Shown here piece after piece: positions 1 to 64,000 of a stretch of DNA of 64,000 nucleotides. Location of the stretch: positions 124,001 through 188,000 of the forward strand of contig NZ_JAKJXE010000005.1 of NCBI RefSeq assembly GCF_021728295.1, given 5' to 3'. The DNA comes from Pseudomonas petrae. GTDB lineage: Bacteria; Pseudomonadota; Gammaproteobacteria; Pseudomonadales; Pseudomonadaceae. Both the position numbers and the translations under genes were made by a program. The notes under the pieces were generated by a model, which saw nothing but the letters and a program-made list of their open reading frames with translations, was not told the DNA's origin and did no database searches. The number at the start of each line of letters is the position of its first letter. The stretch's first letter is position 1.

Positions 1-27
1 GCGCAGGCGTTGAGGCGAAGCGTCGCG

Positions 28-720
28 ATGCGTCTTGACCGTTTCCTCAGCAACCTGCCGCGTTTCAGCCGCAAAGACGTGCGCCTGGTGCTGATCGCAG
101 GCCGCGTGCAGGTCGACGGGTTGCCGGTAAAAGACCCGCTGCATGAGGTCCGCGAATTCAGTCAGGTGCGGATCGACGACGAAGTCCTTCAGCTCGGCAA
201 ACCCGCTCGGTATTTCATGCTGCACAAGCCCCAGGGCTGCGTCAGCGCGACCGTCGATCCGCAGCACCCCACCGTGCTCGACCTGCTTGATGAACCCGAC
301 AAAGACGATCTGCACATCGCTGGCCGTCTGGATTTCAACACCTCCGGGCTGACGCTGATCACCAACGATGGCCAGTGGTCGCGCCGCCTGACGCAACCGA
401 CCACCAAGCTGGCGAAGGTTTACTACGTTGAAACCGAAGACGAAATCGGCGCGCATTACATCGAGAAATTCACAGAAGGTTTTTATTTCGCGTTCGAGAA
501 CCTGACGACACAACCCGCCGAGCTGACGATTCTCGGCAGTCATCGCGCCCGGTTGAGCATCGTCGAAGGGCGTTACCATCAGGTCAAGCGCATGTTCGGT
601 CACTTCGATAACAAGGTGACCCGGCTGCACCGCGAGAGCATGGGGCCACTGATGCTCGACTCCGCGCTGGAGCCGGGGCAGTACAGAGCCCTGAGTGCCG
701 ATGAAATCGCGTTGGTCTGA
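28..720 (+). CDS. rsuA: 16S rRNA pseudouridine(516) synthase RsuA
   Basis: Converts U516 of 16S rRNA to pseudouridine in the small ribosomal subunit. The 230-residue protein opens with an S4-like RNA-binding domain (about residues 1-50, MRLDRFLSNL start typical of the family). The RsuA/RluB/E/F catalytic domain follows, with the signature GRLDFNTSGL; its Asp falls at residue 102, the position of the catalytic Asp of E. coli RsuA. Length matches the family. I chose ATG 28 over an upstream in-frame TTG at 10 because the S4 domain starts exactly there. It is followed after about 80 bases by the RhlA-like gene on the same strand; no operon link is evident. Confidence 0.93.
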   Translation: MRLDRFLSNLPRFSRKDVRLVLIAGRVQVDGLPVKDPLHEVREFSQVRIDDEVLQLGKPARYFMLHKPQGCVSATVDPQHPTVLDLLDEPDKDDLHIAGRLDFNTSGLTLITNDGQWSRRLTQPTTKLAKVYYVETEDEIGAHYIEKFTEGFYFAFENLTTQPAELTILGSHRARLSIVEGRYHQVKRMFGHFDNKVTRLHRESMGPLMLDSALEPGQYRALSADEIALV

Positions 721-803
721 AACCTGTGTCGAATTGCCTACCTGTCACGAAACGCGTGCAACGTGTCTATGCGCACCCCGTTTTTTCGTCAGGAGACATG
801 GAG

Positions 804-1688
804 ATGAGACCAGAAATCGCTGTGCTGGATATACAGGGCCAGTTCCGGGTTTACACGGAGCTCTATCGGGCAGACGCCGCCGAGAAGACCATCATTCTGG
901 TCAACGGCTCACTCGCCACGACCACCTCCTTCGCTCAGACCGTGCGCAACCTTCATCCGCAATTCAACGTCGTGCTGTACGACCCGCCTTACGCCGGCAA
1001 ATCAAAACCCCACAACGCCCATGAACGCCCGCTGACCAAAGAGCTTGAAGGCCAGCTGCTTCTGGAGCTCATCGACCATTTCAACGCCGAACTCCTGATG
1101 TCGTTCTCATGGGGTGGCGCGGCGGCGCTGGTCGCCTTGGCCCACCGGCCCAAGCGTATCGAAAAGGCCGTGATCAGCTCGTTCTCCCCCGTCATCAGCG
1201 ACCCGCTGCGCGACTATCTCGAGCGCGGCCGGCAACACTTCGGCACTTACAATCGTCACGGCGTCGGGGAGTTGCTCAACAGCACGTTGGGCAAACACCT
1301 GCCCTCGCTGTTCAAGCGCTACAACCACAAGCACGTCAGCTCCCTGGATTTGCACGAGTACGCGCAGATGCACCACCACATTGATCATGTGTTGGACGCG
1401 AGCAATCATCCTCAGATGAAAGCGGCCAAGCGCATCAACGTGCCGGTGCTGTTCATGAACGGCGCGTGGGACGAGTACACCTCGGCTGCCGACGCCCGCC
1501 ACTTCGCCCACTACATCCGCGACTGCCACTTCACCACACTGCAGAATGCCGGGCACTTTCTGGACATGGAGAACAAGGCGGCGTGCCTGGCATCAAAAAA
1601 TGCGCTGCATGGGTTTCTGAAGCCCGCACCCGAACCCCGGCGCGTTCATTACAGAACGGGGCAGTCGCAACAGGCGTTTGCGGTGTAA
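804..1688 (+). CDS. rhlA: RhlA-like 3-(3-hydroxyalkanoyloxy)alkanoate synthase
   Basis: Alpha/beta-hydrolase-fold acyltransferase of the RhlA/PhaG family. RhlA joins two 3-hydroxyacyl units from fatty-acid synthesis into the HAA dilipid, a surfactant and rhamnolipid precursor. From ATG 804 the protein is 294 residues, the length of P. aeruginosa RhlA, and the triad falls at the RhlA positions: Ser102 (SFSWGG), Asp223 (NGAWDEY) and His251 (NAGHFLD). Other RhlA-like blocks are VNGSLATTTSF and NSTLGKHLP. AGGAG at 791-795 gives 8-base spacing to ATG 804 but only 2 to ATG 798, which decides the start. No rhamnosyltransferase (rhlB/rhlC) or rhlR/I lies nearby, so the likely product is free HAA. PhaG-type transacylase activity is the alternative. 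Confidence 0.82.
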   Translation: MRPEIAVLDIQGQFRVYTELYRADAAEKTIILVNGSLATTTSFAQTVRNLHPQFNVVLYDPPYAGKSKPHNAHERPLTKELEGQLLLELIDHFNAELLMSFSWGGAAALVALAHRPKRIEKAVISSFSPVISDPLRDYLERGRQHFGTYNRHGVGELLNSTLGKHLPSLFKRYNHKHVSSLDLHEYAQMHHHIDHVLDASNHPQMKAAKRINVPVLFMNGAWDEYTSAADARHFAHYIRDCHFTTLQNAGHFLDMENKAACLASKNALHGFLKPAPEPRRVHYRTGQSQQAFAV

Positions 1689-1872
1689 CAGGAATGGGAG
1701 AAGAAAGGGCAGAAGACGGGGAAGCACTGGTTTGCTGCAGACCCTGATGAGTGCCATCGGAAGGCGAATCAGGCGTCGGCCACACGGCATTTGGTCGGTG
1801 CGGCATTTAACGCTTCAATTAACCCGCCGCATCTGGTACAAAGTCAGCCGCTCCAAAGGCGTCGAGTTAAAA

Positions 1873-1946
1873 GCGGGTATAGTTTAGTGGTAAAACGAAA
1901 GCTTCCCAAGCTTTAGTTGAGGGTTCGATTCCCTCTACCCGCTCCA
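1873..1946 (+). tRNA. tRNA-Gly (anticodon CCC)
   Basis: A full cloverleaf can be drawn. Acceptor GCGGGTA pairs with TACCCGC. The D-arm is GTTT/AAAC. The anticodon stem AAAGC/GCTTT encloses loop TTCCCAA, giving anticodon CCC (reads GGG). The T-stem GAGGG/CCCTC carries TTCGATT. The discriminator T is followed by an encoded CCA. Total length is 74 bases. No other tRNA is adjacent. Confidence 0.95.
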
Positions 1947-2183
1947 TCTTCCCCAGTGTTTCCGGGCCTTTCAGCCGCCCCCCCTCTCTCTGAATCAACC
2001 TCGGTTCTTGCCCTTGACTTCTAAAAGACCGAGTCAGACCTCCCCCTCTCATGCATCGATTTCGTTACCGCTGATCCCCTGCTGAAATTCCGCAGCACAG
2101 TTTTCACCCACGCTGCCGATACAGAGAAACCAGTCGCTCAAAATCCACACATCGACCGACGAACTCTCAAGGCACTGACGATC

Positions 2184-2972
2184 ATGCAACGCATACCCCT
2201 GGCAACCTTCGAATCCATTGGCTGCGCTGAATGTCGAAATCTGGAAGCGCTGGGTTTCGACTTCACCATGGCGTTCCAACCTATTTTCAACGTCACCACC
2301 GGAGCGCCGTTCGCCTACGAGGCGCTGGTACGGGGTGTCAACGGTGAGTCTGCTGCTTTCATCCTGGGCCAGGTCAACGACGGCAACCGTTATCGGTTCG
2401 ACCAGGCGTGCCGGGTCCGGGCCATTGAGCTCGCGACCCAGCTGGGACTGCCCGCGATTCCAGACTGCAAGCTCAGTATCAATTTTCTGCCTAACGCGGT
2501 GTATCGCGCCGAGACCTGCATTCGTGCAACGCTTGAAGCGTCCAGGACCTTCGATTTTCCGGTGGATCGGCTCATGTTCGAAGTCACCGAAGGTGAGCGC
2601 GTCGAAGACCCGAATCATCTCAAATCCATTTTTGAAGAGTACGCGCGGCAAGGCTTCACCACCGCCATCGATGATTTCGGATCAGGTTATTCCGGCCTCA
2701 ATATGCTGGCGATGTTTCAGCCACACGTCTTGAAAATCGACATGGCACTGACCCGAAGCATCGACCAGGACGCCGTGCGTCGGGCAATTGTTGAAGGGAT
2801 CGTGTTGGTTTCCAAGCGTATTGGCATCACCGTTGTCGCCGAGGGCATCGAAACCCACGAGGAGCGCGACGCCCTGTTGGATCTGGGCGTCGAGCTGATG
2901 CAGGGCTATCTGTTTGCCAGACCCATTGTTGGGCAATTGCAATCGATGCCGCTGGATCTCATTTGCCGGTGA
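2184..2972 (+). CDS. Stand-alone EAL-domain cyclic-di-GMP phosphodiesterase
   Basis: Predicted to hydrolyse c-di-GMP to pGpG in the cytoplasm. The 262-residue protein is almost entirely one EAL domain with no membrane segment or sensor domain. Catalytic and metal-binding motifs look intact: YEALVRG (about residues 44-50), NFLPNA, FEVTE, DDFGSGYSGL, LKID, VVAEGIET and QGYLFARP. The first 30 residues hold two closely spaced cysteines (CAEC), which might act as a redox or metal switch, but that is only a guess. It sits 237 bases after tRNA-Gly with its own upstream region. A lone EAL protein of this kind could act as a general PDE or couple to a partner encoded elsewhere. Confidence 0.88.
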   Translation: MQRIPLATFESIGCAECRNLEALGFDFTMAFQPIFNVTTGAPFAYEALVRGVNGESAAFILGQVNDGNRYRFDQACRVRAIELATQLGLPAIPDCKLSINFLPNAVYRAETCIRATLEASRTFDFPVDRLMFEVTEGERVEDPNHLKSIFEEYARQGFTTAIDDFGSGYSGLNMLAMFQPHVLKIDMALTRSIDQDAVRRAIVEGIVLVSKRIGITVVAEGIETHEERDALLDLGVELMQGYLFARPIVGQLQSMPLDLICR

Positions 2973-3050
2973 GATTCAGTGCGCGTGGCTGGATCGCGGT
3001 GACCACTAACGCTTGGCACCGATCGCAGGTTCAGCCGTAGACCGGCTAGT

Positions 3051-3821
3051 TCAATCTGCAGCGTGCGCTGCTGCCTGTTCGATCAACGCTGCCACTTCCT
3101 GCGGACGGGACTGGTACACCGAGTGGCTGGCGCCTTTGATCTCGATGGTGTGGCTGTTGGCCCGCTTGGCGTACATGCGCTCAAGGTCCGGGTTGATGAT
3201 CCGGTCTGCCCCGGCCACTGCGTACCAGCTAGGCTTGGTTTTCCACGCGGGCACGCCAGCGGGCGTGGTGAATACCGACGCAGCGGTCGGCTCCTGGGAA
3301 ATGGCTTCGAATTCAGCCTGAGCCTTGGGCAGGTCAGCCGCGAAGTCTGCCGGGTAGAACGCAGGGTCGAGGGACAGGAACCCGTCTACGGTTTTCTTTA
3401 CCGCCTTGGTGGCATTGGGGTACAGCTTGCCGTTCTGCGCTTCGGTTTCACCCTGGTCCAGCGCGTGGGCGGCGATGTACACCAACCCCACGACATGGGC
3501 GTCATTGCCAACATCCGTGATGATTGCGCCGCCATAACTGTGGCCGACCAGAATCGTCGGGCCATCCTGCTGATCAACGATGCGTTTCACCGCCGTCACG
3601 TCATCGGTGAACGACGTCAGTGGGTGTTCAGCGATCGAGACGTTGTACCCGTCCTTGCGCAGGATCTGGTAAACCGGCTTCCAGCCCGACCCGTTCACAA
3701 AGGCGCCATGCACCAACACGATGTTCTTCACCGGCGCAGCCTGAGCCCCACTGGCAACGCCCAGTGCCAGGGCGCCCGCCGTAAAAACGCTGAGCAGCAA
3801 TGACGCGTTGACTCTGTTCAT
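3051..3821 (-). CDS. Secreted alpha/beta hydrolase
   Basis: Exported alpha/beta-hydrolase of unknown substrate. Residues 1-28 form a signal peptide (hydrophobic LLLSVFTAGALALGVASG, cleavage expected after AQA). The mature part has the LVHGAF oxyanion-hole strand. The nucleophile elbow GHSYGG places Ser95, with Asp206 (AGADRIINPD) and His233 (GASHSVYQ) as likely triad partners. Length of 256 residues is normal for this esterase/salicylate-esterase-like group, which is often annotated only as alpha/beta hydrolase. The gene stands alone, flanked by EAL on one side and the REPIN array on the other. Function beyond hydrolase is not inferable. Confidence 0.8.
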   Translation of the reverse strand: MNRVNASLLLSVFTAGALALGVASGAQAAPVKNIVLVHGAFVNGSGWKPVYQILRKDGYNVSIAEHPLTSFTDDVTAVKRIVDQQDGPTILVGHSYGGAIITDVGNDAHVVGLVYIAAHALDQGETEAQNGKLYPNATKAVKKTVDGFLSLDPAFYPADFAADLPKAQAEFEAISQEPTAASVFTTPAGVPAWKTKPSWYAVAGADRIINPDLERMYAKRANSHTIEIKGASHSVYQSRPQEVAALIEQAAAHAAD

Positions 3822-4019
3822 GGGGTGCTTCCTCAGTGTGCAGTCGTGGTCGGGGGCTTGAGCGGGATAGCCAAAGCCTGGCCCGGCCTTTGGCTACGAA
3901 CCATTGAATGCGCTGCACGTATCTGCAATGTGTCGTTGAGGGTGAGCTTTAAATCAGCGCGTATCGCCAGAGGGTCTAGATACACGGGTATACAAAGTCT
4001 TGCAGTGTGCTGCCTGGCC

Positions 4020-4385
4020 CCTTCCCGGCTAAAGCCGGTCCTACAATGAAGCGCGCCGCCAGCCCCACTGAATGCATGCAATTCAAATGTAGGACCGGCT
4101 TCAGCCGGGAAGAGGCAAGTGTGCTCGCCATTGGTTTGCAGCGTGACGGCCGACGCTTTCCCGGCTAAAGCCGGTCCCACAATGGAGGCCACCGCCAGTC
4201 CAGCTGAATGCATGCAATTCAAATGTGGAACCGGCTTTAGCCGGGAAGAGGCAAGTGTGTTCGCCATCGGTTTTGCAGCGTGACGGCTGACGCTTTCCCG
4301 GCTAAAGCCGGTCCTACAATCGAGTCCACCTCCAGTCCAACTGAATGCATGCGATTTAAATGTAGGACCGGCTTTAGCCGGGAAG
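4020..4385. repeat. Three tandem REPINs, about 137-bp period
   Basis: Six REP palindromes alternate in orientation, with core CCGGCTAAAGCCGGTCC and its complement. Forward copies lie near 4021, 4158 and 4295; inverted copies near 4089, 4225 and 4361. Each pair plus its spacer (which includes TGAATGCATGC) repeats at 136-137 bp, so this is three copies of one REPIN unit in tandem. REPINs are mobilised in trans by RAYT transposases; no RAYT gene is in this window. The array fills most of the space between the secreted hydrolase and the hemerythrin-like gene. Confidence 0.9.
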
Positions 4386-4434
4386 ATGTCAGCAAGTGCG
4401 CCGGGCGACTGTCAGACACATAAACCATCACCTA

Positions 4435-4463
4435 GAAAAAAGCCCGGAAATATCCGGGCTTTA
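4435..4463 (-). terminator. Rho-independent terminator after the hemerythrin-like gene
   Basis: On the minus strand AAAGCCCGGATATTTCCGGG forms a stem followed by CTTTTTT. It lies 16 bases past the stop of the hemerythrin-like gene. Confidence 0.8.
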
Positions 4464-4478
4464 TCATTCCATCAGCGC

Positions 4479-4952
4479 TTACGCCGCAATGCTCGACGAC
4501 ATGGACTTCTTGTATTCAGCCTTCATCGCTTCCATCTGCGCGCCAAGCTCTTCCAGCATCTTCTTGCCCAGCAACTTCTCAGCTTGCGGGAACATCTCTT
4601 CCTCTTCTTCCTCGATGTGGTGCTCCAGCAGCTCCTTGACGACTTTCACACGACCGGAAAACTCCGGGGTTGCAGGGTCGGTTTGCTTGAGGTCCGGCAG
4701 CACGAGGGCATCGACAGTGCGATGCTCTTCCTTGGCTTCGTAGTACATGATGTCCTGCTCTTTGCCACCGGCCTCTTTGAACGCCGGATAGAGAATTTCT
4801 TCTTCGATCCTGGTATGGATGGTGATTTCCATTTCCAGCTTGGCGAGCAGGTCGGTGCGCTTTTTCACACCGCGCTCCGTGGACTCGCTCAGTTGGGTCA
4901 GAATGGCTTTGACGCGTTCATGGTCGGCTTTCAGAAGTTCGATGGCGTTCAT
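4479..4952 (-). CDS. Hemerythrin HHE cation-binding domain protein
   Basis: Small cytoplasmic four-helix-bundle protein expected to bind a di-iron centre; such proteins are linked to O2/NO sensing or iron and oxidative-stress handling. Over 157 residues the HHE ligands are visible: ADHERV (His near 11), IHTRIEEEILYP (His-x3-Glu), a central EEHRTVD, and HHIEEEEEEMFP. The C-terminal 35 residues are charged and helical (a run of Lys/Glu ending in SMSSSIAA). It is monocistronic with a strong terminator. Exact ligand and role cannot be assigned. Confidence 0.85.
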   Translation of the reverse strand: MNAIELLKADHERVKAILTQLSESTERGVKKRTDLLAKLEMEITIHTRIEEEILYPAFKEAGGKEQDIMYYEAKEEHRTVDALVLPDLKQTDPATPEFSGRVKVVKELLEHHIEEEEEEMFPQAEKLLGKKMLEELGAQMEAMKAEYKKSMSSSIAA

Positions 4953-5208
4953 GTTTTTTCCTCTGGATCACGGTAAGCGGATCGATCTAAGTGCCGACCC
5001 TGCAGGTTCGTGATTAGCGTTGCATCGAGCGTGCCGTAATAGCGGGGTATCAGAAATCCCAACTAATCAATGAGTTATAAAAATACGGGAAATACGAAAT
5101 CGTGCAGGCTGCATGAAACTTCGCAAACGGATAGTGCAGTTCACGAGTTCCTATCCGCCTTATTGAGCTCCGGCAAAACCGGAGCCCAAATAACGATAAA
5201 CCGGATCA

Positions 5209-5406
5209 TTAATGCGCTTTGGTGGCCGCCCCTAACGCCGTCCGCTCCTGATAAGCAGGCAGCGAGGCCGCAAATGCCATGGCCTCTTCGCGGGTGGAAA
5301 ACGACCCTAATCGGTCGTGATGGGTGCAGACCCGCCAGGGCCCGTTGTTTACGTTAATCACATCGTAGCCGTTGAAGTGCGTTTTGCTGAGCATCGCGGT
5401 ATGCAT
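5209..5406 (-). CDS. Small DUF2188-like protein
   Basis: A 65-residue cytoplasmic protein. The pattern PWRVCTHHDRLGSFSTREEAMAFAASL resembles DUF2188-type minidomains (strand-strand-helix, W-x-V then F-x-T-x-x-E-A). Function is unknown. The start at 5406 is chosen because AGGGGGA lies 6-7 bases upstream on the minus strand; an upstream in-frame ATG at 5427 has no such site. It stands alone. A GC stem without a T tract follows near 5163-5184. Confidence 0.6.
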   Translation of the reverse strand: MHTAMLSKTHFNGYDVINVNNGPWRVCTHHDRLGSFSTREEAMAFAASLPAYQERTALGAATKAH

Positions 5407-5617
5407 GGTGATCTCCCCCTCATTCAAGAGAGTGTTATGGGTTGTCGGATAAAACCTTACACCCGCCGTTCACTCTATAGACGTTACCGAGACCAGCGGC
5501 GCCCTCCTCAAAACGTTCAAGGCCGGCATGCCGCGTTGACAACGCCGACCTGGGTTTCTATAAGTCCCCTCCGTTCTGGCGTCCGGTCAGTACCTGCTCA
5601 CCTGAAAGCGAAGCGAG

Positions 5618-6652
5618 ATGATGGAATTCACGGATTTTGATGCCGAACTGGCTGACTGGAACACCCTGCAAGCCGCCGATCCCTGCTCGGGACTGCTGTT
5701 GGGCAACGGCGCCAGTCTTGCCGTGTGGAAGAACTTCGCCTACGACTCGCTGTTCGAGTTGGCGCAGACCACGCGCAACAAACCCTTGAGCGCCACCGAG
5801 CTGGCGCTGTTCAAATCCATGGAAACGGAGAATTTCGAACCCGTGCTCAGCGGCTTGAAAGTTGCCATGCGGGTCAATGCGGCGCTGACGATTGGTTCGT
5901 CATCACCACGCAACCGCTATTTCGCGATCAAGGAAGCCCTGATTCACGGCATCCGCTCGGCGCATATTCCGTGGCGGCTAATGGAAGCGGCGACCATCGC
6001 CAGGATCAGCGAAGCCCTGAGCCAGTACCAGACGGTGTACTCCACCAATTACGACCTGCTCGCTTACTGGGGGGCGATGCATGGCGCACAGCCATTCGAT
6101 GATCTGTTCGACGACGATGCGATGTTCAACCTGCACCGCACCGACAGCCACGCAACGCGCATTTTGTACCTGCACGGCGGAATGCATCTGGTGAAGAACT
6201 TCGATGGCACGGCGCGCAAGCTGATGTCCTCGGAGAGCACGCTGCTGGGTAGCTTCGCGATCAACGCGCTGGAGGATGTGCCGCTGTTTGTCTGCGAAGG
6301 GCGCAGCGACGACAAGATGAAGATCATCCGCGGCTCGGACTATCTGTCGTTTTGCCACGCCCAGCTGGCGCAGCATGAGGGCGCGCTGTGCGTCTTCGGC
6401 CACTCGCTGGGCAAGCAGGATCGACACATCCTGAACGCCATTCTCCAGGCCCGTCCCAAGCGCATCGCCATCTCGGTGTTGCCGCGCAGCGACGCCTTCA
6501 TCCAGCACCAGAAACGCCGCTACAGCGAGCTGTTTGAAGGGCAGAACATCGAGCTGACATTCTTCAACGCCACGACCCACCCGCTGGGCGATCCAACGCT
6601 TGCGGTGCCGGTGGCGCGGTTGAAGGAAGCATTGGAGTTGAAGAAGAGCTGA
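5618..6652 (+). CDS. DUF4917 family, SIR2-like fold protein
   Basis: A 344-residue soluble protein. Visible motifs match the SIR2/FAD_DHS superfamily: LLLGNGAS near residues 26-33 (dinucleotide loop), STNYD at 142-146, LHGGMH at 185-190, and GHSLGKQDRHIL near 262-273 (the SIR2-like G-x-S-x-x-x-x-D-x-H-I block). I believe this corresponds to DUF4917. SIR2-like domains can be deacylases or NAD-consuming effectors in phage defence; activity here is untested and no partner gene adjoins. It is monocistronic, with a 210-base upstream gap and a small minus-strand gene downstream. An N-terminal double ATG (5618/5621) leaves the start uncertain by one residue. Confidence 0.7.
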   Translation: MMEFTDFDAELADWNTLQAADPCSGLLLGNGASLAVWKNFAYDSLFELAQTTRNKPLSATELALFKSMETENFEPVLSGLKVAMRVNAALTIGSSSPRNRYFAIKEALIHGIRSAHIPWRLMEAATIARISEALSQYQTVYSTNYDLLAYWGAMHGAQPFDDLFDDDAMFNLHRTDSHATRILYLHGGMHLVKNFDGTARKLMSSESTLLGSFAINALEDVPLFVCEGRSDDKMKIIRGSDYLSFCHAQLAQHEGALCVFGHSLGKQDRHILNAILQARPKRIAISVLPRSDAFIQHQKRRYSELFEGQNIELTFFNATTHPLGDPTLAVPVARLKEALELKKS

Positions 6653-6688
6653 GGGATTATCGCTTCCAATCTTCCCAGCCCCTGCCCT

Positions 6689-6919
6689 TTACTCGTTACC
6701 TTCCGACAATGACCCCACCACCACTGCCCCACCCTGCGCGTGTTTATTGACGCTGGTGGCGACCGATTCGGTGGTCAGGCGCATGCTGCTGAGGGCGGCG
6801 AGTCGGTCGCTGCTCGTCGTGTGCACGACGCTGCCTGACCATTGAGCCGCCACCGTTGCCATCCATGCGAAAAGGAATAACACGACACCCTGCAACGCCC
6901 ATTTTTCGATAACCGACAC
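6689..6919 (-). CDS. Small single-pass membrane protein, unknown
   Basis: From GTG 6919 this encodes about 76 residues with one hydrophobic segment near the N-terminus (ALQGVVLFLFAWMATVAA) and a polar Ser/Thr-rich tail (HTTSSDRLAALSSMRLTTES), probably anchored with the tail in the periplasm. AGGAG 7 bases upstream supports GTG 6919; in-frame ATGs at 6949 and 6985 have weaker sites. A second frame starting at ATG 7049 overlaps the 5' part and could be joined to it by a single frameshift at an A5 run (see findings). No family recognised. Confidence 0.45.
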   Translation of the reverse strand: MSVIEKWALQGVVLFLFAWMATVAAQWSGSVVHTTSSDRLAALSSMRLTTESVATSVNKHAQGGAVVVGSLSEGNE

Positions 6920-7073
6920 GATGGTTCTCCTGGCTGAATTCGACGGCATCAATTTGACCTTCAAACTGTTGCAGCAACGTTGCATTCAACTTTTGCACCA
7001 ACATTTGGGCTGATTCAGTGAGCGATCGGAAAATCCTCGAAAACGGCATTTCCCCCCTCGACCCTTTCTATGA

Positions 7074-7174
7074 TTCCCGACTAAAGCCGGTCCCACTCAA
7101 TATGCACCTGTCACGGCTAAAGCCTGTCCTACTAAACCGCGTTCGATTAGTAGGACCGGCTTCAGCCGGGAAGC
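7074..7174. repeat. REP elements upstream of the DMT transporter
   Basis: Three degenerate copies of the CCGGCTAAAGCCGGTCC palindrome near 7075-7097, 7108-7131 (mutated core) and 7150-7173 (inverted). Same family as the 4020-4385 array. The remaining sequence of the 6920-7283 gap shows nothing else clear. Confidence 0.85.
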
Positions 7175-7283
7175 TTTTGAAGTGTACGGACGATTCCGCA
7201 CGCATCTGTAAAGGGCCGCCACTCCGGTTCTATGGCTGAATGAGCGTGCGTTTTGCACCAACAAGAACAAGGCACGACCCAAT

Positions 7284-8183
7284 ATGTCCTCTCGTGAAAA
7301 CACCGGAATGGCCCTCGGACTGATCGGCGTGGTGATCTTCAGCCTGACGTTGCCCATGACCCGCATCGTGGTGCAGGAAATCCATCCCTTGCTCAACGGC
7401 CTGGGCCGCGCCCTGTGTGCGGCGGTGCCGGCGGTGGCGTTACTGCTGTGGCGCAGAGAAAAATGGCCGACCCGCGCGCAGTTCAAGGCGCTGATGGTGG
7501 TCGCGCTGGGGGTGATCGTCGGGTTCCCGGTGCTGTCGGCCTGGGCCATGAAAACCCTGCCCGCCTCCCACGGCGCACTGGTTAATGGTCTGCAACCTCT
7601 ATTGGTCGCCATCTACGCCGCCTGGCTGTCACACGAGCGTCCGTCGAAAGCCTTCTGGGCTTGCGCGGCGATGGGCAGCGTTCTGGTGCTGGGCTACGCG
7701 CTGATCAGCGGCGCCGGCACTCTTCAGGCCGGTGATTTGCTGATGGTCGCCGCGGTGGCGATTGGCGGGCTGGGTTATGCCGAAGGTGGGCGTCTGGCAA
7801 AGGAGATGGGTGGCTGGCAGGTGATCTGCTGGGCGCTGGTGATTTCAATCCCGGTGTTGATCGTGCCCGTCAGCTATCTGGCGTGGCAGCATCAGGGCCC
7901 GATATCCCCCGGCACCTGGTGGGCCTTCGGGTACGTGTCACTGTTTTCGCAATTCATCGGCTTCTTCGCCTGGTACGCCGGGCTGGCCATGGGCGGCATC
8001 GCGCGGGTCAGCCAGATTCAGCTGGTGCAGCTGTTCTTCACCATGGCCTTCTCGGCGCTGTTTTTCGGCGAGCACATTGACCCGACGACCTGGATCTTCG
8101 CCGCCGGGGTCGTGGTCACGCTGGCCATCGGACGCAAAACCGCTGTGATTGCACCCAAGCCGGTGGCTGCCGCTCGCGTCTAG
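7284..8183 (+). CDS. DMT-superfamily (EamA) transporter
   Basis: Inner-membrane permease of the drug/metabolite transporter family, 299 residues with about ten transmembrane helices arranged as two EamA repeats (roughly residues 10-140 and 150-290). Examples of segments are LGLIGVVIFSLTLPM near the N-terminus and WIFAAGVVVTLAIG near the end. Such proteins export amino acids or metabolites, but the substrate is not readable from sequence. It converges with the methyltransferase gene, and the stop codons overlap by 4 bases. Codon use matches the neighbours. Confidence 0.85.
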   Translation: MSSRENTGMALGLIGVVIFSLTLPMTRIVVQEIHPLLNGLGRALCAAVPAVALLLWRREKWPTRAQFKALMVVALGVIVGFPVLSAWAMKTLPASHGALVNGLQPLLVAIYAAWLSHERPSKAFWACAAMGSVLVLGYALISGAGTLQAGDLLMVAAVAIGGLGYAEGGRLAKEMGGWQVICWALVISIPVLIVPVSYLAWQHQGPISPGTWWAFGYVSLFSQFIGFFAWYAGLAMGGIARVSQIQLVQLFFTMAFSALFFGEHIDPTTWIFAAGVVVTLAIGRKTAVIAPKPVAAARV

Positions 8184-9397
8184 CCCAGCAGGCCGTCCGC
8201 CTGCAGCAAGCCCTCCAGGCACTGCTCATGAATGCCGTAGAACACTTTCAGCTCCTGGATCTTCGCCAGCAGTTCAGCGGGATTCGCCGGGACGGCGCGC
8301 TTGACCGCCAGAATCATCTTGTTCTTGTTGGTGTGCTCCAGCGAGATGAACTCGAAGACCTTGGTTTCATAACCGCAGGCCTCCAGCAGCAATGCGCGCA
8401 AGGCATCGGTGACCATTTCGGCCTGCTGGCCCATGTGCAAACCGTATTGCAGCATGGGCTTGAGCAGCGTCGGGCTCTGGATCTGCAGGCGGATCTGTTT
8501 GTGGCAGCACGGCGAGCACATGATGATCGAGGCGCCCGAGCGGATGCCGGTGTGAATCGCGTAGTCGGTGGCGATGTCGCAGGCGTGCAAGGCGATCATC
8601 ACGTCCAGTTCGCTGGGCGCCACCGAACGCACGTCACCGCACTTGAACACCAGACCCGGATGCTCCAGCCGCGCGGCGGCGTTGTTGCAGAGCGTGACCA
8701 TGTCCTCGCGCAACTCGACGCCGGTCACATTGCCTTCGGTCTGCAAGGTGTTGCGCAGGTAATCGTGAATGGCGAAAGTCAAATAGCCCTTACCCGAACC
8801 GAAATCCGCAACCGTGACCGGCGCGTCCAGCCTGATCGGTGAGGTCGCCAGCGCGTGGGAAAACACCTCGATGAACTTGTTGATCTGCTTCCACTTGCGC
8901 GACATCGCCGGGATCAGCTCGTGTTGCTTGTTGGTCACGCCCAAATCGGTCAGGAATGGCCGGCTCAGTTCCAGATAACGCTTCTTCTCGCGGTCATGCT
9001 CGGCGGTCGGGGCTTCGCGTTCCTGCTGGGCCTTGTTGCGGAACAGCGTGCTCTTGCCCTTCTTGCTGAACTCCAGCTGCACTTCATCGGTGAGCGAAAG
9101 CAGATGAGCGTTCTTGAAGGACTCAGGCAGCAGGCTGGCAATCAGCGCCTGCGCCTCGGCGAGGGGGTGATTTTTGGTGATGTCGCGGGTCTTGTAGCGA
9201 TACACGAAGGACAGACACGGCTGATCCTTGACCGTGACGGGCTTGATGATGACCCGCTGCAACTCCGCTTCACTTCCGACGTACTTGGCCAGCACCAGTT
9301 TGATCAGCGAATTTTGCGTCAGGCAGGTGTCCAGCAAACTCAGGAACTGAGCGCGGTGGTCCTGCGCAGGAACGGTGGCGGGTGCGGTAACGGACAT
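8180..9397 (-). CDS. Class I SAM-dependent methyltransferase (Methyltransf_32-like)
   Basis: A 405-residue cytoplasmic protein. The N-terminal half (about 1-170) lacks recognisable motifs. The C-terminal half carries a Rossmann methyltransferase: SAM-binding VADFGSGKGYLTFA near 196-209, acidic GVELREDM, and IALHACDIATD, the block typical of the Methyltransf_32/METTL25-like group, then SPCCHKQ. The substrate (RNA or protein) is unknown. The CC in SPCCHKQ is also characteristic of this group. It is monocistronic and converges with the DMT transporter. Confidence 0.75.
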   Translation of the reverse strand: MSVTAPATVPAQDHRAQFLSLLDTCLTQNSLIKLVLAKYVGSEAELQRVIIKPVTVKDQPCLSFVYRYKTRDITKNHPLAEAQALIASLLPESFKNAHLLSLTDEVQLEFSKKGKSTLFRNKAQQEREAPTAEHDREKKRYLELSRPFLTDLGVTNKQHELIPAMSRKWKQINKFIEVFSHALATSPIRLDAPVTVADFGSGKGYLTFAIHDYLRNTLQTEGNVTGVELREDMVTLCNNAAARLEHPGLVFKCGDVRSVAPSELDVMIALHACDIATDYAIHTGIRSGASIIMCSPCCHKQIRLQIQSPTLLKPMLQYGLHMGQQAEMVTDALRALLLEACGYETKVFEFISLEHTNKNKMILAVKRAVPANPAELLAKIQELKVFYGIHEQCLEGLLQADGLLG

Positions 9398-9464
9398 CGG
9401 AAAGCGCCTCGGGAGCGGAAATGCGAGGCGCTATTTTAGGCGGGTCGTAAGCAGTAGGTGCAAT

Positions 9465-9540
9465 TAAATGACGCGGAGCGTCGGAAGAGGCATTCCTACG
9501 CGGAGCGCGGGAACGATCATATCGGCAGGCGTGAGGCCGC
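9465..9540. repeat. Short Pseudomonas-type intergenic repeat
   Basis: GACGCGGAGCGTC followed by CCTACGCGGAGCGCGGGAACG resembles the scattered GCATTCCCACG-type intergenic repeat of pseudomonads. It is a single copy here, so the call rests on recall. Confidence 0.4.
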
Positions 9541-9541
9541 C

Positions 9542-10159
9542 CTACCCCAGCACCACCAACCGATTCGGTAACTCATTGCGCGCCTCGGTCACAGGGACGT
9601 GCTCGCTCAGCACGTCGCCGCACGAACGGACACACCCTACAAACCCTTCCAGAATCCGGCCGTCCTTCACCTGACGGGTGAAGGTCTCGACCATCCCGCG
9701 CCAGACTTCGTTGTCCACACGCCGGGCGATGCCGTCGTCGACGATGATCTCGACGTAACGCTCGGCCTCGCTGACAAAAATCAGCACGCCGGTGCCATTG
9801 GCGGTGGCATGGAGATTCTGTTCGAGAAACTGCCGACGAGCGAGATTGCCCGCCCTCCAGTGGCGCACGCGAACAGGCACCAGCCGCGTGGTGATGCCGG
9901 GCAACCGGCACACCAGCGCCACCATGATGAACGTGACGACCTGCACCAGCAGCAGATGATTGGCACTGAGCCAGCCGGTCAGCAGGTTGATCAGCCCCGG
10001 CACGAGCAGCGCGATGACCCCGGCCCAGATCAGCGGCACGTAGGTGTAGTCGTCGGCACTGGTCGCCAGCACCGTCACCAGCTCCGCGTCGGTCTGACGC
10101 TCGACGCTCTCGATGGCGTGGGCCACCTGTTGCTGTTCGTCTTTATTGAGCAATGTCAT
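9542..10159 (-). CDS. TPM-domain membrane protein
   Basis: Third gene of the lemA operon, 205 residues. The N-terminus is cytoplasmic-like (LNKDEQQQVAHAIESVERQTDAELVTVLA), then two hydrophobic segments (about 40-60 and 68-88). The TPM domain follows, recognisable by TGVLIFVSEAERYVEIIVDDGIARRV. TPM proteins are linked to envelope quality control and, in some lineages, photosystem repair; the biochemical role here is unknown. It lies 27 bases after the preceding TPM gene. Confidence 0.75.
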   Translation of the reverse strand: MTLLNKDEQQQVAHAIESVERQTDAELVTVLATSADDYTYVPLIWAGVIALLVPGLINLLTGWLSANHLLLVQVVTFIMVALVCRLPGITTRLVPVRVRHWRAGNLARRQFLEQNLHATANGTGVLIFVSEAERYVEIIVDDGIARRVDNEVWRGMVETFTRQVKDGRILEGFVGCVRSCGDVLSEHVPVTEARNELPNRLVVLG

Positions 10160-10186
10160 GCAAGCAAACCCTTCCTGAGCGAACGA

Positions 10187-10969
10187 CTACCAGCCACCGG
10201 AGGCACCGCCCCCGCCAAATCCACCACCGCCACCGCGCATACCGCCCGAGCCCGAACCACCTGAGCCGCCTGAGCCGCCCAAGCCGCCGGAACCGAAACC
10301 GCCGAAGCCTCCGCCGCTCCCGGAGCCGATGGACCTGCCTCGCCCGGAACGTGCGCTGATGTAACTGATGACCACGAACAACACCAGAAACAGCAGTGTC
10401 ACTCTCCAGTCGACGCCTTCGTCCTCGCTCGCCGCAGTGCTGCCGGTGGCGCCGACCGCGGGCTCGGCAAGAGGATCGCCGCCGAGCACCTGGACCATCG
10501 CCTCGGCACCTTTGGTAATACCGCCGACAAAATCGCCCTGCCGGAAGGCCGGGGTGATGATCTGGTTGATGATCACCGATGACTGCGCATCGGTCAGACG
10601 ATCTTCAAGGCCGTAACCCACTTCGATGCGCACCTTGCGCTCGTCCCGGGCGACCACCAACAGGGCGCCGTTGTCCTTGCCCTTCTGGCCGATGCCCCAG
10701 TGACGACCCAACTGATAGCCGTAGTCCTCAATGGTCGAGCCCTGCAGGTCCGGCAAGGTGACCACTACCACTTGCTCGGTGGTCAGCTCTTCGTGGGCGC
10801 GCAGCATCTGTTCAAGATGCTCTTTGCTCGGGCCATCGATCATCCCGGCGGTGTCGACGACACGCCCGGTCAGCGGCGCAAACGTGAGGTCGGCTTGCGC
10901 CCACTGGGCAAACACACCCACCGACATCGCCAGAAACGCGACCAGCACTCCCCGCCGCGCGCGTCCCAT
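10187..10969 (-). CDS. YgcG-type TPM protein with Gly-rich tail
   Basis: A 260-residue exported protein. The signal sequence (VLVAFLAMSVGVFAQWAQA, cleavage near residue 26) is followed by a TPM domain at about 27-160: DTAGMIDGPSKEHLEQMLRAHEE, then TEQVVVVTLPDLQGSTIEDYG, and DNGALLVVARDERKVRIEVGYGLE. One TM helix (TLLFLVLFVVISYI) follows, and the last 50 residues are almost only Gly/Ser, ending in GGGASGGW. This is the usual YgcG architecture. Its ATG overlaps the lemA stop by one base (TGATG), indicating translational coupling. LemA and TPM proteins are commonly co-encoded. Confidence 0.85.
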   Translation of the reverse strand: MGRARRGVLVAFLAMSVGVFAQWAQADLTFAPLTGRVVDTAGMIDGPSKEHLEQMLRAHEELTTEQVVVVTLPDLQGSTIEDYGYQLGRHWGIGQKGKDNGALLVVARDERKVRIEVGYGLEDRLTDAQSSVIINQIITPAFRQGDFVGGITKGAEAMVQVLGGDPLAEPAVGATGSTAASEDEGVDWRVTLLFLVLFVVISYISARSGRGRSIGSGSGGGFGGFGSGGLGGSGGSGGSGSGGMRGGGGGFGGGGASGGW

Positions 10970-11619
10970 CAGAACTTCACTTGGGGCGCTTTGTCAGCGT
11001 CAGCGGCAGTGGCTTCGAAGTTCGGACGCACCGGCAGATCGCTGTACATCACTGAATGCCACAGACGGCCCGGGAAGGTGCGGATCTCGGTGTTGTAACG
11101 CTCGACCGCCGTGATGAAGTCGCGACGCGCCACCGCAATGCGGTTTTCCGTGCCTTCAAGCTGGGATTGCAGCGCGAGGAAGTTCTGGTTGGATTTCAGG
11201 TCCGGATAGCGCTCCGAGACCACCATCAAACGGCTCAGTGCGCCGGTCAGCTGACCTTGTGCATCCTGGAATTGCTTGAGTTTGGCCGGATCGTTCAGGG
11301 TGCTGGCATCCACCTGAATGGACGTCGCCTTGGCCCGCGCTTCGATAACGGCGGTCAGGGTGTCCTGCTCTTGCCTGGCGTAGCCCTTCACCGTTTCCAC
11401 GAGGTTGGGGATCAGGTCGGCGCGGCGCTGATACTGGTTCTGCACCTGGGCCCAGGCGGCCTTGACCTGCTCGTCGTAGGTCGGAATGTTGTTGATCCCG
11501 CAGCCGGACAACAGGGTCGTCAGTAGCATCATCAACGCCAGTGACAATTTGTAACGACTGCCCCGGCTGTGGTCGTAATGCGCTGTTTGCATGGCGTGCG
11601 TGCTCCCTGTGCTCATCAA
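10969..11619 (-). CDS. lemA: LemA family lipoprotein
   Basis: A LemA-fold protein of 216 residues, probably lipid-anchored: a hydrophobic stretch ends in a lipobox LLSGC near residue 40, followed by the family hallmark IPTYDEQVKAAWAQVQNQYQRR and LIPNLVETVKGYA. Two long antiparallel helices follow (coiled-coil-like Q/L/E-rich). The start could be ATG 11619 or the in-frame ATG at 11592; the second gives a more usual N-terminal extension before the lipobox. First gene of a lemA-TPM-TPM operon. This is not the GacS kinase once called LemA. Confidence 0.85.
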   Translation of the reverse strand: MMSTGSTHAMQTAHYDHSRGSRYKLSLALMMLLTTLLSGCGINNIPTYDEQVKAAWAQVQNQYQRRADLIPNLVETVKGYARQEQDTLTAVIEARAKATSIQVDASTLNDPAKLKQFQDAQGQLTGALSRLMVVSERYPDLKSNQNFLALQSQLEGTENRIAVARRDFITAVERYNTEIRTFPGRLWHSVMYSDLPVRPNFEATAADADKAPQVKF

Positions 11620-11873
11620 TAGTTAGTCCTGTCAGTCATGACTTTAGCCAAACCGGACGATCCCCGGCATAATCCCGCCCCATCGAGTTGTCAGGGCTCT
11701 GGATTGCCGGGGCACAATCAGATAAAACTCGTTGCGCTACTGATGCTCATATGAGGCAGGAGTTCAGCGACGTTGCCGTCCTGACGACAATAAAAACCAA
11801 AGGTTCGACACCTATAACAATGGCTGACCGGTATTACGCGCGAGTTGCCGGCAACGCCTTGAGAAAACCATTC

Positions 11874-14171
11874 ATGAATAAGCTGTGTTTACTGAGTCTC
11901 GTCATCGGCCTGGTCAGTCAGTCCGCCTGGGCTGAAAACGCCACCTCTGGCGTCGGCAGCGCTTCCACGCTGCAAGCCAAGAATGCATTCATCGCCAACC
12001 TGATGAAGCAAATGACCCTCGACGAGAAGATCGGTCAACTGCGCCTGATCAGCATCGGTCCGGAGATGCCCAAGCCGGAAATTCTCAAGGAAATCACCGC
12101 AGGCCGCATTGGTGGCACGTTCAACTCCGTGGTGCTGCCGGACAACCGCGCCATGCAGGACGCCGCCGGGCACAGCCGCAACAAGATCCCGATGTTCTTC
12201 GCCTACGACGTCGTCCACGGCCAGCGCACCGTATTCCCGATCAGCCTGGGTCTTGCTTCGACCTGGGACATGAACGCCATCACCCGCACCGGTCGCGTGT
12301 CGGCGATCGAAGCAGCGGCCGACGGCGTGGACATGACCTTCGCCCCCATGGTCGACATCACCCGCGACGCACGCTGGGGCCGCAGCTCCGAAGGCTTCGG
12401 CGAGGACACGTATCTGGTGTCGCGTATCTCCGCCACCATGACCCGCGCATTTCAGGGCACCAGCATGCAGGCGCCCAACAGCATCATGGCGGTGGTCAAA
12501 CACTTCGCGCTGTATGGCGCGGTCGAAGGCGGTCGCGATTACAACACCGTCGACATGAGCCCGGTGCGCATGCAGCAGGACTACCTGCCGCCTTATCGCG
12601 CCTCCATTGATGCCGGCGCAGGCGGCGTGATGATCGCGCTCAACTCGATCAACGGCGTGCCTTCCACGGCCAACGCCTGGCTGCTGCAGGATGTCTTGCG
12701 CAGGGATTGGGGTTTCAAGGGCGTGACCGTGAGCGACCACGGCGCGATCAAGGAGCTGATCGACCACGGCGTGGCCAAGGACTTCCGCGAAGCCGCCAAG
12801 CTGGCGATCAAGGCCGGTGTCGACCTGAGCATGAACGACAAAGCCTACGGCGAAGAACTGCCAGGGCTGGTAAAGAGCGGCGAAGTGTCGGAGAAAGAAG
12901 TCGACAATGCCGTGCGTGAAGTGCTCGGCGCCAAGTGGGAAATGGGCCTGTTCGCCAACCCGAACCTGCGCATCGGCGCGGCAGTGGATGACCCGGCCGA
13001 CCGTAACGCGGAAAACCGTTTGCACCGTGCCGAAGCCCGCGATGTTGCGCGCAAGAGCATCGTGCTGCTGAAGAACCAGAACGACACCCTGCCGCTGAAG
13101 AAGCAAGGCACCATCGCCGTGATCGGTCCGTTGGCCAAAAGCTCGCTGGACATGATGGGCAGTTGGTCGGCGGCCGGTCTGGCGCGTCAGACCGTCAACG
13201 CCTACGACGGCATTGCGGCGGCGGTCGGCGACAAGGCCAAGCTGGTTTATGCGCTGGGCTCCAACGTCACCGACAATCAGCACGCCATCACTTACCTGAA
13301 CAAGATGGACGACCAGATCGCCATCGACCCGCGTCCCGAGCAGGAGATGATCGACGAAGCCGTCAAGGCCGCGCAGCAGGCAGACGTGGTGGTGGCAGTG
13401 GTCGGTGAGTCGCGCAACATGTCCCACGAAGCGGCGAGCCGTGTCGACCTGGTGATCCCGGGCCGTCAACGGGACCTGATCCGCGCGCTCAAAGCCACGG
13501 GCAAACCGTTGGTGCTGGTGCTGATGAACGGCCGGCCGCTGGCACTGGGCGAAGAAAACCAGCTGGCCGACGCCATGGTGGAAAGCTGGTTCCTGGGCAC
13601 CGAGGGCGGCAATGCCCTGGCTGACGTGCTGTTCGGCGACTACAACCCGTCCGGCAAACTGCCGATGACCTTCCCGCGTTCCGTGGGCCAGGTGCCGGCC
13701 TACTACAACCACCTGAACACCGGTCGCCCGTATCGCCCGAACGATTCGAACTACACCTCGAACTACTTCGAAGAGCCGACCAGCCCGCTGTTCCCGTTCG
13801 GTTATGGCCTGAGCTACACGCAGTTCAGCGTTTCGGACATCACCCTGTCGATCAACAAGATGACCCGCAAGGACAAGCTGACCGCCAGCGTCATGGTCAA
13901 GAACACCGGCAAGGTCGCGGGTGAAACCGTGGTCCAGCTGTACCTGCGCGACGTCGCCGCATCGATCAGCCGTCCGGTCAAAGAGCTGAAGAACTTCCAG
14001 AAGGTCATGCTGAACCCCGGCGAAGAAAAATCCGTGAGCTTCACCCTGACCGAAGAAGACCTGAAGTTCTTCAACCCGTCGCTGAAGTACGCGGCGGAGG
14101 CCGGCGAGTTCAAGCTGATGATCGGCCTGGATTCGGAGAACCTAAAAGAGACCACGTTCAATTTGTTGTAA
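11874..14171 (+). CDS. bglX: Periplasmic beta-glucosidase BglX (GH3)
   Basis: Hydrolyses beta-linked glucosides in the periplasm. The 765-residue product matches E. coli BglX in length. Signal peptide residues 1-20 (cleavage after AWA). The GH3 (beta/alpha)8 domain covers about 40-380 with the nucleophile Asp288 in KGVTVSDHGA and the substrate-binding KHFALYG. The GH3 C-terminal sandwich (about 400-640) and an Fn3-like domain (VKNTGKVAGETVVQLYLRD) follow. ATG 11874 is preferred over upstream in-frame starts (from 11688) because the signal peptide begins there; its Shine-Dalgarno is weak. The 254-base upstream gap to divergent lemA shows no clear promoter. It is followed 48 bases later by the sensor kinase. 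Confidence 0.93.
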   Translation: MNKLCLLSLVIGLVSQSAWAENATSGVGSASTLQAKNAFIANLMKQMTLDEKIGQLRLISIGPEMPKPEILKEITAGRIGGTFNSVVLPDNRAMQDAAGHSRNKIPMFFAYDVVHGQRTVFPISLGLASTWDMNAITRTGRVSAIEAAADGVDMTFAPMVDITRDARWGRSSEGFGEDTYLVSRISATMTRAFQGTSMQAPNSIMAVVKHFALYGAVEGGRDYNTVDMSPVRMQQDYLPPYRASIDAGAGGVMIALNSINGVPSTANAWLLQDVLRRDWGFKGVTVSDHGAIKELIDHGVAKDFREAAKLAIKAGVDLSMNDKAYGEELPGLVKSGEVSEKEVDNAVREVLGAKWEMGLFANPNLRIGAAVDDPADRNAENRLHRAEARDVARKSIVLLKNQNDTLPLKKQGTIAVIGPLAKSSLDMMGSWSAAGLARQTVNAYDGIAAAVGDKAKLVYALGSNVTDNQHAITYLNKMDDQIAIDPRPEQEMIDEAVKAAQQADVVVAVVGESRNMSHEAASRVDLVIPGRQRDLIRALKATGKPLVLVLMNGRPLALGEENQLADAMVESWFLGTEGGNALADVLFGDYNPSGKLPMTFPRSVGQVPAYYNHLNTGRPYRPNDSNYTSNYFEEPTSPLFPFGYGLSYTQFSVSDITLSINKMTRKDKLTASVMVKNTGKVAGETVVQLYLRDVAASISRPVKELKNFQKVMLNPGEEKSVSFTLTEEDLKFFNPSLKYAAEAGEFKLMIGLDSENLKETTFNLL

Positions 14172-14219
14172 GGCAGGCATCCGGGGCCACGCGCCAGCCA
14201 CTGAAAGGAGGTCATGCCC

Positions 14220-15977
14220 ATGCCCCGTTCCGTCCGCCTTGCGCTCTACGTGTTGCTGATCCTCGCCGGTGCCGTCATCGTGGCGACGCTGGCGATGCAT
14301 CAGGCTCAGCGGCATGCCCTTGAAGACGACGCTGAACGTTCCAGGGATCGGCTGGCACTCTACGCCAACACGTTGCAAACCCTGATCGAGCGCTACCGGG
14401 CACTGCCGGCTGTTCTGGCCCTTGATCCGCAACTGCGGGCGGCGCTGAGCGGACCGGTCAGCGCCGGCACCACCCAGGCGCTCAATCTCAAACTGGAGCA
14501 GATCAACGGCGCTGCCCAGTCCTCCACCCTCGAACTGCTCGACCGCAACGGCCTTGCCGTCGGCGCCAGCAACTGGCGTCTGCCGAGCAGCTATGTAGGC
14601 CACAACTACGGCTTCCGTCCCTACTTCACACAAACCCGCGCCACCGGTGTCGGGCGCTTTTATGCCGTCGGCGTGACCAGCGGCATCCCGGGTTATTTCC
14701 TGTCGAACGCGGTGCGCGACGAGGCCGGGCAGTTCATCGGTGCGATGGTGGTCAAGCTCGAGTTTCCGGACCTGGAACACACCTGGGCGCAAAGCGATGA
14801 TCTGCTGCTGGTCAGCGACGCCAAGGGCATCGTCTTCATCGCCAATCAGCCGGGCTGGCGCTATCGGGCCCTGCGCCTTCTAACCGAGCAAGACCGCGCC
14901 GAACTGGCCAGCACGCGTCAGTACGACAAGCAGCCGCTGACGCCCTTGCATCAGACGCCGCTGCGTACGTTCGGCGAGAATAGCCAGCTCAGCCGCGTCG
15001 ACGCCCCCAACGAGCAAGCCGATTTTTTGTGGCAGTCGATGCCCTTGCCGACCGAGGACTGGACCTTGCACCTGCTGCGTAAACCCCAGCCTGCCAGTGA
15101 AGACGTGCGCAATGCCGGTCTGGCGGCGGCAGGTATCTGGCTGACGCTGGTGTTCCTCGGGCTGTTTCTGTATCAGCGCTGGCGACTTGGCCGCATGCGC
15201 CAGCGCAGTCGCGAAGAGCTTGAGCGCTTGGTCGAAGAACGCACGCGAGACCTGCAAACCGCGCAGGACGGTCTGGTGCAGTCGACCAAGCTCGCGGCTC
15301 TCGGGCAGATGTCCGCCGCCCTCGCCCACGAAATCAACCAGCCACTGACGGCGCAGCGCATGCAACTCGCCACCCTGCGTCTATTGCTGGAGCATGGCCG
15401 TGTTGACGATGCGTACAAGGCGTTGAGCCTGCTCGATCAGCAATTGACGCGGATGGCCGCGCTCACTGGCCACCTGAAAACCTTCGCCCGCAAAAGCCCC
15501 AGCGGCCTGCGCGAGCGCCTCGATCTGGCCACCGTGGTCGACCAGGCGCTGCTGTTGCTGGACGCACGGATTCGGGAAGAGCGCGTCAACTGTGTGCTCG
15601 ACCTGACGCGTCCGGCCTGGGTGCGCGGCGACGCGATTCGGCTGGAACAGGTGCTGATCAACCTGATGCGCAACGCCTTGGACGCGATGGGCGACAAACC
15701 GCTCAAGCGTCTGGAAATCCGCATCGACGCAACCGGCGAGCACTGGTGCATTTCCGTCATCGACAGTGGCGGCGGAATTGCCGAAGAACATCTGGTCAAC
15801 GTCTTCGATCCGTTTTTCACCACCAAACCGGTGGGCGATGGCCTGGGCCTGGGGCTCGCGGTTTCGTTTGCCATCGTGCATGAACTGGGCGGCCGGCTCA
15901 GCGCCGAAAACGTCAATAACGGCGCGCGGTTTTTCTTCTGTCTGACCAAGGCCCCGGAGGCCGAAGCCCCATGCTGA
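14220..15977 (+). CDS. mifS: DctB/MifS-type sensor histidine kinase
   Basis: Membrane sensor kinase of 585 residues. TM1 is about residues 6-27 and TM2 about 300-320 (IWLTLVFLGLFLY); the loop between them is a large periplasmic Cache-like ligand domain containing the double-PDC pattern NYGFRPYF and GVTSGIPGYF. The cytoplasmic part has a short coiled coil (RLVEERTRDLQTAQ), HisKA with phospho-acceptor His in AALAHEINQPL, then N (LMRNALDAM), G1 (DSGGGI), F (FDPFFTTK) and G2 (GLGLGLAV) boxes. AGGAGG at 14206-14211 spaces 8 bases to ATG 14220, so I prefer it to ATG 14214. The symbol is inferred from context with kgtP; DctB is the alternative paralogue. Confidence 0.75.
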   Translation: MPRSVRLALYVLLILAGAVIVATLAMHQAQRHALEDDAERSRDRLALYANTLQTLIERYRALPAVLALDPQLRAALSGPVSAGTTQALNLKLEQINGAAQSSTLELLDRNGLAVGASNWRLPSSYVGHNYGFRPYFTQTRATGVGRFYAVGVTSGIPGYFLSNAVRDEAGQFIGAMVVKLEFPDLEHTWAQSDDLLLVSDAKGIVFIANQPGWRYRALRLLTEQDRAELASTRQYDKQPLTPLHQTPLRTFGENSQLSRVDAPNEQADFLWQSMPLPTEDWTLHLLRKPQPASEDVRNAGLAAAGIWLTLVFLGLFLYQRWRLGRMRQRSREELERLVEERTRDLQTAQDGLVQSTKLAALGQMSAALAHEINQPLTAQRMQLATLRLLLEHGRVDDAYKALSLLDQQLTRMAALTGHLKTFARKSPSGLRERLDLATVVDQALLLLDARIREERVNCVLDLTRPAWVRGDAIRLEQVLINLMRNALDAMGDKPLKRLEIRIDATGEHWCISVIDSGGGIAEEHLVNVFDPFFTTKPVGDGLGLGLAVSFAIVHELGGRLSAENVNNGARFFFCLTKAPEAEAPC

Positions 15978-17317
15978 ACTCGGTAATTGTGGTGGATGAC
16001 GAGGCGCCCATTCGGGAAGCGGTGGAGCAATGGCTGACGCTGTCCGGGTTCGAGGTGCGCCTGTTCAGCCGTGCCGAGGAATGCCTGGCGCAGGTGCCTG
16101 AGCACTTTCCCGGCGTGATCCTCAGCGATGTACGCATGCCCGGCATGGATGGTTTGCAGTTGTTGGCCGAGTTGCAGCAGCGGGACCGTGATTTGCCGGT
16201 GATCTTGCTGACCGGCCACGGCGACGTGCCGATGGCCGTGGACGCCATGCGCGACGGCGCCTATGACTTTCTCGAGAAGCCGTTCACCCCGGAGACGCTG
16301 CTCGGCAGTTTGCGGCGGGCATTGGAAAAGCGCGCGCTGGTGCTGGAAAACCGCGCCCTGCATGAGCAGGCGGACAACCGCTCACGCCTTGATACAACGC
16401 TGCTGGGTATGTCGCCGACGATGCAGACATTGCGGCGGCAGGTCCTGGACCTCTCACAACTGCCGGTCAACGTGCTGATTCGCGGCGAGACCGGCAGCGG
16501 CAAGGAAATGGTCGCGCGTTGCCTGCATGACTTTGGTCCGCGAGCCAACAAACCCTTCGTGGCGGTCAACTGCGCGGCGATCCCGGAGCAGCTGTTCGAA
16601 GCCGAGCTGTTTGGCCACGAAAGCGGCGCGTTCACCGGCGCCCAGGGCAAGCGAATCGGCAAACTGGAGTATGCCCACGGCGGCACGGTGTTTCTCGACG
16701 AGATCGAGAGCATGCCGCTGGCGCAGCAGGTCAAATTACTGCGGGTGATTCAGGAACGGCGGATCGAACGACTGGGCTCAAACCAGAGCATCGATATTGA
16801 TTTGCGCATCATTGCCGCGACCAAGCCCGATCTGCTGGACGAAGCCAGGGCCGGGCGTTTTCGCGAAGACCTGGCGTATCGGCTGAACATCGCCGAACTG
16901 CGCCTGCCACCGCTGCGTGAACGGCGAGAAGACATCCCGATGCTGTTCAGCCATTTCTCGCGGAATGCGGCTGATCGCCTCGGCCGTAGCGCGCCGGTGT
17001 TGAGCGGTGAACAACTGAGTCAGCTGCTCAGCCACGACTGGCCGGGGAACGTGCGCGAGCTGGCGAATGCGGCCGAGCGCCAGGTACTGGGGCTGGACGG
17101 TCCGGCTGCTGAAGGCATCCCGGTGGGGCAGTCGCTGGTGGCGCAGCAAGAAACGTTCGAAGCGCATTGCATTCGCTCGGCGCTGAGACGGCACCGGGGC
17201 GACATCAAAGCGGTCATGCACGAACTGCAACTGCCCCGCCGCACGCTGAATGAAAAGATGCAGCGACATGGGTTGGTGCGCGAGGACTTCCTGATCGAAG
17301 GTAATGCGCAGATCTGA
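15971..17317 (+). CDS. mifR: Sigma-54-dependent response regulator, MifR/DctD type
   Basis: Phospho-activated enhancer-binding protein of 448 residues. The receiver domain (about 1-120) has the acidic pair VDDE, phospho-Asp in LSDVRMPG, Thr in LLTGH and Lys in EKPF. The AAA+ domain (about 140-370) has Walker A GETGSGKE, an intact GAFTGA loop (sigma-54 contact), Walker B GGTVFLDEIE and sensor residues. The C-terminal Fis-type helix-turn-helix is RRHRGDIKAVMHELQLPRRTLNEKM. The start overlaps the kinase stop by 7 bases, implying coupled translation. A sigma-54 promoter stands upstream of the next gene, kgtP, so the pair probably controls alpha-ketoglutarate or C4-dicarboxylate uptake. Confidence 0.82.
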   Translation: MLNSVIVVDDEAPIREAVEQWLTLSGFEVRLFSRAEECLAQVPEHFPGVILSDVRMPGMDGLQLLAELQQRDRDLPVILLTGHGDVPMAVDAMRDGAYDFLEKPFTPETLLGSLRRALEKRALVLENRALHEQADNRSRLDTTLLGMSPTMQTLRRQVLDLSQLPVNVLIRGETGSGKEMVARCLHDFGPRANKPFVAVNCAAIPEQLFEAELFGHESGAFTGAQGKRIGKLEYAHGGTVFLDEIESMPLAQQVKLLRVIQERRIERLGSNQSIDIDLRIIAATKPDLLDEARAGRFREDLAYRLNIAELRLPPLRERREDIPMLFSHFSRNAADRLGRSAPVLSGEQLSQLLSHDWPGNVRELANAAERQVLGLDGPAAEGIPVGQSLVAQQETFEAHCIRSALRRHRGDIKAVMHELQLPRRTLNEKMQRHGLVREDFLIEGNAQI

Positions 17318-17324
17318 TCTGAGC

Positions 17325-18210
17325 AGGACCGGCTTCAGCCGGGAAGAGGACGGTGTGTGCCACGAGCGCTCAGTGTCCGCCGCTGATCGGTGTAGGAGCG
17401 CGCTTGCCCGTGAAGAGGCCGGCCCATCCAACGCATACGGGTACGTCGTGCATACGATTTCGCGGGCAAGCGCGCTCCTACATTCCGATCTGCGGCAGGT
17501 CATTTGCTCTGCGGCGTGACACCCGACGCATTCCTGGCTAAAGCCAGTCCTACAGAATGATCGCAGTGTGTCAGTAGGACCGGCTTCAGCTGGGAAGAGG
17601 CCAGCGTGTGCAACCAGAGCTCATTGTCCGCCGCTGATCGGTGTAGGAGCGCGCTTGCCCGCGAAGAGGCCGGCCCATCCAACGCATACGGGTACTCCGT
17701 GCATACGATTTCGCGGGCAAGCGCGCTCCTACATTCCGATCTGCGGCAGGTCAATTGCTCTGCGGCGTGACGCCCGACGCATTCCCGGCTAAAGCCAGTC
17801 CTACAGAATGATCGCAGTGCGTCAGTAGGACCGGCTTCAGCCGGGAAGACGCCAGCGTGTGCAACCAGAGCTCATTGTCCGCTGCTGATCGGTGTAGGAG
17901 CGCGCTTGCCCGCGAAGAGGCCGGCCCATCCAACGCATACGGGTACGTCGTGCATACGATTTCGCGGGCAAGCGCGCTCCTACATTCCGATCTGCGGCAG
18001 GTCAATTGCTCTGCGGCGTGACGCCCGACGCATTCCCGGCTAAAGCCAGTCCTACAGAATGATCGCAGTGCGTCAGTAGGACCGGCTTCAGCCGGGAGGA
18101 GGCCAGTTCGAACAACCTCGATTCTGCGGCGTGACACCCGACGCCTTCCCGGCTAAAGCCAGTCCTACGAAAACCACGCGGGGTGTCACTGGACCGGCTT
18201 TAGCCGTGAA
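17325..18210. repeat. Compound 251-bp tandem array of two REP families
   Basis: About 0.9 kb built from two palindrome types. Type A is GTAGGAGCGCGCTTGCCCG with its inverted partner about 75 bases later. Type B is CCGGCTAAAGCCAGTCCTAC with its inverted partner AGGACCGGCTTCAGCCGGGA. A-B units repeat with TGTAGGAGCG starting at 17391, 17642 and 17893, an exact 251-bp period, followed by partial type-B copies to about 18210. The copies differ at only a few bases, so the array expanded recently as whole units. No ORF in it looks coding. It separates the two-component system from kgtP. Confidence 0.92.
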
Positions 18211-18226
18211 AGGAATTCTGGCAATG

Positions 18227-18272
18227 AGCGGATTTTCGCTCAGGGATTTCAGACAACAAGCGGATTCCCGCT
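18227..18272 (+). promoter_or_regulatory. Two inverted repeats, candidate activator (UAS) sites
   Basis: AGCGGATTTTCGCT at 18227-18240 and AGCGGATTCCCGCT at 18259-18272 share 12 of 14 bases. Both are interrupted palindromes (AGCG...CGCT), and their starts are 32 bp apart, close to three helical turns. They sit 45-90 bp upstream of the sigma-54 element, where enhancer-binding proteins usually bind. The binder is inferred to be the adjacent response regulator. Confidence 0.6.
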
Positions 18273-18316
18273 CACCCGCCCCACGCCAACCCTGCTATTT
18301 CGGGGCTTTCAGCCCT

Positions 18317-18332
18317 TGGCACAGCTCCTGCT
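18317..18332 (+). promoter_or_regulatory. Sigma-54 (-24/-12) promoter of kgtP
   Basis: TGGCACAGCTCCTGCT matches the consensus TGGCACRNNNNTTGCW at every fixed base except one (C instead of the first T of the -12 block). The spacing from GG to GC is exact. The expected start is near 18343, about 50 bases before the kgtP ATG. Confidence 0.75.
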
Positions 18333-18394
18333 ATTACTGTCGTCAGAACGCCTCGATGCGTTCCTTCTAACAACAATGACTTGCAGGAAATCCA

Positions 18395-19717
18395 ATGGCC
18401 ATTCCCAATTCTGTCTCCCACGGAACGGCTGCCACGCCAGCCGCCGAGAAAACCACCGGAAGTCGCCTGAAATCCATTTTCAGCGGTTCGGTCGGCAACA
18501 TGGTCGAGTGGTACGACTGGTACGTCTACGCCGCCTTCTCCCTCTACTTCGCCAAAGTCTTCTTCCCCAAGGGCGACACCACTGCCCAATTGCTCAACAC
18601 CGCCGCGATCTTTGCTGTGGGCTTCTTGATGCGCCCCATCGGCGGCTGGCTCATGGGCCTCTACGCAGACCGCAAAGGTCGCAAGGCCGCGCTGATGGCG
18701 TCGGTGCTGCTGATGTGTTTCGGTTCGCTGATCATCGCCCTTACCCCCGGTTATGAAACCATTGGCGTCGGCGCGCCGATCATGCTGGTGTTCGCCCGCC
18801 TGCTGCAGGGCCTGTCGGTGGGTGGCGAGTACGGCACCTCGGCGACCTATCTCAGCGAGATGGCGACCAAGGAGCGCCGGGGTTTCTTTTCAAGCTTCCA
18901 GTACGTGACGCTGATCTCTGGCCAGCTCATCGCGCTGGCGGTGCTGATTGTCCTGCAGCAAACGCTGACCACTGAACAGCTGCAAACGTGGGGCTGGCGC
19001 ATTCCGTTTGCCATTGGTGCGTTGTGTGCGGTGGTGGCCCTGTTCCTGCGTCGCGGGATGGAAGAAACCGAGTCGTTCACCCGCAAGAAGGACAAACCCA
19101 AAGAAAGCCTGATGCGCACACTGATGCGCCATCCGAAGGAGCTGATGACCGTCGTCGGCCTGACCATGGGTGGCACGCTGGCCTTCTATACCTACACCAC
19201 TTACATGCAGAAGTACCTGGTGAACACGGTGGGCATGAGCATCACCGATTCGACGACAATTTCTGCCGCCACGCTGTTCCTGTTCATGCTGTTGCAACCG
19301 GTGATCGGCGCGCTGTCTGACAAGATTGGCCGCCGCCCGATCCTGATCGCCTTCGGTGTGCTGGGCACCTTGTGTACCGTGCCGATCCTCACCACCTTGC
19401 ACACCATCCAAAGCTGGTGGGGCGCTTTCTTCCTGATCATGGCAGCGCTGATCATTGTCAGCGGCTACACATCGATCAACGCCGTTGTGAAAGCCGAGCT
19501 GTTCCCGACCGAGATCCGCGCGCTAGGCGTCGGTCTGCCGTATGCACTGACGGTGTCAATCTTTGGCGGCACGGCCGAATACATCGCGCTGTGGTTCAAG
19601 AGCGTTGGCATGGAGACGGGTTACTACTGGTACGTCACCGCCTGCATCGCGGTGTCGCTGCTGGTGTATGTGTTCATGAAAGACACCCGCAAGCACTCGC
19701 GGATCGAGACCGACTGA
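18395..19717 (+). CDS. kgtP: Alpha-ketoglutarate permease, MFS metabolite:H+ symporter
   Basis: Inner-membrane proton symporter of the MHS subfamily, 440 residues with twelve expected TM helices. Hallmarks: GNMVEWYDWYVYA near TM1, RPIGGWLMGLYADRKGRKAA (loop 2-3 signature), [20 protein letters not shown], and the repeat signature SDKIGRRP in the second half. These fit KgtP-type dicarboxylate carriers; a shikimate- or proline/betaine-type substrate is less likely. AGGAAA stands 5 bases before ATG 18395. Expression is probably sigma-54 dependent under the upstream two-component system. A similar but distinct carrier, PcaT, is at 37.5-38.8 kb. Confidence 0.85.
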   Translation: MAIPNSVSHGTAATPAAEKTTGSRLKSIFSGSVGNMVEWYDWYVYAAFSLYFAKVFFPKGDTTAQLLNTAAIFAVGFLMRPIGGWLMGLYADRKGRKAALMASVLLMCFGSLIIALTPGYETIGVGAPIMLVFARLLQGLSVGGEYGTSATYLSEMATKERRGFFSSFQYVTLISGQLIALAVLIVLQQTLTTEQLQTWGWRIPFAIGALCAVVALFLRRGMEETESFTRKKDKPKESLMRTLMRHPKELMTVVGLTMGGTLAFYTYTTYMQKYLVNTVGMSITDSTTISAATLFLFMLLQPVIGALSDKIGRRPILIAFGVLGTLCTVPILTTLHTIQSWWGAFFLIMAALIIVSGYTSINAVVKAELFPTEIRALGVGLPYALTVSIFGGTAEYIALWFKSVGMETGYYWYVTACIAVSLLVYVFMKDTRKHSRIETD

Positions 19718-19769
19718 CCTGAAACGGGGCTGGCAAGCAGCTTCGACCAGCGCTCCAAGGCAGAGAATC

Positions 19770-19803
19770 AAGGGCAGCTCACGCACATGAGCTGCCCTTT
19801 TTC
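19770..19803 (+). terminator. Terminator after kgtP
   Basis: AAGGGCAGCTCA and TGAGCTGCCC pair around a short loop (ACGCACA-like), followed by TTTTTC. It lies 52 bases past the kgtP stop. Confidence 0.85.
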
Positions 19804-19965
19804 ATTCGCAAGCGCCGCTAAGTGCATGAATACCGATCGCTTTTCTCAGTATCAATTTCAACGATGATCGCTACTAATGCGATTGACTTCTTAATAATTC
19901 TGAGGCGAGTAAAGTTCACTCCATACCGAGTTACCCATAAATTAAATCGATCTGGAGCAACTAAC

Positions 19966-20430
19966 ATGAAAACTAACAAACTGATCTTCGGCCTCGCTTT
20001 CTCCATTCTTGCAAGCAGCGCCTTTGCACTTCCCGCTGTTGATGCCCACCACGCAGTTAATGCTGCGGTCGTTGCAGAAAATGGCTCGTCCCACACTAAC
20101 ATCGGTCGTGTCGCTGCTGACGGTTCTGATCACGTGGGTGCCAACCGCCTTGCTGCTGATGGTGCCGACCGTGTAGGTGCCAACCGTCAGGCCGCTGATG
20201 GCTCGGACCACGTAGGCGCAAACCGCCTTGCTGCTGATGGTGCTGACCGCGTCGGTGCTAACCGCCAAGCCGCTGATGGCTCGGACCACGTAGGTGCCAA
20301 CCGCCTTGCTGCTGACGGCGCTGACCGTGTTGGTGCCAATCGCCAAGCGGCTGACGGCTCGGACCACGTAGGCGCAAATCGTCTTGCTGCTGATGGCTCG
20401 GACCATGTTGGTGCAAATCACCTGAGCTGA
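19966..20430 (+). CDS. Secreted 13-residue-repeat protein (8 units)
   Basis: A 154-residue exported protein. The signal peptide is residues 1-22 (KTNKLIFGLAFSILASSAFA, cleavage before LPAVD). A short linker (VAENGSSHTN) leads into eight tandem 13-residue units of AADG(S/A)D(H/R)VGAN(R/H)(L/Q) filling residues 50-153, in which SDH..L and ADR..Q units alternate to give a 26-residue super-repeat. There is no Cys or Trp and no hydrophobic core; it may be an extended, solenoid or disordered array. ATG 19966 follows CTGGAGCAACTAAC; the upstream in-frame extension lacks signal features. A paralogue follows at 20838. Function unknown; such repeats appear in pseudomonad proteins sometimes loosely labelled phage infection proteins. 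Confidence 0.75.
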   Translation: MKTNKLIFGLAFSILASSAFALPAVDAHHAVNAAVVAENGSSHTNIGRVAADGSDHVGANRLAADGADRVGANRQAADGSDHVGANRLAADGADRVGANRQAADGSDHVGANRLAADGADRVGANRQAADGSDHVGANRLAADGSDHVGANHLS

Positions 20431-20450
20431 TACACCCATGACGTTCTCTC

Positions 20451-20479
20451 AGCCCGGCTTTATGCCGGGCTTAATTTTT
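20451..20479 (+). terminator. Terminator after the 8-unit repeat protein
   Basis: AGCCCGGCTTTATGCCGGGCT hairpin followed by TAATTTTT, 20 bases after the stop. It separates the two paralogous repeat-protein genes into independent units. Confidence 0.85.
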
Positions 20480-20837
20480 CTGCGTTACAAAACCTGAAAC
20501 CCTTGGTTTGACTGAGCTCACGGCGGATATCCGTCAGGACCGACTCATGTACCCATCCCGATCCGGTTAACCATGATGCCCCACACCCCCTTCTTTCGCG
20601 CAGCCCGCTAGCAAAGAACAAAACCCGAGTCAACAGGCAAATTCGCCTTCGCTGGTGAAAATTGCCCCAATCCAGCGCAAATCTCTCCGCAGCGCTTTAA
20701 AACCGGGCATTCCAGCCGACTATCATTTTTAGCGATGGTCGATAGCAACAGCGTTAACTTCAGCTTAATCTGCACGCGCGTAATATTGGCTCCATTCCCA
20801 AGTTGAAAAAATTATTGAACTTACTGGAGCAACACTC
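20480..20837. other. Intergenic region before the second repeat-protein gene
   Basis: No convincing ORF. The last 140 bases are AT-richer and should hold the promoter of the following gene; the Shine-Dalgarno context ACTGGAGCAACACTC mirrors that of the first paralogue. No clear -35/-10 pair can be named. Confidence 0.4.
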
Positions 20838-21161
20838 ATGAAAACTTCGAATATTATTTTTGGCCTTAGTCTGTCCATCCTGGCATCGAGCGCATTCGCT
20901 CTGCCTGTTTCCGAACAGCACTCTGCATTTAAAGGCACTGTTGTAGCAGAAGGCGGTTCTTCTCACACCAACGCGTCACACACCGGTTCTTATCGTCAGG
21001 CTTCCGACGGCTCTGACCACGTCGGCGCCAATCGTCTCGCCGCCGACGGCGCTGACCGCGTAGGTAATAACCGCCAGGCTGCTGACGGCGCTGACCACAT
21101 CGGTGCAAACCGCCTGGCCGCTGACGGCGCTGATCGCGTCGGTGCCAACCGCGCCAGCTAA
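20838..21161 (+). CDS. Secreted 13-residue-repeat protein (4 units)
   Basis: Paralogue of the gene at 19966, with 107 residues. The signal peptide is nearly identical (LSILASSAFA, cleavage before LPVSE), and the linker VVAEGGSSHTN matches the first copy. Four units of the 13-residue repeat occupy about residues 55-106 (first unit starts ASDG; one has VGNNR and one HIGANR). The N-terminal 50 residues are as conserved as the repeats, so the pair arose by gene duplication with later gain or loss of repeat units. It has its own ribosome-binding site and terminator. Function unknown. Confidence 0.75.
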   Translation: MKTSNIIFGLSLSILASSAFALPVSEQHSAFKGTVVAEGGSSHTNASHTGSYRQASDGSDHVGANRLAADGADRVGNNRQAADGADHIGANRLAADGADRVGANRAS

Positions 21162-21230
21162 GCGTTTCCCGCGTCATACCGACCGATTCATGTTTACCGC
21201 TTCATGTTCCACCTCCTGAACTCCCTTTGT

Positions 21231-21257
21231 AGCCCGACACTTGTCGGGCTTTTTTTT
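21231..21257 (+). terminator. Terminator after the 4-unit repeat protein
   Basis: AGCCCGACACTTGTCGGGCT hairpin followed by an uninterrupted T run. Confidence 0.85.
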
Positions 21258-21376
21258 GCCCAGGGTTCGGAGGTCGCTGGAATCCTCATCCAATGCCTTG
21301 CACTATGTCGGCCTGCATCCCGTGCACACGCACACCGTGGCCGCCACGCCGGCACACCCCCATTCAGGAACACACC

Positions 21377-22000
21377 ATGTCAGACGATATTCATTTCTAC
21401 GAACCGTCCAAGGGTCATGGATTGCCCCACGACCCGTTCAACGCCATCGTGGGACCACGCCCGATCGGCTGGATCTCGTCCCAAGACGCAGAGGGCAAGC
21501 TGAACCTGGCGCCCTACAGCTTCTTCAACGCGTTCAACTATGTGCCGCCAATCATCGGATTCTGCAGCATCGGTCGCAAAGACAGCCTGAACAACATTGA
21601 ACAGACCGGCGAGTTCGTGTGGAACCTCGCCACGCGCAGCCTGGCCGAGCAGATGAACATGAGTTGCGCGGCAGTGCCGGCGGACGTGAGCGAGTTCGAG
21701 CTGGCCGGCCTGACGGCAGAACCGTCGCGCATCGTTTCCGTGCCGAGGGTCAAGGAGACGCCGGTTTCGTTTGAATGCAAAGTGACGCAGATCATCCAGC
21801 TGCAACGCGCCGACAAGGAAGTCGTGCCGAGCTGGCTGATTCTGGGGGAAGTGGTGGCGGTGCATATCGCCAAGCGGCTGCTGAAGGAAGGTGTGTATGA
21901 CACCGCAGCCGGCGAACCCATCCTGCGCGGCGGTGGCCCGGCTGACTATTTTCAGCTGAGCGCAGAGTCGCTGTTCAAGATGTACCGGCCAAAAGTCTGA
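21377..22000 (+). CDS. Flavin reductase-like FMN-binding protein
   Basis: A 207-residue cytoplasmic protein of the flavin reductase-like domain (split-barrel FMN-binding) family. Features: IVGPRPIGWISSQD at about 18-31 (FMN phosphate site), APYSFFNAFNYVPPIIGF at about 40-57, and ETGEFV-type strand EQTGEFVWNLATRSL. It probably supplies or uses reduced FMN, or acts on small molecules; the partner is unknown. ATG 21377 is preferred because AGGAACACACC precedes it and the domain begins 10 residues later; an in-frame ATG at 21293 would add an unstructured Pro/His-rich stretch. Confidence 0.82.
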   Translation: MSDDIHFYEPSKGHGLPHDPFNAIVGPRPIGWISSQDAEGKLNLAPYSFFNAFNYVPPIIGFCSIGRKDSLNNIEQTGEFVWNLATRSLAEQMNMSCAAVPADVSEFELAGLTAEPSRIVSVPRVKETPVSFECKVTQIIQLQRADKEVVPSWLILGEVVAVHIAKRLLKEGVYDTAAGEPILRGGGPADYFQLSAESLFKMYRPKV

Positions 22001-22240
22001 TCAATCCTGGGCGAATACCAGTTCGCCCTCTTGCGTGATGTCAGCGAGCCGCTCCAGCTCTTTTACGGCGGCGTCGTCAGCGGCGAGCGCGGTAGCGAAT
22101 TTCTGCTCGGCGAGCACCCGGTGAAAGGTCGGCGCACCGCCCATGACCCGTGCCTTGACGGCGATCGCGGCGCTGTAGCCGTCGTCACCGGGGACGGCAG
22201 CCGAAACGGCTTCGTGATGCTGGAATTCTTTGCGTGCCAT
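22001..22240 (-). CDS. Conserved-looking small protein, unknown
   Basis: 79 residues, acidic and alanine-rich, with no signal or membrane segment. A possible helix is FATALAADDAAVKELERLADIT. Its stop directly abuts that of the flavin reductase-like gene on the other strand. No Shine-Dalgarno stands out. Function unknown. Confidence 0.5.
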   Translation of the reverse strand: MARKEFQHHEAVSAAVPGDDGYSAAIAVKARVMGGAPTFHRVLAEQKFATALAADDAAVKELERLADITQEGELVFAQD

Positions 22241-22358
22241 GGTCCGACGCCCTGCCTGGAAAAATGAAGGCAGGATTTTAAACGCAGGCGTTCGAACACT
22301 TGAAAGGTTTTCTTCGCAGGCCTTATCGGCTGCCGCCGAACAAAAGCACCGAACCCTG

Positions 22359-22712
22359 TTACCCCGCCAGGCGAGCCTCCACAGCGACAGGAGCCGTCGG
22401 TGCCTGAGCCATCGTCACCGTGGCGAAGGTCTGGAAGTCCAGGCTCGCCACCAGCAACTCGGTCACCAGTTCGGAAAACAGGTTGAGCTCAGGCGCGGCG
22501 AACCAGTCGTTCATTGCGGAGGGATCGGCCCAAGTGCCGGTGATGACCCAGAGATCTTCGTCGGTCAGGGACTTCTGCAGGGCGAAGTGCAGACAACCCG
22601 GCGCGCCGGCCGACGGGCTGATCAGGCTGCTCAAGCGGGCACCCAGTTGCGCACTGTGTCCGGGGCGGGCGCGGACGGAGACCCAATGGCTCACGACTGA
22701 AGTATTTAGCAT
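22359..22712 (-). CDS. Antibiotic biosynthesis monooxygenase (ABM) domain protein
   Basis: 117-residue ferredoxin-like-fold protein. HWVSVRARPGHSAQL opens the ABM pattern and GCLHFALQKSLTDEDLWVITGTWADPSAMNDWFAAPEL is its central part (W-x-D-x-x-A-x-x-x-x followed by a F-S-E-L helix). Members are small cofactor-free oxygenases or dimeric stress proteins; the substrate is not readable. AAGGAG lies just upstream of ATG 22712. It is divergent from the AraC-type regulator at 23081 across a 368-base gap, so regulation by that protein is possible. Confidence 0.75.
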   Translation of the reverse strand: MLNTSVVSHWVSVRARPGHSAQLGARLSSLISPSAGAPGCLHFALQKSLTDEDLWVITGTWADPSAMNDWFAAPELNLFSELVTELLVASLDFQTFATVTMAQAPTAPVAVEARLAG

Positions 22713-23080
22713 GCTCTGCGCTCCTTCTCTTTACGTGCTTGTCTTTTGCGTGCATGCCGCGCTCCGGGTTCGGATATCCGTGAAACAGGCTGCGGCGGGA
22801 AGTGAAGGTTAGGGGCAGGCGCGCACCTTGCGGTAGCCAATTACTGCCCCGTTATTGCCTGATTCTGCGTTGACAGGTTCATAGTGACGGCCGGCCTCGC
22901 CGCTACGCCCCGTGATGCCCATGGACTTTCGAGCAACGATCCCAAGCGAACAGGGCCCGTTCATGGCAACGCAACACATCGGCAACAGAATCAGGCAAGC
23001 ATCCGGCAGGATTCGCCTAACGCTTGCGCTTGCCCAAAAATAAGCTGTGCTGCATCAACACCCCTTCAGAGGAATTTCTC
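22713..23080. other. Divergent intergenic region between ABM gene and araC-type gene
   Basis: No ORF looks coding. A TTGACA occurs at 22872-22877 on the plus strand, but no good -10 box at the right distance is visible. It presumably contains both promoters and the regulator's site. Confidence 0.4.
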
Positions 23081-24034
23081 ATGTCGCTATCCGCTCTTGC
23101 GCCGTCCGCCCCGGATGCTCGACCTGTTGCCGAGCTGAGCGCGCAGATGACGCAACAGCGCGCCGAGCTGGCAGAACTGATCCGCCGGCATGCCCCCGTC
23201 GATGGCAGTTTCCAGACGGTGATCAAGCCGTTGTTCATGGTTCGCCACGATCGTCCGTCGCAATCGGTGCCGGGGCTGGTGCAACCGGCGCTGTGCATCA
23301 TGGCTCAGGGCCGCAAGGACGTGACGCTGGGCGGCGAGCTGTACACCTACGACCCGCTCAATTACCTGGTGCTGTCGGTGGCCCTGCCCATCAGCGGCAA
23401 GGTGATTTACGCGACCCCGGAAGAGCCGCACCTGGCCTTGCGCCTGGAAATCGATCCGGTGGAAATCAACGCATTGATCGCCGAAGCCGGTCCGATGAGC
23501 GTGCCGACGCGTCACAGCGGGCGCGGCATGTACGTCGAGCGGATCGACTCACAGCTGCTCGACGCCGTCATCCGCCTGATCCGCCTGCTGGACACGCCGA
23601 AAGACATTCCCATGCTCGCGCCGCTGATCAACCGGGAAATCCTTTATCGACTCCTGCGTGGGAGCGAAGGGCATCGGCTGTATGAAATCGCCATCTCCAA
23701 TTGCCAGACCCATCGCGTCACCCAGGCGATCAAGTGGCTTAACGACCATTTCCAGGAGCCGCTGCGCATTGAAGATCTCGCCAAGGAGGTGAACCTGAGC
23801 GTCTCGACGCTGCACCACCGTTTCAAATCCGTCACGGCCATGAGCCCGCTGCAATACCAGAAGCAACTGCGCTTGCAGGAAGCCCGGCGGTTGATGCTGG
23901 CGGACGGCCTGGAAGCGTCGGCCGCCGGTTACCGGGTCGGCTACGAAAGCGCTTCGCAATTCAGCCGCGAATACAGCCGCTTGTTCGGCGCGCCACCGTT
24001 GCGCGACCTGGCGCGGCTGCGTAGCACGGTTTGA
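23081..24034 (+). CDS. AraC-family transcriptional regulator (AraC_N type)
   Basis: 317 residues. The N-terminal AraC_N sensor domain spans about 30-190 (QPALCIMAQGRKDVTLGGELYTYDPLNYLVLSVALP is its typical core). Two helix-turn-helix motifs follow: LRIEDLAKEVNLSVSTLHHRFKSVT at about 240-264 and LEASAAGYRVGYESASQFSREYSRLFG at the end. Members of this subgroup often regulate an adjacent oxidoreductase or alkanal gene; here the divergent ABM gene is the nearest candidate. ATG 23081 follows CAGAGGAATTTCTC; an upstream in-frame start at 23024 lacks domain support. Confidence 0.87.
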   Translation: MSLSALAPSAPDARPVAELSAQMTQQRAELAELIRRHAPVDGSFQTVIKPLFMVRHDRPSQSVPGLVQPALCIMAQGRKDVTLGGELYTYDPLNYLVLSVALPISGKVIYATPEEPHLALRLEIDPVEINALIAEAGPMSVPTRHSGRGMYVERIDSQLLDAVIRLIRLLDTPKDIPMLAPLINREILYRLLRGSEGHRLYEIAISNCQTHRVTQAIKWLNDHFQEPLRIEDLAKEVNLSVSTLHHRFKSVTAMSPLQYQKQLRLQEARRLMLADGLEASAAGYRVGYESASQFSREYSRLFGAPPLRDLARLRSTV

Positions 24035-24088
24035 TAATGCGGTGACCGTGATGGCAAACCCTCCGTCACGGTCAGCCAGAACTGGACG

Positions 24089-25720
24089 TCAGACGCAGGC
24101 GCTCATCCAGCGATTCTGGTCGATCTCGATCAACGTCGGGCCGTCGCGCTGACTGGCTGAGTCAAGGGCTGCCCTCAGTTGCTCAACGCTGCCGACCGCC
24201 TGCGCGGCGCATCCGAGTGCTTTGGCCACACCAATGAAATCAGGCGTGTAAATGTCAACGCCGATTGGCTCAATGGCGCGGTTGACCATGTACTTCTTGA
24301 TCTCTTCGTAACCATGGTTATTCCACAGCAGCACGACGATGGGCGTTCGCGCTTCCACCGCACTCGCCAGCTCGGACAAGGTGAACTGCAGGCCGCCGTC
24401 GCCAATCAGGCACACCACTGGATTGGATTCTCCGGCGTCGCGACTGCCGAGCCATGCGCCCACGGCAGCAGGCAATGCATAGCCGAGGGTTCCGTAACCG
24501 GTTGATGAGTTGAACCAGCGGCGGGGCTTGTCGAGGTCCAGGGTCAGGTTGCCGGTGTAGACCGGCTGGGTGGAGTCGCCCACGATCACGGCCTCCGGCA
24601 GCACGTCGAGCACCGTCTGTAAAAACAGCGTCTGCGCACGGGTGGCGTCGTCCCACCCCGCCTCAAGACTCGTCTTCAGCGCCGCAACCCGCGCAGCGCC
24701 CCAGTTTTCGCTGCGCGGCGCCAGCACTTCGCCTGCCAATGCATCCACCAAGGCCTCGGCGGCGCATTGAGCGTCGGAGACCAGCGCAACCGTCGGCGCG
24801 AAGTTGCGCACGGTCTGATCGGGGTCGATGTCGATGCGCAGCAACGCGCCCGGAACCTTGAAGTGGCCCTGAAAGGTGATGTCGTAATCGGTCTCCGCCA
24901 GTTCAGTGCCGATGGCCAGCACCACGTCGGCGCTTTCAATGACCTCACGCGTGGCATCGAGGGACTGCGTCGAGCCTATCAGCAGCGGGTGAGCGCCCGG
25001 CAGCATGCCTTTGGCGTTGATGGTCAGCGCGACCGGCGCGCCGAGCCTTTCGGCCAGACGCGTCAACGCCGGGCCGGCGTCTATGGCGCCGCCTCCCGCG
25101 AGAATCAACGGCCGTTGCGCAGTGGCGAGCAGATTCGCCATTTGCCGGATCGCAGCAGGTGCCGGCCCCGCGCGCGTTACCGATACCGGTTGGCTGTGCA
25201 TCAGGGCGTCGGCATTTTCCACCAGCACATCCAGCGGGATCTCGATATGCACGGGGCGCGGTCGCGCCGCTTGAAACACCGCAAACGCCCGGGCCAGCAC
25301 CGAAGGCAACTCAGCCGCTGACATCAGCGTGTGGGAGAACGCCGCGACGCCCGCGACCAGCGCACTCTGCGACGGCAGCTCATGTAGCTTGCCGCGACCG
25401 CCGCCCAATTGGCTGCGCGACTGCACGCTGGAAATCACCAGCATCGGGATCGAGTCCGCGTAGGCCTGGCCCATCGCAGTGGTGATGTTGGTCATGCCAG
25501 GGCCGGTGATGATGAAGCACACGCCGGGCTTGCCTCGCGTGCGCGCATAACCGTCGGCCATAAACCCTGCGCCCTGTTCATGGCGCGGGGTGATGTGCTT
25601 GATCGACGACCCCGCAAGCCCTCGGTAAAGCTCGACCGTGTGCACGCCCGGAATCCCGAACACCCGCTCGACCCCGTAACCTTCCAGCAACCTGACCAGC
25701 ACTTCCCCGCACGTCGCCAT
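24089..25720 (-). CDS. aruI: 5-guanidino-2-oxopentanoate decarboxylase (AruI-type, ThDP-dependent)
   Basis: ThDP enzyme of the acetolactate-synthase superfamily, 543 residues. The Pyr domain has the catalytic Glu48 in TPRHEQGAGFMADGYAR and GPGMTN; the central domain carries LILAGGGA; the PP domain has the ThDP/Mg motif GDGGLQFTLSELASAVEARTP...WNN. The opening (CGEVLVRLLEGYGVERVFGIPG) and overall look match 5-guanidino-2-oxopentanoate decarboxylase of the arginine transaminase route (product 4-guanidinobutanal). No aruH transaminase or aruRS system adjoins; instead a divergent LysR regulator lies 130 bases away. A different 2-oxoacid substrate remains possible. Confidence 0.75.
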   Translation of the reverse strand: MATCGEVLVRLLEGYGVERVFGIPGVHTVELYRGLAGSSIKHITPRHEQGAGFMADGYARTRGKPGVCFIITGPGMTNITTAMGQAYADSIPMLVISSVQSRSQLGGGRGKLHELPSQSALVAGVAAFSHTLMSAAELPSVLARAFAVFQAARPRPVHIEIPLDVLVENADALMHSQPVSVTRAGPAPAAIRQMANLLATAQRPLILAGGGAIDAGPALTRLAERLGAPVALTINAKGMLPGAHPLLIGSTQSLDATREVIESADVVLAIGTELAETDYDITFQGHFKVPGALLRIDIDPDQTVRNFAPTVALVSDAQCAAEALVDALAGEVLAPRSENWGAARVAALKTSLEAGWDDATRAQTLFLQTVLDVLPEAVIVGDSTQPVYTGNLTLDLDKPRRWFNSSTGYGTLGYALPAAVGAWLGSRDAGESNPVVCLIGDGGLQFTLSELASAVEARTPIVVLLWNNHGYEEIKKYMVNRAIEPIGVDIYTPDFIGVAKALGCAAQAVGSVEQLRAALDSASQRDGPTLIEIDQNRWMSACV

Positions 25721-25850
25721 GTGTCCGCCCCTTTGTGACGTCTTGCCCGACGACCCTTACGCTCGGCCCGGCTTATAGATGGAGATTGAAACCGCGCGGC
25801 CGTATCGACCACAACGCAAAAAATGTCATGCTTAGCCATGTTCTCAGCGC

Positions 25851-26753
25851 ATGGCTCACCTGCCGATGAAACGCCTTCCTCCCCTGCCCGCCCTGCACAC
25901 GTTCCTGATCACGGCGAAGTGCTGCAATTTCACCCGGGCCGCCGAGGCGCTGCACATTACCCAGGGCGCGGTCAGCCGGCAGATCTCCGGACTCGAAGCT
26001 CATTTGGGCTATCGCCTGTTCAATCGTCAGGCCCGGGGGTTGAGCCTGACCGCCCAGGGCCGCGAGCTGCTGCCGCGCATCGAACAGGTGTTCAGCCTGA
26101 TCGAAGAAGCGGTGGATCAGGTGAATGCCAGACCGAGGGCGCTGCAGATCAAGGCGCCGACTTGCATCAGCCGCTGGTTGTTGCCGCGCCTGATGCAGTG
26201 GCAGAAAGAACGGCCTGATGTGCCGGTGCAACTGACCACGACAAGCGCGCACGTGGTGGATTTTCGACGTGAGGATTTCGACGCCGCCGTCGTGTTCGGC
26301 GCACACCCGGGTGAGGCTACCCACGTGCAGCGCCTGTTCGATGAACAGCTGACGCCCGTGTGTTCACCGTCGCTGCTGGCGAGCAATCCCCTCTCCGGCC
26401 TCGCCGATCTGGAACGGCACATGCTGCTGCACCCCACCCTTGACGAGCGGGACTGGACGCTGTGGCTGAAGGCCGCCGGGGCGAAGCTGAGCAATGTCGA
26501 GCAGGGCCAGCACTTCGACACGATGGACCTGGCGATGACCGTCGCATCACAAGGGTCGGGCCTTGCCATTGGCGACTGGTCGCTGATCGGTGAGGACCTG
26601 AGCGCGGGGCGTCTGGTCATGCCTTTCGAGCTGAAAGTGCGGACCGGCGCGGCGTATTACTTCGTCCATCCCAAGGGCGCCGGCGTGCCATCGTCGCTGC
26701 AGGATTTGCTGGACTGGCTGTCGCTGCAGGCGGCTGAGCGGCGCATCGGCTGA
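25851..26753 (+). CDS. LysR-family transcriptional regulator
   Basis: 300 residues. The N-terminal winged HTH is FLITAKCCNFTRAAEALHITQGAVSRQISGLEAHLG, followed by the helical linker and a type-2 periplasmic-binding-like effector domain (about 95-295, GcvA-like, with DAAVVFGAHPGE). The start is either ATG 25851 or ATG 25866 (MKRLPPLPAL, the more usual LysR opening); neither has a strong Shine-Dalgarno. It is divergent from the AruI-type decarboxylase, the classic layout for a LysR regulator and its target. Confidence 0.88.
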   Translation: MAHLPMKRLPPLPALHTFLITAKCCNFTRAAEALHITQGAVSRQISGLEAHLGYRLFNRQARGLSLTAQGRELLPRIEQVFSLIEEAVDQVNARPRALQIKAPTCISRWLLPRLMQWQKERPDVPVQLTTTSAHVVDFRREDFDAAVVFGAHPGEATHVQRLFDEQLTPVCSPSLLASNPLSGLADLERHMLLHPTLDERDWTLWLKAAGAKLSNVEQGQHFDTMDLAMTVASQGSGLAIGDWSLIGEDLSAGRLVMPFELKVRTGAAYYFVHPKGAGVPSSLQDLLDWLSLQAAERRIG

Positions 26754-26893
26754 GCGGCGCAATGCCGGCTCTTCACCAATGGCCCGCCTGATACAAACAT
26801 TCAATCCCCATCGCCCGGCCCACCCGCCAATAGCGACCTACACTGACAATGTCCGCTCTGAAACAGATGTCCTACCGGATCGAGGCAAATGTC

Positions 26894-27070
26894 ATGAGAA
26901 CCACAATAAAAAGACAGTGTGTTTATGTCGTCGCCGTTGCTGCCGTGTTGAGCCTGTATGCCGCAGGTGCCTACCGAATCGAACAAATGCGGCAGACGCC
27001 ACGCATGGCGGTGGTCTGCACGATGGGGCATTGCGTGCCCACTGATGCGACGTTCAGCGCCCTTCGTTGA
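26894..27070 (+). CDS. Small membrane-anchored protein, unknown
   Basis: 58 residues: a hydrophobic segment near the N-terminus (VYVVAVAAVLSLYAAGAY) and a short tail with two cysteines (VVCTMGHCVPTD), exported or anchored. GAGG 8 bases before ATG 26894 supports this start over upstream in-frame ATGs. No family recognised. Confidence 0.42.
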   Translation: MRTTIKRQCVYVVAVAAVLSLYAAGAYRIEQMRQTPRMAVVCTMGHCVPTDATFSALR

Positions 27071-27211
27071 CGGCAAATGCCGGTCAACGTAACGCGGGTC
27101 AACGTACTGCGAAAATCCCCACAGCCTGCTATCGATTAGCAAGCTAACGGACTAGACTTGGCACAAATTCCTGCCTGCTCAGCGGGACAATCTGCCAGTC
27201 GAGTCCCTCCT

Positions 27212-28717
27212 GTGACGAGCCTCAACCAACCCCGTCCAGACATCCGCAGCGTTCTGTTTGCGCTGATGATGGCCGTCTTCCTCAGCGCGCTGGATCAGAC
27301 CATCGTTGCGGTCTCGATGCCGGCCATCTCCGCCCAATTCCAGGATTTCGACCTGCTTGCCTGGGTGATCTCCGCCTACATGGTCGCGCTCACCGTGGCG
27401 GTGCCGATTTACGGCAAGCTGGGGGATTTGTACGGCCGGCGCCGCTTGATGCTGTTCGGTCTGGCGACCTTTACCCTCGCCTCGCTGTTCTGCGCCATTG
27501 CTCAGAGCATGGAACAACTGGTGCTGGCGCGTGTACTGCAAGGCATCGGCGCCGGCGGCATGGTTTCCGTGAGCCAGGCGATCATCGGCGACATCGTCCC
27601 GCCCCGGGAGCGCGGTCGCTATCAGGGTTACTTCAGCGGGATGTACGCTGCGGCGAGCGTGGCCGGGCCAGTGCTCGGCGGCTTTATGACCGAGTACCTG
27701 TCGTGGCGCTGGGTTTTCATTATCAATCTGCCACTGGGACTGGCGGCATGGTGGGTGGCGCGCAAAACGCTGGTCGGCCTGCCGATCCCCCAACGCAAAC
27801 CGGTGATCGACTACCTGGGCACGGTGTTGATGATCATCGGCCTGACCGCCTTGCTGCTGGGCGTTACCGAAATCGGGCAGGGTCACAGCTGGCGCGACGA
27901 GTCGGTGGTCATGCAACTGGCGGTGGCGCTGCTCGCGCTGGTGATTTTTGTGCTGTATGAACGGCGCACTCGCGAGCCTCTGCTGCCCATGCACCTGTTC
28001 GCCAATCGCAGCGCGGTGCTCTGCTGGTGCACGATTTTCTTCACCAGCTTTCAGGCTATCTCGCTGATCGTGCTGCTGCCGTTGCGCTTCCAGACCGTCA
28101 CCGGCGCAGGGGCCGACAGCGCGGCGTTGCATCTGATGCCGCTGGCCATCGGCATGCCCCTGGGCGCGTACTTCGGCGGTCGACGCACTTCGCTAACGGG
28201 GCGCTACAAGCCAATCATCCTCACCGGCGCAGCCTTGATGCCGCTGGCAATCCTCGGCATTGCCTTCACGCCGCCGCAGTCGGCCATTCTGACGAGCCTG
28301 TTCATGGTCCTCACCGGCATCGCCAGCGGCATGCAATTTCCAACCTCGCTGGTGGGCACGCAAAACTCGGTGGAGGTCAAAGACATGGGCGTGGCGACCA
28401 GCACGACCAACCTGTTCCGCTCCCTGGGCGGCGCCGTCGGGGTGGCAACAATGTCGGCATTACTGTTGGCGATGCTCGCCGGGTCCGGCATTGCCCAGGT
28501 CGGAGGCAGTTCAATTCCGGGCGAAGGTTCGGGCAATCTACTGATGGACAGCCTGCACGCCGCCAGCGGCCCCGCCCTTGAATTGCTGCGCGGGCAACTG
28601 TCGATGACCTTTCAGCACCTGTTGATGGCCAGCGCGGCGGTGTCGCTGCTGGGACTGTCGGCCGCGCTGGCGATGCCCAACCACCTGCTGCGCGGACGAG
28701 ACGACAAGGACCGGTGA
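27212..28717 (+). CDS. DHA2-family MFS drug exporter (14 TM)
   Basis: Inner-membrane drug:proton antiporter of the EmrB/QacA group, about 500 residues with fourteen expected TM helices. Signatures: LDQTIVAVSMPAI in TM1, GKLGDLYGRRRLMLFG in loop 2-3, RVLQGIGAGGMVSVSQAIIGD in TM4, and motif C GMYAAASVAGPVLGGF in TM5. No membrane-fusion partner (EmrA) or regulator adjoins. The start is uncertain: GTG 27212 gives a short pre-TM1 leader, and an in-frame TTG at 27158 would add 18 residues. Substrates are unknown. Confidence 0.8.
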   Translation: MTSLNQPRPDIRSVLFALMMAVFLSALDQTIVAVSMPAISAQFQDFDLLAWVISAYMVALTVAVPIYGKLGDLYGRRRLMLFGLATFTLASLFCAIAQSMEQLVLARVLQGIGAGGMVSVSQAIIGDIVPPRERGRYQGYFSGMYAAASVAGPVLGGFMTEYLSWRWVFIINLPLGLAAWWVARKTLVGLPIPQRKPVIDYLGTVLMIIGLTALLLGVTEIGQGHSWRDESVVMQLAVALLALVIFVLYERRTREPLLPMHLFANRSAVLCWCTIFFTSFQAISLIVLLPLRFQTVTGAGADSAALHLMPLAIGMPLGAYFGGRRTSLTGRYKPIILTGAALMPLAILGIAFTPPQSAILTSLFMVLTGIASGMQFPTSLVGTQNSVEVKDMGVATSTTNLFRSLGGAVGVATMSALLLAMLAGSGIAQVGGSSIPGEGSGNLLMDSLHAASGPALELLRGQLSMTFQHLLMASAAVSLLGLSAALAMPNHLLRGRDDKDR

Positions 28718-28745
28718 CGGTGTCTGCCAGCACCTCTCGGGACAG

Positions 28746-29606
28746 TCAGCCGCTGTAGTAACCTACCGCCACCAGGAACTCACCGACCTTGCGCACGTAG
28801 GCGTGCTTGTGTTCGATCTTGCTGGTGACCGGGTTGCGCCAGCGGTATTCGTACTCGCCTTCGGGCTGTTTCTTGACCAGGTCGAGCATCGGAATGCCGA
28901 CCGGCTTGCCTTCCGGGTCCTTCACCTTGCTGAAGTCGGTATTCACCAGCCGCAGGTTGGTGCCGTGGGCCACATAACGTTTGGTGTCCACGTCCACCAC
29001 GAAGACGTAGAGATCGTCTTGGAGAAATCCGCCCTTGAGGTCATTGATCGCGCGAAGGGTGCCGTCTTTATCCTATTCCAGCGCCTTGGACGCCGTGTCG
29101 AGCAACGCCCTCGCCTGCTCCGGCGAAGCGCGGGGAACGTAGTAGCCGACGGCCAGAACCCGATCGCCGATGCGCTGAAAATACACACGCTTGCGCTCGA
29201 CTTCGCCATCGCGCCAGTTCTGCCAGCGATATTCGGCCTGCTGAACGCCGGCGCTTTCTGGTGTTTGCAGCACCTGCCGGAAGTTTTTCTGCAGCTCGGG
29301 ATCGAGCACCGACGATACGTCACGACCGATCAACGCGACCGATGGGCCGCCACTTGCAAGCATGATCCCCTTGGTATCAGTGACGAAGACATAACGCTCG
29401 CCATCGACAAACTCGCCCTGACGGCTGAACTCGGCCAGCGCTTTGTCTCCCTGGACGCGGTAACGGGCCACGGCTTTTTCCAGCAGCGCCTTGGCCGCTG
29501 CCGCTTCCTGCGCTTCGTCGCCCGCTGCCCAGGCATGCCCGATGCACAGGGCGACGAGCGCACCAACCAGAAGTTGTCTGCATGCGTTTTTTGACACGAC
29601 TGCCAT
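28746..29606 (-). pseudogene. Double-Cache-domain periplasmic protein split by an in-frame amber codon
   Basis: One continuous minus-strand frame from ATG 29606 to the stop at 28746 is broken only by a TAG at 29073-29075. The upstream part has a signal peptide (LLVGALVALCIGHAWA) and a first Cache/PDC domain (VFVTDTKGIMLASGG ... AEYRWQNWRDGEVERKRVYFQRIGDRVLAVGYY). After the TAG the frame continues DKDGTLRAINDLKGG into a second, homologous Cache domain (VDVDTKRYVAHGTNL ... YEYRWRNP ... YVRKVGEFLVAVGYY). Without the TAG this is a 286-residue two-domain ligand-binding protein. The second half is well conserved in sense, so the mutation is recent, a sequencing error, or tolerated by readthrough. 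Confidence 0.78.
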
Positions 29607-29824
29607 CGCTTCGCCCCCACTCTTATTGGTTATGCGGGGAGCGTAGACGCAAGATTGCAATAGGGCAGCATTCGGCATTTCAATGGCTACCAGTGCCTGA
29701 ATGAGCGCTGAATCACCGGGCTTGCTGAGTAAAGCGAAGGTAAACCGCCTGTTCAGCGAAGGTCAGGCGCGGTATAGATACAGGCCAACCGCCACACAGC
29801 GCACTTTTACCCGGCGCTGGCAGA

Positions 29825-30484
29825 TCAGTGGATTGAGGAAGCGGGAGACACCGGGTCGCGTAACGCCGGGCTGAAGCGGAGCATGTCGAGAATGCCGTCG
29901 ACCAGTCGCTCCGCGTCGTCTTGCAGCGAGAAGCTTTCCGGCACCAGCAGCCACTGGCCAAGAATGCCGTGCACATAAGCGTGCAGGCAGATCGCAGCGC
30001 GTTGGGGATTCAGGTCAGCGGGGAGTTGGCCTTGCCGGGAAGCATTGCCGAGCGCCAGTGCAATTCGCTCGTTGGCGTCGAGCCAGACAAATTGCCGCTG
30101 TTGCCGCATGTCACACATTTCGTCGGTAAATTCGAATTTATGAAACAGAATTTCATTGATGCGGCGGGTTTTGGGGTCGCTGGCAACTTGTTGAAACAAA
30201 TGAGTGAGAAGCTTGCGCGTCCATCCCAGCGGGTCTACTTCATCTTCGCTTTCGCTCGCCCTCGCCATTTCTTCAAGAGGCTCATGCAGGCTGTCGAGCA
30301 TGGCCTGGACCAGGTCGGCCTTGTTGCTGAAATGCCAATAGATCGCGCCGCGGGTCACGCCGGCCAAGGCCGCAATGTCTGCGAGCGTCGTACGGGAAAC
30401 CCCTCGATCGTAGAAAGCCTGCTCGGCAGCTTCGAGGATCTGCTTGCGCGTTTCCTGAGCTTCTTCTTTCGTGCGTCGAACCAT
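29825..30484 (-). CDS. ttgR: TetR-family repressor of the RND pump (TtgR/EmhR type)
   Basis: 219 residues. It begins [24 protein letters not shown], the signature opening of TtgR/AcrR-like repressors, with [30 protein letters not shown]. The C-terminal helical ligand domain should bind antibiotics or plant aromatics that de-repress the pump. An in-frame upstream ATG at 30544 is possible but would place 20 unrelated residues before the conserved opening. It is divergent from ttgABC with the operator in the 255-base gap. Confidence 0.87.
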
Positions 30485-30622
30485 GGCAGTAAAAACCTCA
30501 ATGAAAATGCCCCAGGCGCTCTGTTCGAGTGGCCTGCACAGCACGTCGGGCGGCCTTTGTAATGCCTTGTCCCGGACCTACAATCGATGCCCTCGGTGCG
30601 TTGGAGTGTCGCACTCGCGGGT

Positions 30623-30653
30623 GTTTACAAACAACCGTGAATGTAAGTATATT
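30623..30653. promoter_or_regulatory. TtgR-type operator/promoter between ttgR and ttgA
   Basis: The stretch GTTTACAAACAACCGTGAAT followed by GTAAGTATATTC closely resembles the P. putida ttgR-ttgABC operator as I remember it (TTACAAACAACCATGAATG...). It has pseudo-palindromic TTTACA...TGTAAG halves and overlaps likely -10 elements of both divergent genes. Confidence 0.65.
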
Positions 30654-30739
30654 CATTAGCATCCTACTTATCTAGCAGGAATACGTTCCTGCCCCCTTTC
30701 CACTTTCCATGAGTTCAGGCTCCTGACCCGAGGATCTTC

Positions 30740-31900
30740 ATGCAATTCAAGCCAGCTGTTACCGTACTGGTCACTGCCGTCGCCCTGGCATCGCTGCTCT
30801 CCGGATGCAGCAAGAAGGAAGAAGCGGCCCCAGCACCACCGCCTCCTCAGGTCGGCGTCGTTACTCTCAAAACCCAGGCCTATACCCTGACGTCTGAGCT
30901 TCCGGGCCGGACCACCGCGTTCCGGATCGCCGAAGTGCGTCCGCAAGTGAACGGCATTATCCTCAAGCGCCTGTTCACTGAAGGTGCAGACGTCAAAGCC
31001 GGTCAGCAGCTCTACCAGATCGATCCGGCGATTTACCAGGCCACCCTGGACAGCGCCAAAGCGACCTACGAATCCTCCAACTCCCTCGCCGGCCGCTACA
31101 AGCAGCTGATCAACGAGCAAGCCGTCAGCCGTCAGGAATACGACACGGCAGTGGGTTCGGCTCGCGAAGCGAAGGCGGCGGTACAGACAGCAGAAATCAA
31201 CCTGCGCTACACCAAGGTCTACGCGCCGATTTCCGGCCGCATTGGCCGCTCGCTCGTGACAGAAGGTGCGCTGGTCAGCAATGGTCAGGCCGATGCCATG
31301 GCCACCATTCAGCAACTCGACCCCATATACGTCGACGTGATTCAGTCTTCGGCCGAAATGCTCAAGCTGCGTCGCGACCTGGAAAGCGGCAAGCTGCAGA
31401 AAGCCGGGGACAACGCCGCCAAGGTCAAACTCGTGCTGGAAGACGGCAGTCTCTATCCGACTGAAGGCAAGCTTGAGTTCTCCGAAGTGTCGGTCGATCA
31501 GACCACCGGTTCCGTGACCCTGCGCGCCGTGTTCCCTAACCCGGATCACACGCTGCTGCCAGGCATGTTCGTGCATGCACGACTGCAATCGGGCGTGGCC
31601 GAGAACGCGATCCTGGTTCCACAGCAGGGCATTACCCGCGACCTGAAAGGCACACCGACCGCACTGGTGGTGAACGCCGACAACAAGGTCGAATCCCGCA
31701 CCCTGGTCGCCAATCGCACCATCGGCAGCGACTGGCTGGTGGAGAAAGGCCTGAACGCAGGTGATCGCGTGATTACCGAAGGGCTGCAATACGTAAAGCC
31801 AGGCGCTCAAGTGAAAGTGGCCGAAGCCACCAACGTCAATGCAGCTAACCCGGCCCCTGCCCCGGCAACTGATAAAGCCGCAGGCAGCAAAGGGGAGTAA
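30740..31900 (+). CDS. ttgA: RND efflux periplasmic adaptor (TtgA/MexA type)
   Basis: Lipid-anchored membrane-fusion protein linking the inner-membrane pump to the outer-membrane channel. In 386 residues there is a lipobox LLSGC (Cys near 24), a biotinyl-lipoyl half domain (AEVRPQVNGIILKRLFTEGADVKAGQQLYQIDP), an alpha-hairpin (YQATLDSAKATYESS...AKAAVQTAEINLRYTKVYAPISGRIG), a beta-barrel and a membrane-proximal domain. Length and order fit the MexA/AcrA/TtgA group. First gene of a three-gene operon, with 3 bases to ttgB. Confidence 0.9.
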   Translation: MQFKPAVTVLVTAVALASLLSGCSKKEEAAPAPPPPQVGVVTLKTQAYTLTSELPGRTTAFRIAEVRPQVNGIILKRLFTEGADVKAGQQLYQIDPAIYQATLDSAKATYESSNSLAGRYKQLINEQAVSRQEYDTAVGSAREAKAAVQTAEINLRYTKVYAPISGRIGRSLVTEGALVSNGQADAMATIQQLDPIYVDVIQSSAEMLKLRRDLESGKLQKAGDNAAKVKLVLEDGSLYPTEGKLEFSEVSVDQTTGSVTLRAVFPNPDHTLLPGMFVHARLQSGVAENAILVPQQGITRDLKGTPTALVVNADNKVESRTLVANRTIGSDWLVEKGLNAGDRVITEGLQYVKPGAQVKVAEATNVNAANPAPAPATDKAAGSKGE

Positions 31901-31903
31901 CTC

Positions 31904-34900
31904 ATGTCGAAATTTTTTATCGACCGGCCGATTTTCGCGTGGGTAATTGCCCTCGTGATCATGCTGGTGGGGACGCTTTCGATCCTCAAGCTACCGATCA
32001 ACCAATACCCGGCCATTGCGCCGCCGGCCATCGCGATCGCCGTGACCTACCCGGGCGCCAACGCGCAAACCGTGCAGGACACCGTGGTTCAGGTGATCGA
32101 GCAGCAGCTCAACGGCATCGACAACCTGCGTTATGTGTCATCGGAAAGTAACTCCGACGGCAGCATGACCATCACCGCGACGTTCAACCAGGGTACCAAC
32201 CCGGACATCGCGCAGGTTCAGGTGCAGAACAAGCTCAACCTCGCCACCCCGCTGCTGCCGCAAGAAGTGCAGCAACAGGGTATCCGCGTGACCAAGGCGG
32301 TGAAGAACTTCCTGATGGTCGTCGGTCTGGTGTCCGAAGACGGCAGCATGGGCAAGGAAGACTTGTCCAACTACATCGTGTCGAACATGCAGGACCCGAT
32401 CTCCCGTACCTCCGGTGTGGGTGACTTCCAGGTCTTCGGTGCCCAGTACGCCATGCGTATCTGGCTCGACCCGGCCAAGCTGAACAACTTCCAGCTGACC
32501 CCGGTTGACGTCAAAACGGCCATCACCGCCCAGAACGTTCAGGTGTCTTCCGGCCAGATCGGCGGTCTGCCTGCGCTCAAGGGTCAGCAGCTGAACGCCA
32601 CGATCATCGGTAAAACCCGTCTGCAGACGGCCGAGCAGTTCGGCAACATTCTGTTGAAGGTCAATCAGGACGGTTCTCAGGTACGCCTCAAAGACGTCGC
32701 CAAAGTGGGTCTGGGCGGCGAGAACTACAGCGTCGACGCGCAGTTCAACGGCAAGGCGGCTTCCGGTTTGGCGATCAAGCTGGCGACCGGTGCCAACGCG
32801 CTGGACACCGCCAAGGCGATCCGCGCCACGATCTCCCAGCTGGAGCCGTTCTTCCCGCCTGGCATGAAGGTGGTCTACCCGTACGACACCACGCCGGTCG
32901 TTGAGGAATCCATCACCGGGGTGGTTCACACCCTGGGTGAAGCGATCATCCTGGTGTTCCTGGTGATGTACCTGTTCCTGCAGAACTTCCGCGCCACCAT
33001 CATCACCACGATGACCGTGCCGGTGGTATTGCTGGGGACGTTCGGGATCCTCGCCGCCGCCGGCTTCACTATCAACACGCTGACCATGTTCGGGGTGATC
33101 CTTGCCATCGGCTTGCTGGTGGACGATGCCATCGTTGTGGTGGAAAACGTCGAGCGGGTCATGGCGGAGGAAAAACTTTCGCCGCGGGACGCCACGATCA
33201 AATCCATGGAGCAGATCCAGGGCGCACTGGTCGGTATCGCACTCGTCCTGTGTGCGGTTCTGTTGCCAATGGCGTTCTTCGGCGGCTCCACGGGTGTGAT
33301 CTACCGGCAGTTCTCGATCACCATCGTTTCGGCGATGGCGCTTTCGGTACTGGTCGCGCTGATCTTCACCCCGGCGTTGTGCTCTACCCTGCTCAAGCCA
33401 ATCGATCACGAGAAGCACGGGCAGCCGAAACGTGGATTCTTTGGCTGGTTCAACCGTACCTTCGACCGCAGCGTAGTGAGCTACGAGCGCGGCGTCGGCA
33501 ACATGCTCAAGCACAAGATTCCGGCCTTTATCGTTTACGCGCTGATCGTCTGCGGCACCATCTGGATGTTCACCCGCATTCCGAGCGCGTTCCTGCCGGA
33601 AGAAGACCAGGGTGTTATTTTCGCCCAGGTGCAGACACCGCCGGGCTCATCGGCAGAACGTACGCAAACCGTCATCGACAACATGCGTAAGTACCTGCTT
33701 GAAGAAGAATCGGGCGCGGTCAACTCGGTGTTCACCGTTAACGGCTTCAACTTTGCCGGTCGCGGTCAGAGCTCCGGTCTGGCGTTCATCATGCTGAAAC
33801 CGTGGGGTGATCGTGATGCCTCCAACAGCGTGTTCGAGCTGGCCAAACGGGCGCAGCAGCACTTCTTCGGCTTCCGCGACGCAATGACCTTTGCGGTCGT
33901 ACCGCCTGCGGTACTGGAACTGGGTAACGCCACCGGTTTCGATGTGTACTTGCAGGATCAGGGCGGCGTGGGTCACGCCAAGCTGATGGAAGCGCGTAAT
34001 CAACTGCTGGGCATGGCGGCACAGAGCAAGATCCTGGCGGGCGTGCGTCCGAACGGTCTGAACGATGAGCCCCAGTATCAACTGGTCATCGATGACGAGC
34101 GTGCGCAGGCCTTGGGTCTGAGCCTGTCGGACATTAACACCACGCTGTCCATCGCGATGGGTGGCAACTACGTTAACGACTTCATCGACCGCGGTCGGGT
34201 CAAGAAGGTGTACGTGCAGGGCGATGCCAGTGCGCGGATGAAGCCGGAAGACTTGAAGAAGTGGTACGTGCGCAACACTGCCGGCGAAATGGTGCCGTTT
34301 GCCTCGTTCGCCACCGGCGAGTGGGCGTTCGGTTCGCCGAAGCTGTCCCGTTACAACGGTGTGCCGGCCGAGGAAGTGCTGGGTACTCCGGCGCCGGGTT
34401 ACAGCACCGGTGAGGCGATGGCCGAGGTCGAGCAGTTGGCGAAGAAGTTGCCGGCCGGCGTTGGTCTTTCCTGGACGGGTCTGTCCTATGAGGAGCGTCT
34501 GTCCGGTTCTCAGGCGCCAGCGCTGTACGCACTGTCCATTTTGATCGTGTTCCTGTGTCTGGCGGCGTTGTATGAAAGCTGGTCGATTCCGATCGCGGTG
34601 TTGCTGGTCATCCCGCTTGGGGTTATCGGTGCGCTGATCGCGACGAGCCTGCGCGGCCTGTCCAACGACGTGTTCTTCCAGGTAGGTCTCCTGGTGACAG
34701 TAGGTCTGGCGGCGAAAAATGCCATTCTGATCGTCGAGTTCGCCAAGGAGCTGCATGAGCAGGGCAAGGGCATCGTCGATGCAACCATCGAAGCCTGTCG
34801 GATGCGTCTGCGGCCCATCGTAATGACGTCCATGGCGTTCATCCTCGGTGTGGTCCCGCTGGCGATTTCCTCGGGCGCCGGTGCCGGTAGCCAGCATTCG

Positions 34901-35038
34901 ATCGGTACAGGCGTGATCGGCGGTATGATCACCGCGGTTATTCTGGCGATCTTCTGGGTACCGTTGTTCTTCGTTTCGATATCCTCGATGTTCAAAGGCA
35001 AACAGAAACACACTCCACACGATGAGGCTGGCCAATGA
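31904..35038 (+). CDS. ttgB: RND multidrug transporter (TtgB/MexB type)
   Basis: Proton-driven inner-membrane trimeric pump, 1044 residues, HAE1 family. N-terminal [17 protein letters not shown] is the family opening. The proton-relay Asp pair is in [18 protein letters not shown] (TM4), and TM10-TM12 segments follow after residue 870 ([18 protein letters not shown]). Two large periplasmic loops follow TM1 and TM7, and ASSGA-type pore residues are expected. Substrates would include antibiotics, solvents and plant phenolics. Start codon is 3 bases after ttgA stop; stop overlaps ttgC start by 4 bases. Confidence 0.92.
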
Positions 35039-36501
35039 GCAAGTCCCTGATCTCGCTGGCGGTCACCGCGTTCATTCTCGGCGGCTGCTCGTTGATCCCC
35101 GATTACAATCAGCCCGCCGCACCGGTGCCCGCTCAGTTTCCGCAAGGTCCGGCGTACTCGCCGGCCCAGGCGGCAAACCAGGCTGCCGCCGAGCAAGGCT
35201 GGCGTCAGTTTTTCCATGACCCGGCGCTGCAGCAACTGATTCAGACGTCACTGCAGAACAACCGTGACCTGCGCGTTGCCGCGCTGAACATCGACGCCTA
35301 CCGCGCCCAGTACCGCATTCAACGTGCGGACCTGTTCCCGGCCGTGGCAGCCTCGGGTAGCGGCACGCGTCAGCGCGTTCCCGGCGACCTGTCGCAGACG
35401 GGCGAAGCCAATATCACCAGCCAGTACTCGGTGGGTCTGGGCATCAGTTCCTATGAGCTGGACCTGTTCGGCCGCGTACGCAGCCTGAGTGAGCAGGCGC
35501 TGCAAACCTACTTCGCCGGTGAAGAAGGCCGTCGCAGCACGCAGATCAGTCTGGTGGCCAACGTTGCCAACGCCTACCTGACGTGGGAAGCGGATAAAGA
35601 GCTGTTGAAACTGACCCAGGACACTCTGGGCGCTTTTGAAGAAAGCTTGCGTCTGACCTCCCGCAGCAGCGAAGTCGGTGTGGCCTCGGCGCTGGATCTG
35701 GCGCAGTCGCGCACCTCCGTCGAGAGCGCCCGCGTCAAGCTGGCTCAGTATCAGCGGCTGGTCGCCCAGGACGAGAACAATCTGGTGCTGCTGTTGGGCA
35801 CCAGTCTGCCGGCCAACCTGCCCGCGTCGAAGCCGTTGAGTGCTGACATGCTCAACGAAATGCCGCCGGGCCTGCCGTCCGAGCTGCTGCAGCGTCGTCC
35901 GGACATCTTGCAGGCCGAGTACAACCTGAAAGCCGCCAACGCCAATATCGGCGCCGCACGTGCGGCGTTCTTCCCGAGCATCAGCCTAACGGCCAGTGCC
36001 GGTACGGCGAGCGGCGATCTAAGCGGCCTGTTCAAAGGCGGTTCGGGGACGTGGTTGTTCGAGCCGACGATCAATCTGCCGATCTTCAACGCGGGCAGTC
36101 TGCGCGCAAGCCTCGACTACTCGAAGATCCAGAAAGACATCGGCGTCGCCAACTACGAGAAGGCGATTCAGACTGCGTTCCAGGAAGTCTCCGACGGTCT
36201 GGCCGCGCGCAAGACCTACACCGATCAGCTCAAGGCGCAGACCGATTTCGTCAACGCCAACCAGGACTACTACCGTCTGGCCGAGCGTCGCTATCGCATC
36301 GGGATCGACAGCAATCTGACCTTCCTCGACGCCCAGCGTCAGTTGTTCAGCGCGCAACAGTCGTTGATCACAGATCGTCTGTCGCAGCTAAACAGCGAGG
36401 TCAATCTGTACCGCGCACTGGGCGGCGGCTGGTACGAACAGACCCCGACCGGCGAGCGTCAGCCGACCGCGGGCGATGTGCCGTCTACCCGCTTGTTCTG
36501 A
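35035..36501 (+). CDS. ttgC: Outer-membrane efflux channel (TtgC/OprM type)
   Basis: Outer-membrane lipoprotein of the TolC-like NodT/OprM family, 488 residues. Signal sequence with lipobox LGGCS (Cys near 17), two OEP repeats (about 60-250 and 270-460) with the usual Gln-rich coiled coils, and the conserved strings [13 protein letters not shown] and [26 protein letters not shown] overlaps the ttgB stop (ATGA), so the operon is translationally coupled. A terminator follows 13 bases after the stop. Confidence 0.92.
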
Positions 36502-36514
36502 TCCAGCGCCCATG

Positions 36515-36545
36515 AAAAAACCCACCGATTGGTGGGTTTTTTTTT
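36515..36545. terminator. Bidirectional terminator between ttgC and pcaD
   Basis: AAAAAACCCACCGATTGGTGGG followed by at least eight T residues. The symmetric A and T runs let it serve ttgC (plus) and the convergent pcaD (minus). Confidence 0.85.
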
Positions 36546-36593
36546 GCTTGTTGCATTGGCAGGTTCAATCAGTACGCGAATATTGCGCAGCGA

Positions 36594-37382
36594 TCACGCC
36601 AACAAAAACTCCGTCACGCGCAAGGCAAAGACGTCGCCCAGCTCGACGCTGGACAGGTGCGCGGCGTAATAGTCGGAAAGCTCGCTGCCGTAAATGTGGT
36701 TCTGCAGAAAGTGCCCGTCCGCCACCGTGGTGACGGCGTCATGGCTGCCGCAGATGATCAGCGTGGGTACGGTGATCGAACTGACTTCCTTGCGCAGATC
36801 GGCATCCCGGACAGCAGCGCAGCACGCGGCGTAACCCAGCGGAGAAGTTGCCGCCAGCACGTCGGTGGTGGGCGTAACCTTGTCGGGGTGCTGGCTGGCA
36901 AAGCCGGGGGTAAACCAGCGACCTATAGCGCCGGCGGCCATCTCTTTCATTGCCCGTTCGCCGCCTTTTTCCACTTGCGCGATGCGCGGCGCCCACGTTT
37001 CCGTGTCGCCGATCTTCGCGGCGGTGTTGCACAGAACCAGCTTGTGCAGCCGGTCGTTGGCATGGATGCCCAGCCACTGACCGATCAGGCCGCCCATGGA
37101 CAATCCGCAGAAATGCGCACGGTGGATTTTCAATGCATCGAGCAGCGCCAGCACGTCTCGTCCCAGTTGTTCGATGGTGTAAGGCCCTTGAGTGACGAGG
37201 GACTTCCCGTGGCCGCGCGTGTCGTAACGCACGACGCGGAATGACTTGCTCAGCGCCGGAATCTGCGCGTCCCACATCTGCATGTCGGTGCCCAGCGAGT
37301 TGGACAGCACCAGCACCGGTGCATCCGCCGGGCCATCGATTTGATAATGCAGCTCACCGTCTTCGAGTTGTACGAACGCCAT
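36594..37382 (-). CDS. pcaD: 3-oxoadipate enol-lactonase
   Basis: Hydrolyses beta-ketoadipate enol-lactone to beta-ketoadipate in aromatic catabolism. 262 residues, the usual PcaD length. Alpha/beta-hydrolase with the oxyanion region LSNSLGTDMQMWD, nucleophile Ser in FCGLSMGGLIGQW, Asp in CGSHDAVT, and His in AAHLSSVE. Start ATG 37382 gives the conserved opening MAFVQLEDGELHYQIDG; an upstream in-frame start lacks homology. Last gene of the pca cluster. PcaC is not fused to it. Confidence 0.9.
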   Translation of the reverse strand: MAFVQLEDGELHYQIDGPADAPVLVLSNSLGTDMQMWDAQIPALSKSFRVVRYDTRGHGKSLVTQGPYTIEQLGRDVLALLDALKIHRAHFCGLSMGGLIGQWLGIHANDRLHKLVLCNTAAKIGDTETWAPRIAQVEKGGERAMKEMAAGAIGRWFTPGFASQHPDKVTPTTDVLAATSPLGYAACCAAVRDADLRKEVSSITVPTLIICGSHDAVTTVADGHFLQNHIYGSELSDYYAAHLSSVELGDVFALRVTEFLLA

Positions 37383-37469
37383 GGCAGTCGCTCCGTTAAA
37401 CACGTGGAATAAGTGTGATGAAGATGGACAGCACGCGCCCTGCAAGGACGCGCGCCTCAAGATCCGGGA

Positions 37470-38759
37470 TCAGTGATCTTCGTGCAGGTAAGCCGGCTTC
37501 TTCGGCAACCGCAGGCTGAACAGGAAAGCAATCGCCATCATCGCGGTGACGTACCAGTAAAAAGTGTTTTCCATGCCCATGTTCTTCAGGCCCAGTGCCA
37601 CGTATTCAGCCGAGCCGCCGAAGATCGCGTTGGCCACGGCATAGGCCAGGCCGACGCCCAGCGCACGAACCTGAACAGGAAACATCTCGGCCTTCACCAA
37701 GCCGCTGATGGAGGTGTAGAAACTGACGATGGCCAGGGCCAGGGTGATCAGCACGAAAGCCATGATCGGGCTGGTGGTGGTTTTCAACGTCAGCAGCAGC
37801 GGCACGGTGCACAGGGTGCCCAGCCCGCCGAACCACAGCATCGAAGCGCGGCGGCCGATCTTGTCCGCGAGCATGCCGAACACCGGCTGCATGCACATGT
37901 ACAGGAACAGCGCGCCGGTCATGATGTAGCTCGCGACCTTGGCATCCATGTGCACGGTGTTGACCAGGTATTTCTGCATGTAAGTGGTGAACGTGTAGAA
38001 AATCAGCGAGCCGCCGGCGGTGTAGCCCAGCACGGTGATGAACGCCGCTTTGTGATCGCGAAACAGCGCAGACATGCTGCCCGCATCTTTGTTCTGACGG
38101 ACTTCAGCCGTGGTGGTCTCTTTCAGCGACCGGCGCAGCACCAGCGAGATCACCGCAGCAACCGCACCGACCACAAACGGAATCCGCCAGCCGTAGGCTT
38201 TCAGCTCGTCGGCACTGAGAAATTGCTGCAGGATGACCACGGTCAACACGGCCAGCAACTGGCCGCCAATCAGCGTCACGTACTGAAACGAAGCGAAAAA
38301 CCCGCGCTGCCCCCGCAACGCGACTTCGCTCATGTAGGTGGCGGTGGTGCCGTACTCGCCACCCACCGACAGGCCCTGGAACAGGCGCGCCATCAGCAGC
38401 AGAAGCGGCGCCCAGGCACCGATGGACGCATACGTGGGCAGGCAGGCGATGACCAGCGAGCCCGCGCACATCATCAGCACGGAAATCATCATCGAGTTCT
38501 TGCGGCCGTGCTTGTCGGCCACGCGACCGAACAACCAGCCGCCGATCGGCCGCATCAGAAAGCCCGCGGCGAAGACGCCCGCAGTGTTGAGCAACTGAAC
38601 AGTCGGGTCATCGGAAGGAAAGAACGCAGGCGCGAAATAGATGGCGCAGAAGGCGTAGACGTAGAAGTCGAACCATTCGACGAGGTTGCCCGACGAGGCG
38701 CCCACAATTGCGAAAATCCGCTTGCGCCGCTCTTCTCCGGTGTAGTGAGTCGTTGTCAT
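37470..38759 (-). CDS. pcaT: Beta-ketoadipate (dicarboxylate) MFS transporter
   Basis: Inner-membrane MHS-family symporter, 429 residues and about twelve TM helices. Hallmarks are [37 protein letters not shown] and [20 protein letters not shown]. Its position in the pca cluster identifies it as PcaT, importer of beta-ketoadipate and probably adipate. About half its residues match KgtP at 18.4 kb by eye, so the two are paralogues. It follows pcaF after a 169-base gap with a hairpin, and pcaD starts 87 bases after its stop. Confidence 0.88.
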
Positions 38760-38854
38760 TATTATCTCCCCAGGTGTTAGTAAGGTCAGTCAGTCTAAGA
38801 CATAACCTGCAACATTTAGACTTAAGCAGTAACGTTTCGACATCACAAGGACAA

Positions 38855-38912
38855 CCACCCGAGTCAGCAAGTTGCCCCTTTCGTGGAGGCAATCGATGAC
38901 TCGGGTGGCTGC
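38855..38912. other. Long-loop inverted repeat between pcaF and pcaT
   Basis: CCACCCGAGTCA (about 38855-38867) and its complement TGACTCGGGTGG (about 38897-38910) bracket a 30-base loop. There is no T run. It may attenuate or stabilise the mRNA between pcaF and pcaT; the role is unproven. Confidence 0.5.
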
Positions 38913-38928
38913 TCTGCGTGAATGTCGT

Positions 38929-40128
38929 TTAGCGCTCTATCGCAAGGGCCAGCCCCTGCCCCACGCCGACGCACATTGTTGCCAGCGCTTTGCTGCCTCC
39001 GGTTTTCTCCAGTTGATGCAAAGCGGTCAGCACCAGCCGCGCGCCGCTCATGCCCAGCGGATGCCCCAGGGAAATCGACCCGCCGTTGGGATTGACCTTG
39101 GGTGAGTCGTCAGCGACGCCCAGTTCACGCAAGACCGCCAGCCCCTGGCTGGCGAACGCTTCGTTCAGCTCGATGACGTCGAAATCACTGACCGCCAGCC
39201 CCAGCCGTGCAACCAGCTTGCGCACCGCCGGGACCGGGCCGATGCCCATGACGCGCGGCTCCACGCCGGCACTGGCCATGCCCAACACGCGGGCACGCGG
39301 GGTCAGGCCGTGTTTCTTGACTGCTTCGGCGGACGCCAGAATCATCGCCGCCGCGCCGTCGTTCAGGCCCGCGGCGTTGCCGGCCGTGACCGTTTTGCCA
39401 GGTCCGTTGACCGGCTTGAGCTTGCCGAGCGCCTCAAGGCTGGTGTCGGCACGGGGGTGCTCGTCGGTGTCGACGACGGTCTCGCCTTTTTTGTGGGCGA
39501 CGCGCACGGGCACGATCTCCTCGGCGAAGAAGCCCGAGGCCTGAGCCGCCGCGGTGCGCTGCTGGCTGCGCAGGGCAAACGCGTTCTGGTCCTCCCGAGA
39601 AATGGCGAAATCCTCAGCGACGTTGTCGCCGGTCTGCGGCATGGTCTCAACGCCGTACCGGTCTTTCATCTGCGGATTGACGAAACGCCAGCCCAGGGTG
39701 GTGTCTTCCAGCTTCTGGCCGCGGCCGAATGCCGTGTCGGCCTTGCCCATCACGAACGGCGCGCGGGACATGGACTCGACGCCGCCCGCGATGGCCAGTT
39801 CCATCTCACCACAGGCAATGGCGCGGAACGCAGAACCCACTGCGTCCAGGCCAGAAGCACACAAGCGGTTGAGGGTCACACCCGGCACACTGGCAGGTAA
39901 ACCCGCCAACAGCGCGGCCATACGGGCGACGTTGCGGTTGTCTTCACCGGCCTGATTGGCACAGCCGAGGAACACTTCGTCCAGCTCATTCCAGTTGACT
40001 GACGGGTTGCGCTCCATCAGGGCTTTTATGGGCAACGCTGCCAGATCATCCGCCCGAACGGTCGCCAGGGCGCCGCCAAAACGGCCGATGGGGGTGCGTA
40101 TCGCGTCGCAGATAAAGACGTCACGCAT
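38929..40128 (-). CDS. pcaF: 3-oxoadipyl-CoA thiolase
   Basis: Cleaves 3-oxoadipyl-CoA to succinyl-CoA and acetyl-CoA, the last step of the beta-ketoadipate pathway. About 399 residues, type-II thiolase. The acyl-accepting Cys90 is in [16 protein letters not shown], the His in [12 protein letters not shown], and the second Cys in [16 protein letters not shown] at the C-terminus. AGGAG is 7 bases before ATG 40128 and 4 before ATG 40131, so 40128 is preferred; that start overlaps the pcaJ stop (TGATG). Confidence 0.92.
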
Positions 40129-40907
40129 CATGCTTCTCCTGGCGCCTGACCATGGGCCGCAGCGGTCCGCGCTTCGAGATCACGCAGCGCGGTCAGTTCG
40201 TCATCGCTCGGTGCGTCGGAACTCACCACGGTGTCGGCAAAACGTACGTCCCAACCGGTGGCGGCGATCACCTGCTCGCGGGTCACGCCGGGGTGCAGCG
40301 TGGTCACGACGAATTCGTGGGTGCCCGCTTCCGGTTCCATGATGCACAGGTCAGTGATGATGCCGACCGGCCCGGCGCCTGGCAGGCCGAGACGCTTTCG
40401 GGAGTCGCCGCCTTCGCCGTGGCCAACCGAGGTCAGGAAGTCCAGCTTGTTGACGAAGGTGCGCGGCGACTGCTTGAGGATGATCAGCACTTCTTTGGCG
40501 GAGCCTGCGATTTCCGGCGCGCCCCCCGCACCCGGCAGGCGCACTTTCGGGTTGTGATAATCGCCGACCACTGTCGTGTTGATGTTGCCAAACCGGTCGA
40601 CCTGAGCCGCGCCGAGGAACCCGACATCGACCCGACCGCCCTGCAACCAGTAGCGGAAGATCTCGCTGGTGGACACCACCGTGTCAGCGGTTTCCGCCAG
40701 CTCACCGTCACCGATGGACAGCGGCAGCACGTCAGGCTTGGCGCCGATTGGCCCTGATTCGTAAATCAGCACTACGTCAGGCGATGAAGTCAGTCGTGCC
40801 AGATTGGCCGCTTTGGAGGGTAAGCCAATGCCGACGAAGCACACGGCGCCATCTTTCAATCGACGTGCGGCAGCGACTGTCATCATTTCGCTCGTGGAAT
40901 AGTTCAC
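40128..40907 (-). CDS. pcaJ: 3-oxoadipate CoA-transferase subunit B
   Basis: Beta subunit of the succinyl-CoA:3-oxoadipate CoA-transferase, 259 residues. The CoA-transferase family catalytic Glu is in [11 protein letters not shown], with [12 protein letters not shown] downstream and [23 protein letters not shown]. The start overlaps the pcaI stop by 4 bases (ATGA), as expected for two subunits made in equal amounts. The next gene pcaF overlaps its stop by one base. Confidence 0.92.
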
Positions 40908-41764
40908 TGGTCAGTCTCCGCAACGTGGGCCAGCTTGTTCTTGAACTCGCTGAAATCCCGGGTGCCATGGATGTATTCGTCAATCCAGGCGGTAAACGCC
41001 TCACGGTCGCGGGCGATGGCGTCCCACGCCTGATAGAAACGGTTGTCGCGTTCGTAATAGCCGTGGGCGTAGGAAGGATGAGCGCCGCCTGGCACAACGC
41101 AAACTGCACTGAGCGCCCAGGTTGGCAGCACGCAGGCGTTCATCGGTGCTTTGAGGTCATCGACAATTTCCTCGACCGTGACGATGCAGCGCCTGGCCGC
41201 CAACGCCGCCTCTTTCTGAACCCCGAGAATGCCCCACAGCAGCACGTTGCCTTTGCGGTCAGCCTTCTGCGCATGAATGACCGTAACGTCGGGGCGCACC
41301 GCCGGCACCGCGGCCAGCACTTCTCCGGTGAACGGGCACGTCACCGATTTAATCAGCGGGTTGACCTTCGGCAGGTCGGAACCGGCGTAAGCGCGCAGCA
41401 CCGCGAACGGCAGGCCGGACGCGCCCGCCACATAGGCATTGGCAAGGTCAGCGTGGCTGTGTTCTTCAATCTCCAGGGGCTGCGGCCACTGCCGTTCGAC
41501 CGCATCGCGAAGGCGGTGCAACGAGCCAACCCCGGGATTACCGCCCCACGAGAAAATCAGCCGTTTCGCACAGCCTGCGCCGATTAGCTGGTCATAGATC
41601 AAGTCAGGGGTCATGCGCACCAGCGTCAGATCTTTCTTCTTCTGACGAATGAGCTCGTGTCCAGCTGCTGTAGGAATCAGGTGAGTAAAGCCTTCAAGTG
41701 CAACGGTGTCGCCATCGTTGACGAACTGCTTCACGGCCTCGTGGAGGGAAAGAATTGCAGCCAT
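40904..41764 (-). CDS. pcaI: 3-oxoadipate CoA-transferase subunit A
   Basis: Alpha subunit of the CoA-transferase, 286 residues. The glycine-rich CoA-binding LIFSWGGNPGVGSLHRLRDAVE is visible, as are ALEGFTHLIPTAAGHELIR and the C-terminal PGGAHPSYAHGYYERDNRFYQAWD. TGGAG lies 7 bases before ATG 41764; an upstream in-frame ATG at 41851 is not supported by homology. First gene of the pcaIJF(TD) transcript. Confidence 0.92.
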   Translation of the reverse strand: MAAILSLHEAVKQFVNDGDTVALEGFTHLIPTAAGHELIRQKKKDLTLVRMTPDLIYDQLIGAGCAKRLIFSWGGNPGVGSLHRLRDAVERQWPQPLEIEEHSHADLANAYVAGASGLPFAVLRAYAGSDLPKVNPLIKSVTCPFTGEVLAAVPAVRPDVTVIHAQKADRKGNVLLWGILGVQKEAALAARRCIVTVEEIVDDLKAPMNACVLPTWALSAVCVVPGGAHPSYAHGYYERDNRFYQAWDAIARDREAFTAWIDEYIHGTRDFSEFKNKLAHVAETDQ

Positions 41765-41850
41765 GGGGTGCTCCAGGTTCACAATCGATTGCCGTGCCTC
41801 CATAGAGGCGGCGTTGCAAATGAGGTTATGCCTGGGGACGGGACGGAACA

Positions 41851-41884
41851 ATCCGATAACCGACTAAGTGTTCGATCACCGAAC
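41851..41884 (-). promoter_or_regulatory. PcaR-type boxes upstream of pcaI
   Basis: ATCCGATAACCGACT (41851-41865) and GTTCGATCACCGAAC (41870-41884) both resemble GTTCGATAATCGCAC, the PcaR site of P. putida as I recall it. They are 19 bp apart, about two helical turns, and lie 87-120 bases before the pcaI ATG. Confidence 0.6.
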
Positions 41885-41932
41885 AGAGAGTGGTGATTAT
41901 GAGCCGGCTGTGGTTTTCCGGCCCTTCAGCCA

Positions 41933-42775
41933 TCAGGTAAACAGCTGCGTGCTGAGGTCACGGCTGGCATCCAGCATGATTGGCAGAAATTTCTGCTCCA
42001 GCTCGTTGCGCGTCACCCGACCCGCGCTGGTGCTGACATTCAGCGCCGCAAGCACCTGACCCGATGCGTCATAAACCGGCACAGCGATGGAACGCAAACC
42101 CTGCTCCAGTTCCTGATCGACAATGCACCAGCCCTGTTGCCGCACTTGCTGCAAGCATTCGAGCAAGGCTTCGGGGGTGCGCAAGGTGCGGCTGGTTTTG
42201 GGTTGCAGATCGACATGGTCGAGGTATTCCTGCAACGACACATCGTCCAGCGCCGCCAGGAGAATTCGCCCCATGGACGTGCAGTACGCCGGCAAACGCC
42301 CACCCACTGCCAGATCCACGGAGATCAATCGCTGAGTCGTGGCGGAGCGCGCTATATAAAGAATGTCATCGCCTTCCAGCGTGGCCATGTTGCAGGCCTC
42401 GTGCAGCCGATCACTCATGCGGTCCAGATATGGCTGCGACGAGACCGCCAAGGGTGTGGACGACAAATAGGCATGGCCGAGCGTCAGCACTTTCGGCAGC
42501 AGTGAGTACGTGCGGCCGTCAGTGGTGGCGTAACCCAGCTTGATCAGTGTGTGCAGGCAACGACGAACCGCTGCCCTGGGAATTTCCGTACGGTGGCTGA
42601 TTTGCGCAATGGTCAGGTGCCGCTTGCGCTCTTGAAACGCGTGAATGACGGCCAAGCCTCGCGCCAGAGAGGTCATGAAGTCAGGATCACCGGTGAGCGC
42701 CTGAATCCTTTTAGCAGGAGACGCAACAATCGGCGGCGCGAGTGACGTGAAAGAATTACGCAGTTGATCGTTCAT
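41933..42775 (-). CDS. pcaR: IclR-family activator of the pca regulon
   Basis: Transcriptional activator that responds to beta-ketoadipate, 280 residues. The N-terminal winged HTH is about 30-95 (FMTSLARGLAVIHAFQERKRHLTIAQISHRTEIPRAAVRRCLHTL), and the C-terminal IclR effector domain has TQRLISVDLAVGGRLPAYCTSMGRILLA and LEQGLRSIAVPVYD. Start ATG 42775 gives the conserved opening MNDQLRNSFTSLAPP. It is first in the cluster; its upstream region holds PcaR-like boxes, consistent with autoregulation. Confidence 0.92.
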   Translation of the reverse strand: MNDQLRNSFTSLAPPIVASPAKRIQALTGDPDFMTSLARGLAVIHAFQERKRHLTIAQISHRTEIPRAAVRRCLHTLIKLGYATTDGRTYSLLPKVLTLGHAYLSSTPLAVSSQPYLDRMSDRLHEACNMATLEGDDILYIARSATTQRLISVDLAVGGRLPAYCTSMGRILLAALDDVSLQEYLDHVDLQPKTSRTLRTPEALLECLQQVRQQGWCIVDQELEQGLRSIAVPVYDASGQVLAALNVSTSAGRVTRNELEQKFLPIMLDASRDLSTQLFT

Positions 42776-42856
42776 GCTGGCACCGTTCGTCGTGGCCGCG
42801 AAAGCCTTGTAGAACGCCACTCTCGCCTGTTTTTGAACGTACGGCAAGGCGGCTTT

Positions 42857-42889
42857 GGGCGATTATCGAACGAGTGGGCGATAATCGCA
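42857..42889. promoter_or_regulatory. PcaR-type inverted repeat upstream of pcaR
   Basis: Read on the minus strand, GTTCGATAATCGCCC (42857-42871) matches the remembered PcaR site GTTCGATAATCGCAC at 14 of 15 bases. On the plus strand GCGATTATCG and GCGATAATCGC form an inverted repeat across 42859-42888. It lies between pcaR and a putative plus-strand RNA. Confidence 0.68.
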
Positions 42890-42923
42890 ATTGACCGGCC
42901 GCCCGGTTGCTTATACCTTTCAC

Positions 42924-43009
42924 ATGCCATATGAGGCTTCTTGGCACTACTGGTCAGGTACCCACTGAGAAGTCCCAGGCACGGCCTTGCTAACCCAAGG
43001 CCGTTTTTG
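42924..43009 (+). ncRNA. Candidate small RNA divergent from pcaR
   Basis: A strong terminator (ACGGCCTTGCTAACCCAAGGCCGT then TTTTT, 42981-43009) follows no coding gene. A plausible promoter lies upstream: TTGACC at 42891-42896 and TATACC at 42912-42917, with spacing somewhat short (15). The start would be near 42924 and the RNA about 86 nt. No known family is recognised. Both boundaries are inferred. Confidence 0.4.
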
Positions 43010-43593
43010 TCTCTGCCCCCCGCATTTATTTGTGAGCGTATAAATACACATCGACTGTTCGTGCCTTCATAACCCGTGAATTTACGTCGTCAGAAAACTG
43101 CCTGTAGCGTTAAACATTTGACTCGCCAAGTTCCGTCATAAATCGGACTGTGCAACTTAGGAACATTCGTACATAAAAAAGGTACAAATCCTCAGTTGTC
43201 CGACTGCGACAGTGTCGACAGTTGACTCGCCTGCCCATCTTCGCGATAGTGGCCGTCATTGAAGCCCAATAACGCTATCGCGTGGTTTAATCCCCCGCCC
43301 CATCTGGCATGGATCCAAACTCACGCAAGCATTGCTCGACTCGATTGCAATGCTCAGCGACGGCAGGCCAATACCGTGGTCATCGCCATCTTGCAGGCAG
43401 TCAATAAAGAATGTTGCTACGACAGTTTTGTCATTCTGGTGCACGTAGCCGCCCGTGGTTGAAGTGTGAATCATCCTGCGCAGTGCTCCTGCCCGATGAT
43501 TATTCCTGATCCGATACATTGCGATCGTCAGGTCCGACACTTTCAGACCCGGCGTCATCACCGGGATTAAACTCGACCCGATCAGGTATTAAC
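43010..43593. other. Intergenic region between candidate RNA and the 65-residue gene
   Basis: About 580 bases, AT-rich in the first half. Two short overlapping frames (plus 43259-43462; minus 43256-43561) lack ribosome-binding sites, family motifs and coherent composition, so neither is called. No repeat or terminator is visible. Confidence 0.4.
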
Positions 43594-43791
43594 GTGACCA
43601 AAGATGAACTGCGCGCAGAATTAGAGCGCCAGGAACAACGTTACAAGGAAGTTTACGGCGGCGAAGTGACAACATACGCTGCCCAGCCCGAGCCGGAGCG
43701 CAAGCCTTGGCGGAAACGGGCCAGCCTGCTCGACCAGGCTTTCAAGCAAGAGCTGCAAAAGATGGAAGAAGAACTCAAGGAAGAGCCTTGA
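43594..43791 (+). CDS. Small charged cytoplasmic protein upstream of pit
   Basis: 65 residues, highly charged and helical: TKDELRAELERQEQRYKEV then a linker VTTYAAQPEPERKPW and a second helix LLDQAFKQELQKMEEELKEEP. The GTG 43594 start is chosen because the helical opening begins there and AGG lies 8 bases upstream; the upstream in-frame extension is low-complexity. It looks conserved in sense. Function unknown; it may or may not be linked to the phosphate transporter 245 bases downstream. Confidence 0.6.
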   Translation: MTKDELRAELERQEQRYKEVYGGEVTTYAAQPEPERKPWRKRASLLDQAFKQELQKMEEELKEEP

Positions 43792-44035
43792 GCCGCTCGC
43801 TTGCCTGTCGCTGACTCAAACAGCCGACGGCAAGCGTTTTAAGTGCTTTAAATGCCAGGTTTTACAGACTCGTCCAGGGTTCAGGGGTGCTTCGCACTCT
43901 CCTGACGACAGGAAGTCAACGGGCAGGCGGGACAGAAATTTCATTGCAGGCTGCTACCAATGTGCAGCGCGCCTATCGCGCAGTTTTTTTTCTGTCATAA
44001 TCCCGCCCCCTTAAGACCGGGTCAGAAAACCTTCC

Positions 44036-45508
44036 ATGATCGATCTATTCAGCGGACTGGATGCTTGGGTGATTGTGAGCTTGTTGCTCGCCCTGGCGTT
44101 TGTCCTCACCTTCGAGTTCATCAACGGCTTTCATGACACCGCCAATGCGGTGGCGACAGTCATTTACACCAAGGCCATGCCGCCCCATCTGGCGGTATTT
44201 TTCTCGGGTGTGTTCAATTTTCTCGGGGTGCTCCTGGGTGGCGTCGGCGTGGCGTATGCCATCGTCCATCTGCTGCCGGTCGAGTTGTTGATCAATGTCA
44301 ACACCGGTCATGGTCTGGCCATGGTGTTCTCGCTGTTGGCTGCGGCCATCACCTGGAACCTCGGCACCTGGTATTTCGGCATCCCGGCGTCCAGCTCCCA
44401 CACGTTGATCGGATCGATTCTGGGTGTAGGCCTGGCGAACGCGCTGATCAATAACATTCCGTTGGGCGAAGGCGTCAACTGGCAGAAAGCGATCGATATC
44501 GGCGCTTCGCTGGTGTTCTCGCCACTGGCCGGTTTCATCGTGGCAGGTCTGGTACTGCTGGGGCTCAAAGCCTGGCGTCCCCTGTCCAAGATGCACAAGA
44601 CCCCGGAGCAGCGCCGCAAGCTCGATGACAAAAAACACCCTCCTTTCTGGAATCGCCTGGTTCTGGTGATTTCCGCAATGGCGGTGAGTTTTGTGCACGG
44701 CTCCAATGATGGTCAGAAAGGCATCGGCCTGATCATGCTGGTGCTGATCGGTATCGTCCCGGCGCAGTTCGTGCTCGACCTGAGCACCACGACCTACCAG
44801 ATCGAACGCACCCGCGACGCGACCCAGCACTTGAGCCAGTTTTACCAGCGCAACAACGCGACGCTGGGCGAGTACCTGGCACTGGGCAAATCGGCGGCGG
44901 GCGACTTGCCCGAGCGTTTCAGCTGCAACCCCGAGCAGACCGAGCCGACCATTGATGCTCTGTTGAACAACCTCAAGGGCGTCAACGACTACCACAGCCT
45001 CGCACCGGAGCGTCGCATCGAAGTGCGTCGCTACTTGCTGTGCCTGGACGATACGGCACGCAAAGTCGGCAAGCTGCCAGCCCTTGATGCCCGTGAAAAA
45101 TCGGATCTGGAGAAGCTGCGCAAGGACCTGACCGCGACCACTGAATACGCGCCGTTCTGGGTCATCTTCGCCGTTGCATTGGCGCTGGGTATTGGCACCA
45201 TGGTCGGCTGGAAACGCGTAGTGCTGACCATCGGTGAGAAAATCGGGAAGCAAGGCATGACCTACGCTCAGGGCATGTCCGCTCAGATCACCACCGCGAG
45301 CGCCATTGCGCTGGCCAACGTGTTCAGCCTGCCGGTTTCAACGACTCACATCCTGTCGTCCGGCGTGGCCGGGACCATGGTGGCTAACAAGAGTGGCCTG
45401 CAGGGCGGCACCGTGCGCAACATTCTGCTGGCATGGGTGCTCACCCTGCCCGCCACGGTCGCGCTGTCGGCAGGGTTATTCTGGTTGGCGTCCAAAGCGC
45501 TGGCCTGA
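44036..45508 (+). CDS. pit: PiT-family inorganic phosphate transporter
   Basis: Inner-membrane metal-phosphate:H+ symporter, 490 residues. The inverted-repeat signatures are visible: FEFINGFHDTANAVATVIYTKAM near the N-terminus and FVHGSNDGQKGIGLIMLVLIG near residue 220, and the C-terminal repeat QITTASAIALANVFSLPVSTTHILSSGVAGTMVA. A long soluble loop (about 250-370) separates the two halves, as in PitA. No DUF47 partner gene precedes it, which differs from many bacteria. Monocistronic, with a terminator. Confidence 0.92.
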   Translation: MIDLFSGLDAWVIVSLLLALAFVLTFEFINGFHDTANAVATVIYTKAMPPHLAVFFSGVFNFLGVLLGGVGVAYAIVHLLPVELLINVNTGHGLAMVFSLLAAAITWNLGTWYFGIPASSSHTLIGSILGVGLANALINNIPLGEGVNWQKAIDIGASLVFSPLAGFIVAGLVLLGLKAWRPLSKMHKTPEQRRKLDDKKHPPFWNRLVLVISAMAVSFVHGSNDGQKGIGLIMLVLIGIVPAQFVLDLSTTTYQIERTRDATQHLSQFYQRNNATLGEYLALGKSAAGDLPERFSCNPEQTEPTIDALLNNLKGVNDYHSLAPERRIEVRRYLLCLDDTARKVGKLPALDAREKSDLEKLRKDLTATTEYAPFWVIFAVALALGIGTMVGWKRVVLTIGEKIGKQGMTYAQGMSAQITTASAIALANVFSLPVSTTHILSSGVAGTMVANKSGLQGGTVRNILLAWVLTLPATVALSAGLFWLASKALA

Positions 45509-45530
45509 CCTGACTGCACCGCCTGATCTG

Positions 45531-45561
45531 AAAAAGCCCATTCATTGAATGGGCTTTTTAT
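45531..45561 (+). terminator. Terminator after pit
   Basis: AAAAAGCCCATTCATTGAAT then GGGCTTTTTA: a clear stem with a T run, 23 bases past the pit stop. Confidence 0.85.
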
Positions 45562-45579
45562 TGCCCGACGCGGTCCACT

Positions 45580-45666
45580 GCAGGAGCGCGCTTGCCTGCG
45601 ATTGCGGTGTGCCTGTGATGGAGATGTCACCTGCCAGGATGCGTTCGCGGGCAAGCGCGCTCCTGC
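45580..45666. repeat. REPIN of the GCGCGCTTGCC type
   Basis: GCAGGAGCGCGCTTGCC at 45580 and its inverted partner CGGGCAAGCGCGCTCCTGC at 45648-45666 flank about 50 bases. This is the same REP family as type A of the 17.3-18.2 kb array. Confidence 0.88.
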
Positions 45667-45689
45667 GGATTAGAGATCGGTTGAATCCC

Positions 45690-47180
45690 CTACCGGCGTT
45701 TCTTGCTACCGCCCAGCAACGAACCCATCAACCCGCGCACCAGTTCGCGACCGATCTGGGTGGCGGCCTGGCGCATCGCACTCTTGACCGCCTGCCCCGC
45801 CAGCCCGCCCAGAAAACCACCGGCCATGTCGGCAAATCCGCCTTCTGACTTCTCCTCAACGGAAGGTTTCTGCGCCGGGTGCACGGATGCGCCTTTACGC
45901 GCCAGCAGCATTTCATAAGCCGATTCGCGATCCACGGGTTTGTCGTAGCGACCGGCCAGTGGCGACCGGGCGATAAGCGCGGTGCGTTCAGCCTGGGTCA
46001 ACGGCCCGATGCGCGATTGCGGGGGCGCGACCAGTACGCGCTGGACGATCTCAGGCGTGCCCTTGTCCTGCAGCGTGCCCACCAGCGCCTCACCGATGCC
46101 CAACTCGGTCAGCACCGAGAGCGCATCGAAATCGGGATTGGGGCGAAAACCGTCCGCAACGGCCTTCAGCGATCTTTGCTCCTTGCTGGTGAACGCGCGC
46201 AGGCCATGCTGAATCCGTAACCCGAGCTGCGCCAGAATGCTGTCCGGCAGATCCCCCGGCGACTGGGTGACAAAATACACGCCGACGCCTTTCGAGCGAA
46301 TCAGCCGTACTACTTGCTCAAGACGCTCCTGCAGCGCTTTCGGTGTATCAGTGAAGAGCAAATGGGCTTCGTCGAAGAACAGCGCCAGCAAGGGTTTATC
46401 GGCATCGCCGCGTTCAGGCAATTGCTCGAACAGCTCTGCCAGCAGCCACAGCAGGAAGGTGGCATAGACCTTCGGCGACTCGTGCACCAGCCGGCTCGCA
46501 TCGAGCAGATGAATTTGCCCGCGGCCGTCGCTCGCAGGTTGCAAAATATCCTCCAGTTGCAGCGCCGGCTCGCCGAACAAGGCCTCGGCGCCCTGCTGCT
46601 CAAGGACCGCCAGCCGACGTAACAGCGCCTGACTCGAACCCGTGGTCATCAACGCGCTGTCATCGCCGAGCACTTCGGGGTTGTCGCGCAGATGATTGAG
46701 CAGCGCCTTCAGGTCCTTGATATCCAGCAACAACAACCCTTCCCGATCCGCCACCTTGAACGCCGCGTACAGCGCCGACTGCTGGCTGTCCGTCAATTCC
46801 AGCAAACTTCCCAGCAGCAGCGGCCCCATTTCCGACAGGGTGGTGCGCAACGGATGGCCCGTTTCACCGTGCACATCCCACAATGTCACCGGATAGCCCT
46901 GAGGTTTATGGTGCAGCCAGGGCATGCGGGCGATCCGCTCGGCGATTTTGCCTTGAGGGTCGCCCGGGGCGCCGAGCCCGCAGAGATCACCCTTGATGTC
47001 CGCCGCGAACACCGCCACGCCAGCATCGCTGAACGCCTCCGCCAGACGCTGCAACGTGACGGTTTTCCCGGTGCCGGTCGCGCCGGCCACCAGCCCGTGA
47101 CGGTTGGCCAGACGCATCGCCTGCCCGATCGGCTGGCCCTTTAGGTCAGCGCCAATAAGAATCTGTTGTGAGTCAGGCAT
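45690..47180 (-). CDS. HerA-like ATPase (DUF853)
   Basis: Cytoplasmic AAA/FtsK-HerA-superfamily ATPase, 496 residues. It has Walker A VAGATGTGKTVTLQRLAE near 31-48, Walker B LLALFFDEAHLLF near 283-295, and the DUF853 region ending in a Gly/Ala-rich tail (DMAGGFLGGLAGQAVKSA... GSLLGGSKKRR). E. coli YjgR is the likely counterpart. A HerA-like helicase role is inferred; no NurA-like partner adjoins. Start ATG 47180 is preferred to an upstream ATG at 47252 by family length; 47201 is another option. Confidence 0.85.
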   Translation of the reverse strand: MPDSQQILIGADLKGQPIGQAMRLANRHGLVAGATGTGKTVTLQRLAEAFSDAGVAVFAADIKGDLCGLGAPGDPQGKIAERIARMPWLHHKPQGYPVTLWDVHGETGHPLRTTLSEMGPLLLGSLLELTDSQQSALYAAFKVADREGLLLLDIKDLKALLNHLRDNPEVLGDDSALMTTGSSQALLRRLAVLEQQGAEALFGEPALQLEDILQPASDGRGQIHLLDASRLVHESPKVYATFLLWLLAELFEQLPERGDADKPLLALFFDEAHLLFTDTPKALQERLEQVVRLIRSKGVGVYFVTQSPGDLPDSILAQLGLRIQHGLRAFTSKEQRSLKAVADGFRPNPDFDALSVLTELGIGEALVGTLQDKGTPEIVQRVLVAPPQSRIGPLTQAERTALIARSPLAGRYDKPVDRESAYEMLLARKGASVHPAQKPSVEEKSEGGFADMAGGFLGGLAGQAVKSAMRQAATQIGRELVRGLMGSLLGGSKKRR

Positions 47181-47393
47181 CCGTTCACCCAAGCGTCGCA
47201 TTTGATATTCCCGAGGGGGACTGCGGCGACAGTCCGAATGGACCGGCACCACTGATCAGCCTCAGGCCACCTCCCTACTCTAGCGCAAGCGGCGCAACGC
47301 TCGTCCATAGGCATGAGCGCGACGATCTGCAACCGAACATCTGTATCTGTGGATGGTCAACCGGAAGGACCGATCAATGGACGGAGGCATCCT

Positions 47394-48506
47394 GTGCATA
47401 TCGCTGACATGACCATGTTCTACGCCCCTGCCAGTGGTGGCGTGCGCACGTATCTGGACGCCAAACACCGTCGCCTCGCACTTTACCCGGGCGTGCGACA
47501 CAGCCTGTTGATTCCCGGGCCGCAAAGCAGTCATGAGGACGGCGTGTACCGGGTACCGGCGCCGCCCGTGCCATTTGGCAACGGCTATCGTTTTCCGCTG
47601 CGCGTTGGTCCCTGGCGAGATGCCCTGCGAAGTCTGCGGCCCGACCTCATTGAGGTCGGCGACCCTTATCTGACGGCCTGGGCGGCACTGGATGCCCGAC
47701 GTCAACTGGACGTGCCGGTGATCGGCTTCTATCACTCCGATTTGCCGCTGCTGGTGAGCAACCGGATTGGCACCTGGCTGGGCACCAACGTCGAGAATTA
47801 CGTGAGCAAGCTTTACGGCAACTTTGATCGTGTGCTGGCGCCGAGCGCCGCGATGGCGGACAAGCTGATACGCCTGGGTGTGAAGAATGTTCATGTGCAA
47901 CCGTTGGGGGTTGATCTGCAGACGTTCCATCCTTCTCGGCGGGATCCTGGTCTCAAGGCCGAACTGGGCCTGACAGAAGAAACACACCTGCTCATCTTCG
48001 CGGGCCGAGGTTCGAAAGAGAAAAACCTGACCGTTCTCCTCGACTGCATGAAGGCGCTGGGCCCGGGTTATCACCTTTTGCTGGTGGGCTCTCATATGCC
48101 GACCGGCGTGCCGGTCAACGTCACAGTTGTGGATAAATTCCGCCCCGCCGCCGAGGTTGCGCGTCTGCTGGCGAGCGCTGATGCGCTGGTGCATGCAGGG
48201 GATCAGGAGACCTTCGGGCTGGTGGTGATCGAAGCCATGGCCAGCGGGATTCCGGTGGTCGCAGTGGATGCCGGCGCGTTCCGCGAAATCATTCCCGAGC
48301 ACTGCGGTCTGCTGTGGAAACCCAATCACCCGCTGGCCATGGCAGCAACGGTGCGTCAGCTATTTGCCGAGAACGCGCCATTTCGAGGCGCAAATGCGCG
48401 GCGTCATGTCGAGGCGCACTACGCGTGGGACACCGTGGTCGCCGGCTTGCTTGGCCATTACCAGGCGGTGCTCGGCGCCCACCAGCCGGCCTACGCCCAT
48501 GGCTGA
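47394..48506 (+). CDS. GT4-family glycosyltransferase
   Basis: GT-B fold retaining glycosyltransferase of 370 residues. The N-terminal half has ADMTMFYAPASGGVRTYL; the C-terminal half has LLIFAGRGSKEKNLTVLLDCMK, LVHAGDQETFGLVVIEAMASGIPVVAVDAGAFREIIPEHCGLL, which includes the EX7E-type donor-binding pattern. Start GTG 47394 is set by ACGGAGGC six bases upstream. First of three coupled genes: it overlaps the deacetylase start by 8 bases. The substrate is unknown; the partners (deacetylase, flippase-like protein) suggest an envelope glycan or glycolipid. Confidence 0.85.
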   Translation: MHIADMTMFYAPASGGVRTYLDAKHRRLALYPGVRHSLLIPGPQSSHEDGVYRVPAPPVPFGNGYRFPLRVGPWRDALRSLRPDLIEVGDPYLTAWAALDARRQLDVPVIGFYHSDLPLLVSNRIGTWLGTNVENYVSKLYGNFDRVLAPSAAMADKLIRLGVKNVHVQPLGVDLQTFHPSRRDPGLKAELGLTEETHLLIFAGRGSKEKNLTVLLDCMKALGPGYHLLLVGSHMPTGVPVNVTVVDKFRPAAEVARLLASADALVHAGDQETFGLVVIEAMASGIPVVAVDAGAFREIIPEHCGLLWKPNHPLAMAATVRQLFAENAPFRGANARRHVEAHYAWDTVVAGLLGHYQAVLGAHQPAYAHG

Positions 48507-49278
48507 TATCTTCGCGAACCCGTCACGCAGCGTCATGCTGGTCCTTCACGACGTAGCGCCACAAACCTGGCCGGATTATCGTCCGTTTGTAGAAGCCGTC
48601 GATGCGCTGGGAAACGTCCCCATTACCTGGCTGGTGGTGCCGGACTTTCACAAGCAGGACTCCATCGACGCTAACCCGGATTTCCAGCGGTTGATGCACG
48701 ACCGCCTCGTACGGGGCGATGAGCTGGCGCTGCACGGTTATTACCACTGCGACGACAGCCCTGCCCCGCGCACGCCACAGGATTTTTTCATGCGGCGGAT
48801 TTACACCTGGGAAGGCGAGTTCTACACCCTCAACGAGCAGCAGGCGATGCAGCGACTCGAAGCCGGCATGGAGGTGTTCCGGCGCAACGAGTGGCCGCTT
48901 CACGGATTCGTCGCTCCCGCCTGGCTGATGAGCGAAGGCACGCGCAATGCCCTGCGAAAATTGCCGTTGGACTACACAAGTGATGCCCAACACTTGTATC
49001 GTCTGCCGGACTTTTCCGAGATCGATGCGCCCGGCATCGTCTGGAGCGCTCGCAGCGCCTGGCGCCGGGGCGTATCGAAAATCGTCAGCAACCACCGTGA
49101 GGCTCAATTGCACAACGCCGCAACTATTCGTCTGGGTCTGCACCCTGTAGACATGCGCCACGACTTTTCCCGTCGTTACTGGCTGCAAGCCCTTGAGCGC
49201 TTGCTGAACGACGGCCGTACGCCGACCAGTAAATTTGCCTGGTTACAGGGCCTGAATGCCGCCAGGTCCGCGGCGTGA
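48499..49278 (+). CDS. DUF2334 polysaccharide-deacetylase-like protein
   Basis: A 259-residue cytoplasmic protein with NodB-like features: VMLVLHDVAPQTW (Asp of the TFD-type motif), LALHGYYHCD (metal-binding HxxxH pattern) and HGFVAPAWLMSE. It probably deacetylates an amino-sugar intermediate. It overlaps the glycosyltransferase by 8 bases and its stop overlaps the next start (GTGA), so all three are coupled. No signal peptide, so it acts on cytoplasmic intermediates. Confidence 0.8.
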   Translation: MADIFANPSRSVMLVLHDVAPQTWPDYRPFVEAVDALGNVPITWLVVPDFHKQDSIDANPDFQRLMHDRLVRGDELALHGYYHCDDSPAPRTPQDFFMRRIYTWEGEFYTLNEQQAMQRLEAGMEVFRRNEWPLHGFVAPAWLMSEGTRNALRKLPLDYTSDAQHLYRLPDFSEIDAPGIVWSARSAWRRGVSKIVSNHREAQLHNAATIRLGLHPVDMRHDFSRRYWLQALERLLNDGRTPTSKFAWLQGLNAARSAA

Positions 49279-50270
49279 GGCGACTTGGCTGGCTCGCAGC
49301 AGCACTGATACTCGCCCTGCTGATTCCGTTCTTCATGGGCGGCGCAGACATGTTTCATCGCCTGCGCAATTTCCCGGTGATGCTCCTGATCGGCATGTTC
49401 GTCATGGTGTTGGTGGGCTGGTGCATGAACACAATGCGCCTGCGTCTGTTGCTCGGCGACGCCGCCAGCGGGCTCGGCCTGCGCAAAAGCCTGGCCGTGG
49501 TGATGGCGACCGAGTTTGCCTACTGCGCAACGCCTGGTGGCAGCGGCGCCCCGTTGACGCTGGTGGCACTGCTCTCGCGCAGCGGCATCGGCCCGGCGAA
49601 AAGCACAGCGGCCTTCGCCACTGACCAGCTGATGGATCTGGTGTTTTTTCTGCTCGCACTGATCGGCATCTTGATTTACGCGGTGTTCCACCAACTCAGC
49701 GAAAACCTTGAATGGATGCTCATTGCCAGCGCCCTGCTGATCGGCGCGGGGCTTTGCGCGTGCGCCGGTTTCGCGCGGTATCACCGACGCATCATTCTGT
49801 TCAACGGTCGGGTGCTCAAGCGCCTGAAGCGCAAGAACAGCACGCGTATTCGCTGGGCGCGCAAGCTGCTGCATTTTCGCGACGCGTTGGCTGAAACCTG
49901 GAAGATGCCCCACCGCATACTGCTGCAAGTGTTTGCGCTGACCTGCGTGCACTGGAGTTTACGTTACAGCGTGCTGTACCTGGCGCTGCAAGGATTGGGC
50001 GTGGATATCGACTGGGCGTGGACGTTTCTGGTGCAGATGCTGTCGCTGAGCGCTGGGCAGTTCAGCCTGTCGCCGGGCGGTGCCGGAGCAGCGGAATTGA
50101 CGTCGGCGGCCTTGTTGGCGCCGATGGTGGGCAAGTCGACGGCAGCGGCAGCGATCCTCATCTGGCGGATCGTCACCTATTACTTCTATCTGGTCGCGGG
50201 CGGTCCGGTGTTTCTTCTGATGGTCGGGCGCCCTCTGTTGAACAAGTTACTGCGGATCAAGACTGTCTGA
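49275..50270 (+). CDS. LPG-synthase-TM/UPF0104 flippase-like membrane protein
   Basis: Polytopic inner-membrane protein, 331 residues, about eight TM helices. It has the conserved ATPGGSGAPLTLVALLSRSGI near residue 84 and SLSPGGAGAAELTSAALLAP near residue 267, as in the AglD/MprF-like flippase domain. It lacks the soluble synthase domain of MprF, so flipping or scaffolding rather than lipid aminoacylation is inferred. GTG 49275 overlaps the previous stop by 4 bases. It ends convergently with the small minus-strand gene at 50247. Confidence 0.82.
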   Translation: MRRLGWLAAALILALLIPFFMGGADMFHRLRNFPVMLLIGMFVMVLVGWCMNTMRLRLLLGDAASGLGLRKSLAVVMATEFAYCATPGGSGAPLTLVALLSRSGIGPAKSTAAFATDQLMDLVFFLLALIGILIYAVFHQLSENLEWMLIASALLIGAGLCACAGFARYHRRIILFNGRVLKRLKRKNSTRIRWARKLLHFRDALAETWKMPHRILLQVFALTCVHWSLRYSVLYLALQGLGVDIDWAWTFLVQMLSLSAGQFSLSPGGAGAAELTSAALLAPMVGKSTAAAAILIWRIVTYYFYLVAGGPVFLLMVGRPLLNKLLRIKTV

Positions 50271-50435
50271 GTCGTCCTTCTGTTCGGCAGACGTCAGTTC
50301 TTTCCATAACGCTTCGGCCCCCTCGAAGTCCGTGCCGTCTTCCGGCGACATTGCGTCGACGTCATAACGGCTCAGGCATCCCTCACCAAGGGTCGGCGGG
50401 GCCTTGGATGTGGCTTTGTCGAGAGGGTCGGTCAT
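50247..50435 (-). CDS. Small acidic protein, unknown
   Basis: 62 residues, acidic, disordered-looking (DKATSKAPPTLGEGCLSRYDVDAMSPEDGTDFEG). AGGAGGAATCCAT immediately before ATG 50435 is a strong ribosome-binding site. It overlaps the 3' end of the flippase gene by 24 bases. No family recognised. Confidence 0.6.
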   Translation of the reverse strand: MTDPLDKATSKAPPTLGEGCLSRYDVDAMSPEDGTDFEGAEALWKELTSAEQKDDSDSLDPQ

Positions 50436-50491
50436 ATGGATTCCTCCTGTCTTGCCGTTCAGCCTAGTTGTTCGAACACAATAGCGTGCAG

Positions 50492-50518
50492 TGAACCGCT
50501 GAACTTCAGCGGCTCACC
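50492..50518. other. Hairpin between purU and the small acidic gene
   Basis: GTGAACCGCTGAA pairs with TTCAGCGGCTCAC. No T run follows on either strand, so it may be a weak or Rho-dependent 3' end for purU. Confidence 0.4.
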
Positions 50519-50537
50519 CAAACCGTTTAATCACCGC

Positions 50538-51389
50538 TTAATCAAAGACCACTGTCTTGTTGTCATGCACCAGCACGCGATCTTCCAGGTGTGCGCGCAG
50601 GCCGCGAGCGAGCACCATCTTTTCCACGTCGCGACCGAAACGAACCATGTTTTCGATGCTGTCGCGATGGCTGACGCGCACGACGTCCTGCTCGATGATC
50701 GGACCAGCGTCCAGTTCTTCGGTGACGTAGTGGCAAGTAGCGCCGATCAGTTTCACGCCGCGCAGCGACGCCTGGTGATACGGCTTGGCGCCGACAAACG
50801 AAGGCAGGAAGCTGTGGTGAATGTTAATGACCTGGTGCGCGTACTCCCGGCACAGTTGCGGCGGCAGGATCTGCATGTAACGCGCCAGCACAACAACGTC
50901 GGCTTCGTGATGTTTGACCAGACGCGAGACTTCGGCGAACGCCGGCTCTTTGTCTTTCGGATCAACCGGCACGTGGTAATAAGGAATGTTGTGCCACTCG
51001 ACCATGCTGCGAAGGTCTTGGTGGTTGGAGATCACGCAGGCGATTTCGCAGTCCAGTTCGTCGCTGTGCCAGCGGTGCAACAGGTCGGCCAGGCAATGGG
51101 ACTCGCGGCTTGCCATGAGCACGACGCGCTTTTTCTGCGCGGAGTCGGTGATGCGCCAGTCCATCGAAAACTCTTCGGCGATGGGCGCAAACGCTTCACG
51201 GAAACCTTCGAGGTCGAAAGGCAGGGTGTCGGCGCGCATTTCATGACGCATGAAAAACCAGCCGCTGAGATTGTCAGAGTGATGGCTCGCTTCGGTAATC
51301 CAGCCGTTGTGCGATGCCAGAAAGTTACTGACCTTGGCAACGATACCGACACGGTCCGGGCAAGCAATCACCAGACGAAAAGTGCGCAT
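50538..51389 (-). CDS. purU: Formyltetrahydrofolate deformylase
   Basis: Hydrolyses 10-formyl-THF to THF and formate, balancing one-carbon pools. 283 residues. The N-terminal ACT domain is about 1-80 (LVIACPDRVGIVAKVSNFLASHNGWITEA). The formyltransferase domain has VISNHQDL, the catalytic Asn/His region INIHHSFLPSFVGAKPYHQA, and Asp in YVTEELDAGPIIEQDVVRV. Start ATG 51389 gives the family opening MRTFRLVIACPD; an in-frame ATG at 51413 does not. Confidence 0.93.
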   Translation of the reverse strand: MRTFRLVIACPDRVGIVAKVSNFLASHNGWITEASHHSDNLSGWFFMRHEMRADTLPFDLEGFREAFAPIAEEFSMDWRITDSAQKKRVVLMASRESHCLADLLHRWHSDELDCEIACVISNHQDLRSMVEWHNIPYYHVPVDPKDKEPAFAEVSRLVKHHEADVVVLARYMQILPPQLCREYAHQVINIHHSFLPSFVGAKPYHQASLRGVKLIGATCHYVTEELDAGPIIEQDVVRVSHRDSIENMVRFGRDVEKMVLARGLRAHLEDRVLVHDNKTVVFD

Positions 51390-51735
51390 GTGAAAAACTC
51401 CAGAACTTCGCAAAGGCCGCCATTCTAGCGATTACCTGAGGACTGTGCAGTAACCGCATGCCGCTCATTTCAGGCGACAAAAAAGCGCACCCTGCGGGGA
51501 TTAATGCGTAAGTGCCGGACCGGTTCATCGGCGACGGAAACTCGACGCCAGATACTTCACTAAAAACTGCACGATCATTGGCGTTCTATAACGCAACATG
51601 TGTATCTAAATCGAGGGTATGTCTGCGGTTATTTCAAAATGCTACGGATAAAACGTTTCTTAAATGTTTACTTGCGCAAACACTCTGATTATTATGCGCC
51701 ATCGCATCATGCCCATCACAACATAGGTAACCCCC
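51390..51735. other. Divergent intergenic region between purU and mvaT
   Basis: About 350 bases, AT-rich for the last 150 before mvaT, as expected for the promoter of a xenogeneic silencer gene. No exact promoter or operator can be named. No ORF is called. Confidence 0.45.
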
Positions 51736-52113
51736 ATGTCACTGATCAACGAATACCGCGCAACAGAAGAAGCCATCAAAGAACTGCAAGCCCGCCTGCA
51801 AAACCTGCAACAAGACGACAAACTGCAGAAAGAACTTGAGTTCGAAGGCAAACTGCGTACGTTGATGGGCGAATATCAGAAATCCCTGCGCGACATCATC
51901 GCGCTGCTGGACCCAGAGTCCAAAATGAAGGCGCCACGTGGCGCGGCTGTAAAGCCGGTCGGCACCAAGCGCGCTCGCAAGGTCAAGCAATACAAGAACC
52001 CGCACAACGGTGAAATCATCGAAACCAAAGGCGGCAACCACAAGACGCTGAAAGAGTGGAAAGCCAAGTGGGGCGGCGACGAGGTTGAAGGCTGGGCAAC
52101 TCTGCTGGGTTAA
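51736..52113 (+). CDS. mvaT: MvaT-family H-NS-like xenogeneic silencer
   Basis: Nucleoid protein that binds AT-rich DNA and silences foreign genes. 125 residues. The N-terminal coiled coil is about 1-60 (INEYRATEEAIKELQARLQNLQQDDKLQKELEF), and the C-terminal DNA-binding domain is RKVKQYKNPHNGEIIETKGGNHKTLKEWKAKWG. The opening MSLINEYR is the usual MvaT start. MvaT, not H-NS, is the pseudomonad silencer, which supports the genus call. A terminator follows. Confidence 0.94.
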   Translation: MSLINEYRATEEAIKELQARLQNLQQDDKLQKELEFEGKLRTLMGEYQKSLRDIIALLDPESKMKAPRGAAVKPVGTKRARKVKQYKNPHNGEIIETKGGNHKTLKEWKAKWGGDEVEGWATLLG

Positions 52114-52160
52114 TTCCCGGGTTTAGGGTCAGCCGTCGCACTGAAATGTCCGACCCAAAA

Positions 52161-52188
52161 AGACGCCAGCAATGCTGGCGTTTTTTAT
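52161..52188 (+). terminator. Terminator after mvaT
   Basis: GACGCCAGCAATGCTGGCG followed by TTTTTTATTG, 48 bases after the mvaT stop. A partly symmetric A run lets it also serve the convergent sbcB gene. Confidence 0.85.
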
Positions 52189-52212
52189 TGCCTGCCATTA
52201 ACCCGTCTTCGC

Positions 52213-53643
52213 TTAAAGCGCCAGACGCTGTTTCAATACCAGAGAGTATTCCTGCCACTGGGCAAGCACCTTGAGTTGCTCGGACGTGGCCTTCAATGAG
52301 TGTTCGACCAGCGCACGGCTGAATGCCTTGAGCGTATTGGGAGCGCCGGCCTGAGGATCGCTCAGGCGCAACTGACAAAACGCCAACCAGCGCTGTTGCT
52401 CTGCAACGCTCAGGGTTTCGGCAAAGTTGCGGGCGCGATAGCGGAATAACAATTCAGGCAGTCGGGGGTCATCGAACGGCCAGACATCGGTAGCCAGTTG
52501 CTGCGGCTCGGCAATTCGCACCTGCTCGCAGAGACGACGGTCCCTATCATTGATGAAACCATCGTATAACTGCTGTTCCGGATCTTCACTGGCAGCGAAG
52601 TTTTCGTTGGCGTACACGCCTTTCAACTTGTCCTGCCAGATCGTCTGCCCTTCATTCAATTCAGCGACGCGCGTTTTATAAACACCCATGTCCAGTTGCA
52701 GACGCTGACGGTCCTCCTCGCGAAGCACGCTCAGCGGGGCAATGACCGGGCATTTATTAACATGCAGCAGTTTGAGCGGAACCGGGAGCTGGCCTTCGAG
52801 CAAATCTTCGCGACGGGTATATAGGCGCTGACGCAAGGTATCGCCGTCTTCGTCCAGCAACGGGCTGTGGTCATGGTACAGATCACAGACTATCAATGCG
52901 TTCCGGTTGACCGGATGCCAGGCCAGCGGGAGTACGACGCTCACGTAACTTCGCGCAGCGGAGAAACGACCCGATATGTGCACAAGCGGCTGCATCAATC
53001 GAATCTGATCCTGCACCTTGTGCTTGAAGCGCAATTCAAAAAGATAATCGTAAAGTCTGGGTTGTTTATCGCGGACAAGACGCGCCAGCGCGATGGTTGC
53101 GCGGACATCGGAGAGCGCGTCGTGGGCATGGCCATGATCAATCCCGTTGGCCGCCGTCAGCCGCTCGAGTTTCAGCGTGACCCGGCCCTCTTCTTCCGGC
53201 CAGACAATGCCCTCCGGACGCAACGCATAAGCCGTGCGCACCACATCGATCAGATCCCAACGGCTGTTACCGCCCTGCCATTCGCGGGCGTAGGGATCGA
53301 AGAAGTTTCGGTAAAGACTGTAGCGGGTCATCTCATCGTCAAAACGCAACGTGTTGTAACCCGCGCTGCAGGTGCCGGGGCGAGACATCTCCGCGTGCAA
53401 TCGCGTCATGAAGTCCGCCTCGCACAAACCCTTTTCCGCGAGCCGGTCAGGCGTAATACCTGTCACCAGACACGCCGCCGGATGGGGCAGGATGTCATCG
53501 CTGGGCTGGCAATAGAGGTTGATCGGTTCGCCGATCTCGTTGAGCTGATCGTCCGTACGAATGCCCGCCACTTGCAGCGGCCGGTCGTTGCGTGGATTGA
53601 TCCCGGTGGTTTCGTAGTCGTACCAGAAGATGCTGGAAGTCAC
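52213..53643 (-). CDS. sbcB: Exodeoxyribonuclease I
   Basis: Processive 3'-5' single-strand DNA exonuclease. 476 residues, the E. coli SbcB length. The DEDDh exonuclease opens SIFWYDYETTG, followed by an NTLRFDDEMTRYSLYRNFFDPY motif and HGHAHDALSDVRAT carrying the His and Asp of the site; SH3-like and helical extension domains follow. The GTG 53643 start is chosen because the exonuclease domain begins there and AGGATCA lies 6-8 bases upstream; in-frame upstream starts extend into nonhomologous sequence. Confidence 0.92.
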   Translation of the reverse strand: MTSSIFWYDYETTGINPRNDRPLQVAGIRTDDQLNEIGEPINLYCQPSDDILPHPAACLVTGITPDRLAEKGLCEADFMTRLHAEMSRPGTCSAGYNTLRFDDEMTRYSLYRNFFDPYAREWQGGNSRWDLIDVVRTAYALRPEGIVWPEEEGRVTLKLERLTAANGIDHGHAHDALSDVRATIALARLVRDKQPRLYDYLFELRFKHKVQDQIRLMQPLVHISGRFSAARSYVSVVLPLAWHPVNRNALIVCDLYHDHSPLLDEDGDTLRQRLYTRREDLLEGQLPVPLKLLHVNKCPVIAPLSVLREEDRQRLQLDMGVYKTRVAELNEGQTIWQDKLKGVYANENFAASEDPEQQLYDGFINDRDRRLCEQVRIAEPQQLATDVWPFDDPRLPELLFRYRARNFAETLSVAEQQRWLAFCQLRLSDPQAGAPNTLKAFSRALVEHSLKATSEQLKVLAQWQEYSLVLKQRLAL

Positions 53644-53878
53644 GGGCTGATCCTGAACAAAAGACCGGCCGAGTTTAACAGATGCCCTTGCGCGTCTGAC
53701 GCCAGCGAATACACCCTGCCACTCGGAATACTTCGACACAGTTTGTGCGAAAGTGGCGGCTGTCGATGGCCGGCAAGTTGTAACAGGAGCCTTCCCACAC
53801 ATCGTCCAGAATCATCCTGTTGCTTAGCCACTCCGGCGTGGCTAGCATCAAACCTCTTTCACCGGCGTACCTTTCTTT

Positions 53879-54616
53879 ATGTCCCTTTCCCATGCAGAGC
53901 CAGGATTTGCTGCACCGCTTGCCCTGCTGGACACCCGTGTCCGCATGGAAACGCCCGAGGGCATCGACCTCATCGTGCGCCCCGCCGGTTTACTGTCCCG
54001 GTCAATTGCTTTCGGCATCGACCTGATGATTCGTGGCGTATTGCTGGGTGCGCTGTTTTTTGTGCTGGGAACACTGGGCGACTTCGGCACCGGGCTGTTC
54101 ATGCTCGCGCTGTTCATCGGGACGTGGGGTTACATGGTGCTTTTCGAGGTGCTGCATCAGGGACGTACCCCGGGAAAACAGATCATGGGACTGCGGGTCA
54201 TTCACGATGACGGCACGCCGATTGGCTGGTCGGCCTCAGTGCTGCGCAACCTGCTGCGTTTCGTCGACATGCTGCCCTTCGGCTACTGCGTTGGCGCGTT
54301 CACCTGTTTGCAGCACCCGCTGTTCAAACGCCTTGGGGATTTCGCGGCCGGCACGCTGGTCATCTATCGGGATGTACCCCCGCAGCGGCCGCCACTGGCT
54401 GAGGCCACTGCGCTGAATCCGTCGCTGCCCCTCTTGCTGGAGGAGCAGCGCGCCATACAAGCCTTTGCCGAGCGGCAAGACACACTTTCTCCGGCGAGGG
54501 CTCAGGAGCTTGCCGCGATCGTCACGCAGCCGTTGCAGCTGTCTACCTCGCCAGATCCGCACTATCCGGTCCAGCAATTGAAGGGCATTGCCCGCAGCCT
54601 GGCCGGTGAATCATGA
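53879..54616 (+). CDS. RDD-family membrane protein
   Basis: First gene of the MoxR-type operon. 245 residues with an RDD domain: AGLLSRSIAFGIDLMIRGVLLGALFFVLG (the R-x-x-A-x-x-x-D pattern) and a second TM pair around residues 80-105 with the RTPGKQIMGLRV loop. The last 70 residues are cytoplasmic and polar. RDD proteins are inner-membrane and of unknown or transport-related function. The stop overlaps the next ATG by 4 bases. Confidence 0.82.
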   Translation: MSLSHAEPGFAAPLALLDTRVRMETPEGIDLIVRPAGLLSRSIAFGIDLMIRGVLLGALFFVLGTLGDFGTGLFMLALFIGTWGYMVLFEVLHQGRTPGKQIMGLRVIHDDGTPIGWSASVLRNLLRFVDMLPFGYCVGAFTCLQHPLFKRLGDFAAGTLVIYRDVPPQRPPLAEATALNPSLPLLLEEQRAIQAFAERQDTLSPARAQELAAIVTQPLQLSTSPDPHYPVQQLKGIARSLAGES

Positions 54617-55593
54617 AGCAGAGCCTGTTCGAAAAACGTCACGCACAAGACTGGCAGCGTTTCGCAACGCGTCTTGAGGCGCTGGAAGGGAGTCGCCGTA
54701 AAAGCGAATCCGGCGCGGGCTTCAGCCGCGAATACCGTCAGATCTGCCAACAGCTCGCGCTGGCGATTGACCGTGGATACGCCAGTCATCTGGTCGAGCA
54801 ACTGCAACAGCTTGCGATGCGCGGCCACCAGCAGTTGTATCGCCACCGAAGCCAGTTCACTGCGCAGTTGCTGAGCTTTGTGCTCGCAGACTTTCCGCGG
54901 CTGGTGCGCGCTGAATGGCGATGGGTCGCCCTCGCCGGCCTGCTGTTTTTTGGCAGCCTGACGCTCATGGCGCTGCTCGTCTATGGCTATCCGGATCTGG
55001 TGTACAGCGTCGTCAGCCCGGCCGATGTTGCCGGAATGCACGCGATGTACGAGCCCGCCGCACGGCGCATCGGGCAGACGGCCGAGCGCGCGTCGAGTAC
55101 TGACTGGCTGATGTTCGGTTACTACGTCATGCACAACGTCGGCATTGCTTTCCAGACCTTCGCCAGCGGCCTGTTCTTCGGCGTCGGCAGTCTGTTTTTT
55201 CTGTTCTTCAACGGGCTGATGATTGGCGCGGTTGCAGGCCATCTCACCGACGCAGGCATGGGCGCAACCTTCTGGCCGTTCGTGGTCGGACACAGCGCTT
55301 TCGAGCTGACCGGCATCACGCTGGCGGGTGCGGCGGGGCTGAAACTCGGATGGGCGCTGGTCGCTCCCGGTCGACTGCGCCGAGGCGAAGCGCTTCGCCG
55401 CGCTGCCCAGATCAGCGTGCGACTGATTGGCGGGGTCATGATGTTCCTGCTCATCGCTGCATTCATTGAAGCGTACTGGTCGTCGATGAGCTGGCCGCCA
55501 GCGACGGCAAAATACCTGGTGGGTGCTTCGTTATGGTTGCTGGTCGGCGCCTACCTGATTCTTGCCGGACGCACGCCCCATGCGCCTGATTGA
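54613..55593 (+). CDS. SpoIIM/DUF95-type membrane protein
   Basis: 326 residues. The N-terminal 90 residues are soluble and helical (RLEALEGSRRKSESGAGF ...), followed by several TM helices (about 105-125, 175-205, 215-245, 275-320). It belongs to the stage II sporulation protein M family, which in non-spore-formers is encoded with RDD, DUF58 and MoxR genes. The role is probably envelope remodelling. It overlaps both neighbouring genes. Confidence 0.82.
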   Translation: MKQSLFEKRHAQDWQRFATRLEALEGSRRKSESGAGFSREYRQICQQLALAIDRGYASHLVEQLQQLAMRGHQQLYRHRSQFTAQLLSFVLADFPRLVRAEWRWVALAGLLFFGSLTLMALLVYGYPDLVYSVVSPADVAGMHAMYEPAARRIGQTAERASSTDWLMFGYYVMHNVGIAFQTFASGLFFGVGSLFFLFFNGLMIGAVAGHLTDAGMGATFWPFVVGHSAFELTGITLAGAAGLKLGWALVAPGRLRRGEALRRAAQISVRLIGGVMMFLLIAAFIEAYWSSMSWPPATAKYLVGASLWLLVGAYLILAGRTPHAPD

Positions 55594-57238
55594 CGCCAGC
55601 GTTGTCATACGCCCACGCACGCCCTGGGAGGCCATCGATCTGGGCGTTCTCCTGGCGCAACGGCACCGCGCCTTACTAATGACCAGCTGGGCCATCGTCA
55701 CCTTGCCCATCTTCGCGCTGCTGACCCTGCTGCTGTGGGATTACCCGTCGGTGGCAGTTCTCGTGTTCTGGTGGCTGAAGCCGGCGTACGAACGGCTGCC
55801 GCTGCTGATTCTGTCGCAGGCGCTGTTCGGCTCGGCACCTTCGCTCAAGCAGGCGCTGAAAAGCTTTCCGTCCGCTTTAAAACCGCAGTTGATAGCAACC
55901 CTGACCTGGCGGCGTCTGAGCCTCAGCCGCAGCTACTATCAGCCGGTGCAGCAACTCGAAGGACTCGACGGGTTGTCGCGTGCGCAGCGGATTGCCGTGC
56001 TTGGCCAGAAGGAATCCCGGGCGGCGCGTCTGCTGACGGCGCTGGGCAGCACACTTGAAATGACCTTCTGGATCGGACTGATGGTGCTGTTCTACGCCAT
56101 GATTCCGCCGCAGATCGAAGCCGACTGGTCATGGCGCAGCCTGCTGGACATCGAGGGTGAGTGGAACTGGCTGGAGCATCTGACCAACGGGTTTTATGCG
56201 CTGGTTTTGGTCGTGTGGGGGCCGGTTTATGTGTCCTGCGGGTTTGCCCTGTACCTCAATCGCCGAACCGCATTGGAGGCGTGGGACATCGAACTGCGTT
56301 TCCGCAAGCTGCGTCAGCGTGTTCTGGGCAGCGCACTGTCGTTGTTACTGGGCGGGATCCTCGCGCTGACGTTGTTGCCTTCTTCGGTCATGGCAGAGTC
56401 GGCGGCAAACCAGTCAATGACAGACCAGTCAATGCCGGACGAAATCCCCAGCGAGTCGGGCAATAGCTGCCCACTGCCGCCGCTGGACAACCCGCAGACT
56501 GACGAAGACGTTGCACCGCCCGACTCGCCACGCCTGCTTAATCAGCCGCTGACCAGCCAGGCGTCACAGAACGCCATCCATGCCGTGCTTGAACAACCGC
56601 CGTTCAAGAATCCCAAACCAGTGTCCGGGTGGCGCATCGCCGAGCCCGCTTACGATGCCAAGCATGACGCCAAGCATGATGCCAACTCAGCCGAGACACC
56701 CAACTGGCTGGCGCGACTGGTCGTCGGCGCGCTCAACGTGGGCAAAACCCTGTCGGCTGTTTTCGGGGCACTGTTATGGACGCTCCTCGGCCTCACGGTC
56801 GCGTGGGTGATCTGGCGGTATCGGGCCTGGTTCGCCACCTTCGTAGGTAAAAGCCCACGCAAGGCACCTGCACCACAAGACATCCCTCACCAACTCTTTG
56901 GCTTACAAGTCCGTGCTGAAAGTCTGCCGGCGGATGTCGCGGATGCAGCGGAGAGGCTCTGGCGGCAGTCACCCCGCGAGGCTTTGAGCCTGCTTTACCG
57001 CGCACTGCTCAGCCGCCTGTTGACCGATTACCAGCTGCCGCTGAAAAGCGCGGACACCGAGGGCCAGATACTGGCGCGCATCGCCGAGCTCAAGCAGCCA
57101 TCCCTCGATGACTTCAGCCATGAGCTGACGCGCCACTGGCAGAATCTCGCCTACGGGCATCAGGTGCCGCCGGATCAAGCACGACAGACGCTGTGCTCAG
57201 GCTGGCGGAAGTTGTTCGCGCAGGGAGCAGGCGCATGA
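55580..57238 (+). CDS. DUF4129-domain membrane protein
   Basis: 552 residues. TM segments lie near 35-70, 175-195, 215-235 and 255-275 with a large Pro/Gln/Asp-rich periplasmic stretch (about 285-380), a TM near 405-425 and a C-terminal DUF4129 domain (ADAAERLWRQSPREALSLLYRALLSRL). ATG 55580 lies 14 bases inside the previous gene; a TTG at 55562 is an alternative. Family function is unknown; some relatives carry transglutaminase-like domains. Confidence 0.8.
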   Translation: MRLIDASVVIRPRTPWEAIDLGVLLAQRHRALLMTSWAIVTLPIFALLTLLLWDYPSVAVLVFWWLKPAYERLPLLILSQALFGSAPSLKQALKSFPSALKPQLIATLTWRRLSLSRSYYQPVQQLEGLDGLSRAQRIAVLGQKESRAARLLTALGSTLEMTFWIGLMVLFYAMIPPQIEADWSWRSLLDIEGEWNWLEHLTNGFYALVLVVWGPVYVSCGFALYLNRRTALEAWDIELRFRKLRQRVLGSALSLLLGGILALTLLPSSVMAESAANQSMTDQSMPDEIPSESGNSCPLPPLDNPQTDEDVAPPDSPRLLNQPLTSQASQNAIHAVLEQPPFKNPKPVSGWRIAEPAYDAKHDAKHDANSAETPNWLARLVVGALNVGKTLSAVFGALLWTLLGLTVAWVIWRYRAWFATFVGKSPRKAPAPQDIPHQLFGLQVRAESLPADVADAAERLWRQSPREALSLLYRALLSRLLTDYQLPLKSADTEGQILARIAELKQPSLDDFSHELTRHWQNLAYGHQVPPDQARQTLCSGWRKLFAQGAGA

Positions 57239-58461
57239 GCCGGCGCTGGATCATCGGGCTGGTCACCGCGCTGATGCTGGCAAGCATCGTCATCGCCAGT
57301 GTGCCTGTGCTGAAGCGGCTCGAACGTTATCAGGAAACCGTCGACCAGGGCCCTTCTCCCGAGGCGCTGGCCAACCCCTACCTCGCCGCTCAGACGTTCC
57401 TGCGTCAGCGAAACATTCAGGTGAAGACGGTCGAAACGCTCGCCACTCTCCCCGACATCCAAGACCAGCCGCAAACGCTCATGCTGCTGGATTTCCGCGA
57501 GAAGATGACGCCGTCCGAGGTCAAGCGCTTGCTGGCCTGGACCCAGTCAGGCGGCCGCCTTCTGTTTGTTGCCGAACAGCTGTGGGACCAGGCCAAGGGA
57601 AGCAGCGGCGACCTGTTGCTGGATCAATTGCAGATTCATCAATTCCTCACCCAGGATCTGCAAGAGCAGGACCGCGAACGGCAGCGCGAACAACTCAAGC
57701 CGGTCATCCCGCTGAGCACGCCGGACATTCAAGGCCCCGAAACGCCGTGGCCCGAGTTGACCCGGCTGTTCGTGCAAAACGAAAACGCCCCGGCCTACAT
57801 GAGCTTCGACCCGGCCTTCCATCTGGATGACCCCGAGGATCATGCACAGTCATGGGCCAACAGCGCTGACGCCACGCACCTGCTGCAAATGGTGTACGGC
57901 TCCGGATTGATCACCGTCGTCACAGACGCCGACCTCTGGAAAACCCACACCATCGGCGAATACGATAATGCCTGGCTGCTCTGGTACCTGAGCCAGGACA
58001 GCACCGTCACGATGGTGCTGCGCACTGAACACGACAACCTGTTCGGGCTGCTCTGGAAATACTTTCCCCAGGCGCTGCTCGCCCTGACGCTGTGCCTCAT
58101 TGCAACGCTGTGGCATGCAGGCATGCGCCATGGCCCGATGCTGCCGATTCTGTCGCGCGGCCGCCGTCAGCTCAGCGAACACCTGCGCGCGAGCGCCGAC
58201 TTCATGCTCCGCCGGGAAGGCCAGCACGCCGCGTTGCGTGCCCTGCAGCAAGACATTCTGCGCCGCGCCCGGCAGCGGCATCCCGGGTTTGAAACCCTGA
58301 CCGTCACCGAACAATGGCAGACGCTGGCGCGCATGACGCGTCAGTCCACCAGCAGCATCGGCCAGGCACTGCGGCCCCGACCGGAGCAACGCCTGTCCAG
58401 CAGCGAATTCACCCGTCAGGTTGCGTACCTGCAAACCATCAGGAATGCATTGAATGTGTAG
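57235..58461 (+). CDS. DUF4350-domain membrane protein
   Basis: 408 residues: an N-terminal TM (WIIGLVTALMLASIVIASVPVL), a periplasmic DUF4350 domain (about 40-260, with SPEALANPYLAAQTFLRQRN and GGRLLFVAEQLWD resembling a GATase-like fold), a second TM near 276-294 (LLALTLCLIATLW) and a cytoplasmic helical tail with MLRREGQHAALRALQQDILRRARQ. The start overlaps the DUF4129 stop (ATGA). The next gene in related operons would be moxR, but here a toxin-antitoxin pair intervenes. Confidence 0.8.
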   Translation: MSRRWIIGLVTALMLASIVIASVPVLKRLERYQETVDQGPSPEALANPYLAAQTFLRQRNIQVKTVETLATLPDIQDQPQTLMLLDFREKMTPSEVKRLLAWTQSGGRLLFVAEQLWDQAKGSSGDLLLDQLQIHQFLTQDLQEQDRERQREQLKPVIPLSTPDIQGPETPWPELTRLFVQNENAPAYMSFDPAFHLDDPEDHAQSWANSADATHLLQMVYGSGLITVVTDADLWKTHTIGEYDNAWLLWYLSQDSTVTMVLRTEHDNLFGLLWKYFPQALLALTLCLIATLWHAGMRHGPMLPILSRGRRQLSEHLRASADFMLRREGQHAALRALQQDILRRARQRHPGFETLTVTEQWQTLARMTRQSTSSIGQALRPRPEQRLSSSEFTRQVAYLQTIRNALNV

Positions 58462-58509
58462 GCGAACAACCGCAGTCATGTCGCTGCGCTGGCTACTGGC
58501 AATGCCGTA

Positions 58510-59247
58510 TCAGTCTTCGGCTGCGCCTAAGACTTTGTTGACGTAACTCTCAACGAACCAATCGGGCAAATCCTCGAACCGGAATTCGAAATCGGTGCCG
58601 TCGGTGACTTCTGCAAGCAAGACAGCCTCGGCTTCCGAGTTATCGAAAATGTAAGCCCGATTGGTCGCCTCAACTGCAGCAGGAAGCAAATCAAGCGAGC
58701 CCTTGTAGCGCTTGCGAATTTTGTCCTCGGGTACATTGTGACCACCTTCTGCAACTCGGTTGGCTACCCTCTGGATGTTGATGTCCACAGAGTCAGTGGA
58801 AACGTAATAGAGGTAAGTGCGGTAGCCCCTGCGCTGTGCCATTTCCAGAAACTCGACCTTGTCAGGGCTGGACATCACCGTTTCGAAGGTAAAATTTTCG
58901 CCAAGTTCCAGTAACTGATGCCGAATGAAATCGGCAATTGCCGAGGCGAAATAGGAATCCATTGGTACGCACGTGAACTCAACGCGGTTTCCATTTAGCC
59001 CAATCAATTTCGCCTGGGCCTGCCTGTTGAATTTGACGAGCAGCGAATGCTCATCGATAAATGAATGCAATGCTTGGGGTGTGGTGTGAATTTTGTACGT
59101 CGAGAGGTCCAGAAAACCGGTTTCGTTGACCTCGTGTTCGATGTCATCGGCGTTGACGTAGATACCAATGAGATTCGCCGGGACAAAGCCCTTCATCGTG
59201 GATTTACCGCTGCCATTAGGCCCCGCCCAGCAGCGCGCCCTAGGCAC
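58510..59247 (-). CDS. Zeta-toxin-like ATP/GTP kinase
   Basis: 245 residues with a P-loop near the N-terminus (RCWAGPNGSGKST, residues about 5-17), a conserved IYVNADDIE (zeta-type Asp/Asp), and NFTFETVMSSPDKVEFLEMAQRRGY, the strong zeta-toxin/UDP-GlcNAc-kinase-like signature, then TDSVDINIQRVANRVAEGGHNVPEDKIRKRY with Arg residues for ATP binding. Start GTG 59247 overlaps the antitoxin's stop by 8 bases. Zeta toxins phosphorylate UDP-amino sugars or NAD-related substrates; the substrate here is unknown. GC is visibly lower than in the flanking operon. Confidence 0.8.
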   Translation of the reverse strand: MPRARCWAGPNGSGKSTMKGFVPANLIGIYVNADDIEHEVNETGFLDLSTYKIHTTPQALHSFIDEHSLLVKFNRQAQAKLIGLNGNRVEFTCVPMDSYFASAIADFIRHQLLELGENFTFETVMSSPDKVEFLEMAQRRGYRTYLYYVSTDSVDINIQRVANRVAEGGHNVPEDKIRKRYKGSLDLLPAAVEATNRAYIFDNSEAEAVLLAEVTDGTDFEFRFEDLPDWFVESYVNKVLGAAED

Positions 59248-59503
59248 TGGCTTTCAGCCGGCGAACCTTGTGCACTTTGCCAAGCTGGACTTTAGTACGA
59301 GGCTTGGCCGGGGCGATTACCCGCACCGAGCCGTCAGCTTTGGCTTCAACCATATTGGTGCCCTGGATGCGGTACACAGTCAGCCCCGACGACAGCGCTC
59401 GGTAGTATGCCGAGACGGTCGCGCTTGCAGCCAATACAGGGATTTTGTCCTCAAGGTTCAGCATGTCCTCTTCAGACAATTTTTTTGTTTCGACCTTAGC
59501 CAT
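59240..59503 (-). CDS. Putative antitoxin of the zeta-toxin pair
   Basis: 87 residues from ATG 59503 (MAKVETKKLSEED). Helical N-terminus (EEDMLNLEDKIPVLAASATVSAYYRALS), then short strands (LTVYRIQGTNMVEAKADGSVRVI), and a basic Lys/Arg-rich tail (KPRTKVQLGKVHKVRRLKA). It precedes and overlaps the toxin, the normal antitoxin position. An in-frame ATG at 59608 exists, but AGAACATC just before 59503 and family length favour the later start. Antitoxin identity is inferred from position. Confidence 0.65.
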   Translation of the reverse strand: MAKVETKKLSEEDMLNLEDKIPVLAASATVSAYYRALSSGLTVYRIQGTNMVEAKADGSVRVIAPAKPRTKVQLGKVHKVRRLKASA

Positions 59504-59801
59504 GATGTTCTCCGGCAGTTCAGTTTCATTCGGCAAGCAGGTTCGTCGTGATTCTAGCCCAAGTGGGGCCGCCAATCTCGATTGTGTCGTTTCACAGGAG
59601 CCGAGCATGTCGCTTCAGGGTTCTGGACATACACTCAAGATCGGACAAACATGGCTTCTACTCCTTTCGATCAAACCTCAACGCAGCGTCGCCTTTGACC
59701 GTTGAGGCTCGATACATTCCAAGGTGCGGCGAGCGAGGGAGCTTGTTCACCGGCGCCCCGGCAAAATTCCAGCAAAGTCAAATTAGGTAAGCGCTCGATT
59801 T
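59504..59801. other. Divergent region between the antitoxin gene and moxR
   Basis: 298 bases holding the antitoxin/toxin promoter and presumably a moxR promoter. No obvious repeats flank the insertion. Stretches 59610-59700 contain short frames on both strands that lack ribosome-binding sites. Confidence 0.4.
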
Positions 59802-60923
59802 ATGGACGATAAAACGGACTTGAAAGTTAGCAAGGCGCCAGAGCATGTGAGCGATCAACCGACCGAGCCAAGCCACGCGGCCAATCACCTTCCCACGCCC
59901 GAACCCATAGCCGTGGACCACAAGCACACCGAGCCGGCCACCGCTTCGGGCAGCAATCCGGCGCAGCAGCGACAGCGTGCGATTCATCTGGCGCAGGCGG
60001 TGCGGCACGAGTTGCAAAAAGCGGTCATCGGCCAGGACGCGGTGATCGATGATGTGCTGACCGCACTGATCGGCGGTGGCCATGTCTTGCTCGAAGGCGT
60101 GCCCGGGCTGGGCAAGACGCTGCTAGTGCGGGCGCTGGCTCGGTGTTTCGGCGGCGAGTTCGCGCGCATTCAGTTCACCCCTGACCTGATGCCCAGCGAT
60201 GTGACCGGCCATGCCGTTTACGACATGCAGAGCGAGCAGTTCAAGCTGCGCAAAGGACCGCTGTTTACCCATCTGCTGCTTGCGGACGAGATCAACCGCG
60301 CACCGGCCAAGACCCAGGCCGCGCTGCTTGAGGCGATGCAGGAACGTCAGGTCACGCTGGAGGGCCGAGCGCTGCCGGTGCCGCAACCGTTCATGGTGCT
60401 CGCGACGCAGAACCCGATCGAGCAGGAAGGCACTTATCCGCTGCCCGAAGCCGAGCTCGACCGCTTCATGCTCAAGGTGCGTATGGATTATCCCCAGGCC
60501 GATCAGGAGCTGGAGATGGTCCGCCAGGTCACGCGTTCGACGCGCTCCGACATGCTCGACATCCAGCCCCTGCGCACCTTGATGCAGGCAAAAGATGTGC
60601 TGGCGCTGCAACGCATCGCCAGCGATCTGCCGGTGGATGAACAGGTGCTCGATTACGCCGTGCGGCTGGCCCGCGCGACTCGCACGTGGCCGGGCCTGAC
60701 GCTGGGTGCCGGGCCGCGGGCATCCATCGCGCTGATTCGGGGAGCACGCGCCCGTGCGCTGTTGCGAGGCGGTGAGTTCGTCGTACCCGACGACGTCAAA
60801 GGCTGCGCGCTGGCAGTGCTTCGGCACAGGGTGAGACTTGCGCCGGAGCTGGACATCGAGGGGTTGTCGGTGGATCAAGTGCTCAAGCAATTGCTGGATC
60901 AGGTGGCGGCGCCGCGCCGATGA
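59802..60923 (+). CDS. MoxR-family AAA+ ATPase
   Basis: 373 residues. A 50-residue unstructured Pro/His/Thr-rich leader precedes the AAA+ domain: Walker A LLEGVPGLGKTLLVRALA near 96-113, Walker B HLLLADEINRAPAKTQAALLEAMQERQVT near 158-186, sensor 1 LATQNPIEQEGTYPLPEAELDRFM and an Arg finger downstream. MoxR ATPases chaperone or activate VWA/DUF58 partners. The long acidic leader is unusual; most MoxR proteins start near the QAVRHELQKAVIGQD region, so an internal start cannot be excluded. Confidence 0.88.
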   Translation: MDDKTDLKVSKAPEHVSDQPTEPSHAANHLPTPEPIAVDHKHTEPATASGSNPAQQRQRAIHLAQAVRHELQKAVIGQDAVIDDVLTALIGGGHVLLEGVPGLGKTLLVRALARCFGGEFARIQFTPDLMPSDVTGHAVYDMQSEQFKLRKGPLFTHLLLADEINRAPAKTQAALLEAMQERQVTLEGRALPVPQPFMVLATQNPIEQEGTYPLPEAELDRFMLKVRMDYPQADQELEMVRQVTRSTRSDMLDIQPLRTLMQAKDVLALQRIASDLPVDEQVLDYAVRLARATRTWPGLTLGAGPRASIALIRGARARALLRGGEFVVPDDVKGCALAVLRHRVRLAPELDIEGLSVDQVLKQLLDQVAAPRR

Positions 60924-62275
60924 AGCCACTGCTCAAGCCGTCGACACGCCTGCTCTGGTGGCTGGCCGTTCTCCTCGGCGTATCGGTGCTGCTCGGTATT
61001 CTGCAAGCATTGGGACGAGGCCCGGTCGCACGGCTGGACGGCTTTTTCTGGACCCTGCTGTGGATAATGGCTGCTGTGGCAGGGCTGGATGCGGGATGGC
61101 TCTGGCGCTTGCCCTCCCCTCGAGTAAAGCGGCATTTGACCGGCAGTCTGGGAATGGGACGCTGGAGCGAGGTGCGGGTCGAGGTGGAACACGATTCACC
61201 CCGCGCGCTGCATATGACCCTCTTTGATCATGGGCCCTCAGAGCCGGACGCCCGTTACGAAACCGAAAGTCTGCCCCAGGACGTCGTGCTGCGCCCGCAA
61301 CGCACGGCCCAGCTGACCTATCGGCTGCGCCCGGCCAGTCGGGGGGATTTCACTTTCGAACGGACCGAGATTCTCATGCGCAGCCCGTTGCGCCTGTGGT
61401 CATCCCGGCGTTATGTGCCCAACCATGACGCCGTCCGGGTGTACCCGGATTTCGCCCGGTTGCAGAACGGGCAGTTGTTGGGCGTCGAGAACTGGCTCAG
61501 GCAGATCGGCATCCGCCAACAGCCGCGTCGGGGGCTGGGCCTGGAATTTCATCAACTGCGCGAATTTCGTGAAGGCGACAGCCTGCGTCAGATCGACTGG
61601 AAAGCCACTGCGCGGCATCGCGCCCCCATTGCGCGGGAATATCAGGATGAGCGCGATCAGCAAATCCTGTTCATGCTGGACTGTGGCCGACGCATGCGCA
61701 GCCAGGACGGCGCGCTGACGCACTTCGACCATGGGCTGAACGCCTGCCTGCTGCTGAGCTACGTCGCCTTGCGTCAGGGCGACGCGGTCGGCCTTTCAAC
61801 CTTCGCGGGCGACCAGGACCGGCATCTGCCACCCGTCAAAGGCGCGGGCCAACTGAACGTTCTGTTGAATCACCTCTATAACGTCAACGCGACCCAGCGC
61901 CCTGCGGATTACGCGGTAGCGATGCGAAACATCCTCGCGCGGCAGAAGCGCCGGGCGTTGGTGGTGGTGATCACTAACCTGCGGGACGAGGATGACGAGC
62001 AGTTACTCGAAGCGGTCAAACAGCTGAGTCGCCATCATCGGGTGCTGATTGCCAGTCTGCGAGAGGTCGTACTCGACGAGCTGCGCCAAACGCCGGTGCA
62101 GACCTGGCAAGAGGCTGTCGACTATTGCGGGACGGTCGACCTGCTAAACGCACGCAGCGGGCTGCATGAGCGATTGATCGCCCATGGAATCCCGGTGCTG
62201 GACGTGCGCCCCAGTGAGCTGGGGCCGGAGTTGGTGAGCCGATACATGAGCTGGAAAAAGGCCGGCGCGCTGTAG
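60920..62275 (+). CDS. DUF58-domain protein
   Basis: 451 residues. Two N-terminal TM helices (about 11-30 and 35-52) precede a beta-rich part and the DUF58 domain with its hallmark EFHQLREFREGDSLRQIDWKATARH near 212-236 and a VWA-like segment (QQILFMLDCGRRMRSQDG, MIDAS-like DxGRxM). The ATG overlaps the moxR stop by 4 bases, so the two are coupled. Partner of MoxR. Confidence 0.88.
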   Translation: MKPLLKPSTRLLWWLAVLLGVSVLLGILQALGRGPVARLDGFFWTLLWIMAAVAGLDAGWLWRLPSPRVKRHLTGSLGMGRWSEVRVEVEHDSPRALHMTLFDHGPSEPDARYETESLPQDVVLRPQRTAQLTYRLRPASRGDFTFERTEILMRSPLRLWSSRRYVPNHDAVRVYPDFARLQNGQLLGVENWLRQIGIRQQPRRGLGLEFHQLREFREGDSLRQIDWKATARHRAPIAREYQDERDQQILFMLDCGRRMRSQDGALTHFDHGLNACLLLSYVALRQGDAVGLSTFAGDQDRHLPPVKGAGQLNVLLNHLYNVNATQRPADYAVAMRNILARQKRRALVVVITNLRDEDDEQLLEAVKQLSRHHRVLIASLREVVLDELRQTPVQTWQEAVDYCGTVDLLNARSGLHERLIAHGIPVLDVRPSELGPELVSRYMSWKKAGAL

Positions 62276-62286
62276 CGCGCTTACCT

Positions 62287-62646
62287 TCAGGCGGACGCTT
62301 CCAGCGGATAGAAGCTGAAGTAGTGCTGCAAAGCCTGAATGAGGCCAAAGTATTCCGCCGGCGCCGCTTGCAGGCGGAAGCCGGAATCGAACACGCGCGG
62401 GGTTTCGTCTTCCCGACACCACAGGCAGCTGGCGTCGATATCGATGTTGTACATGCCGCTCTTGCCGTCAGGTACTTTCAGGCGCAGCTGAAAATCGGCC
62501 CCCACCAGAATGGGCAGATCGCTGATCAGCATCAGGCCCTGCTCAGATACGTTCCCCAGGCAACCCAACGGTTTATCGGTGTACCGGTTGAACACTTGCA
62601 GGTAGTAAGGCAGTTGGTGACGTTGTATTCGTCTTTCATTAAGCAT
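62287..62646 (-). CDS. PilZ-domain c-di-GMP-binding protein
   Basis: 119 residues from ATG 62646. It has the c-di-GMP signature RRIQR at the N-terminal side (RxxxR) and NVSEQGLML (D/NxSxxG), followed by the PilZ beta-barrel and a C-terminal helix (YFGLIQALQHYFSFYP). It is a stand-alone effector. Upstream in-frame ATGs at 62679 and 62736 would add 11 or 30 residues; MLNERRIQR is the more usual opening. It converges with the DUF58 gene 11 bases away. Target unknown. Confidence 0.82.
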   Translation of the reverse strand: MLNERRIQRHQLPYYLQVFNRYTDKPLGCLGNVSEQGLMLISDLPILVGADFQLRLKVPDGKSGMYNIDIDASCLWCREDETPRVFDSGFRLQAAPAEYFGLIQALQHYFSFYPLEASA

Positions 62647-62960
62647 TCGGACACTCGCCCTGAGATGACCATTGAGCATGGCCGCGCTAGTGCTTTGGGA
62701 TTCGGTTGCACGGAACTGCCAGACCCGTGACGCCATAATCCATCAGTTGAAAAAACCGATGACGACATCTGACTCATTCGGCACTGGCAAAAGTCACTGA
62801 TCCGAGTAGCCGATCAGCGATAACCACACCTATCGCCCCGCTTTCGGATCAGTGGCGCTGCCGCCTCCGTCAAAACACTTAGGTCCCTACCCATCGCAGC
62901 CTAGCTCAGGTTTTCCCGATATCCACCCGGAAACGCAACCGTACATCCACTCGGGTGTAA

Positions 62961-63335
62961 CTACCGTGAAGCAGCGCGAGGTGTGGCGGGCGGGGCCAGG
63001 TTGTCATGGCCGAGCTGATGCAAGGTATCCAGGCGGGCCTTGGCGCGGAACGCATACTCGCTTTCCGGAAACTGGGTAATGATGAACTGGTAGGTCTGCA
63101 CCGCATCCATGTAGAACTTCTGGCGTTCCAGGCACTGGCCACGCAACATCGACACTTCGGGCTGTACGTAGCGACGCGAACGGCTTTCCCGATCGACTTT
63201 CGACAGGTTGTACATCACCGCGTCACAGTCGCCCTGGGCGTAGGCGCGGTTGGCATTGTTCAAATGGCTGTTCATTGCCCAGCGGGTGCAGCCACCCAAG
63301 GCAAGCAGCGCCACTAATATCATCACGATTCGCAT
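62961..63335 (-). CDS. Small TPR-like lipoprotein
   Basis: 124 residues, with signal peptide and lipobox ALGGC (Cys near 16), followed by two helical hairpins resembling TPR units (NANRAYAQGDCDAVMYNLSKV and RQKFYMDAVQTYQFIITQFPESEYAFRAKARLD). The second has the BamD-like pattern found in lipoproteins of pseudomonads. It is probably outer-membrane anchored. Function unknown. It lies divergent from pykA. Confidence 0.75.
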   Translation of the reverse strand: MRIVMILVALLALGGCTRWAMNSHLNNANRAYAQGDCDAVMYNLSKVDRESRSRRYVQPEVSMLRGQCLERQKFYMDAVQTYQFIITQFPESEYAFRAKARLDTLHQLGHDNLAPPATPRAASR

Positions 63336-63514
63336 GAGAGTCTCCTGTGCTCAGCCGCTATATCGGCGTATTCCGGGATTTCTTCAAGGCCGATTTGAGT
63401 GCCGCCGTCCTGCCGATTGCCCAGCGATCAGGGGGTCAGGTAGTGCAAAGGAACAATGACTACAGAGCAATACAGTAGTAGCCTCTCGCTGCGCTTCATT
63501 TAAGGAGTTTGTGC

Positions 63515-64000
63515 ATGACCGTTCGCCGCACCAAAATCGTAGCCACACTGGGCCCTGCCAGTAATTCGCCAGAAGTCATCGAGAAGCTGATTCTTGCTGG
63601 CCTGGACGTCGCCCGCCTGAACTTCTCCCACGGCACGCCCGACGAGCACAAGGCTCGCGCGAAGCTGATCCGCGACATCGCCGCCAAGAACGGCCGGTTC
63701 GTCGCGTTGCTGGGTGACCTTCAAGGCCCGAAAATCCGCATCGCCAAATTCGTCAACAAGAAGATCGAGCTGAAGGTAGGTGACAAGTTCATCTTCTCCA
63801 CCAGCCATCCTCTGACCGACGGCAACCAGGATATCGTCGGTATCGATTACCCCGATCTGGTCAAGGACTGCGGTGTCGGCGACGAGTTGCTGCTGGATGA
63901 TGGGCGCGTGGTCATGCGCGTTGACACGCAAACCGCCGATGCACTGCATTGCACCGTGACCATTGGCGGCCCGCTGTCGGATCACAAAGGCATCAACCGT
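63515..64000 (+). CDS. pykA: Pyruvate kinase, 5' part (runs off the window)
   Basis: The opening VRRTKIVATLGPASNS (KIVATLGPAS is the family start) and LDVARLNFSHGTPDEH, then GDLQGPKIRIAKF, are the N-terminal domain A and B-domain entry of pyruvate kinase (PEP plus ADP to pyruvate plus ATP). The reading frame is open to base 64000, about 162 residues of roughly 480. AAGGAG eight bases before ATG 63515. The type (PykA versus PykF) is judged as PykA from pseudomonad context, without proof. Confidence 0.92.
   Translation, partial: MTVRRTKIVATLGPASNSPEVIEKLILAGLDVARLNFSHGTPDEHKARAKLIRDIAAKNGRFVALLGDLQGPKIRIAKFVNKKIELKVGDKFIFSTSHPLTDGNQDIVGIDYPDLVKDCGVGDELLLDDGRVVMRVDTQTADALHCTVTIGGPLSDHKGINR

Follow-up and report, generated by a model that had tools for sequence, protein, structure and literature searches.

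Two sets of described systems bear on the locus analysed here. On the side of the proteins these are epsilon/zeta, PezAT and AvrRxo1-ORF1/ORF2; AvrRxo1 is an injected effector with a partner, its gene order and partner being unlike those at our locus. On the side of the DNA, the SE elements SE-6283 and SE-6945, as far as the sections of their reports considered here describe them, share with the element traced below a four-gene order of catalytic, non-catalytic, large catalytic and TetR-like protein and the use of fixed target sites (PMC10214605, PMC9345347). The same sections list imperfect inverted repeats at the ends, strand-biased circle formation and a 6-bp footprint as SE traits, and SE-6283 is said there to bring its own copy of bcp, the gene it targets (PMC10214605, PMC9345347); the first of these accounts states, in the part considered, that the ends could not be identified for the majority of SE core genes on Pseudomonas chromosomes (PMC10214605). 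GInt islands, in the portion of their description used here, have in common with our element three integrase-like genes plus a small one and an AT-rich 3' end, as well as imperfect direct repeats of 10-17 nt and addiction modules as cargo (PMC5385486).

In the window, by which we mean the whole 64,000-nucleotide stretch of Pseudomonas petrae DNA that was analysed, a putative zeta-type kinase gene and a small partner gene interrupt an operon. We consider it probable that this pair is addiction-type cargo in a decayed SE-type element which recurrently targets the overlap of DUF4350 and moxR, and whose surviving right end now starts moxR.

The interrupted junction

Pfam identifies the six operon genes as RDD, SpoIIM, DUF4129, DUF4350, MoxR-type AAA_3 and DUF58, the names already given to them by the original prediction, which had also held that the two blocks of this operon normally adjoin. 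They do: moxR directly follows DUF4350 in 83 of 89 relatives examined (26 of 29 and 57 of 60), and the two genes usually overlap by ATGA where they are contiguous. The DUF4350 search behind this survey matched 117 of 149 genus genomes, our own included, and the junction was surveyed in 89 of the 116 matching relatives (among 148 other genus genomes), with G143 and G093 read later; the six exceptions are G068, G018, G026, G128, G042 and G039. The minus-strand pair stands where it had been placed, both reading frames being open and overlapping by eight bases: the putative antitoxin (59240-59503, minus strand, 87 residues, ATG start) precedes the kinase (58510-59247, minus strand, 245 residues, GTG start). 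Its visibly lower GC is likewise borne out, at 0.518 for the kinase gene and 0.553 for the small gene against 0.618-0.647 for the six operon genes, and extends to third codon positions (0.618 and 0.648 versus 0.724-0.790).

The interruption is wider than the pair. In a BLAST alignment of the window with the empty site of G020, the match ends at 58451 and restarts at 59848, so that the interruption covers more than 58510-59503 and spans approximately 58452-59847 (GC of 58453-59847, 0.528); the DUF4350 gene runs from 57193 to 58461 on the plus strand, its conserved part ending near 58451. As had been anticipated, empty sites exist in close relatives, G020 and G385; G347 is not counted, as the stretch examined there did not show one. 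The DUF4350 gene of G020 is 94% identical to that of the window, and neither kinase nor partner was found in the G020 genome; the pair occurs in none of the 89 other DUF4350/moxR junctions read and so is not ancestral there. With regard to the suggested target duplication, there is an imperfect direct repeat at both ends of the interruption, with a left copy at 58454-58472 on the plus strand, ATGTGTAGGCGAACAACCG, and a right copy at the start of moxR, at 59845-59861 on the same strand, ATGTGAGCGATCAACCG; for these stretches, which were chosen after inspection, 2 of 2000 shuffles were equal. A search of the own genome for further copies of 59504-59847 returned none (best other E 0.94).

The element and its right end

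What lies to the right of the pair changes the picture of a bare toxin-antitoxin insertion. When the insert was compared by BLAST with the relatives' loci, a single match fell outside the pair. It aligns 59774-59815 with sequence that precedes moxR in G018 and rules out such an insertion as the whole story; nothing in the relatives' loci compared matched the roughly 260 bases that separate the small gene from the right end. The right end itself (59774-59846, plus strand) is an AT-rich stretch with AGGTAAG at 59785-59791 and an ATG at 59802, followed by 15 codons in the frame of moxR. Read from this ATG, moxR (59802-60923, plus strand) encodes 373 residues, its native first codon, here GTG, lying at 59847.

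This leader is widespread. A search of 398 genus genomes with 59740-59880 gave 30 matches at E <= 0.01, our own genome included; of the 29 others, 18 are the leader segment, 13 before moxR and five before other genes, and in the other 11 just a short stretch is matched, at the start of moxR or elsewhere. With two further copies found by reading the junctions of G042 and G128, and with the partial match in G257 left out, the leader precedes moxR in 15 relatives and other genes in five, making 21 copies together with that of the window. Each of the 21 has a ribosome-binding-site-like stretch and an ATG, and from the ATG exactly 15 codons lead, without a change of frame, to the native first codon of the gene that follows. 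In 12 copies this native codon is ATG, and in nine it is something else: GTG (the window and G128), GAG, GCG, CTG (twice), TTG, ACG and GCT. The mean entropy of the leader by codon position is 0.71, 0.43 and 0.92, the third position being the most variable. Because the native ATG is lost in nine copies and third positions vary most, these data fit, though they do not prove, a leader that starts translation in frame. The right end is likely to be a portable gene start, whose ribosome-binding-site-like stretch, ATG and conserved 15-residue leader, with the consensus MEDKTHVTVSKAPEP, are fused in frame to the target gene and would keep that gene expressed while rewriting its N-terminus. The leader is fused to MoxR in 16 genomes seen, the window included, and to other proteins at other sites. 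The genes behind it at L334, L337, L340, L342 and L347 were read by eye as reductase-like, two YchJ-like, a short ORF and TrpD-like; the element therefore has several target sites.

Six leader loci gave no Rfam match at E <= 0.1, and a promoter of sigma-70-like type was not seen in 58380-60000. The module, lying on the minus strand, is not read into moxR. A literature search of titles and abstract openings found no work on such an in-frame leader at an element end. The original prediction had allowed that the pair may uncouple moxR-DUF58 from the genes upstream; this is too simple, as the conserved segment supplies moxR with a ribosome-binding-site-like stretch and an in-frame start. At one junction, in G039, a Fic-family gene (L140:239-1450; Pfam E 6.4e-13) stands between DUF4350 and moxR, and the leader match is absent.

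Might the segment be a host regulatory leader of moxR rather than the end of an element? Its position before moxR in 13 of the 18 opened genomes with a match would suit that reading, but five copies precede other genes with the same 15 codons, the segment is missing from relatives with a contiguous junction, and recombinase genes or fragments lie upstream of it in G093, G042, G236, G383, G325, G143, G169, G230 and G071, which makes a host leader highly improbable.

The element from which the right end presumably derives is complete in G093. There the four genes of the recombinase set follow DUF4350, the first of them some 150 bases after its end, and a further 24 kb or so leads to the leader and moxR. 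The first gene encodes an integrase with the R-H-R-H-Y motif and the second a protein of about 559 residues that is without the histidines; the third codes for a long integrase in which the motif is present, and the product of the fourth has 142 residues. The same four genes follow DUF4350 in G068, where moxR was not met within about 38 kb. In G042, G236, G383, G325 and G143, fragments of the first gene (in G236 also of the third) are left towards DUF4350 and the leader is left towards moxR; in G018, G182, G211, G212 and G128 the leader is present and no recombinase was matched. Judged by DUF4350 (96.2%), G182 is the closest relative; it holds a different filling of 1.95 kb with a minus-strand ORF of 604 codons. 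At another site, in G230, some 15 kb separate the recombinases from a downstream leader, whose codons continue into a gene that looked YchJ-like by eye, and homologues of the second gene occur on P. aeruginosa plasmids in a set of integrase, hypothetical protein, integrase and TetR-family protein.

The intA, tfp, intB, srap order of SE elements, with the catalytic motif in the first and third proteins only, is found in G068, G093 and G230. In GInt islands the first two genes are catalytic and the third lacks part of the motif, whereas here it is the second that lacks the histidines and the third that has the motif. It is the third gene, not the second, that lacks a catalytic residue in the part of the GInt description considered, which also does not describe an in-frame leader (PMC5385486). 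The name GInt was dropped, as motif pattern and order fit SE better. From SE elements, as portrayed in the sections considered, the present element differs in that its right end brings just a start and 15 codons instead of a whole gene, and in that its inverted repeats are not clear (PMC10214605, PMC9345347): in six pairs, between 24 and 475 of 500 shuffles were as good.

The claim that a two-gene module separates the operon blocks holds for the separation and fails for a lone module, the end of the insert recurring without the pair in 20 genomes. What ties the pair to the element is position, because the window has no recombinase genes or traces and lacks TGATCTGG, the canonical left end. Alternatively, the element could have opened the junction first and the pair inserted there later and alone, with the site being all they share. 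Such a history would suit the lack of the pair in all 20 island stretches opened, the other cargo carried by G018 and G182, and the 260 unmatched bases before the right end. Against it, an element remnant with the same flanks and without the pair was not found, and the one repeat observed brackets the interruption as a whole and not the pair; we regard a separate arrival as unlikely and favor the pair having come as cargo of the element.

A zeta-like kinase and its constant partner

The kinase passes the Pfam cut-off for Zeta_toxin (PF06414; E 3.5e-9, 36.8 bits against a cut-off of 22.3), and the family is matched by 17 of 17 aligned homologues at E <= 0.01. Across these 17, K15, D34, E122, R160, R164 and R180 are invariant, as is the Walker A motif GPNGSGKST; we take the Walker A motif, D34 and E122 to be the counterparts of the zeta catalytic residues. 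In zeta, T118 and R120 are substrate residues. The structure model (pLDDT 91.5) has a zeta-like predicted fold: the best Foldseek rows in the PDB are zeta, PezT and AvrRxo1 (1gvn_B, E 1.3e-6; 2p5t_B, E 2.8e-6), and VIA-align gives Z 13.1-13.2 for zeta, tied with 13.0 for a bacterial polynucleotide kinase, while AvrRxo1 aligns at Z 13.2 over 185 residues with 3.4 A. The likeness to epsilon/zeta and PezAT thus lies in the Zeta_toxin cut-off, the best Foldseek rows 1gvn and 2p5t and a partner gene upstream. The kinase differs in carrying some 50 additional residues ahead of the FTFE motif, and the partner differs in that no relation to epsilon or PezA was detected and no PDB fold matched it below E 0.09. 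The extra residues are a feature of the subfamily, in which 87-98 residues separate NxD from FTFE in 56 of 58 readable kinases (80 taken, 22 left unread); the spacing is 39-43 residues in 13 readable ordinary zeta kinases (16 taken, three left unread). Elsewhere in the same genome, outside the window, G000:C31:136222-136761 (L309) matches Zeta_toxin more strongly (E 3.6e-39), and a PF06414 search of 249 genomes returned mostly rows read by eye as FtsY-like proteins.

The small protein had been suspected to belong to a family without a name, and the libraries searched agree. Neither Pfam nor PADLOC matched it at E <= 1, and its sole NCBIfam (E 0.076) and PHROGs (E 0.24) rows are at chance level, as are all Pfam rows of 16 aligned partner proteins (best E 0.0084). 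PDB sequences gave nothing below E 0.06 and PDB folds nothing below E 0.09, the latter with a model of middling confidence (pLDDT 77) that predicts a helix at 11-38 and three strands; neither these searches nor Pfam connect the partner with epsilon or PezA. The small protein is a member of an antitoxin-like family without a relative found in Pfam, NCBIfam or the PDB.

The pairing is constant. Among the 73 kinase loci of the 398 genus genomes, 61 have the partner just upstream, and the other 12 are 11 distant kinases (30-35% identity) and one 76-residue fragment, so that the partner stands directly upstream at 61 of 61 subfamily loci, several of them with broken kinase genes. Second kinase pieces were left out of the locus counts, and weak partner rows (G121, G344, G204, G161) and second pieces of split matches out of the pairing counts. 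The partner lacks a kinase at 32 of 93 loci, and no full-length subfamily kinase without partner was found in the 398 genomes. Of these 32 loci, 31 were opened (G275 left out) and in most of them the partner gene stands alone. Four of these loci, L207-L210 (G150, G097, G111, G212), have a distant partner relative about 200 bases ahead of an S-type pyocin-like gene, for which Pfam names Pyocin_S and Cytotoxic domains at L209.

Beyond the genus, the best 80 of 281 kinase relatives in named genomes, many of them metagenome assemblies, have the partner upstream in 74 cases with a Pseudomonas-only profile and in all 80 after iteration; the best E was 0.0069 among 2673 other ORFs and 0.077 among 400 shuffles. 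These 80 belong to Pseudomonadota, Chlamydiae, Verrucomicrobia, Acidobacteria, cyanobacteria, Bacteroidetes and Fibrobacterota. Plasmid relatives with partner come from Azotobacter, Comamonas, Acinetobacter and the archaeon Methanomethylovorans, the partner match being weak in the A. baumannii plasmid record (E 0.013). In a class-wide sample of 274 genomes, the one full-length match among 29 further loci, G472, is also the one with a partner by the Pseudomonas profile. Phage records gave four partial kinase matches, none above 80% of the kinase, and viral contigs six kinase loci, one of them close (54%).

Ordinary zeta kinases have other small genes as partners, ParD-like in three of seven tested. 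A comparison of the partner family with the small genes beside them gave profile probabilities of 93.8% and 59%, the comparison being circular in that the first set had been picked by a profile of the same kind. A less biased count comes from the ORFs of 28 ordinary zeta loci, where all five that match the partner below E 0.001 run over the end of the kinase gene. A weak resemblance to the helix and hairpin of the partner (E 1.5e-5 to 0.6) is seen in small genes at L081-L086, L088, L090 and L315, each of which overlaps an ordinary zeta kinase at its 3' end.

Two coupled genes kept together, the mark of type II toxin-antitoxin systems, are what was found at 61 of 61 loci and in all of the best 80 of 281, and by analogy the pair is most likely a type II addiction module. 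The tie between zeta and polynucleotide kinase in fold scores would also accommodate a housekeeping kinase of metabolism or nucleic acids with a small regulatory subunit and no toxin; this is doubtful, given a scattered distribution (kinases in 73 of 398 genomes, and in 12 of these just distant or fragmentary ones), the occurrence on plasmids and islands, and kinases that are often broken while the partner is kept.

A proposed history and its meaning

Our analysis suggests a scenario in which an SE-type integrative element, encoding an integrase, an integrase-fold protein, a large integrase and a small TetR-like protein, entered the DUF4350/moxR overlap. In the window the recombinase genes would then have been lost, leaving the pair and the right end of the element, whose ribosome-binding-site-like stretch, ATG and 15 codons would maintain a start for moxR despite the broken overlap with DUF4350. 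In the proposed addiction module, the first gene, translationally coupled to the second, would yield the 87-residue protein that binds and blocks the kinase, the extra 50 or so kinase residues being the likeliest docking place to judge from their co-occurrence with the partner. The kinase would have a small metabolite as its substrate for phosphorylation, a nucleotide sugar if the analogy to zeta holds; left free by its partner, it would arrest growth.

For the zeta kinases, these findings describe a subfamily that spans many bacterial phyla, with an archaeal plasmid relative, and has a constant, un-named partner; knowing what this pair does would give a function to many hypothetical genes. 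They also locate both ends of an SE-type element at one recurrent target. In the leader, they point to a simple way by which such an element may keep its target gene alive.
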